A stretch of DNA of 32,994 nucleotides from Chloroflexota bacterium (GTDB taxonomy: Bacteria > Chloroflexota > Dehalococcoidia > Lucifugimonadales > GCA-2712585). The notes beneath the pieces were generated by a model. The model was not told where the DNA came from. It made no database searches and saw only the letters and a list, made by a program, of their open reading frames with translations. The stretch covers positions 1-32,994 of the forward strand of contig JAPULR010000168.1 in NCBI GenBank assembly GCA_027294635.1. The letters are read 5' to 3'. Shown here in pieces: positions 1 through 32,994 of this stretch. Within the stretch, counting starts at the first letter, position 1, and each line of letters opens with the position of its first letter. The position numbers and the translations under genes were made by a program.

Positions 1-174
1 CAGCACCCCGGTGTTTCTCCGCTCCAACGGCAAGCGTTGGCCAGAGAGGTATTTGTGGAGCTGAGGCTCAGGGAGGGGAAGCTCGCTGCGGTCAGGCCCC
101 GGCCCGAGTATGCCCCGCTTTTCGCCTATAGCATATGGCGCAGCAATGTTGTCGGTGACACTAAGTCATCCTGA
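1..174 (+). CDS. 3' end of a gene, possibly a site-specific recombinase (partial)
   Basis: An open frame enters from the left edge of the window and ends at TGA 172-174, giving 57 visible C-terminal residues. The tail contains REGKLAAVRPRPEYAPLFA. This charged stretch followed by a 'P-x-P-E-(F/Y)-A-P-L-F' ending resembles the C-termini of large serine recombinases and resolvase-like proteins, as far as I can recall. No catalytic region lies inside the window, so the family is tentative. The last residues and the stop codon fall inside the first copy of the dispersed repeat that starts at 165, which suggests the original C-terminus was altered by the repeat. It is not in the supplied ORF track because it has no start codon here. 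Confidence 0.4.
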   Translation, partial: QHPGVSPLQRQALAREVFVELRLREGKLAAVRPRPEYAPLFAYSIWRSNVVGDTKSS

Positions 175-432
175 GCGGAGCGAAGAATCTCTACTTAAAA
201 GTTTGGTCTAGTGAGATTCTTCGTCATCCCGATGTAATCGGGACTCCTTCAGAATGACAAGGAGCCCGTAGGAAGGAAACATCTGTCATTCTGAGCGAAG
301 TGAAGAACCTCTACTTAAAAGTTTGGTCTAGTGAGATTCTTCGTCACCCCGATGTAATCGGAACTCCTTCAGAATGACAAGGAGCCCGTAGGAAGGAAAC
401 ATCTGTCATTCTGAGCGGAGCGAAGAATCTCT
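165..432. repeat. Tandem 120-bp palindromic repeat, two full copies and a partial third
   Basis: Copies start at 165, 285 and 405, with an exact period of 120 bp. Each full unit runs 'gtcattctgagcg..gaagaatctc', then a spacer 'tacttaaaagtttggtcta', then 'gagattcttcgtca..' ending '..ttcagaatgac', followed by 'aaggagcccgtaggaagg'. The two halves are inverted complements, so a unit can fold into a long hairpin. The copies differ at only a few positions (for example cattct/catcct and catccc/caccccc-type changes), so the duplication is recent. The third copy stops after 28 bp and runs into the GIY-YIG gene region. Related sequence lies at 768-812 and 32494-32994. Confidence 0.9.
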
Positions 433-475
433 ATAATTCATTTAGGTTCCCATCGTCGTTCTCTACCGCTGAAAA

Positions 476-769
476 ATGAACCAGTATTACGTTTACATCC
501 TGACCAACACCGCCAAGACACTTTATACAGGCGTAACCAATAACTTGGAGCGTCGTGTTTATGAGCATAAGCAGAAGTTAATTCCAGGTTTCACCAAGAA
601 GTACAACCTAACCATGCTGGTTTACTTTGAGGTGACACACGACGTTCATTCCGCTATTCATCGAGAGAAACAAATTAAAGGGTGGCTTAGAAGGAAAAAG
701 ATTGCCCTTATTGACTCAAAGAATCCGGAATGGAAGGACTTAAGCATGGAGTGGGTTGAGGAGAGGTGA
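476..769 (+). CDS. GIY-YIG domain endonuclease (UPF0213/YhbQ-like), 97 aa
   Basis: This is a small single-domain member of the GIY-YIG nuclease superfamily. The signature is at the N-terminus: YYVYIL at residues 4-9 corresponds to the 'GIY' strand and LYTGVTNNLERR at 16-27 to the 'YIG' strand with the catalytic Arg. A helix with the family pattern 'REKQIKGW' lies near residues 62-69. Its length is typical of stand-alone UPF0213 proteins. The cellular role of these proteins is poorly known, though nuclease activity on branched or damaged DNA is plausible. The stop TGA (767-769) lies at the first bases of a dispersed repeat copy, and an inverted copy lies upstream. The ATG at 476 has no clear Shine-Dalgarno sequence. 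The gene looks AT-richer than the metabolic genes nearby, which fits acquisition together with the repeats. Confidence 0.85.
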   Translation: MNQYYVYILTNTAKTLYTGVTNNLERRVYEHKQKLIPGFTKKYNLTMLVYFEVTHDVHSAIHREKQIKGWLRRKKIALIDSKNPEWKDLSMEWVEER

Positions 770-812
770 GATTCTTCGTCATCCCGATTTAATCGGGACT
801 CCTCAGAATGAC
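768..812. repeat. Dispersed palindromic repeat, right of the GIY-YIG gene
   Basis: The sequence 'gagattcttcgtcatcccg' through 'cagaatgac' is the inverted counterpart of the copy at 405-432. It contains an inner palindrome, 'tcccgatttaatcggga'. Its first bases form the stop codon of the upstream gene. It also fills the gap between that gene and the convergent CoA-transferase operon, so it could act as a bidirectional terminator hairpin. Confidence 0.85.
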
Positions 813-825
813 AGGGTGACAATCC

Positions 826-1491
826 CTAAAGCTCCACCTCCTTGAGGTCTGGAGCCAGAATCAGCTTGGGCTCCGTGAGGGACTGCACCTCCTCGGGGGT
901 CCAGTCGGGGGCTATCTCCTTCAGCACCAGCCCCTCCGGGGCAACCTCAATCACCGCCAGGTCCGTTACCACCAGGCTGACGCACCGGCGGCCCGTAAGA
1001 GGGAAAGAGCACTCCTTGACCAGCTTGGGACGGTCCTCCCGATCGGTGTGCTCCATGGCGATGATGACTCGTTTGGCCCCCACCGCCAGGTCCATGGCCC
1101 CACCGATGTTGCCCACTCCCCTTTGCGGCACCATCCAGTTGGCCAGGCCCCCCCTCTCCGACACCTGGAGGGCGCCCAGCACCGTCACGTCAACGTGGCC
1201 GCCTCGGATCATAGCGAAGGCCTCTTCAGAACCAAAAAAAGCCATCCCCGGGACCCACTGGAGGAACTGCCCCCCGGCGTTGATCAGATCGTAGTCCCTC
1301 TCGCTCTCCTCGGCCAGGGACCCGTAGTTCAGGACCCCGCTCTCGCTGTGATAGCCCACCGTCTTGTCCTCGGCAACGAAGTTAGAGACCAGGGTTGGAA
1401 TACCGATGCCCAGGTTCACCACGGCCCCCTCGGGCAGCTCTTTGGCCACCCGCATGGCGATGATGTCTCGACCCAGTCGCTCCTTAACCAT
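826..1491 (-). CDS. CoA-transferase subunit B (3-oxoacid/glutaconate-type family I)
   Basis: This is the beta subunit of a family I CoA-transferase, which swaps CoA between acyl groups through an enzyme glutamyl-CoA intermediate. Visible features are the N-terminal nucleotide-like fold motif VVNLGIGIPTLV, the catalytic-Glu motif in the variant form HSESGVLNYG (usually SENG), and the conserved GGLANWMVP and EGLVLKEIAPDWT segments of ScoB/AtoA/CatJ-type proteins. It is 221 aa from the chosen start, normal for the family. The ORF track starts at GTG 1497. The ATG at 1491 is preferred because AAGGAG lies 5 nt upstream of it. The preceding gene ends at 1494, so translation is probably coupled. Its natural partner is the A domain at the end of the upstream fused gene. 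Substrate cannot be read from sequence. Confidence 0.88.
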   Translation of the reverse strand: MVKERLGRDIIAMRVAKELPEGAVVNLGIGIPTLVSNFVAEDKTVGYHSESGVLNYGSLAEESERDYDLINAGGQFLQWVPGMAFFGSEEAFAMIRGGHVDVTVLGALQVSERGGLANWMVPQRGVGNIGGAMDLAVGAKRVIIAMEHTDREDRPKLVKECSFPLTGRRCVSLVVTDLAVIEVAPEGLVLKEIAPDWTPEEVQSLTEPKLILAPDLKEVEL

Positions 1492-1493
1492 CC

Positions 1494-2921
1494 TCACTCC
1501 TTAACGATAGGCTGGAAGGGGGAAAATCCCGGAGGCCTCTGAACGATGCGCTTGACGAAGAGGCCCGGGGTGATGATAGCCTCAGGGTCCAGCTCTCCTG
1601 GCTCCACAATCTCGTCCACCTCGGCAATGGTTATATCGGCCGCCGTGGCCATGACGGCGTTAAAGTTCCTCGACGTGCCCCGATAGACCAGGTTGCCCAG
1701 AGTATCGGCCTTATGAGCACGGACGAAGGCGAAATCGCCCCGGATGGCCCTTTCCAGCAGATATTCCCGCCCGTTGAACTCCCTGACCTCCTTCCCCTCG
1801 GCCACCACGGTCCCGACTCCTGTGGGAGTATAGAAAGCGGCGACGCCGTAACCCCCGGCTCGCAGCCGCTCCGCCAGGGTACCCTGAGGCACCAACTCCA
1901 TCTCCACCTCGCCCCTTCGGTAGGCCCCCTCAAAGGCCGACGGACGAGAGGGCGACGGAGACACGGGGAAGGAGGCGATGGCCCTCCTTATCTGGCCCGT
2001 CTCCACCAGAATACTGTGGTCTATGGCCTGAAGGTCCGGAGACGGGGGCGCGCCAAAAGCAGACACTCTAGCGATACCTACCGTATTGCCGACAACGGTC
2101 AGCTCCTTTGCTCCCTGGTCTCGCAGCGCCAGCATCAGGTAATGGGCCATGCCTCCCAGCCCACCAAAGCCGTCCATGAGGATCACGGCGCCATCAAATA
2201 CGTCGGCCACCGCTTCCGCCGCGCTGGAGCAGACCTTTTCGACAGGCGGCTCCTTGGGAAAGCCAAAGTCCATCTCCTTCAAGTCGGCTGAAACTATTAG
2301 CGTGGCCTCCGTAAGCTCCCGCACCGCCTCCACCAACCAGCCGGGTGCAATTTCCTTGAGGACCAGCCCCTCCGGGGTCACTTCCATTACCGCCAGGTCG
2401 GTGACAATGAGGTTAACCCGGTGCGCCACCGTTAGTGGGTAGGTACATTCCTTCAGAATCTTGGGGGCACCACCGTTGGTGTGCTCCGTTATTACGATCA
2501 GACGCTTGGCTCCCGCGGCCATGTCCAGGGCCCCGCCAGGGCTGCCCAGGCCCTTTTCCGGCACCAACCAGTTGGCCAGGCCCCCCTTCTCCGACACTTG
2601 AAGGGCTCCCAGAACGGCCACGTCCAAGCGTCCTCCTCGGACTATGCCGAAGGCGTCGTTATGGCTGATGACGGCTCCTCCCGGCAGCAGGGTGGTGTGC
2701 TCGCCACGGGCGTTGATAAGGTCCGGGTCCTGTGTCTCGTCCGAGGCGTGGGGACCGTAACCCAGGACGCCGTTTTCGGAGTGGAGCGTAATTCCCCTAT
2801 CCCTGGACACGTAGTTGGCCACCAGCGTAGGTAAGCCAATGCCCAGGTTGACTACCTGACCTCGCCGCAGCTCCGCGGCCACTCGTAGAGCTATGAGATC
2901 CCTGCTCAGCCGCTCCGCCAC
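1494..2921 (-). CDS. Fused CoA-transferase, subunit B followed by subunit A (475 aa)
   Basis: Two complete family I CoA-transferase subunits lie in one frame in the unusual order B then A. Residues 1-217 are a beta subunit with the canonical catalytic motif HSENGVLGYG (Glu49), GGLANWLVP, and an end at 'ADLKEM' that matches the natural C-terminus of the downstream B protein (ADLKEVEL then stop in that gene). Residues 217-475 are an alpha subunit with GFGGLGG and the ending ITPGLFVKRIV. It therefore looks like two tandem A-B gene pairs in which the stop of the first B was lost, joining it to the second A. The ATG of Met217 (2273) may be the ancestral A start. The GTG start at 2921 overlaps the previous gene's TAG (TAGTG). 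A sequencing indel is an alternative explanation, but both domains are full length. Confidence 0.85.
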   Translation of the reverse strand: MAERLSRDLIALRVAAELRRGQVVNLGIGLPTLVANYVSRDRGITLHSENGVLGYGPHASDETQDPDLINARGEHTTLLPGGAVISHNDAFGIVRGGRLDVAVLGALQVSEKGGLANWLVPEKGLGSPGGALDMAAGAKRLIVITEHTNGGAPKILKECTYPLTVAHRVNLIVTDLAVMEVTPEGLVLKEIAPGWLVEAVRELTEATLIVSADLKEMDFGFPKEPPVEKVCSSAAEAVADVFDGAVILMDGFGGLGGMAHYLMLALRDQGAKELTVVGNTVGIARVSAFGAPPSPDLQAIDHSILVETGQIRRAIASFPVSPSPSRPSAFEGAYRRGEVEMELVPQGTLAERLRAGGYGVAAFYTPTGVGTVVAEGKEVREFNGREYLLERAIRGDFAFVRAHKADTLGNLVYRGTSRNFNAVMATAADITIAEVDEIVEPGELDPEAIITPGLFVKRIVQRPPGFSPFQPIVKE

Positions 2922-3607
2922 TAGATCCCTCGCTCCGCCACCACCAGCCGGTCCACGTAGATGCCCGGGGTAACCACCCGCTCTGGGTCGATCTCCCCGG
3001 TCTCCACCAATTCCCTCACCTCGGCTATGGTGACGTCAGCGGCGGCGGCCATGGTAGGGTTGTAGTTACGCTGGGTCAGGCGGTAGGTCAGGTTACCGAG
3101 GGGGTCGGCCTGGTGGGCGCCTATTAGGGCAAAGTCCGCCTTGAGGGGAGTCGCCAGAATATACTCCTGACCGTCGAAAGTCCGCTTCTCCTGGCCATCC
3201 TCAAAAACGGTGCCAACGCCGTTGGGAATAAAGATACCACCTAAACCAGTCGCGGCGGCTCTCATCCGCTCAGCCAGGATTCCCTGGGGTACCATCTCAA
3301 TCTCAATCTTGCCCCTGCGCCAGAGGTCAAGGGCTGGCATCTCCTGGTTGGGCCTGCCTATGAAGGTAGTTATCAGCTTCCTTACCCGCCCGTGGTCCAC
3401 CAGCCTGGCGACGTCGTGTTCGTCCGGTTTGGGCTCAAAGCAGGTGTTACAGATGAATGTCAGGTCCCTGGCCCCCTGCTCTATCAAGGCTTTGACCAAG
3501 CTCTGGGGCAGACCTGGCCCACCGAAGCCTCCAAGCATGACCACGGCCCCGTCGAACACATCCTCTACAGCCCTGAGAGCGGTAGGATAAACTTTGCCTG
3601 GCTTCAC
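2921..3607 (-). CDS. CoA-transferase subunit A
   Basis: This is the alpha subunit of a family I CoA-transferase (ScoA/AtoD/CatI group), 228 aa. It carries AVEDVFDGAVVMLGGFGGPG near the N-terminus (the CoA-binding 'GGFG' loop), ADPLGNLTYR in the second half, and the family ending DPERVVTPGIYVDRLV. It is the first gene of the three-gene minus-strand operon and should pair with the B half of the following fused protein. The start is GTG 3607 with a GGGAG-like ribosome site about 10 nt upstream. Such enzymes activate or detoxify 3-oxoacids, dicarboxylates or short-chain acids. The neighbouring enoyl-CoA hydratases and acyl-CoA ligase fit acid catabolism, but no substrate can be assigned. Confidence 0.88.
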   Translation of the reverse strand: MKPGKVYPTALRAVEDVFDGAVVMLGGFGGPGLPQSLVKALIEQGARDLTFICNTCFEPKPDEHDVARLVDHGRVRKLITTFIGRPNQEMPALDLWRRGKIEIEMVPQGILAERMRAAATGLGGIFIPNGVGTVFEDGQEKRTFDGQEYILATPLKADFALIGAHQADPLGNLTYRLTQRNYNPTMAAAADVTIAEVRELVETGEIDPERVVTPGIYVDRLVVAERGI

Positions 3608-3689
3608 GGAATGGCGGCTCCCTAGACTTTTGTAGGAGGAATTCTACCAGTCCAACACACATTAGAGTAGGGCAAGCTAAGCGCCCAAT

Positions 3690-3725
3690 AAGAAAGGGGA
3701 TGGCTCAAACCACCATCCCCTTTCC
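3690..3725 (-). terminator. Rho-independent terminator after groEL
   Basis: A perfect 11-bp stem (aaaggggatgg at 3693-3703 against ccatccccttt at 3713-3723) has a 9-nt loop. Read on the minus strand, it follows the groEL stop by about 35 nt and continues into 'tttcttatt'. It separates groEL from the CoA-transferase operon transcribed in the same direction. The rest of the 3608-3758 gap holds nothing else I recognise. Confidence 0.8.
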
Positions 3726-3758
3726 AGTTTTCCCTTAAGAGTGGAGTACGGTCTTGGC

Positions 3759-5396
<1,638 letters not shown>

Positions 5397-5419
5397 TCAT
5401 AGTTAAATCGTCAAAGATA

Positions 5420-5713
5420 TTATTTGGATACCTTTGCCAGGACGTCGCTTTCTCTGAGGATCAGATACTCATCGGAACCGTCCTTGTACTCGGTTCCTGC
5501 ATACTTGGAGTAGATAATCCGGTCCCCTTTCTTTAGCTCCATGGGGACGTGCTTCCCCTCATCCGTTACGCGACCAGGCCCCACCGCTACAACATCACCT
5601 TCCTGGGGCTTCTCTTTGGCGGTATCGGGCAGGATTATTCCTGAGGCAGTAATCTCCTCCTCCTCGCTGGGCTTAACAATCAACCTCTCTCCTAAAGGCG
5701 TGAACTTGACCAA
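5420..5713 (-). CDS. groES: 10-kDa co-chaperonin GroES
   Basis: This is the lid of the GroEL chamber. The family N-terminus [11 protein letters not shown], the mobile-loop region [13 protein letters not shown], and the roof/closing segment [23 protein letters not shown] are all present. The ORF track extends to 5773, but that ATG lies inside the CIRCE operator and would add 20 residues absent from GroES proteins. The TTG at 5713 is chosen instead. It sits 5 nt after AAGGAGG and gives a normal 97-residue protein starting MVKFTPLG. Expression should be repressed by HrcA and induced by heat, judging from the perfect CIRCE element between the promoter and the gene. Confidence 0.95.
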
Positions 5714-5762
5714 GTCTCCCTCCTTAACACGGTAAATTTTAAAATGACTTTGCTGTATTAAT

Positions 5763-5789
5763 TTAGCACTCATTACAGGAGAGTGCTAA
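5763..5789 (-). promoter_or_regulatory. CIRCE operator (HrcA binding site)
   Basis: TTAGCACTC - 9 nt - GAGTGCTAA is a perfect match to the CIRCE inverted repeat. It sits in the 5' leader of groES, just downstream of the -10 box. HrcA repressor is the known binding partner. No hrcA gene lies in this window. Confidence 0.97.
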
Positions 5790-5800
5790 GATCGAGGCGT

Positions 5801-5829
5801 ATGATAAACTAACTTCAGAAAGCTGTCAA
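5801..5829 (-). promoter_or_regulatory. groESL promoter (sigma70-type)
   Basis: On the minus strand, TTGACA (5829-5824), a 17-bp spacer and TATCAT (5806-5801) form a near-consensus housekeeping promoter. The CIRCE operator begins about 11 nt downstream, the expected position for repression over the transcription start. Confidence 0.85.
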
Positions 5830-5838
5830 TAGGCGTGC

Positions 5839-6666
5839 TTGTGCTCTCCTGGGTTAGCTTCCAAAAGCCATCTTCAGAGACATCCCTTGGCCAAGAAACC
5901 TGTAATCCTCACCCAAAAGGGTCCTGTGGCCCTTATCCAGTTGAATCAACCTGAGCGCGGGAATCGCGTGACCCTGGATATGGCTTGGGAGCTTCGCCAG
6001 ATATGCCAGAGGCTTAATGTGGAAGGGAAGGCGCAAGTGGTCATCTTGACCGGGGCTGGAGAGAGCTTCTGTTGCGGCGGAGAGCAGCTTCTTGACGACG
6101 GCGATTCTTCATCACCTCCCCTTGATCAGAGGTTGGAGTCGTACAGAGCGGCTTCGTCCATAGGAGGTCTCAAGATAGCCTCCATCGCCGCCATCAACGG
6201 CAACGCTCTGGACCAGGGACTGGAGCTAGCCCTGGCCTGCGACCTCCGCATAGCCGCTGAAGGGGCCAGCCTTGGCTTTTCTAACCTCTCCAAGGGCATT
6301 ATCCCCTGGGACGGTGGCACCCAAAGGCTGCCAAGGACCGTAGGCCGAAGCCGGGCGCTAGAGCTTTTCCTTACGGGTCGGCTCGTCCAGGCAGAAGAAG
6401 CCTGCAGGATTGGACTGGTCAACAAGGTGGTGCCCCTAGAGGAGCTTCAAGACGCCGCTCAGGAGATGGCGGCGGCCATCTCATCAGGCGCTCCCATAGC
6501 GGTGCAGTATATAAAGGAAGCAGTGCATAAGGGGGCGGACATGACGCTGGAGCAGGGGCTAAACCTGGAGGCAGACCTGAGCATCATCCTCCAGAGCACC
6601 AACGACAGGCACGAAGGTGTCCAAGCGTTCCTGAACAAGCGGAAACCGAAGTTTTCGGGTGAGTAG
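5839..6666 (+). CDS. Enoyl-CoA hydratase/isomerase family protein (one catalytic Glu missing)
   Basis: This is a crotonase-superfamily protein, 275 aa from TTG 5839. Family hallmarks are the oxyanion-hole segment TGAGESFCCGGE near residue 71, ALDQGLELALACDLRIAA with Glu129 (equivalent to rat Glu144), and GTQRLPRTVG near 160. The second catalytic glutamate (rat Glu164) aligns to Asn149 in 'GFSNLSKG', so classical hydration of 2-enoyl-CoA is doubtful. An isomerase, a hydrolase or another crotonase reaction is possible. The first 16 residues look unconserved. TTG 5887 (starting MAKKPVIL) is a credible alternative start. The gene diverges from groES and abuts the next paralogue with no gap. Confidence 0.85.
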   Translation: MCSPGLASKSHLQRHPLAKKPVILTQKGPVALIQLNQPERGNRVTLDMAWELRQICQRLNVEGKAQVVILTGAGESFCCGGEQLLDDGDSSSPPLDQRLESYRAASSIGGLKIASIAAINGNALDQGLELALACDLRIAAEGASLGFSNLSKGIIPWDGGTQRLPRTVGRSRALELFLTGRLVQAEEACRIGLVNKVVPLEELQDAAQEMAAAISSGAPIAVQYIKEAVHKGADMTLEQGLNLEADLSIILQSTNDRHEGVQAFLNKRKPKFSGE

Positions 6667-7407
6667 GTGCCTTCCTTCCAGACCATAGACTATAGCAAGG
6701 CTCGGGGAGTAGCTTCCATCTGTCTGAACCGGCCCCAGGTCCGCAACGCCTACAACACGGTGATGCGGGACGAGCTATTTCAGGTGATGGAGGCGGTGAA
6801 AGAGGACTCCGATGTAAGGGCTGTGGTCATCTCCGGACGGGGACCCGACTTCTGTGCTGGTGCCGACCTCACCGAGTTCGGCGCGGCCCCTTCCATAGTC
6901 ATCGCTAGAGAGGCACGATGGGAGAGAGACCTCTGGAGTCTGTTCCTGAATATCGGTAAACCTCTGGTGGCCGCTATTCATGGCAACTGCATTGGTTCGG
7001 GCCTGGAGATGGCTATGCTGTGCGACCTTCGCATCGCGGCGGAGGACGCTATCTTTGCCATGCCCGAGGCAAAGCTGGGACTTATTCCCGCCGCCGGAGG
7101 CACCCAGACCCTTCCGCGAAACGTTGGCCTGTCCAGATCTCTACATCTGTTGCTCACCTGTCAAGCTGTAGACGCTGAAGAAGCCCTGGCCCAGGGGTTG
7201 GTCACAACGGTGGTTCCCCGAAACCGGCTGATCGAAGAGGCCAACAGGTTAGCTCAGCACCTTACGACCCTGGACCAGAGAGCCGTCGCCGCCCTGAAGG
7301 AGGCCTTGCGGCACGGTCCGGACCTGCCTCTGGACCAGGCATTGGAGATGGAGGCCCGCCTCGTGCTAAAGCTTGTGAGCGGCAAAGGGCGGGACCAGAC
7401 GCTATAA
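6667..7407 (+). CDS. Enoyl-CoA hydratase/isomerase family protein
   Basis: This second crotonase-fold protein is 246 aa. It has both catalytic glutamates of true enoyl-CoA hydratases: Glu114 in GSGLEMAM and Glu134 in MPEAKLGLIP, 20 residues apart as in the rat enzyme. The oxyanion-hole loop is GRGPDFCAGAD near residue 57. It would hydrate 2-trans-enoyl-CoA in fatty-acid or aromatic-acid beta-oxidation. The GTG start directly follows the previous gene's TAG, so the pair is translationally coupled. The two paralogues could act as one heteromeric or sequential unit. An acyl-CoA ligase gene follows 37 nt downstream. Confidence 0.9.
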   Translation: MPSFQTIDYSKARGVASICLNRPQVRNAYNTVMRDELFQVMEAVKEDSDVRAVVISGRGPDFCAGADLTEFGAAPSIVIAREARWERDLWSLFLNIGKPLVAAIHGNCIGSGLEMAMLCDLRIAAEDAIFAMPEAKLGLIPAAGGTQTLPRNVGLSRSLHLLLTCQAVDAEEALAQGLVTTVVPRNRLIEEANRLAQHLTTLDQRAVAALKEALRHGPDLPLDQALEMEARLVLKLVSGKGRDQTL

Positions 7408-7444
7408 TGAGGCCACGTGTCTCTAAACCCAAACTACAGTTCTA

Positions 7445-9040
7445 ATGAATACCGTCGAGTACCTAGCCATTGCCAACGCCATCGTCCCCCATCGGACGGG
7501 CATTGTGTTTGAGGGCCGCCGCCTGACCTTCCAGAGCCTGCAGGAGCGCGTGAACCGCCTGGCCAACGCCCTGGCGGACCTGGGAGTTGGCGCCGGAGAC
7601 CGTGTAGCTCTGATGGACGTTAACACCCCCGAGCTCATCGAGTCCTACCTGGCTTCGGCCCGGCTGGACGCAATATTCGTTCCCTTGAACTACCGCGCCA
7701 GGGCCGATGAGTTTTCGCAAATGCTACGGGTGTGTGAGCCTACCGTCCTAATGGTGGGCAAACGGTACCAGGAGCTGGCGCGCTCAGCCTTAAAGGGCAC
7801 TCCTCCCCCTAACTACGTGATTACCCTGGAGGAAAGGGATGGAGGACAGTGGGTTTTCTACGACGACCTCATCGAGTCATCGTCGCCCGAGGAGCTTCAC
7901 TTCCCCACCGCCGATGATATGGACACCACCCTGCTTCTGTTCACCGCCGGGACCACGGGCGACCCAAAGGCGGTGATGCTGAATCACGACAGCTTCAGCT
8001 CCTATATGCTCTCCAGCGTTCTTCCCGCTGACCCCGAGGTAGAGGAGAGGAACCTTCTTTCGGTACCCATGTACCACATCGCCGGGATGCAGGGCGCTCT
8101 CGCCGCCGTCTACGGAGGCCGCACCCTCCTGCTGATGCGCCAGTTTGAGGCCCAGCAGTGGATGGAGCTGGTCCAAAAAGAGCGGGCCGACAGGGCGGGC
8201 ATGGTCCCCACCATGCTGAAGCAGGTAGTGGACCACCCCGACTTCGGCGACTACGACCTGTCCAGCCTGAAGATAATTACCTACGGGGCGGCTCCTATGC
8301 CTCTGGAGGTTATAAAGAAGGCCATTGCGGCCTTCCCCGATGCCAAGTTCATCAACGCCTTTGGCCAGACGGAGACGGCCTCTACCATCACCATGCTTCC
8401 GCCGGAAGACCACGTCCTGGAGGGGACCGAGGACGAGATCGAAAAGAAGCTGAAGCACCTTACATCGGTGGGGAAACCGTTGGAAGACGTGGAGGTGGCC
8501 ATACTGGACGAAGACGGTCATGAGCTACCCAACGGACAGGTGGGGGAGGTGGCGGCCAAGGGACCCCGGCTGATGAGCGGCTACTGGAAAGACGGCCAGG
8601 CAACCAGGGGCGCTTATCATGGGGACTGGCTCCTCACCGGAGACTTAGGCTACAGGGATGAGGATGACTATATCTACCTGGCAGGCCGCTCCAAGGACTT
8701 TATCAAGCGCGGCGGTGAGATGGTTTCCCCCGAGGAGGTGGAGCGGGTACTGATGTCTCACCCTGCCGTTGACGACGCGGCCATCATCGGCGTGCCCGAC
8801 CTCCAGTGGGGCGAGCGGGTACGGGCCGTCGTTGTGCCGCACAAAGGTAAATCTGTAAGCGCCAGCGAGCTTATCGAGTACTGCCACCAGCGGCTGGCCA
8901 GTTTCAAGCGCCCCGAATCGGTGGTGTTTGTGGATGAGCTGCCGCGGAACCCCCTGGGCAAGGTCCTGAAACGAGTGCTGCGGCAGCAGTACAACCATCC
9001 CATTGAGGAACTAAAGACTGAGAAACACTTTGACACCTGA
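7445..9040 (+). CDS. Acyl-CoA synthetase (AMP-forming), FadD/ANL superfamily
   Basis: This 531-aa ANL-superfamily ligase converts a carboxylic acid, ATP and CoA into an acyl-CoA through an acyl-adenylate. The visible core motifs are the P-loop TAGTTGDPK (residues 167-175), YHIAGMQG near 217, the A5 motif NAFGQTET near 305, the hinge and A8 region LTGDLGYRDED to GRSKDFIKRGGE near 398-425, and the C-terminal catalytic Lys in NPLGKVLKRVL near 511. Medium- or long-chain fatty acids are the likeliest substrates, although ANL specificity is hard to read. It follows two crotonase genes on the same strand, consistent with an acid-activation and beta-oxidation cluster. The ATG at 7445 has no obvious Shine-Dalgarno sequence. 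Confidence 0.92.
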   Translation: MNTVEYLAIANAIVPHRTGIVFEGRRLTFQSLQERVNRLANALADLGVGAGDRVALMDVNTPELIESYLASARLDAIFVPLNYRARADEFSQMLRVCEPTVLMVGKRYQELARSALKGTPPPNYVITLEERDGGQWVFYDDLIESSSPEELHFPTADDMDTTLLLFTAGTTGDPKAVMLNHDSFSSYMLSSVLPADPEVEERNLLSVPMYHIAGMQGALAAVYGGRTLLLMRQFEAQQWMELVQKERADRAGMVPTMLKQVVDHPDFGDYDLSSLKIITYGAAPMPLEVIKKAIAAFPDAKFINAFGQTETASTITMLPPEDHVLEGTEDEIEKKLKHLTSVGKPLEDVEVAILDEDGHELPNGQVGEVAAKGPRLMSGYWKDGQATRGAYHGDWLLTGDLGYRDEDDYIYLAGRSKDFIKRGGEMVSPEEVERVLMSHPAVDDAAIIGVPDLQWGERVRAVVVPHKGKSVSASELIEYCHQRLASFKRPESVVFVDELPRNPLGKVLKRVLRQQYNHPIEELKTEKHFDT

Positions 9041-9102
9041 GCACGCTAAAGGTACACTCACTGCCGCCCCAGACTACTCAAAACACGGAGGGCTTTCACC
9101 GG

Positions 9103-9777
9103 TTGACTAGCCAGCATCGACCAGTAAAGCCGACTTCAGCCCCAAGGACAGTCGTTAACGCCACGGCCCAGCCCCGGCCCACAAGCTCCTTAGTCCTGCT
9201 ACTGGCTGGTGTACCCGGCGTCGGCAAGACCACCCTGGGCAACGCCCTTCTTGGTGAGCTGGGGTTGACCCACCACATCAGCACCGGGTTTCTACGGGCG
9301 GCCATAGACGGCTACCTGCCGCCAGACCAGGCGACACTATTACGGAGACACGCCTTTGACGCCTACGAGCTTCTTGACGACTCCGTTCTCTCGAAAGACG
9401 ACCACATCCTTCAGGGGGCCATCGCCCAGACGGAGATACTCAAGCCCGTTATAAAGACCTGCATCGCCCGGGCGCGGCGGGAGGGCATCGGCCTGGTGAT
9501 GGAGGGAAGCCACTTCATCCCGGGGGTGATAGACCCGGCAGAGTTTGGCGCCGACCTGCTTTGCGTCCTGGACGTCCCCGACCGGGAGGAGTTGAAGGCC
9601 CGGGCCCTGAGCCCCAACCACCTTCGTCGGCACCTCTCCGACTGGGACATGGAGCGCCTGGTGCTGCTTCAAGACCAGCTACTGGCCATGGCCCGGCTCC
9701 ACAACCAGCCCGTGGTTATCAACATAGACCTGGCGGACGCGGTGTGCCATGTACGGAGGTTGGTAGAGGAGTTGTGA
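9103..9777 (+). CDS. 2-phosphoglycerate kinase-like P-loop kinase
   Basis: This 224-aa P-loop NTPase has Walker A GVPGVGKT at residues 36-43, followed by HHISTGFLRAAI and, in the middle, VMEGSHFIPGVID. That pattern is typical of the COG2074 group (archaeal 2-phosphoglycerate kinase for cyclic 2,3-diphosphoglycerate synthesis and its bacterial relatives). The bacterial homologues have no firm function. The first 28 residues are low in conservation, so the TTG start at 9103, with GGAGG about 12 nt upstream, is uncertain. The C-terminal segment PVVINIDLADAV is echoed by a second, non-coding copy at 10441. The gene overlaps the DUF6883 gene by GTGA. Confidence 0.82.
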   Translation: MTSQHRPVKPTSAPRTVVNATAQPRPTSSLVLLLAGVPGVGKTTLGNALLGELGLTHHISTGFLRAAIDGYLPPDQATLLRRHAFDAYELLDDSVLSKDDHILQGAIAQTEILKPVIKTCIARARREGIGLVMEGSHFIPGVIDPAEFGADLLCVLDVPDREELKARALSPNHLRRHLSDWDMERLVLLQDQLLAMARLHNQPVVINIDLADAVCHVRRLVEEL

Positions 9778-10121
9778 AGCTCCCTAACCTAGGTGATGCC
9801 AAGATTCCTGACTCCAAGTTAAGAGATTACGTACTATCACTATCCCATCCCCACGGCCGTCATAAAGCAGCCTTCTTCAGAGGATTTGGCTTTTCATCCG
9901 ACTTTTTAGAGATCTTTCGATTAGCTTTATTGGGACATGCAGAGAATCATGACGTAACAGTTATTGAGGAATCACCATTTGGGAAACGGTATACTATACA
10001 AGGCAGCCTTAACGCTCCAGATGGCCGCTCACCACTGGTGAGAGCGGTCTGGTTTATAGAAGATGGGAGCGCCACACCTAGATTAGTTACCGTCTTCCCC
10101 CTGGGACGGAGGCACGGATGA
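9774..10121 (+). CDS. DUF6883-type small protein, 115 aa
   Basis: The N-terminus KLPNLGDAKIPDSKLRDYVL, then HPHGRHKAAFFRGFGF and the C-terminal VWFIEDGSATPRLVTVFP, match my recollection of the DUF6883 family. The function is unknown. These proteins often sit beside DUF4926 partners, as here. The ORF track gives a longer frame from 9561, but that part is a shadow of the kinase gene. GTG 9774 starts the conserved protein and overlaps the kinase stop (GTGA), with AGAGG 4 nt upstream. Codon use and base composition are clearly AT-richer than the genes on either side, so recent transfer is likely. Confidence 0.75.
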   Translation: MKLPNLGDAKIPDSKLRDYVLSLSHPHGRHKAAFFRGFGFSSDFLEIFRLALLGHAENHDVTVIEESPFGKRYTIQGSLNAPDGRSPLVRAVWFIEDGSATPRLVTVFPLGRRHG

Positions 10122-10339
10122 TACGTGAACTAGACAGCGTGGTTCTTACCGTTGACTTGCCTGAGCACAGCCTCAAGAAGGGAGACGTGGGGACCGTAGT
10201 GCTGGGCCACGGGGCTAATGGGTATGAAGTCGAGTTCATGGCCCTGGACGGCGAGACCCTGGCCGTAGCTTCTGTGTCTTCAGATGACGTGCGACCCATC
10301 GGCCACCGGGAGATTGCCCACGCTCGGTCTATAGAATAG
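10118..10339 (+). CDS. DUF4926-type small protein, 73 aa
   Basis: The core motifs LDSVVLTVDLPEHSLKKGDVGTVV and YEVEFMALDGETLAV fit the DUF4926 family, small SH3-like beta-barrel proteins of unknown function. Its ATG overlaps the stop of the DUF6883 gene (ATGA), so the two are co-translated. Overlapping small pairs of this kind are common in accessory modules and have been suspected of toxin-antitoxin-like behaviour. Nothing in this sequence proves that. A 7-bp hairpin lies 20 nt past the stop. Confidence 0.78.
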   Translation: MIRELDSVVLTVDLPEHSLKKGDVGTVVLGHGANGYEVEFMALDGETLAVASVSSDDVRPIGHREIAHARSIE

Positions 10340-10360
10340 CTTCAATATGCAACTTTATGT

Positions 10361-10377
10361 AAAGCTAAATTAGCTTT
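10361..10377 (+). terminator. Weak hairpin after the DUF6883/DUF4926 pair
   Basis: AAAGCTA-AAT-TAGCTTT forms a 7-bp stem with a 3-nt loop, 21 nt after the stop codon. It has only three U residues at the end of the stem and no longer U-tract, so it may be a weak terminator or may be incidental. Confidence 0.3.
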
Positions 10378-10440
10378 CCCCACGGGTTTCCAAGCCCCCG
10401 CTTCAGTTATAGTCTACTTCTGGTAACCGCCACGACCGCC

Positions 10441-10488
10441 CCCGTGGTTATCAACATAGCCCTAGTGGACGCGGCGCGAAGGGTGTAG
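10441..10488 (+). pseudogene. Detached C-terminal fragment of the 2-phosphoglycerate kinase-like gene
   Basis: Reading from 10441, the sequence encodes PVVINIALVDAARRV then TAG. The intact kinase ends PVVINIDLADAVCHVRRLVEEL. Over the first 36 nt the two copies match at 32 positions. No start codon or upstream homology accompanies the fragment. It is best explained as the displaced or duplicated kinase 3' end left after the DUF6883/DUF4926 cassette entered, or as a remnant of a diverged paralogue. The remaining bases between 10340 and 10514 hold only the weak hairpin. Confidence 0.6.
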
Positions 10489-10514
10489 GGGTCGATGGAA
10501 AGGCAGGCAAAAGG

Positions 10515-12554
10515 TTACTCCTCTTCCTCCAGACTCTCCGCCAGAAGCTCCAATAAGTCCCTGGCTTTCTTCTCTCCAGCCACCCCCTTGGCCTCTATGC
10601 CCTCCTCCATCATCTGGAGGCAGAAGGGGCAAGACACCCCCACCGTATCGGCCTTGGTCTCAAGGAACTGGTCGGTGCGCATGTGGTTGATACGGGTGCC
10701 CCGGCTCTCCTCAATCCAGATATGGCCGCCGCCGGCGCCGCAGCAGAAGCCCCTCTCGCGGCAATGGGGCTCAATCTCCACCAGCTTCAGCCCAGGAATG
10801 GCCCTGGCTATGCGGCGGGGCTGGTCGTAGATGCCGTTGTGCCGCCCCAGGAAGCAGGAGTCGTGGTAAGCCACCGTGCCCTCAACGGTTTTGATGGGCC
10901 GCAGGCGGCCTTCCTCTATAAGCTGGTCCACGAACTGGCTGTAGTGCAGCACCTCAAAGTCTCCCCCTAGCTGGGGGTACTCGTTGCGCATGGTGTTGAA
11001 GCAGTGGGGACAGGTGGTGACCACCTTCTTGACATTGTAGCCCTTTAGGGTCTCGATGTTCTGCCGGGCCATAGTCTGATACAGGTACTCGTTGCCCAAG
11101 CGACGGGCCGGGTCCCCGGTGCACCGCTCCTCCTCACCCAGGATGGCAAAGTCCACGCCGGCCTTCTTGAGCACCCGGGCCATGGCCCGGGCGATGCGCT
11201 GGCTCTTCTGCTCCAAAGCCGCGGTGCAGCCCACCCAGAACAGGACCTCCGTCTCCGGGTGCTCCGCAAGGGTCCTGACCTCCAGTCCCTTGGCCCAATC
11301 GGTACGGGAAAATTCGCTGCCCCGCCAGGGATGGCCCCGCTGCTCCATGCTCAGCAGGGCGTCCATGGCCGTGGCCGGCAGCTTAGACTCCTCCAGCACC
11401 AGGTGACGCCGCATATCCATAATGGTGGGGATATGCTCCACCTGCACCGGGCACTCCTCCATGCAGGCGCCACAGGACACGCAGTCCCAGATAGCCTCCT
11501 CGGCCACCACTCCACCTATGAGGGGCTTGCCGTTGGGGGGCTCCTGACCCTTTTCGACATACTTGCCCACCTCTATAAGGTGGTCCTTTATGTCCTCCAC
11601 TATATGCATTGGGGAAAGGACCTTGCCGCTGAGGTTGGCGGGGCAGACGTCGGTACACCTGCCGCAGACGGCGCAGGCATAGCCGTCCAGAAGCTCCTTC
11701 CAGGTGAACTGATCCACCTTCCCGGCGCCGAAGTGCTCTGCCTTCTCCAAGTCGATGGTCTCCATGACACCCGATGGTTTGAGCGAGTGGAAGAAGGCGT
11801 TGAAGGGGGTAGCCACCATGTGCATGTGCTTGGAGAAGGGTATGTAGATGGCAAATCCCAGGATTACCAGTAGGTGCAGCCACCAGAAGAGGCCGTGGAG
11901 CAGATTGGCGCCATCGATGCCCAGCCCCAGGTCCGAGAACCACCGGCCCATAGCCCCACCGACGATGACCGAGGTCTCCGGGCCAACGCCCCCCTTGGCC
12001 ACGAAAAAGGCTTCCGTCAGCAGGGTGGAGACCATCAAGGTGCCTATGAGGGCCACTATAGTTATGGCGTCCTTGCTGCGGGTCAGGTCAAAGCTAAGAC
12101 GATGGGGCCGAGCCCACCACCTGCGAAAGACGGCCCAGGTCAAGGAGGCCAGGAGTATCAGGGCGACAATGTCCAGGTACATGGCGTAGGTCTTGGCTCC
12201 CGTCTCCGTAAGCAGCTTCTCCGAGAAGGGAGTCCAGGCAGCGTCTCCAAAGATGAAAATCACGTAGCTCAGCAGGAAGGACAGAAACCCAAAGAAGATG
12301 AGGACATGTCCAACGCCCGCCTTGTCGAGTAGGGAGACCCGTTGTAGCACCTTTCGCTGGCCCAAAAACACCAGGAAGAAGCTCTGCAGGCGCCGCCAGG
12401 GCTGGTCGAACCGGTTCTCGCTCCGGCCCAGGAGCACAAGTTTGATCACTCGGTGGTAAAAGAGGTATCCAGAAAGACCAAGAGTTACTATCAAGGCGGC
12501 ATATACGCCAATCCAGACGTCGAACTCACCGAAGATATTTTCGGGGGGAACCAT
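10515..12554 (-). CDS. Membrane Fe-S oxidoreductase, EtfD/FadF-like (NarI-like, 2x4Fe-4S, 2xCCG domains)
   Basis: This 679-aa protein probably takes electrons from electron-transfer flavoprotein and reduces menaquinone, as its relative Rv0338c (EtfD) does in Mycobacterium. Five hydrophobic segments (about residues 12-35, 82-104, 122-143, 162-185, 217-240) form a NarI-like heme-binding membrane part. Two ferredoxin motifs follow, CAVCGRCTDVCP (294-305) and CVSCGACMEECP (358-369). Two CCG domains end the protein, with VGCTAALEQ, RCTGDPARR and CPHCFNT, then DSCFLGRHN, GFCCGAGGG and CPFC. The ORF track starts at GTG 12611. ATG 12554 is preferred because AAAGGAG lies 5 nt before it and homologues lack the extra 19 residues. 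It is monocistronic on the minus strand and divergent from the hopanoid operon. The nearby beta-oxidation genes support the role. Confidence 0.88.
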   Translation of the reverse strand: MVPPENIFGEFDVWIGVYAALIVTLGLSGYLFYHRVIKLVLLGRSENRFDQPWRRLQSFFLVFLGQRKVLQRVSLLDKAGVGHVLIFFGFLSFLLSYVIFIFGDAAWTPFSEKLLTETGAKTYAMYLDIVALILLASLTWAVFRRWWARPHRLSFDLTRSKDAITIVALIGTLMVSTLLTEAFFVAKGGVGPETSVIVGGAMGRWFSDLGLGIDGANLLHGLFWWLHLLVILGFAIYIPFSKHMHMVATPFNAFFHSLKPSGVMETIDLEKAEHFGAGKVDQFTWKELLDGYACAVCGRCTDVCPANLSGKVLSPMHIVEDIKDHLIEVGKYVEKGQEPPNGKPLIGGVVAEEAIWDCVSCGACMEECPVQVEHIPTIMDMRRHLVLEESKLPATAMDALLSMEQRGHPWRGSEFSRTDWAKGLEVRTLAEHPETEVLFWVGCTAALEQKSQRIARAMARVLKKAGVDFAILGEEERCTGDPARRLGNEYLYQTMARQNIETLKGYNVKKVVTTCPHCFNTMRNEYPQLGGDFEVLHYSQFVDQLIEEGRLRPIKTVEGTVAYHDSCFLGRHNGIYDQPRRIARAIPGLKLVEIEPHCRERGFCCGAGGGHIWIEESRGTRINHMRTDQFLETKADTVGVSCPFCLQMMEEGIEAKGVAGEKKARDLLELLAESLEEEE

Positions 12555-12641
12555 GTGTACTCCTTTTAGAGTGGACGCTTTCCACTGTAGCCAGTTTAGC
12601 ACTACCGCCACGAGGACATCAAAGCCGGTTTCGCAAATCTC

Positions 12642-12670
12642 TTGACACTATCTATGGCCTTTGTTAGGAT
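12642..12670 (+). promoter_or_regulatory. Promoter of the hopanoid operon (sigma70-type)
   Basis: TTGACA (12642-12647), a 17-bp spacer and TAGGAT (12665-12670) lie in the divergent gap upstream of the prenyl synthase. The predicted transcription start near 12677 falls on or after the first ATG (12674). This argues that translation begins further downstream or on a leaderless message. Confidence 0.7.
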
Positions 12671-12721
12671 TCCATGCATCGTGTAACGATGTATCCCTCG
12701 GACGGTGCTCCAGAGGGCAAG

Positions 12722-13801
12722 ATGCCAAAGGTCAAAGGCCTTCCAGCCGCACAATTCACCGGGACTCGGCCTAAACTGCCCGATCTGTTTACGCGTTACA
12801 GCGAACAGGTCCAGGCTGAGTTCTGCTCTATCCTGCCCAACGGAAGCATGGAGCTGTCTGACCCCTTCCGCTATCACCTGGGTTGGGCCGACGAGTCGGG
12901 AGAGCGCCTGACGGTTCCCCAGGGTCAGGGAAAGGCCCTCAGATCGGCCCTCTGTCTCTTCGCCTGTCAAGCGCTGGACGGTGACTGGATGCAGGCAGTA
13001 CCTGCGGCCACGGCATTGGAGCTCACTCATAACTTCTCACTCATCCACGACGATATTCAGGATGGCGATACGGAGCGACGTCACAGGCCCACAGTATGGC
13101 GACTGTGGGGCCAGCCCAAGGCCCTGCTGGTGGGCGACGCCATGCATGCGATGGCCTACCAGGTAGCCCTCGACCTGGTGGAGCGAGGCGTGTCGGAGTC
13201 AAAGGCCCTGCGCAGCTCTCGCCTGTTGGTAGAGAGTTGCCTTTCCATGATAAAGGGGCAGTCATTAGATCTGGAATTTGAGGACACCCTCAACATCGGC
13301 CTGGCAGACTACCTGGAGATGATTCGCCTGAAGACGGGAGCCCTCTTCACCTGCAGCCTGGAGATAGGAGCCCTCCTGGCTAGTGACGAGGCGCAGCACG
13401 TCCAGGCCTTCGCGCGGTACGGTAACCACCTGGGTCGGGTGTTCCAGATTAGAGACGACGTGCTGGGCATCTGGGGCAATGAGGAGTACACCGGAAAGGC
13501 GTCGGGCAACGACATCCGGCGTAGGAAAAAGTCCTTCCCGATAGTGCTGGCCCTGGAACAGGCCAGGGGTGCTGACCGCGACCAACTGGTCGCCGTGTAT
13601 CAGAAGGAATCCCTTGTCGAGGCGGACGTAGACCGAGTGTTGGAGGTCCTGGACACGGTGGGGGCGCAAGACCACGCTCACGACCTAATCACTAAGGAAG
13701 CTTCTCTGGCCCTGAGGGAGCTAGAAAACGCACCCCTCTCAAAGTGGGCTAGAAGCGAAGCTGAAAGCCTGGTAGACTTCCTCGTCTCCAGAGAATATTA
13801 G
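12722..13801 (+). CDS. Polyprenyl diphosphate synthase (probable FPP/GGPP synthase)
   Basis: This trans-prenyltransferase makes the allylic diphosphate feeding squalene synthesis. The first Asp-rich motif is HDDIQDGD (Asp110, 111, 114) and the second is IRDDVLGIWG (Asp245, 246), the DDxxG form common in this subgroup. A Phe five residues before the first motif (FSLIHDD) suggests a short product such as farnesyl or geranylgeranyl diphosphate. FPP is what HpnC/HpnD need. The ORF track starts at 12674, but that ATG sits at the predicted transcription start. ATG 12722 has GAGG 5 nt upstream and gives 359 aa beginning MPKVKGLP, so it is preferred. The extra 16 residues of the longer form look unconserved. 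It is the first gene of the hopanoid operon. Confidence 0.9.
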   Translation: MPKVKGLPAAQFTGTRPKLPDLFTRYSEQVQAEFCSILPNGSMELSDPFRYHLGWADESGERLTVPQGQGKALRSALCLFACQALDGDWMQAVPAATALELTHNFSLIHDDIQDGDTERRHRPTVWRLWGQPKALLVGDAMHAMAYQVALDLVERGVSESKALRSSRLLVESCLSMIKGQSLDLEFEDTLNIGLADYLEMIRLKTGALFTCSLEIGALLASDEAQHVQAFARYGNHLGRVFQIRDDVLGIWGNEEYTGKASGNDIRRRKKSFPIVLALEQARGADRDQLVAVYQKESLVEADVDRVLEVLDTVGAQDHAHDLITKEASLALRELENAPLSKWARSEAESLVDFLVSREY

Positions 13802-13816
13802 AAAGGGAACAGCTTA

Positions 13817-14908
13817 GTGGCCACAGCAACAGAAGTAGCAGCGTCACCTCAGAAGGATACTGTGCGGGTCAAGCCGACCCAAAGGCCAATGGAGATGTCC
13901 CTCCGTCTGGCCAAATACATGCTGGTGCAGAAGCTAAAGGGTCGAAGGCGGTTTCCCATGGTTACCATGTTGGAGCCGCTGGAGATGTGCAACCTCTCCT
14001 GTGTCGGCTGCGGCCGCATCAGGGAGTACAAGGCGATGATGAGCAAGATGATGCCGGTGCAGGAGGCTCTGGCCGCGGTGGAGGAATCCGGGGCGCCCAT
14101 CGTCTCCATCGCTGGCGGCGAGCCCACCATCCACCCCCAGATCGACGAAATCATCAACGAGCTGGTTCGCCGCAAGTACTTCGTCTACTGCTGCTCCAAC
14201 GGCCTTCTCATGGAGCGGGTCATGAAGAAGATCAAGCCTTCCAAATACTTCTGCTGGGTGGTCCACATGGACGGCATGGAGGAGAAGCACGACGAGTCGG
14301 TGGACCGTCAGGGGGTTTTCAAGAAGGCCAAAGTCGCCATCCAGAGCGCCCTGGATCAAGGATACCGGGTATGCACCAACACCACCATTTTCCGCAGCAG
14401 CGACGTGGAGGACCTCCATGAGCTGTTCCGCACCATGACGGATATGGGCGTGGAGGGCTGCATGGTATCACCAGGGTTCGACTACCAAACTGTGAGTGAC
14501 CAGGAGCAGTTTCTCAAAAGGGAAGAGTCCAAAGAAGCTTTCAGGAAAATCCTTGATCCGGAAAAGACCGAGGGGATCAGGTTTTATAACAACCCCCTGT
14601 ATCTCAACTTCCTCCGGGGGGAAAGGGACTACCAGTGCACCGCGTGGTCCAACCCCACCTATACCGTCATGGGCTGGAGGATGCCCTGCTACCCCCTGGC
14701 CGACGAGCACGTTGAAAAGGTCAGCCAGGTGTTGAAGAAGGAGGTGTGGGAGAAGTACGGCGTGGGCAAGGACCCACGCTGCGCCAACTGCATGATGCAC
14801 TGCGGCTTTGAGTCAGCCACCATCTTCGGCGCCGTCACCAAACCCAAGGACTGGGTTACCCTGATTAAATCCGGCGCCATCAGCAAAAGCGGGATAACCG
14901 CAAGCTAG
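13817..14908 (+). CDS. hpnH: HpnH, radical SAM adenosylhopane synthase
   Basis: HpnH adds the 5'-deoxyadenosyl group of SAM to the hopene double bond, forming adenosylhopane, the first step of side-chain extension. The radical SAM cluster motif is CNLSCVGC (Cys58, 62, 65), continuing GRIREY as in known HpnH proteins. SIAGGEPTIHP near residue 95 is the SAM-binding GGEP motif. The C-terminal region has a further Cys pair, CANCMMHCGFE, typical of the DUF3463 domain. At 363 aa it is slightly longer than usual because of an N-terminal extension. GTG 13817 is used. It lies 15 nt after the prenyl synthase and 8 nt before hpnG. It needs a 4Fe-4S cluster, possibly provided by the suf operon downstream. 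Confidence 0.95.
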   Translation: MATATEVAASPQKDTVRVKPTQRPMEMSLRLAKYMLVQKLKGRRRFPMVTMLEPLEMCNLSCVGCGRIREYKAMMSKMMPVQEALAAVEESGAPIVSIAGGEPTIHPQIDEIINELVRRKYFVYCCSNGLLMERVMKKIKPSKYFCWVVHMDGMEEKHDESVDRQGVFKKAKVAIQSALDQGYRVCTNTTIFRSSDVEDLHELFRTMTDMGVEGCMVSPGFDYQTVSDQEQFLKREESKEAFRKILDPEKTEGIRFYNNPLYLNFLRGERDYQCTAWSNPTYTVMGWRMPCYPLADEHVEKVSQVLKKEVWEKYGVGKDPRCANCMMHCGFESATIFGAVTKPKDWVTLIKSGAISKSGITAS

Positions 14909-14916
14909 AGGTATCG

Positions 14917-15633
14917 TTGATAGCCATAGTTGCAGCAATGAAGGACGAGGTCGCCCGACTGGGAGGCCTGAGCCGACGTTCCAAGGGTAGGGCTCAGGTA
15001 ACGGTAACGGGAGTGGGCAAAGACAAGGTAGTAGCCACCATGGAGACCCTCCTCCAAGGGAAGCCCTATCCCAGCCTGGTACTGTCCCTGGGCTTCGCTG
15101 GAGCCCTGTCCGATGACCTGAACACCGGCGACTTGATCCTGGCACGCAACCTCTACCTGGTGGAAAGCGATGGGGTGTTGGAAGTGGACAACCGTTACTA
15201 CCAGCTGGCGGAGCGGGCCATAAACGAGAACGTGCTGCCTTACGTGCGCCGCGACACCCTTACCGTGCCTAACATTGTCCGCACCCAGGCTGAAAGGGAA
15301 CGCTTAGCCCAGACCTACAATGCTCAGGCGGTAAACATGGAGGACTACTGGGTGTGCTCCGCCGCGGCCAGGGCAGGGGTGCCCTTCCTGTCGGTGAGGG
15401 CGGTGCTGGATATGACCCATCAGGAGCTCCCACAATGGGTTGAAGAGATCATGTGGCAGAGGGAGAGAAGGCAGGGCTTAAGGATTCTCCTTAGCTCCCT
15501 GGCTCGGCCCACCAGGATTCCCAAGCTGTTGTCCCTGGCCAGAGGGGTCAAAAGAGCCCAGAAAAGCCTGGGTGAATTCGTCAGGTCTTTTGTGGCGAAA
15601 GCTATTGAAGGAGGCGTCTGTAGCCCAGCGTAA
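14917..15633 (+). CDS. hpnG: HpnG, adenosylhopane nucleosidase/phosphorylase
   Basis: This nucleoside-phosphorylase-fold protein removes adenine from adenosylhopane to give ribosylhopane. Visible motifs are LSLGFAGALSDDL near residue 57 (substrate loop), VNMEDYW at 139-145 with the ribose-binding Met141 and Glu142, and VRAVLDM with the catalytic Asp165. The 238 aa include a C-terminal helical extension (PTRIPKLLSLARGVKRA) seen in hopanoid-associated members. The start is TTG 14917 with AGAGG 5 nt upstream. It follows hpnH by 8 nt, the usual pairing. The release of adenine and a ribosyl product is relevant to the sugar genes later in this operon. Confidence 0.9.
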   Translation: MIAIVAAMKDEVARLGGLSRRSKGRAQVTVTGVGKDKVVATMETLLQGKPYPSLVLSLGFAGALSDDLNTGDLILARNLYLVESDGVLEVDNRYYQLAERAINENVLPYVRRDTLTVPNIVRTQAERERLAQTYNAQAVNMEDYWVCSAAARAGVPFLSVRAVLDMTHQELPQWVEEIMWQRERRQGLRILLSSLARPTRIPKLLSLARGVKRAQKSLGEFVRSFVAKAIEGGVCSPA

Positions 15634-15648
15634 AGCGAGAAGCGGGTC

Positions 15649-16632
15649 TTGAAAGTTCTGGTCACGGGGGCAACGGGATTTATTGGGGGGAACCTGGTGC
15701 GGGCCCTAAAGGCCAGGGGATACGATGTCAGGGCCCTGGTTAGAGACCAAAGCAGTACCTTAACACTGGAGAATACGGGGGTAGAAGTGGTACCGGGGGA
15801 CGTGCGGGACCGGGAGTCGGTGGCCCGGGCGCTGGAGGGGTGCCAGGCGGTGTTCCACTGCGCCGCGCTGTACACCTTTTGGAGCCTGGAGCCTCGAGAG
15901 GTGTACCAGGTTAACGTGGAGGGCACCAAGACGGTCTTTGAAGAGGCGCTAAAGTCAGGAGTTGAGGGAGTCGTATATACCAGCACCGTCTCCACCATCG
16001 GAATTCCCAAGAAAGGCGTGGGGACAGAGGAGATGGAGCCCTCGCCGCGGGATCTGATAGGCCACTATAAACGATCCAAGTACCAGGGAGAGAAGGAGGC
16101 CTTGAGAGCGGCGTCTAAGGGGCTGCCGGTGGTGGTGGTGAATCCCACGGCTCCCGTGGGGCCCTGGGACGTAAAGCCCACTCCCACGGGGGGAATCGTC
16201 CTGGACTTCCTAAGAGGAAGGATACCCGCCTACGTCAACACGGGTATGAACATGGTGGATGTGGAGGACGTAGCCACGGGTCATATCCTGGCTTTAGAGA
16301 AAGGACAGCCGGGCCAGAGATACATCTTGGGCAACCGAAACATGACTCTTAAGGAGCTCCTCAGAACCCTGGAGAGCATAACCGGAAAGAAGGGCCCACG
16401 GCTGAGGGTACCCATCAACCTGGTTGTAGCTTTGGGAATAATTGACCAGCTGATTGAGGGAAAACTTCTGAGAAGAAGGCCTCGGATACCCCTGGAGGGC
16501 ATGCGAGTAGCTCGCAAGCCCATGTACGTAAGCAGCGCCAAGGCGGTCCGGGAATTGGGGCTGCCCCAGAGCCCGGTAGAAGGGGCACTGGAAAAAGCGG
16601 TACGGTGGTTCAGGGACAACGGCCGGGTATGA
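15649..16632 (+). CDS. hpnA: HpnA, hopanoid-associated NAD-dependent epimerase/dehydratase (SDR)
   Basis: This extended short-chain dehydrogenase is 327 aa. The NAD-binding motif GATGFIG is at residues 7-13, and the catalytic Tyr140 and Lys144 (HYKRSK) are in place. NPTAPVGPWDVKPTPTG and the ending KAVRWFRDNG match HpnA proteins, which are regularly encoded in hopanoid clusters. Its exact reaction is unproven; sugar-like side-chain modification is the usual suggestion. It starts at TTG 15649 with a poor ribosome site, 15 nt after hpnG. The next gene is the cyclase. Confidence 0.9.
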   Translation: MKVLVTGATGFIGGNLVRALKARGYDVRALVRDQSSTLTLENTGVEVVPGDVRDRESVARALEGCQAVFHCAALYTFWSLEPREVYQVNVEGTKTVFEEALKSGVEGVVYTSTVSTIGIPKKGVGTEEMEPSPRDLIGHYKRSKYQGEKEALRAASKGLPVVVVNPTAPVGPWDVKPTPTGGIVLDFLRGRIPAYVNTGMNMVDVEDVATGHILALEKGQPGQRYILGNRNMTLKELLRTLESITGKKGPRLRVPINLVVALGIIDQLIEGKLLRRRPRIPLEGMRVARKPMYVSSAKAVRELGLPQSPVEGALEKAVRWFRDNGRV

Positions 16633-16664
16633 CAGAGTCAGCCGGCCCAAATATGTGAACGGTC

Positions 16665-18662
16665 ATGGCAAGAGTAGCAGATAGAATAACTGAACAGTTA
16701 AGGGCCAGAGTGGAAAACACCATCCACAAGGCCCAGAGATACATGCTGAGCATCCAGCATGAAGACGGCTTCTGGTGGGGAGAGCTGGAGTCCAACCCCA
16801 CCATGGAGGCCGAGTACCTCATGCTCACCCACATCCTGGGGGTGGAGGACAAGGAACGCTGGCGGAAGATAGTCAACTACATCTCGGGTCGCCAGCAAGA
16901 GGACGGCTCGTGGGCCCAGTACTACGAAGCCCCCGGCAACCTAAGCACCTCAGTGGAGTGCTACACCGCCCTAAAGCTGGCGGGAGTGTCGACGGACTCG
17001 GACTCCATGATAAAGGCCAGGGAGTTCATCCTTTCCAGAGGCGGGGTGCCAGAGGTCCGCATCTTTACCAAGATCTGGCTGGCCCTCTTAGGCCAGTACG
17101 ATTGGAAGGGCGTGCCAGCCATGCCCCCGGAGCTTATATTCCTGCCCACCTGGTTCCCCTTCAACATCTACGAGTTTTCCAGTTGGGCCAGAGCAACTAT
17201 TGTCCCCATGACTATCATACTGACAGAAAAGCCGGTAAAGGCAGTTCCTGACTGGGCATCCATTGACGAGCTATACCCGGTGCCCCGGGAAAAGGTGGAC
17301 TTCTCGATGCCCCGTCCCAAGCCCATACGTAGCTGGCGCAGCTTTTTCTACGGGGCAGACCGGCTTCTACGCTTCTACGAGAAGGCGCCCATCAAGCCCG
17401 GCCGGTCCTGGGCTAAACAGATGGCGGCCCAGTGGATCATCTCTCGCCAGGAGGCTGACGGCTCGTGGGGAGGTATTCAGCCACCCTGGGTCTACTCCCT
17501 CATCGCCCTCAACCACCTGGGCTATCCCGTGGACCATCCCGCAATGAAAACAGGGCTCCAGGGGTTCGAGAGCTTTGCCATCGAGGACGGCGACACCTGG
17601 CGAGTCCAGGCGTGTGTTTCACCGGTCTGGGACACCTGCCTGGCCCTCATCGGCATGCTGGAATCCGGGGTACCCTCAGACGACTCCGCTATGCAGGACA
17701 GCACTCGGTGGCTCCTGGAGAAGCAGATCCTTCACGGCGGGGACTGGCAGGTGAAAGCCCCCGACACGCCACCCGGTGGTTGGGCTTTCGAGTTCGCCAA
17801 CAACAACTACCCGGATATAGATGACGTGGCAGAGGTCCTCATCGCCCTGAACATGGCTCGCCTACCCGGCGAGGAAGACCACCGGCGTACGGAGGCCATT
17901 GAAAGAGGCGTCTCCTGGCTCCTGGGCGTCCAGAGCAAGAACGGCGGCTGGGCCGCCTTTGATAAGGACAATGACCACACCTATTTGAGCAACATACCCT
18001 TTGCCGACTTCGGCGAGTCCCTGGACCCCGCCAGCGTAGACGTTACAGCTCACGTGGTGGAGGCCCTGGGGAAGCTGGGTTACGACCAAACCTTCGAACC
18101 CATTGCCAACGCCTTCAGATACATTCGAGATGAGCAGGAAGAGGACGGCCCCTGGTTTGGCCGATGGGGAGTTAACTATATCTACGGTACCGGTGCGGTC
18201 CTGCCGGCCCTGGAAGCCATTGGAGAGGACATGGACCAGCCCTACATAAGGAGGGCGGTCGACTGGATAAAAGCCCACCAGAACGCCGACGGCGGATGGG
18301 GGGAGAGCTGTGGTTCCTACGTAGACCCGTCTCTGCGGGGCGTTGGGCCCAGCACCGCCTCCCAGACGGCCTGGGCACTCTTGGCCCTTATGGCGGCGGG
18401 AGAGGGGGATTATCCAGCAACCCTGCGAGGAATTGAGTACCTGTGGCGGACCCAGCAGGTGGACGGCTCCTGGGACGAACCCTACTTCACGGGGACCGGC
18501 TTTCCCGGCTACGGAGTGGGGCAGCGGCCGAAGAAGATGCCAAGCCCTGGGGACCCGGCGTACCAGGACCTGGATATGGGTGCCGGATTTATGATCAATT
18601 ACTACCTTTACAGAAACTACTGGCCCTTGACGGCCCTGGGAAGATTCAAAAGGAATATTTAA
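16665..18662 (+). CDS. shc: Squalene-hopene cyclase (HpnF/Shc)
   Basis: This enzyme cyclises squalene to hopene/hopanol in one cationic cascade and is attached to the membrane monotopically. It is 665 aa, normal for the family. The catalytic acid motif DIDD is at residues 384-387 (DxDD). Several QW repeats are visible: QEDGSWAQYY near 78, QEADGSWGG near 262, QSKNGGWAAFD near 425, QNADGGWGE near 540 and QVDGSWDEPY near 602. These are followed by the GTGFPG segment that lines the substrate channel. The DxDD motif rules out oxidosqualene cyclase (DCTAE). The start is ATG 16665. The neighbours hpnC/D/E make its substrate, and hpnH/G extend its product. Confidence 0.97.
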   Translation: MARVADRITEQLRARVENTIHKAQRYMLSIQHEDGFWWGELESNPTMEAEYLMLTHILGVEDKERWRKIVNYISGRQQEDGSWAQYYEAPGNLSTSVECYTALKLAGVSTDSDSMIKAREFILSRGGVPEVRIFTKIWLALLGQYDWKGVPAMPPELIFLPTWFPFNIYEFSSWARATIVPMTIILTEKPVKAVPDWASIDELYPVPREKVDFSMPRPKPIRSWRSFFYGADRLLRFYEKAPIKPGRSWAKQMAAQWIISRQEADGSWGGIQPPWVYSLIALNHLGYPVDHPAMKTGLQGFESFAIEDGDTWRVQACVSPVWDTCLALIGMLESGVPSDDSAMQDSTRWLLEKQILHGGDWQVKAPDTPPGGWAFEFANNNYPDIDDVAEVLIALNMARLPGEEDHRRTEAIERGVSWLLGVQSKNGGWAAFDKDNDHTYLSNIPFADFGESLDPASVDVTAHVVEALGKLGYDQTFEPIANAFRYIRDEQEEDGPWFGRWGVNYIYGTGAVLPALEAIGEDMDQPYIRRAVDWIKAHQNADGGWGESCGSYVDPSLRGVGPSTASQTAWALLALMAAGEGDYPATLRGIEYLWRTQQVDGSWDEPYFTGTGFPGYGVGQRPKKMPSPGDPAYQDLDMGAGFMINYYLYRNYWPLTALGRFKRNI

Positions 18663-18673
18663 GGTGGGGGAGT

Positions 18674-19180
18674 ATGAGGAAGCTGGAAATTAGACCACTA
18701 GAGGATCTTCAGGAAATCTCCGTAGTCGAGGCGAAGATGAAGTGCCGCGTCTTCTGCCTCCGCATCGAGACCCAAAAGGCCCCCGAGTTCATTGACATCA
18801 CCGAGAGGGTTCGGCAATGCGTGTCCGAGTCTATGATCAGGAACGGCAGCGTAACCATCTTCTCCCGCCACACCACGGCTGCCATTAAGATCAACGAGAA
18901 CGAGCCCCTGCTCCTTCAAGATATGGAGAAGTTTCTGGAGCGAATATCACCCAGGAACGGCAGCTATATGCATAACGACTTCACTATCCGGACAGTCAAC
19001 ATGACCGAGGACGAATGCCCCAACGGCCATGCTCACTGCCAGCAGTTGTTACTAAGCACCAGCGAGTGTATACCTATCATCGACGGCATAGTTCAGATCG
19101 GACGATGGCAAAGCGTATTCGTCATCGAACTGGACCGCCCACGTCTCCGGGAGGTCTTAGTCCAGGTTATGGGAGGGTAG
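18674..19180 (+). CDS. YjbQ/UPF0047 family protein (thiamine-phosphate-synthase-like)
   Basis: This 168-aa protein has the UPF0047 hallmarks FSRHTTAAIKINENEP (residues 63-78), NGHAHCQQLLL and the ending WQSVFVIELDRPR. The conserved histidines of the family are intact. Members of this family have shown weak thiamin-phosphate synthase activity, but the physiological role is unclear. The ORF track begins at 18443, inside shc in another frame. ATG 18674, preceded by AGGTGGGGG, fits the family length. It sits 11 nt after shc and 6 nt before hpnC, so it is firmly inside the hopanoid operon. That is not a standard location and may mean a metal- or phosphate-linked helper role. Confidence 0.88.
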   Translation: MRKLEIRPLEDLQEISVVEAKMKCRVFCLRIETQKAPEFIDITERVRQCVSESMIRNGSVTIFSRHTTAAIKINENEPLLLQDMEKFLERISPRNGSYMHNDFTIRTVNMTEDECPNGHAHCQQLLLSTSECIPIIDGIVQIGRWQSVFVIELDRPRLREVLVQVMGG

Positions 19181-19186
19181 CAAACC

Positions 19187-20080
19187 TTGAGCTCCCTCCT
19201 CACCTCAGATGCTCGAGTCTGGAGCCTCGAGGAGGCCTTCGAGTACTGCCGCCGCCTCACCACAACCCACTACGAGAATTTCACCGTCGGATCCCTCCTG
19301 CTGCCCAAGGCCAAGCGCCAGCACGTCTCCAATCTCTACTCCTACGCCCGCTCGGTGGACGATCTAGGCGATGAAGCTGAGGGAAATCGAGAGGATTTGC
19401 TGAAGGAGTGGGAAGAGGATCTGGACCTCTGCTACGAAGGGACTCCCCACCACCCGGTTATGGTGGCCCTACAGGAAACTGTCCGCACCTTCGACATTCC
19501 AAAGGAGCCTTTCCTCAAGCTCATAAAAGCCAACCGCATGGACCAGGAGGTCAAGCGGTTCCCCACCTTCCAGGACCTGCTCCGCTACTGCGACCACTCG
19601 GCAAACCCCTGCGGCCGCCTCTTCCTCTACGTCTTCAACTACCGCGATCAGGAGCGGCAAAGGCTTGCCGACTACACCTGTACCGCTCTACAGCTAGCCA
19701 ACTTCTGGCAGGACGTGACCCGGGACTACAAAATGGGCCGCATCTACCTGCCTCTAGAGGACCTGGAGCAGTTCGGCTATAAGGAGGAGGACCTGGCCCA
19801 GGGCATATTCAATGATAGTTTTCGCCGTCTCATGGTCTTCGAGGTTGATAGGACCCGGCGGATGTTCCGACAAGGACTGGAACTGGTTGACCAGGTGAAG
19901 GGCGTTGCACGACTGGACATCGCCCTCTTTAGCCGCGGCGGTCTTGCTGTGCTAGATGCCATTGAGAAGCAAGACTATAATGTCCTGAACCGCAGGCCTC
20001 ACCTTTCGCGATTTCAGAAGGGCTGGCTCCTATTCTCAACGTGGGTTGGCATGCGACTGGGACGGAAGCCCCGCGCCTAG
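19187..20080 (+). CDS. hpnC: HpnC, hydroxysqualene synthase
   Basis: This squalene/phytoene-synthase-family protein (297 aa) hydrolyses presqualene diphosphate to hydroxysqualene in the HpnCDE route. The first Asp-rich motif is SVDDLGDE (Asp58, 59, 62). The second region, ANFWQDVTRDYKMGRIYLP (171-189), carries Asp176 and Asp180. The 'NFWQD' form is typical of HpnC, compared with 'NILRD' in HpnD. The start is TTG 19187, 6 nt after the YjbQ gene. It is followed directly by hpnD. Confidence 0.93.
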   Translation: MSSLLTSDARVWSLEEAFEYCRRLTTTHYENFTVGSLLLPKAKRQHVSNLYSYARSVDDLGDEAEGNREDLLKEWEEDLDLCYEGTPHHPVMVALQETVRTFDIPKEPFLKLIKANRMDQEVKRFPTFQDLLRYCDHSANPCGRLFLYVFNYRDQERQRLADYTCTALQLANFWQDVTRDYKMGRIYLPLEDLEQFGYKEEDLAQGIFNDSFRRLMVFEVDRTRRMFRQGLELVDQVKGVARLDIALFSRGGLAVLDAIEKQDYNVLNRRPHLSRFQKGWLLFSTWVGMRLGRKPRA

Positions 20081-20115
20081 CCTCGCCTTCAGCAAGACAG
20101 TTAGAGGAGCGTACA

Positions 20116-20991
20116 ATGCTCCAGCTAAAAGATGCTTACGAAGAGTGCAGGCTCATCACCAAAAGAGAAGCCAAGAACTTCTTCTACGCTTTTATTACCC
20201 TGCCTTCACAAAAGAGAAGGGCTATCTACGCCGCTTACGCCTTCTGCCGCCATTGTGATGACGCCGTAGACCTGGATATACCCCGAAAGAGCAAGCTAGA
20301 AGCGCTGTCAAGTCTACGAAACCAGCTGGAGGCTGCCTACCGGGACAGGCCCCAAGGGGCGGTATTCACTGCCCTGGCCCACTCCGCCCAGACCTACGGC
20401 ATCCCGGAGGAGTATTTCCAGGACGTAATAAGCGGTGTGGAAATGGACCTGACTAAGAACCGCTACGAGACTTTCGACGAGCTTCGTCTATACTGCTACC
20501 GGGTGGCCTCGGTAGTGGGACTGATATGCCTGGAGATATTTGGATACAAAGACGCCAAAGCCAAGAAGCACGCCATAGACCTGGGCTTGGCCATGCAGCT
20601 CACCAATATCCTTCGGGACATCCAGGAAGATCTGAATCGGGACCGCATCTACCTCCCTCAACAGGAGATGGAGCAATACGGATATTCGGAGGAGGACCTT
20701 CGGATTGGTGTTCGAAACGATGCCCAAAGACGTCTCATGGCATTTCAAGTGCAGCGGGCCCGGGATTACTTCCAGGAGGGCGTCAAACTTCTGCCCTACC
20801 TGTCACCTCGCTCAAGGGCCTGTCCCGCGGTCCTGGCCCAGCTGTACGTACACATCCTAGACCGCATTAAAGGGAATGATTTCAATGTATTTAATGGTAG
20901 AATTAGCCTCAGCGGCAGGGAAAAGGTGCTGGTTACGGCAACAACATGGCTGAAGAGCTTCCTACCCCACCCCCAACCAAATCCCACGTAG
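20116..20991 (+). CDS. hpnD: HpnD, presqualene diphosphate synthase
   Basis: HpnD condenses two farnesyl diphosphates head-to-head to presqualene diphosphate. It is 291 aa from ATG 20116, which has AGAGGAG 6 nt upstream. The ORF track start at 20041 lies inside hpnC and is not used. Motifs are CRHCDDAVD (Asp48, 49, 52) and QLTNILRDIQEDLNRDRIYLP (161-181), the standard pattern of the enzyme. The C-terminus overlaps the start of hpnE by 46 nt in another frame, so the last residues (FLPHPQPNPT) may be a shifted, non-conserved tail. Confidence 0.94.
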   Translation: MLQLKDAYEECRLITKREAKNFFYAFITLPSQKRRAIYAAYAFCRHCDDAVDLDIPRKSKLEALSSLRNQLEAAYRDRPQGAVFTALAHSAQTYGIPEEYFQDVISGVEMDLTKNRYETFDELRLYCYRVASVVGLICLEIFGYKDAKAKKHAIDLGLAMQLTNILRDIQEDLNRDRIYLPQQEMEQYGYSEEDLRIGVRNDAQRRLMAFQVQRARDYFQEGVKLLPYLSPRSRACPAVLAQLYVHILDRIKGNDFNVFNGRISLSGREKVLVTATTWLKSFLPHPQPNPT

Positions 20992-22322
20992 TTGTCCTGG
21001 GCGGAGGCCTTGCAGGCATGGCCGCCGCCTGCAACCTATTGGATGCAGGCCGCCAGGTAACCCTAATCGAAAAGCGGCCCTACCTTGGGGGCCGTGCCTT
21101 CTCCTTTACCGACCGGGAAACGGGGCAGGAAGTAGACAACGGCCAGCACATATTCCTGGGCTGCTGCACCTACTACATCGACTTTCTAAAAAAGCTGGGT
21201 ACCTTCCGGCAGGCCCACCTGCAGTCGAAAATGCTGGTAAAAGTCCTCAGTCCGGGCCACATAGCCGGGCAACTATCTACGGCGCCGCTGCCAAAGCCCC
21301 TCCATCTACTGCCCTCCTTCCTGACCTACAGGCACCTGGGATTGAAAGACAAGGCCCTGGCCCTCTATGCTCTCACTCGTATCGCATTGACCAACCGGAG
21401 CAATCCAGCCCTCTCCACGGAAACCTTTGGCCACTGGCTTAAGAAACACCACCAGACCCAGCGTTCCATTGACAACTTCTGGAATATCATCGTAAAGCCC
21501 TGCGTCAATGACGACGTAAGCAACGTTACCGCCGCCATGGCCATGATGGTATTCCAAGAGGGGATGATGAAAACCCGACACGGCTCCTCCATCGGCTACT
21601 CTAAGGTAGGCCTTTCAGCCCTCATGGGCCAGGCCGCCCAAGAGTACATCCAACGCTATGGAGGTCAATTGATCACGGGCAGGGCCGTTTTGGCCCTACA
21701 GGCTGATAACAGCGGGATTAAAGGAGTGGAGTTGGCTGGCGGCGAAACTATCCGTGGAGACGTATATATCAGCGCCCTCCCCTTTGATGACCTGGCGCCC
21801 CTCCTGCCCCCGGAGCTCGAAAGGGCGCCTTATTTTGCTTCCTTGCGAGGGCTGGCAACCGCGCCCATCGTAAACATCCACCTCTGGTACAACAAGCAGA
21901 TAATGCACGAGGACTTCGCCGCCTTTGTAGACTCGCCCCTCCAGTGGGTCTTTAACAAGAGCAGCATCCTTGGCCAGAACGGTGCAGGGGGCCAGTATAT
22001 AACCATCTCTCTCAGCGGAGCCTTTGAATACATCAATCAGCCAAAGGAGGTCCTACAGCAGACTTTTGTAGAGGCCATGGCCCAGGCCTTCCCTAAGGCC
22101 AAGTTGGCCAAGGTTGAGCGGATTCTGGTGGTCAAGCAGGAAAAGGCCACCTTCCGCTGCTTGCCCGGTTCTGAGAGGCTCCGACCCAAAGCGGAAACGC
22201 CCATTGAAAACCTGTTCTTGGCTGGCGAGTGGACCGACACCGGATGGCCTTCCACCATGGAGAGCGCCGTTAGAAGCGGTGTTGCGGCGGCGCAGGCGGT
22301 GGTGAGCAGGTCTAACGGTTGA
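20946..22322 (+). CDS. hpnE: HpnE, squalene-forming FAD-dependent desaturase/reductase
   Basis: This is a flavin amine-oxidase-type protein, 458 aa, that reduces hydroxysqualene to squalene. The N-terminal dinucleotide fold is VVVLGGGLAGMAAACNLL (residues 15-32), followed by IEKRPYLGGRAFSF. The FAD-anchoring C-terminus is LFLAGEWTDTGWPSTMESAVRSG. The ATG at 20946 lies inside hpnD; no better in-frame start before the FAD motif is visible. With hpnC and hpnD it completes the FPP-to-squalene branch. The stop overlaps the next gene by 4 nt (TTGA), which extends the operon into the sugar-type genes. Confidence 0.93.
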   Translation: MAEELPTPPPTKSHVVVLGGGLAGMAAACNLLDAGRQVTLIEKRPYLGGRAFSFTDRETGQEVDNGQHIFLGCCTYYIDFLKKLGTFRQAHLQSKMLVKVLSPGHIAGQLSTAPLPKPLHLLPSFLTYRHLGLKDKALALYALTRIALTNRSNPALSTETFGHWLKKHHQTQRSIDNFWNIIVKPCVNDDVSNVTAAMAMMVFQEGMMKTRHGSSIGYSKVGLSALMGQAAQEYIQRYGGQLITGRAVLALQADNSGIKGVELAGGETIRGDVYISALPFDDLAPLLPPELERAPYFASLRGLATAPIVNIHLWYNKQIMHEDFAAFVDSPLQWVFNKSSILGQNGAGGQYITISLSGAFEYINQPKEVLQQTFVEAMAQAFPKAKLAKVERILVVKQEKATFRCLPGSERLRPKAETPIENLFLAGEWTDTGWPSTMESAVRSGVAAAQAVVSRSNG

Positions 22323-23317
22323 AGGCCCTTGTCCTAGCCCCCTTCTCATGCCACGCTCTGGAATCTCTGAGGCGATTAATGCCCCTCGACTATGAGAGCT
22401 GGACACACACCAGGAAGCTTTACGACCCAGAGGAGCTGGGGCAACGGATGAAAAAAGAGGGCACCACTATTCTGGTTGTAGAAGCCGATTTCATATTCGA
22501 GGAGGTCTTTCAGCAAGCCAAGGATTTAGGGTTCCTGGGAGTTTGTCGTAGCAGCCTGAACCATGTAGACCTGGATGCCGCCACCCGTCATGACGTGCTG
22601 GTAGTCAACACCCCCTGGCGAAACGCCCGAGCCGTAGCTGAGCTTGCCGTCGCTCTGATGCTGTCGCTGGCGCGCCGGGTCCCTCGCCTCGACAGTTATG
22701 TAAAGGAGGGTTACTGGCAAGACCCCGTGGAGGGTTACATCTCCTACCGGGGGATCGAGCTTCAGGGCAGCACCTTGGGCCTCGTTGGACTGGGAGGCGT
22801 GGGTCGCATTGTATCCAAGCTGGGGAGGGCCCTGGGTATGGAGGTCCTGGCTTACGACCCCTACGTCGGTCAGCTTGGACAACGAAAGTCTGGCTCCCTG
22901 CTGGTCACTCTAGACCGGGTGCTGGAAGAGTCACGGTTCCTCTCTCTACACACACCCTTCTCTGCCGAGACTATGGGCCTCATAGGTGAGAGGGAGTTGG
23001 GTATGATGAGAAAAGGAGCCTATCTAATCAACACCGCCTTCTATGGCCTGGTAGACGAACCGGCTCTGGTCAAACACCTGAGCTCAGGGCACCTGGCAGG
23101 GGCAGCCCTGGACGTTCACGATGCCCATCCCATTCCCCCCTCCAGCCCCTTGCTCAAGCTGAGTAACGTGATACTAACGCCCCATATTGGCGGCGCCACC
23201 GTGGAGACGATAGACCGCCATTCGACCATGATGCTGCAAGACATAAAGAGATACCTCCACGGAGCGAAACCGCGCCACCTGGCAAACCCCAAGGCATGGA
23301 CGGGTCGTGGGCATTAA
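22319..23317 (+). CDS. YoaD-like D-2-hydroxyacid dehydrogenase homologue with altered active site
   Basis: This 332-aa protein is of the D-isomer 2-hydroxyacid dehydrogenase fold. The NAD-binding motif GLGGVG is at residues 157-162, followed by the acidic Asp180 of the second strand (AYDPY). The catalytic triad is broken: the Arg of the usual 'NTARG' is Phe241 (NTAFYG), and the Glu before Pro in 'DVFExEP' is His270 (DVHDAHP). His289 (TPHIGG) remains. It may be a non-redox NAD(H)-binding protein or use other chemistry. B. subtilis YoaD pairs with the kinase YoaC in the S-box (SAM-regulated) yoaDCB operon, and here too a kinase follows. The TTG start overlaps hpnE by 4 nt, and the end overlaps the kinase by 11 nt. 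Confidence 0.82.
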   Translation: MKALVLAPFSCHALESLRRLMPLDYESWTHTRKLYDPEELGQRMKKEGTTILVVEADFIFEEVFQQAKDLGFLGVCRSSLNHVDLDAATRHDVLVVNTPWRNARAVAELAVALMLSLARRVPRLDSYVKEGYWQDPVEGYISYRGIELQGSTLGLVGLGGVGRIVSKLGRALGMEVLAYDPYVGQLGQRKSGSLLVTLDRVLEESRFLSLHTPFSAETMGLIGERELGMMRKGAYLINTAFYGLVDEPALVKHLSSGHLAGAALDVHDAHPIPPSSPLLKLSNVILTPHIGGATVETIDRHSTMMLQDIKRYLHGAKPRHLANPKAWTGRGH

Positions 23318-24815
23318 CCTGCTAGCCCTGGATGTGGGGACCAGCGGAGTCCATTGCATGGTTACGGACGGCGAGGGTACCCCTCTCGCCACTAAAGATG
23401 GTCCCATCCGCTACTTCACGCCGAAGGGCGCCTCGGAGCTGACGCTGGAGTTCGATCCCCATGAGTTGCTGGATATGGTCGGCACCCTGGTTATCGAAGC
23501 TTTGAAGGAAGCCGGCATAACGGGTGGAGACATCAAAGCCGTGGGCGTTACAAGCCAGCGGCAGGGTGTTGTTTTCGTGGACCGGGAAGGCAAAGAGCTC
23601 CTGGTGAGTCCAAACATCGACCTGAGAGCGGTCTTTGAAGGCGCTGCCCTGGATGAGGAGGTGGGCCCGGACCTCTATCGAATCACCGGCCACTACCCAT
23701 CACTGCTGCTGGCCCCCAGCCGTCTCCGCTGGCTGCAGAATAACCAACCCGCCGCATACGAACGGCTGGACCGTCTTTTAACCATTGCCGGATGGCTGGC
23801 CTTTCGGCTCACAGGCAGTTTTGCCTGTGAGCCTTCCCTGGCTGCAGGAGCGGGCCTGCTGGAGGTGGACACGGGAAAACGATGCAGCGCCCTGCTGAAG
23901 AAAATGGGTGTCCCTGAGTCGCTGCTGCCACCCCTTATAAAGGCTGGAGATGTGGTAGGAGAGCTTCTGTCACAGCCGGCCGGTGGCTGGGGACTGCGAC
24001 CCGGGACGCCGGTCACTCTGGGCGGGGCCGATACTCAGTGCGGCCTCCTGGGAATGGGCCTCGTCGCCTCCGGCGAGACGGGCATTGTGGCAGGTTGGAG
24101 CTGTGCCGTTCAAATGCTTACGTCCACCCCATGCTATGATGACGGCATGAACGCCTGGGTCGGCTGCATTCCGCTGGAAGATTTGTGGGTATCGGAAGCT
24201 AATTTGGGGGACGCTGGTAATGCCCATCGCTGGTTGAAGGACACCCTCATAGGGAACGGCGGGTCCTGGGAGAAAGCCGATATTTTGGCCTCCTCGGTCC
24301 CCCTCGGTAGCGACGGTGTGTTTTCCTATCTGGGAACCAGCCCAATGAGCGCGGCAAAGGCAGGACTCAAAAGGGGGGGCATCCTCTTCCCCACGCCCAT
24401 GCGATATCAGAAGCCCAGACCCGGTCACATGCTAAAGGCCTTCTGGGAGAGCTTGGCCTACAGCCTGAAGTCAAACTTGGGCGCCATCGAGCAAGTAACC
24501 GGAAAGGATGCGGAGGTCCTTTATCTGGGGGGAGGCATGGCCCGGAGTGAGCTCATGTCACGCGTTACGGCCAACGTCCTCAACCGGGAGATCAGGCGCA
24601 GCAACCTTCCCCAGGTGAGCGCGCGAGGCGCGGCGGTGGCTGCGGCTGTAGCGGCAGGCGTGTACGACGGGATAAGTACGGGCGTCCGTTCTCTGGCCCC
24701 AACGTGGGAAATCGTGGAACCAAACCCCACCGCCGCTCTGGAGTATCGGGAGCATTACCAACAGTGGAAAAGTCTATACCACAGGCTTCAGGACGGTGAG
24801 AGTGGCATCCAGTAG
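23307..24815 (+). CDS. FGGY-family carbohydrate kinase (YoaC/xylulokinase-like)
   Basis: This 502-aa sugar kinase has an ATPase-like fold in two halves. The N-terminal phosphate-binding motif LALDVGTSGVHC is at residues 6-17, VGVTSQRQGVVF is near 79, and the catalytic Asp242 sits in GGADTQCGLLG. The C-terminal half has the adenine-side motif LYLGGGMARSELM near 412. The length is normal for the family. FGGY enzymes phosphorylate C3-C7 sugars and polyols, and the substrate is not deducible here. Upstream is a YoaD-like protein and downstream a class II aldolase, both overlapping this gene. The three look like a kinase-aldolase-dehydrogenase route for a small sugar. No isomerase or transporter is present. 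Confidence 0.9.
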   Translation: MGINLLALDVGTSGVHCMVTDGEGTPLATKDGPIRYFTPKGASELTLEFDPHELLDMVGTLVIEALKEAGITGGDIKAVGVTSQRQGVVFVDREGKELLVSPNIDLRAVFEGAALDEEVGPDLYRITGHYPSLLLAPSRLRWLQNNQPAAYERLDRLLTIAGWLAFRLTGSFACEPSLAAGAGLLEVDTGKRCSALLKKMGVPESLLPPLIKAGDVVGELLSQPAGGWGLRPGTPVTLGGADTQCGLLGMGLVASGETGIVAGWSCAVQMLTSTPCYDDGMNAWVGCIPLEDLWVSEANLGDAGNAHRWLKDTLIGNGGSWEKADILASSVPLGSDGVFSYLGTSPMSAAKAGLKRGGILFPTPMRYQKPRPGHMLKAFWESLAYSLKSNLGAIEQVTGKDAEVLYLGGGMARSELMSRVTANVLNREIRRSNLPQVSARGAAVAAAVAAGVYDGISTGVRSLAPTWEIVEPNPTAALEYREHYQQWKSLYHRLQDGESGIQ

Positions 24816-25497
24816 ATGGGAAAAGGAGCGTGAGACCCTGTGCCAGGTTTGCCGTCGCCTGGTCAAGACGGGTCTGGTGGTAGGGTCCAGCGGTAACGTT
24901 AGTATGAGGCTGAAGACCAACGATGACGACCTGGTGCTCATCACCCCCATGGGACTGGCTCTGGAAGGGCTGAATCCCCATGAACTGGCGGTTATCGACC
25001 TGGAGGGAGAGCCGGTGGAGGAGGACCTACCCCCCTCATCCGAGTCGGCCCTGCATCTGATGGTCTACCGTCGTCGCCCCGACGTAGGGAGTGTAGTCCA
25101 CGCTCACCCTGTTTTTTCATCCGTGGCGGCGGTTTCAGGACGGGAGATACCTCCTATAGTAGACGAGGTGGTCATCAAGATCGGCGGTAGCGTGCAAGTG
25201 GCTGAGTACGCCTTTCCAGGCACGGAGGAGCTAGCCGAGAAAGCCGTTGACGCTTTGGGGGACCGAATGGCAGTCCTCCTTAGGAACCACGGACTAATGA
25301 CTGTGGGAAAGTCGGCGGAGGAGGCCTTGGACAACAGCCTCCTGGTAGAGCGTCTGGCGCAGATATTTTTGTATACTACCCTCTCTAAAGGCGCCAATCC
25401 ATTGCCAGCGGAAGTCGTTAAAATAGAGGAAGAGCTGTACCGGATGCACCGGTCGGCGGAGAAAGCCAGCGGAGGACCCCATGGTATCGGTGCCTAG
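24796..25497 (+). CDS. Class II (zinc) aldolase, FucA/AraD family
   Basis: This 233-aa protein is related to L-fuculose-1-phosphate aldolase, ribulose-5-phosphate 4-epimerase and the 5-deoxyribulose-phosphate aldolase group. Zinc ligands His102 and His104 (VVHAHPVFS) and His165 (LRNHGLMTVG) are present, as is the catalytic Glu83 (SSESALHL). The phosphate-binding region GSSGNVSMR is at 30-38 and ITPMG at 49-53. It would cleave a ketose-1-phosphate to DHAP and an aldehyde. It overlaps the kinase by 20 nt and the next gene by 17 nt. The GTG at 24796 is used, with no strong ribosome site, consistent with coupled translation. Confidence 0.9.
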   Translation: MRVASSRWEKERETLCQVCRRLVKTGLVVGSSGNVSMRLKTNDDDLVLITPMGLALEGLNPHELAVIDLEGEPVEEDLPPSSESALHLMVYRRRPDVGSVVHAHPVFSSVAAVSGREIPPIVDEVVIKIGGSVQVAEYAFPGTEELAEKAVDALGDRMAVLLRNHGLMTVGKSAEEALDNSLLVERLAQIFLYTTLSKGANPLPAEVVKIEEELYRMHRSAEKASGGPHGIGA

Positions 25498-25852
25498 CTT
25501 CATCCTCCGACGGTTGTACGTTAAAGGCAGCTTGCTCAGCACTGATGCAGGGATGGAATTTCAGCTTCTAAACAGGCTGGGGTCCGGCTACGCCCGCCGT
25601 CTGCTGCCCCTGACCCTGGACGGCCACGACATCCCCCTGGACTGCTGCGAATTCCATGTGGACGGATCACGGGTCCCCTTTGCCAACATTTCCAGGGAGA
25701 ACACCTTTACCATAGCCCTGAACAAGTTGATCACGGTAACGGCCAAAGGCGTAACGCTAACCAAAGAGCCCCACAACATCGGTATGGCCTTTGAGGTGGC
25801 GGGCCTGGGCGTTCTTAAGTTCGACTTCACCGACACCCCTTCCGATGGTTAA
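25481..25852 (+). CDS. Small protein of unknown function, 123 aa
   Basis: I do not recognise this protein. It begins VPSFILRRLYVKGSLLSTDAGMEF, has alternating hydrophobic strands throughout, and ends LGVLKFDFTDTPSDG. There is no signal peptide, membrane segment or metal motif. A beta-rich single domain is likely. Its ATG lies 17 nt inside the aldolase gene, and its end overlaps the SDR gene by 8 nt, so it is co-translated with both. That argues for a real gene with a role tied to the kinase/aldolase module. It may be a binding or allosteric subunit, but this is only a guess from position. Confidence 0.65.
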   Translation: MVSVPSFILRRLYVKGSLLSTDAGMEFQLLNRLGSGYARRLLPLTLDGHDIPLDCCEFHVDGSRVPFANISRENTFTIALNKLITVTAKGVTLTKEPHNIGMAFEVAGLGVLKFDFTDTPSDG

Positions 25853-26810
25853 CGTAGCATCGGCCCCCGTTGTGGCCGTCACCGGCTCCGCGGGATACAT
25901 CGGTTCGCAGCTTCTCCAGGAGCTGGAAAACGAGACCTCCCTGGCGAAGCTAGTCGCCGTGGACCTTAAGCCTTTGACCATGCCCTTCCACAACATCGAC
26001 GCCTATCGCTTGGACATCACCAAACCCCTGGACACGGTGTTCCACGACCATCATATAAACACTGTAGTGCACCTAGCCTTCGACTTGCGAGAGGGTCACA
26101 ATCCCCAGGAGGCTCAAGCCATTCAGTCCAACAACCTCGTGGGGCTAGAGAACCTTTTGCGAGCGTGCCGGGCCGGCCGCGTTAGTAACTTCATCTACCT
26201 CAGCAGCCACACCGTTTATGGGGCTCGCTCAGACAACCCAGTCCCCATCACTGAAGAAGCGCCCCTTAGACCTGTGGTGCGGTTCCAATATTCCCAGACC
26301 AAGGTATTGAGCGAGGAGATTCTGCAGCGTTTTGCCCGGGAGAACCCCCAGACTGGCGTCACGGTGCTTCGGTGCTGCATGGTTCTCGGCCCAGAGGGCA
26401 TTAGCCACGTGGCCAAAGCCTTCCAAAAGCCAGTCTTAATTAAGGTTACTGGCTACGACCCACCCCTACAGTTCATCCACGATAAGGACCTGGCGCGTAT
26501 CCTGACTATCTTCAGCATGGAGCCCAGGCCCGGGGTTTTCAACGTGGCCGGCGAGAGTGTGGTGCGTTTCAGCCGTATGGCTCAGATCATGAGACAGAGG
26601 CTTATATCACTGCCATTCTTTATTGCGTATCCACTGGTCCAGATGAGCTGGAAGCTGGGCCTCCAAAAGGAGGCCTCCGCAGCGGGGCTGGGCTTTATCC
26701 GGCACCCCATAATCATGACCACGGGCAAACTCAAGCGAGCGACGGGGTACCGGTTCCAGTACACCGCCGAGGAGGCGGTAAGCTCCTACGCGGCATCAAA
26801 TTTGACCTAA
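25845..26810 (+). CDS. NAD-dependent epimerase/dehydratase (extended SDR), last gene of the operon
   Basis: This 321-aa extended short-chain dehydrogenase has the NAD motif TGSAGYIG at residues 13-20, the conserved LSSHTVYG near 119-126, and the catalytic Tyr149 and Lys153 (QYSQTK). It resembles UDP-glucose 4-epimerase-type proteins and is clearly distinct from HpnA earlier in the operon. The ORF track starts at 25791, but ATG 25845 places the NAD fold at the normal distance and overlaps the previous stop by only 8 nt. Substrate is unknown; a sugar attached to a hopanoid head group or a nucleotide sugar is possible. A 258-nt gap separates it from the suf operon. Confidence 0.85.
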   Translation: MVNVASAPVVAVTGSAGYIGSQLLQELENETSLAKLVAVDLKPLTMPFHNIDAYRLDITKPLDTVFHDHHINTVVHLAFDLREGHNPQEAQAIQSNNLVGLENLLRACRAGRVSNFIYLSSHTVYGARSDNPVPITEEAPLRPVVRFQYSQTKVLSEEILQRFARENPQTGVTVLRCCMVLGPEGISHVAKAFQKPVLIKVTGYDPPLQFIHDKDLARILTIFSMEPRPGVFNVAGESVVRFSRMAQIMRQRLISLPFFIAYPLVQMSWKLGLQKEASAAGLGFIRHPIIMTTGKLKRATGYRFQYTAEEAVSSYAASNLT

Positions 26811-27068
26811 CGTTTTTAGCAAGATCCCACTGGGCGGAGCCCCCAGCAATGGGTCTCTAGACGACTAAAAAAACCCTTGACTGGCCTTCCAAAGTATGCG
26901 ACTATGGGGTACAATAATTGTAGACCAAACGACTAGACAATACCCGGAACAGGACTCATTGAAGAATACCACTCCCCTTTTTAAATTGACCGTCGAGTTC
27001 CCAGTGTCGTCATAACGTTACCTTTAATCTCCTATCCTCAACTGAGCACGGTGCCTAGAAACTAGAAG
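26811..27068 (+). promoter_or_regulatory. Intergenic region with candidate suf operon promoters
   Basis: This 258-nt gap has no gene. Two promoter-like stretches are visible. The first is at 26877-26915, with TTGACT and, further on, a good -10 TACAAT (26910-26915) whose best-spaced -35 is TTCCAA. The second is TTGACC (26986-26991), 19 bp, then CATAAC (27011-27016), closer to sufB. The motif 'acgacta' occurs at 26861 and 26929 around the first promoter and could be part of an operator. A short ctggg/cccag stem near 26830-26846 might end the hopanoid transcript, but it lacks a U-tract. Confidence 0.35.
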
Positions 27069-28526
27069 ATGACTACCGCCAACAAAGAAGTAAATACCAT
27101 AGCCAGCCAGGGTTACAAGTACGGCTTTGTCACCGATATCGAGGCCGACGTTGCTCCCAGGGGCCTAAACGAAGACACCGTCCGCTGGATCTCGGCCAAA
27201 AAGAGCGAGCCTGATTTCATGCTCCAGTGGCGCTTGAAGGCATTTCGATACTGGGAAAAACTTCTTCAAGGCCAGGAAACACCGTCTTGGGCCAACGTCC
27301 ACTACCCACCCATCGACTACCAGAACATGATCTATTACTCGGCGCCCAAGACCAAGGAGAAGCTGGAAAGCCTTGACCAGGTAGACCCGGAGCTTCTAAG
27401 AACCTACGAGAAGTTGGGCATCCCCCTGGAGGAGCAGAAAAGGCTTGCCGGCGTAGCGGTGGACGCCATCTTTGACAGCGTGTCTATAGCCACCACCTTC
27501 CGGGAAGAGCTCGCCAAGCACGGCATCGTCTTTTGCCCCTTCTCCGAGGCCCTGCAAGAACACCCAGAGCTGGTGCAGAAGTACCTTGGATCGGTGGTCC
27601 CGTACAGCGACAACTTCTACGCCGCCTTGAACGCCGCAGTATTTTCCGACGGGTCTTTCTGCTACATACCCAAGGGTGTGCGCTGTCCCCTGGAGCTGAC
27701 CACCTACTTCCGTATCAACACCGCCGAAACGGGGCAGTTCGAGCGCACCCTCATCATCGCCGACGAGGGGAGCTACGTAAGCTACCTGGAGGGCTGTAGC
27801 GCCCCCATGCGGGACGAGAACCAGCTTCACGCCGCCGTGGTGGAGCTCATCACCCATGACAACGCTGAAATAAAGTACTCCACCATCCAGAACTGGTACC
27901 CCGGTAACGAGGAAGGCAAGGGCGGAATCTACAACTTCGTCACCAAGCGCGGTAAGTGCCAGGGGAAGAACTCCAAGATATCCTGGACCCAGGTGGAGAC
28001 CGGCTCCGCCATCACCTGGAAGTACCCCAGCGTCATCCTCCAGGGAGATAACTCCGTTGGCGAGTTCTACTCCGTGGCCCTGACCAAAGGCTATCAGCAG
28101 GCCGATACGGGCACCAAGATGACCCATATTGGCAAGAACACCCGCAGCAAAATCATCTCCAAGGCCATATCTGCGGGCCATGGAAACAACACCTATCGTG
28201 GGCTGGTGAAGGTCATGCCCAAGGCCGACAACGCCAGGAACTTCACTCAGTGCGACTCGCTGCTCATTGGAGACCAGTGCGGCGCTCATACCACTCCCTA
28301 CGTCGAAGTACGCAACAGCACGGCCCAACTGGAGCATGAGGCCTTCACCTCCAGGGTAGACGAGGATATGCTCTTCTACTGCAACCAGCGGGGCCTGTCC
28401 ACCGAAGACGCCCAATCGCTGATCATCAACGGATTCTGCAAAGAGGTGTTCCAGAAGCTCCCCTTCGAGTTCGCCGTGGAAGCCACCAGGCTTCTGGAGC
28501 TTAACCTGGAAGGCGCCGTCGGATAG
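27069..28526 (+). CDS. sufB: SufB, Fe-S cluster scaffold subunit
   Basis: SufB is the core scaffold of the SUF iron-sulfur assembly machine in the cytosol and works as SufBC2D. The 485-aa length and the segments [51 protein letters not shown] and [16 protein letters not shown] are those of true SufB, not SufD. The cysteine in EGCSAPM and the C-terminal [15 protein letters not shown] are present. ATG 27069 opens the operon. SufC follows after 11 nt. No Rrf2/SufR-type regulator gene precedes it within the window. Confidence 0.97.
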
Positions 28527-28537
28527 AGGCCGCGCCA

Positions 28538-29308
28538 ATGCTGGAAATCCGTAACCTATACGCCTCCGTTGGGGAGGTGGAGATCCTCAAGGGAATCAAT
28601 CTCAAGGTTAAGGCCGGGGAGGTCCACGCCCTCATGGGACCTAACGGCTCGGGGAAGAGCACCCTGGCCTTTGTGCTGGCGGGAAAGCCCGGCTACGTCG
28701 CCACATCAGGCAAGGTGACGTACCAGGGCGAAGACCTGCTGGGCATGAAACCAGAAGACCGGGCCAGGGCAGGGGTCTTCCTTTCCTTCCAGCACCCCGT
28801 TGAGGTGCCTGGGGTACGCCTGGACCAGTTCCTCCGGGCCGGATTCAACGCTATCCACAAGAGCAAGGGTCTGGAAGAGCTGGACCCCCTCAAATTCGAC
28901 CGGATGCTACGACAAAGGGTCAAGGTGGTGGGCATAGACCCAGCCTTGACCAAGCGCTCGGTAAACGACGGCTTCTCCGGCGGCGAGAAGAAGCGTAACG
29001 AGGTCTTGCAGATGGCCGTACTGGAGCCCACGCTGGCCATCTTGGACGAGCCGGACTCCGGCCTGGACGTAGACGCCCTTCGGACCGTGGCCCAGGGTAT
29101 CAATCAGCTTCGGAGCCCCGAAAAAGCCATCCTTCTTGTCACCCACTACCAGCGGATTTTGAACTACGTTATCCCAGACTTCGTGCACGTCCTTGTCGAC
29201 GGTCGGATAGTTAAATCAGGTGGCAAGGAGTTGGCGCTGGAGATTGAGGCCGAGGGCTACGAAAAGTTTGAACAGCCCCAGGAAGAAGCCATCCAGTCCC
29301 CTGGCTGA
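28538..29308 (+). CDS. sufC: SufC, ABC-type ATPase of Fe-S assembly
   Basis: SufC is the ATPase that drives conformational change of the SufBC2D complex. Walker A is GPNGSGKST near residues 34-42, the signature is FSGGEKKRNEVLQ near 147-159, and Walker B is LAILDEPDSGLDVDA. 'SGGEKKRNE' is specific to SufC among ABC proteins. It is 256 aa, a normal length, with no membrane domain. It starts at ATG 28538, 11 nt after sufB, and is followed by sufD. Confidence 0.97.
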   Translation: MLEIRNLYASVGEVEILKGINLKVKAGEVHALMGPNGSGKSTLAFVLAGKPGYVATSGKVTYQGEDLLGMKPEDRARAGVFLSFQHPVEVPGVRLDQFLRAGFNAIHKSKGLEELDPLKFDRMLRQRVKVVGIDPALTKRSVNDGFSGGEKKRNEVLQMAVLEPTLAILDEPDSGLDVDALRTVAQGINQLRSPEKAILLVTHYQRILNYVIPDFVHVLVDGRIVKSGGKELALEIEAEGYEKFEQPQEEAIQSPG

Positions 29309-29322
29309 AAGATGCTCTCCCC

Positions 29323-30657
29323 ATGACCCCAAGTCCCGCCACAGCAACATCGTCGTACATCGCCGCCCTCGAGGCCTTCGAGAAGGACGGCTTCAACCAA
29401 GACCCCGGGTGGACTCGCGCCTTACGGAAGGAGGCCATCGCCAGGTTCAGCGAGCTTGGCTTTCCCACCGCACGCCGCGGCAACGAAGAGTGGAAGTACA
29501 CCGATGTAGGGCCCATCGCCCAAGCTCCTTTTAGACCGCCCACCGCTCCGGGAGTCGCAAAACTCGGCGCTTCAGCCCTTAAACGGTTCACCTTCGGGGA
29601 GCGCCGCTGGCACCGGCTCGTCTTTGTAGACGGCTCCTTCAACCAACGTCTCTCGTTCCTTTCTGCGCTGCCTACGGGCGTGAAGGTGCTGAATCTAGCC
29701 GAGGCCCTGAAGAGCCGTTCCACTCTGGTGCGGGAGCACCTGGCTGGCCACGCCGACTACTCTAACCAGGCCTTCACCGCCCTCAACACCGCCTTTGTAC
29801 ACGATGGAGCCTTTGTCCATGTGCCCGACGGCGCAGTGGTAGAGGAGCCCATCCATATCCTCTTTCTCACCACCTCCCGAGAGAAGGACACCGTCTCCCA
29901 CCCCCGGGTCCTGGTCGTAACTGGTCGACACAGCAAGACCACCATCATTGAAAGCTATGGCGGTCTGACCGACGCCCGGTACCTATCTAACGCCGTGTCG
30001 GAGGTAGTAGTTGGCCCGGGAGCGTCAGTGGAACACTACCGGATCCAGCGGCACAGCGAGGAGGCCTACCACGTAGGCACCACGCAGGCGGTGCTGGGAC
30101 GCGACGGGCACTTCTCATCGGTAACATTTGACCTGGGTGGCGCCCTGGTGCGAAACAACCTGAACGTCCTTATGGGAGACGAGGGGAGCAGTTGCATGCT
30201 CAACGGCGTCTATCTGGTAACCCGGTCCCAAAAGATAGACAACCAGGTCACAATAGACCACGCCAAGGCCCATACCACCAGCCGCGAGCTTTACAAGGGG
30301 GTTCTCGACGGCCAGTCCAAGGCCGTCTTCCACGGCAGCATCATTGTGCGCAGGGACGCCCAGAAGGTAGACGCCAGGCAGGAGGACAAGAATCTACTCC
30401 TATCGGACCAGGCGGAGGCCAATATTAAACCGGCCTTCTGGATATACGCCGACGACGTGAAGTGCGGCCATGGCGCCGCCACCGGCCGCCTGGATGAAAG
30501 CACCCTCTTCTACCTCAGAAGCCGTGGCCTGAGTGAAGATGATGCTCAGAGTCTGCTGGTGAGGGGCTTCGTCAACGAGGTCATCGAGACCATAAGTTGC
30601 GATCCCTTGAGAGCCCACATCGGTGATCTGGTGACCGCCACGCTGCAGGAGCTCTAG
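29323..30657 (+). CDS. sufD: SufD, Fe-S assembly subunit
   Basis: SufD, the paralogous partner of SufB (444 aa), has the N-terminal EEWKYTDVGPIA motif, FVHVPDGAVVEEPIHILF in the middle, and the C-terminal core VKCGHGAATGRLDESTLFYLRSRGL. The His in KCGHGA is the conserved residue needed for cluster formation at the SufB-SufD interface. The start is ATG 29323, 14 nt after sufC. SufB and SufD share the beta-helix repeat pattern but differ in their ends. Confidence 0.95.
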   Translation: MTPSPATATSSYIAALEAFEKDGFNQDPGWTRALRKEAIARFSELGFPTARRGNEEWKYTDVGPIAQAPFRPPTAPGVAKLGASALKRFTFGERRWHRLVFVDGSFNQRLSFLSALPTGVKVLNLAEALKSRSTLVREHLAGHADYSNQAFTALNTAFVHDGAFVHVPDGAVVEEPIHILFLTTSREKDTVSHPRVLVVTGRHSKTTIIESYGGLTDARYLSNAVSEVVVGPGASVEHYRIQRHSEEAYHVGTTQAVLGRDGHFSSVTFDLGGALVRNNLNVLMGDEGSSCMLNGVYLVTRSQKIDNQVTIDHAKAHTTSRELYKGVLDGQSKAVFHGSIIVRRDAQKVDARQEDKNLLLSDQAEANIKPAFWIYADDVKCGHGAATGRLDESTLFYLRSRGLSEDDAQSLLVRGFVNEVIETISCDPLRAHIGDLVTATLQEL

Positions 30658-30679
30658 ACTAGCCCTCGAGAGGCGTAAC

Positions 30680-31939
30680 ATGCTGGATGTAGCGAAAATA
30701 AGGCGGGATTTTCCAATCCTTTCGAAGCTGGTCTATGGTAAACCCCTGGTATACCTGGACAACGCCGCCACATCCCAGAAGCCCTCATCGGTAATCCAGG
30801 CCCTGGTGGACTACTACGAAGGCTACAACGCCAACGTGCACCGTGGCGTCCACGCCCTGAGCATGGAATCCACTCAACGGTACGAGGAAGCCCGGGAGAA
30901 GGTGGTCCGCTTCATTGGCGCTCCTGACTCCGAGAACTTGATTTTTGTCCGCAACACTACTGAGGGAATAAACCTGGTAGCGTCGACCTGGGCCGCCGCC
31001 AATATCGGCCCCGGCGATGAGATATTGCTGACGGAAATGGAGCACCACAGCAACCTTGTGCCCTGGCAGCGACTGGCTAAAGATAAGGACGCCCGGTTAC
31101 GCTTCATCCCGGTGACAGATGAGGGGACCCTTGACCTGTCCAACCTGGACGCCCTCCTGAACCACCGCACCAAGCTAGTATCTATGACCCATATGTCCAA
31201 CGTGCTAGGCACTATTAATCCGGTAAAAGACATCGCTCAAAAAGCCCACGCCGTGGGAGCGCTGATCCTGATTGACGCCGCCCAGAGCGTGCCTCATATG
31301 CCGGTGAACGTAACAGACCTGGGTTGCGACTTTTTGGCTTTTTCCAGCCATAAGATGCTGGGCCCCACGGGCATCGGCGGGCTTTATGTCAGCTCTCCGG
31401 TGCTGGAACAAATGGAGCCTTTCCTCAGCGGCGGCGAGATGGTCCAGGAGGTAACCTTCGATTCTGCCACCTGGAACGATCTGCCTATGCGCTTTGAGGC
31501 AGGGACGCCCAACATCGCTGGCACCATTGGTCTCGGGGCCGCCGTTGACTACCTCGAATCGCTGGGGATGGACCAGGTCCGCGAGCACGAGACCCAGCTT
31601 ACGGGATATGCCCTGGACGCCCTCAAGGAGCTCAGCGAGGACTTCAATTTCTACGGACCCGCAGATCTATCCATCAGGGGAGGAATTATCTCCTTCTACT
31701 CCCCCGACGTACATCCCCACGACCTGGGGACGCTCCTGGACCAAGAGGGCATTGCCATCCGTGCCGGACACCACTGCGCCATGCCCCTCACTCGTGATAA
31801 GCTGGGCGTGGCGGCAACGGCCAGAGCCAGTTTTTACATCTACAACACCGAAGAAGAGGTAGACCTGCTGGTGTCCACCCTAAAGAAGGCCCTCCGATAC
31901 TTTAGCAAGACCCCTACGGGCACAACACGGAGCGGATAA
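30680..31939 (+). CDS. sufS: SufS, cysteine desulfurase
   Basis: This group II, PLP-dependent cysteine desulfurase (419 aa) provides persulfide sulfur. The PLP lysine is Lys225 (FSSHKMLGP). The cofactor-binding TEMEHHSNLVPWQ is near residues 118-130 and DAAQSVPHMPV near 199-209. The catalytic Cys366 lies in RAGHHCAMPL. The length and the HHC context mark SufS, not IscS/NifS. It starts at ATG 30680 after sufD and works with SufU downstream. Confidence 0.97.
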   Translation: MLDVAKIRRDFPILSKLVYGKPLVYLDNAATSQKPSSVIQALVDYYEGYNANVHRGVHALSMESTQRYEEAREKVVRFIGAPDSENLIFVRNTTEGINLVASTWAAANIGPGDEILLTEMEHHSNLVPWQRLAKDKDARLRFIPVTDEGTLDLSNLDALLNHRTKLVSMTHMSNVLGTINPVKDIAQKAHAVGALILIDAAQSVPHMPVNVTDLGCDFLAFSSHKMLGPTGIGGLYVSSPVLEQMEPFLSGGEMVQEVTFDSATWNDLPMRFEAGTPNIAGTIGLGAAVDYLESLGMDQVREHETQLTGYALDALKELSEDFNFYGPADLSIRGGIISFYSPDVHPHDLGTLLDQEGIAIRAGHHCAMPLTRDKLGVAATARASFYIYNTEEEVDLLVSTLKKALRYFSKTPTGTTRSG

Positions 31940-32017
31940 GAGGAACACCTTTCCATGATTCTGTGGGTATCCACCTTCCACCTCAAAATAACCCACCGTT
32001 CATTCTAGCTCTCGCTT

Positions 32018-32515
32018 ATGCAAGACACCTCTTTCGAGCAGCTTGATGACCTCTATCAGGAGGTTATCCTAGACCACTATCGCAGCCCCAGGAACCAGGG
32101 CGAGATACCCAATCCTAACGTCTCTTCTCGTGGCTTCAACCCTTTCTGCGGTGACGAGGTGATACTGGGTTTGAAGCTGGATGCCAACAGCAAAGTTGAA
32201 TCCATTGGTTTCAAAGGCCAAGGATGTTCCATAAGCCAGGCCTCAGCCTCTATCCTCACCGAGCTGGTTAAGGGGAAAAGCCTTGAGGAAGCTCAGGAGC
32301 TTTCGCAGCTATTGCGCCGCCTGATGAAGGGCCAGGAGCTTTCCGACGAGGAGGTGGAGCGTCTGGGCGCAATGGAGGCCCTGCAGGGAGTGCGACAGTT
32401 CCCCATTCGCATCAAGTGCGCTCTGTTGGCCTGGGCAACCCTGGACGACGGCATTGAGGAGTACCGGGCAGAGACTGGAAAGGGCAAAGAAGCAGATTCT
32501 TCCCCTCCCGACTAG
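32018..32515 (+). CDS. sufU: SufU, zinc-dependent sulfurtransferase
   Basis: SufU accepts persulfide sulfur from SufS in systems that lack SufE. The zinc ligands are Cys44 and Asp46 (NPFCGDE), Cys70 (GQGCSISQAS) and Cys134 (RIKCALLAW). The SufU-specific insertion, with KGQELSDEEVERL, is present, which separates it from IscU. It is 165 aa, slightly longer than usual. The last residues ADSSPPD and the TAG stop (32513-32515) come from the dispersed palindromic repeat beginning at 32494, so the original C-terminus was probably replaced. It starts at ATG 32018, 78 nt after sufS. Confidence 0.95.
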   Translation: MQDTSFEQLDDLYQEVILDHYRSPRNQGEIPNPNVSSRGFNPFCGDEVILGLKLDANSKVESIGFKGQGCSISQASASILTELVKGKSLEEAQELSQLLRRLMKGQELSDEEVERLGAMEALQGVRQFPIRIKCALLAWATLDDGIEEYRAETGKGKEADSSPPD

Positions 32516-32994
32516 TCGGGATATCGGGGTCAGAATGACAGACCGTTCTTTATGAATGCCCCTCTGTCATTCTGAGGAGCACCAACCTTGGCGGCGTTAT
32601 ATGCTCATGGTTCGATCCCGATAACGGGACAGGACACACTCACCATGAGCGGGAATAAAACCGCTTACCATGAATGGAAATAAATCCCGCTCACCCCGAG
32701 CTTGTCGAGGGGTCAAACTGAGCTTATCGAAGGACGAAGAATCTCATCCTGCTCACACTGACCCATCATTCCAACAATAACGGTCGGGGCTGGCATACCA
32801 TTTTTAGATTCTTCGCCCCGATGCCACATCAGAGCTCGGAATGACATGAAGTCACTCTGAAAGAACCAACTGTCATTCTGAGGAGCACCGATTTTTCGGG
32901 GTGACGAAGAATCTCATCCTGCTCACGCGACCCACTATTCCAACAATAACGGTCGGGGCTGGCGTACCATTTTTAGATTCTTCGCTTCACTCAG
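32494..32994. repeat. Block of dispersed palindromic repeats at the right end
   Basis: No gene is seen after 32515. The stretch is built from the same repeat vocabulary as the left end: 'agattctt..cagaatgac' at 32494-32539 with the 14-bp palindrome cccgactagtcggg (32507-32520), 'gtcattctgaggagcacc' at 32566 and 32872, the 'cccgagcttgtcgagg' motif at 32696-32711, and a truncated copy ('agattcttcgcttcactcag') cut by the window edge. An internal inverted pair, gctcatgg (32603-32610) and ccatgagc (32643-32650), is also present. The elements are mosaic, so several insertions or rearrangements have probably piled up here. Confidence 0.85.
32733..32985. repeat. Pair of about 84-bp direct repeats
   Basis: Copies at 32733-32816 and 32903-32985 both run 'gacgaagaatctcatcctgc', through 'ccaacaataacggtcggggc', to 'agattcttcgc', with only a few differences. 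Each copy has gaagaatct at one end and agattcttc at the other, so each is itself palindromic at its ends. The 120-bp tandem repeat at the left of the window has the same design. Confidence 0.88.

Follow-up and report, generated by a model that had tools for sequence, protein, structure and literature searches.

A conserved set of five genes in uncultured Chloroflexota is functionally linked to hopanoids, and this link is well supported. In the window analysed here (the whole 32,994-nt stretch of contig JAPULR010000168.1 from a Chloroflexota bacterium), the set occupies positions 22319–26810 of the + strand, directly 3′ of hpnE, and encodes a dehydrogenase (dh), a sugar kinase (kin), a sugar-phosphate aldolase (ald), a small binding-type protein of 123 aa (unk) and a second dehydrogenase, an SDR (sdr). 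The module is co-localised with hopanoid genes and co-occurs with squalene-hopene cyclase (SHC) and HpnH. With its FGGY kinase, two dehydrogenases and a protein resembling the beta subunit of C-glycoside deglycosidases (CGD), the hopanoid-tied module differs from drd and from described hpn sets. Its most likely, though unproven, job would be to modify or cut the hopanoid sugar tail, a step that to our knowledge belongs to no known pathway.

The cluster opens, as in relatives, with a polyprenyl diphosphate synthase of the FPP-synthase type (12674–13801; NCBIfam polyprenyl synthase matches), on the + strand like all genes described below. It is followed by hpnH, encoding the radical-SAM adenosylhopane synthase (13817–14908; TIGR03470, 430.6 bits against a cut-off of 225), a divergent hpnG-like nucleoside phosphorylase gene (14917–15633; TIGR03468, 113 bits, under the cut-off of 187), the hopanoid-associated SDR epimerase gene hpnA (15649–16632; TIGR03466, 432 bits) and the SHC gene (16665–18662; TIGR01507, 795 bits). 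A YjbQ/UPF0047 gene kept in these hopanoid clusters (18755–19180; PF01894, TIGR00149) precedes the squalene synthesis genes hpnC, hpnD and hpnE (19187–22322; TIGR03464, 323 bits; TIGR03465, 278.3 bits; TIGR03467, 410 bits). HpnH, HpnC and HpnE score above their own cut-offs, and HpnD lies at its cut-off (278.3 vs 278.6). The clustering of hpnH, hpnG, hpnA, shc and hpnCDE resembles that of the hpnA-O genes in Alphaproteobacteria (PMC12583986); however, HpnG is divergent here, YjbQ is inserted, and neither dh, kin, ald and unk nor the present SDR are among the hpn genes of that work.

The preliminary description had chained the module ORFs to hpnE by short overlaps. Their coordinates on the + strand were confirmed, as were the overlaps, with gene starts chosen to agree with homologue alignments. 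Neighbouring genes share 4 nt (hpnE end 22322, dh start 22319), 11 nt (23317/23307), 20 nt (24815/24796), 17 nt (25497/25481) and 8 nt (25852/25845, the latter being the ATG of the SDR gene, for which the mechanically derived start, 25791, is too early). A pattern scan of the + strand found no terminator-like site between hpnE and dh, and promoter and terminator pattern scans were at chance level, with sites no commoner than in shuffled sequence. From this arrangement, the hopanoid genes and the module likely share one transcript.

We found 80 module loci, all in Chloroflexota, and all five genes occur together in 52 of the 70 loci that span 12 kb or more. The named-genome search was queried with the 123-aa protein, the kinase alignment being too poor in conserved stretches. 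Most of 40 relatives keep the order FPPS-hpnH-hpnG-(hpnA)-shc-yjbQ-hpnC/D/E-dh-kin-ald-unk-sdr. Tight packing is also retained: dh and kin lie within 30 nt of each other in 33/38 cases, as do unk and the SDR gene in 31/36. Genome-wide, SHC is present in 54 of the 58 kinase-bearing genomes (p = 1.9e-18). HpnH, whose co-occurrence with the set had been proposed as a check, is found in 51 of the 58 (p = 4e-17). The association with SHC holds when counted by family (18/1/5/17, p = 3.6e-6), and the kinase tracks SHC inside families f1, f7, f18 and f30. Within the order, the module co-occurs with both SHC and HpnH; a second class shows the co-occurrence with SHC. The proposed tie between the kinase-aldolase-dehydrogenase set and hopanoids thus stands on both conserved synteny and genome-wide co-occurrence. 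The opposite case, in which such modules lie mainly away from hopanoid genes and have another clear substrate, was not encountered: among the 51 loci whose flanks are complete, 34 have squalene or hopanoid genes at most 10 kb away, and no alternative substrate came to light.

The tie to hopanoid genes also shows where the cluster is broken up: in G106, where it is split, dh is found beside hpnE/hpnC/shc and kin-ald-unk-sdr apart (L150, L068), and four loci (L159, L160, L174 and L232) have an hpnG match beside the module with shc and hpnH not local. Several genomes depart from the pattern and count against action on hopanoids. One genome has hpnG-hpnCDE-kin-ald-unk and lacks SHC and HpnH (G088), another has kin-ald-unk without SHC (G433), and in family f41 SHC is present in 10 of 13 genomes without the module kinase. 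The kinase is also absent from G016 and G011; G016 keeps dh-ald-unk-sdr, and no replacement kinase was seen adjoining its aldolase.

Other exceptions bear on the rather unlikely explanation that the module is a catabolic operon for a soluble polyol or sugar acid that does not act on hopanoids and whose place beside their genes reflects common regulation or descent. Modules are unlinked in f71, which belongs to the second class, and elsewhere. In G008, which lacks SHC and HpnH, the module is accompanied by DHDPS-, PIG-L- and MFS-type genes. EamA/MFS transporters are inserted in some modules (f18, G026), which would fit a soluble substrate. An SDR, a kinase and a class II aldolase/decarboxylase also form the paradigm of tetronate catabolism, with family scores all below cut-off here. 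Against this explanation, SHC co-occurs with the module even where the two are unlinked (18/18 carriers in f71) and inside polymorphic families.

The first module gene, dh (22319–23317), encodes a D-2-hydroxyacid-dehydrogenase fold (PF02826/PF00389) with an altered active site. Among 33 aligned homologues, the catalytic His is retained in all, the catalytic Arg is absent from all, and the catalytic Glu is replaced by His in 27 and by other residues in the remainder. In the window's own dh, the Arg is missing, His takes the place of the Glu, and the catalytic His is kept. The protein therefore lacks the catalytic Arg and Glu-His pair of D-2-hydroxyacid dehydrogenases of the PGDH/YoaD type. The kinase (23307–24815; PF00370/PF02782) has the AI-2 kinase LsrK as its nearest solved structure (PDB 5ya0, E = 2.7e-47). 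It is of the FGGY rather than the MtnK/DrdK type, although the divergent HpnG-like phosphorylase is present. In Bacillus subtilis yoaDCB, a dehydrogenase presumably adjoins an FGGY kinase, as in the window, and an argument from YoaDC and its S-box had been made on this basis. That argument lacks support because no S-box/SAM riboswitch or any other Rfam family matched the window at the gathering score, the Arg and Glu diagnostic of 2-hydroxyacid dehydrogenases are gone from the dehydrogenase, and the only YoaDC function found in the literature is a guess on cysteine degradation and glycerate (PMC2885750).

The aldolase (24796–25497; PF00596) belongs to class II, with the metal ligands H102, H104 and H165 and the catalytic E83 conserved in 32/32 homologues. 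Its best PDB match is the 5-deoxyribulose-1-phosphate aldolase DrdA (6btd, E = 5.9e-31), only slightly better than the match to FucA. L-fucose and L-rhamnose pathways likewise pass a deoxyketose through an FGGY kinase and then a class II aldolase; unlike them, the module has no isomerase, and no curated equivalog model reached its cut-off in comparison with fucose/rhamnose-type pathways. Both the DHAP shunt (PMC10986504) and drdAIK, a cluster for 5-deoxyribose disposal in Bacillus thuringiensis (PMC6079011), share with the module a DrdA/FucA-type class II aldolase and a sugar kinase, with a 5-substituted 5-deoxypentose as plausible substrate and DHAP and an aldehyde as plausible products. In contrast to these systems, the module has an FGGY kinase that is not MtnK-like, adds two dehydrogenases, a CGD-beta-like protein and the tie to hopanoid genes, and showed no MtnA/DrdI aldose-1-phosphate isomerase among the loci examined. 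An MtnA-type isomerase is present elsewhere in the window's own genome and absent from 15 of the 58 kinase-bearing genomes.

This resemblance underlies the main rival explanation, salvage of 5′-deoxyadenosine/5-deoxyribose, which we consider unlikely. HpnH would at times turn over unproductively, HpnG or a nucleoside hydrolase would free 5-deoxyribose, and kinase and aldolase would convert it to DHAP and acetaldehyde and so release the radical SAM enzyme from inhibition. Besides the DrdA-like aldolase, salvage is favoured by a nucleoside hydrolase in about one quarter of loci (22/80) and by the fact that a soluble substrate accounts for the transporters and for the hopanoid-free G008. However, radical SAM enzymes are also needed by the 73 relatives without SHC, of which just 4 carry the kinase. 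Moreover, DrdK is an MtnK-type kinase that needs an isomerase, and the module has neither, with MtnA wholly absent from the 15 kinase-bearing genomes noted above; the two dehydrogenases and the CGD-beta-like protein are also left unexplained. Of the two branches offered in the preliminary description, side-chain processing appears to suit the hopanoid-specificity of the module better than 5-deoxyribose recycling, but G008 and G088 do not conform.

The 123-aa beta-sandwich protein (25481–25852), previously regarded as unknown, is a member of PF25653 (E = 1.8e-18) with the CGD beta-subunit fold (Foldseek E = 3.6e-6, TM 0.73). It shares this fold with DgpBC, AgCarB2-C2 and Deinococcus aerius CGD; in contrast to these alpha/beta complexes, no sugar-isomerase-like TIM-barrel alpha subunit, with which members of this family usually pair, was seen within the module of the loci examined. 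The Pfam name suggests a part of HMG-CoA reductase, but it stems from fusions such as L107; this identity was ruled out, since the stand-alone protein differs and has the CGD-beta fold. Among 147 relatives, dxs scored over its cut-off in 24 and dxr in 129; no relative had an HMG-CoA reductase over cut-off. Because canonical dxs is absent from most relatives despite dxr, the module was tested as a DXP synthase replacement; a role in isoprenoid-precursor supply was rejected, as kin and dxs are unassociated (12/46/13/76, p = 0.37).

The last gene, sdr (25845–26810; PF01370), encodes an extended SDR of the epimerase/dehydratase type with an intact Ser-Tyr-Lys triad (S121, Y149 and K153 in 30/30). 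This SDR type and the strict coupling to hopanoid genes would agree with a synthetic direction, in which the aldolase would condense DHAP with an aldehyde, and a polyol or sugar, to be attached to or used with hopanoids, would be built by the kinase, SDR and dehydrogenase. No constant glycosyltransferase or nucleotidyltransferase was recognised in the clusters examined, which speaks against this direction, and we hold it to be quite improbable.

We tentatively favour a reading of the module as a hopanoid-linked, DHAP-shunt-like accessory set of Chloroflexota whose target is the C35 side chain that derives from ribose. This chain would be supplied by HpnH and HpnG, ribosylhopane being chemically 5-hopanyl-5-deoxyribose. 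Ribosylhopane would be reduced to bacteriohopanetetrol (BHT), and oxidation of BHT at C34 would then yield a ketose-like intermediate, with dh and the SDR performing the two redox steps in either order. An aldose isomerase would then not be needed, and the absence of MtnA from some kinase-bearing genomes is expected if redox makes the ketose. The FGGY kinase would phosphorylate the terminal hydroxyl, and the class II aldolase would cleave between C32 and C33 to give DHAP and C32 hopanal. In C-glycoside deglycosidases the beta subunit helps to hold the aglycone; the CGD-beta-like protein may similarly help to hold the bulky hopane part. Besides synteny and co-occurrence, this reading is favoured by the DrdA-like aldolase and by the nucleoside hydrolase that lies immediately 3′ of the SDR gene in a subset of loci. 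Against it stand the genomes that carry module genes without SHC or HpnH, the transporters in some modules, the missing CGD alpha subunit and the narrow margin of DrdA over FucA. We know of no enzyme of the five-gene set that accepts a C30 lipid substituent. That SAR202/Dehalococcoidia-group Chloroflexota shorten the C35 side chain to C32 hopanal (then alcohol or acid), recovering DHAP, is possible, if doubtful.

The enzyme converting ribosylhopane to BHT is still without assignment, which also favours this reading, and hpnA, hpnB and hpnL still await definite roles (PMC12583986). Five genes that many families retain together with those for hopanoids are concrete, expressible candidates for side-chain steps, and the two dehydrogenases could include the missing BHT reductase. 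The lineage is abundant in marine and groundwater settings, and C32 hopanoids in sediments are usually ascribed to the degradation of bacteriohopanepolyols. Should the module cleave the chain as proposed, sedimentary C32 hopanoids would have a direct biological source in this lineage, and their reading as biomarkers would change.

The window corresponds to contig C77 in a draft genome (2.17 Mb, 84.5% complete). Its hopanoid cluster runs from a polyprenyl diphosphate synthase gene (12674–13801) through hpnH, an hpnG-like gene, hpnA, shc, yjbQ, hpnC, hpnD and hpnE to the genes for a dehydrogenase (dh), an FGGY kinase (kin), a class II aldolase (ald), a 123-aa protein (unk) and an extended SDR (sdr); suf genes follow after a 258-nt gap. 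The preliminary description of the last five genes (22319–26810, forward strand), chained to hpnE and to one another by overlaps of 4, 11, 20, 17 and 8 nt, was borne out, with gene starts backed by homologue alignments. The top-scoring model for the polyprenyl synthase was family 2 encapsulin cargo polyprenyl transferase, with a score below the cut-off. In most related hopanoid clusters, as here, the YjbQ/UPF0047 gene (18755–19180 in the window) separates shc from hpnC; to our knowledge, it has no established role in hopanoid synthesis.

The dh-kin-ald-unk-sdr set is a unit. Its order downstream of hpnC/D/E is repeated in most of 40 related loci, across which the proteins share only 30–70% identity. 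The dh-kin and unk-sdr junctions were at most 30 nt in 33/38 and 31/36 related loci, respectively. With the small protein as query, 85,462 genome species were scanned and 80 loci retained, all from Chloroflexota; the named matches place the group in class Dehalococcoidia, including SAR202. Within 10 kb of the small protein, ald was found in 77 loci, kin in 71, dh in 70 and sdr in 68, and all five genes were present in 52 of the 70 loci of at least 12 kb.

Co-occurrence of the kinase set with hopanoid genes, proposed earlier as a check, was evident among 147 genomes of the same order (kinase counted as present at E ≤ 1e-60). Squalene-hopene cyclase (SHC) was found in 74 genomes, the kinase in 58 and both in 54 (p = 1.9e-18), and 51 of the 68 genomes with HpnH above the cut-off carried the kinase (p = 4e-17), figures limited by draft genomes and shared ancestry. 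The more conservative per-family count gave 18 families with both SHC and kinase, one with kinase only, five with SHC only and 17 with neither (p = 3.6e-6); within the variable families f1, f7, f18 and f30, the two co-vary. In f71, a family of another class with a more distant kinase (27–33% identity), the module is unlinked from hopanoid genes, yet SHC was present in 18/18 carriers, which form one clade and count as one event.

Exceptions were observed. Genome G008 carries the module without SHC or HpnH, beside DHDPS, PIG-L and MFS genes; G088 has FPPS-hpnG-yjbQ-hpnCDE-kin-ald-unk, also without SHC or HpnH; G433 and the incomplete G138 depart from the kinase–SHC pairing as well. Family f41 has SHC and lacks this kinase; two of its clusters retain just the aldolase and a nucleoside hydrolase, together with a weak match to the SDR. 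Hopanoid producers thus carry the module as an accessory and do not require it. At locus L064 (G077), shc is truncated and interrupted by stops, while hpn genes, dh and kinase are kept in the genome. Divergent squalene/oxidosqualene-type cyclases (G123:C15:10395–12236 and G143:C9:26810–28717; 256–287 bits, below the SHC cut-off) occur in two genomes without the module kinase.

Only 24 of the 147 relatives have canonical DXP synthase (TIGR00204) above its cut-off, against 129 for dxr and no genome for HMG-CoA reductase; most of the order thus appears to supply the MEP pathway by means other than a canonical dxs.

The dh product aligns with phosphoglycerate dehydrogenase (PDB 1wwk, E = 6.5e-54). 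Its catalytic His is retained in 33/33 homologues, but the catalytic Arg is absent from all 33 and the Glu is His in 27 and other residues in the remainder, making a 2-hydroxy-carboxylate an unlikely substrate. Ser, Tyr and Lys of the SDR are present in 30/30. The closest solved structure to the FGGY kinase is AI-2 kinase. Aldolase metal ligands and catalytic Glu are intact in 32/32, and its top solved match, slightly better than fuculose-phosphate aldolase, is 6btd, identified in its deposition paper as the 5-deoxyribulose-1-phosphate aldolase DrdA (PMC6079011).

The 123-aa protein, previously regarded as unknown, belongs to PF25653 (distant match PF19906). Its confident model (pLDDT 90.9) has a C-glycoside deglycosidase (CGD) beta-subunit fold: structure matches 1–15 were CGD beta subunits, followed by fused CGDs. 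The CGD beta subunit contributes to substrate binding (PMC12141560). In other Chloroflexota, PF25653 forms the N-terminus of an HMG-CoA reductase (L107:983–2572) and the C-terminus of a GH2-like protein (L119:7625–10321); the CGD-beta-like fold is therefore reused as an accessory domain.

An inosine-uridine-type nucleoside hydrolase is close to the module in 22/80 loci and, in a subset of clusters, lies directly, or almost directly, 3' of sdr (L041:4111–4998, L042:4749–5639, L049:2850–3749, L056:14136–15041). Clusters of this type mostly contain only one hpnC/D-like gene and lack hpnA. Salvage of 5'-deoxyadenosine would account for this hydrolase and the aldolase; it leaves the hopanoid-specificity, the two dehydrogenases and the small protein unexplained, and we rate it as the main rival to the hopanoid route set out below and as less probable.

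In the established pathway, HpnH forms adenosylhopane, HpnG removes adenine, and ribosylhopane is converted to bacteriohopanetetrol (PMC12583986). Ribosylhopane is a 5-substituted 5-deoxyribose, the substrate class of the DHAP shunt, in which the substituent determines the aldehyde produced (PMC12632272). The isomerase of that shunt is missing from the module and, in 15/58 kinase carriers, from the whole genome; a reduction–oxidation pair could take its place, the module supplying two dehydrogenases. FucA/DrdA-type aldolases cleave ketose 1-phosphates with the configuration that D-ribose would give. From this substrate class, aldolase type and redox pair we infer each chemical step of a route that would end in DHAP and a C32 hopanal.

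Literature searches found no paper on this gene combination (hopanoid genes with class II aldolase and kinase; SAR202; Dehalococcoidia with SHC), and no further candidate genes were reported near the alphaproteobacterial hpn clusters in a recent survey (PMC12583986). The proposed DHAP-shunt-like sugar cleavage is of a known kind; its hopanoid setting would be new.
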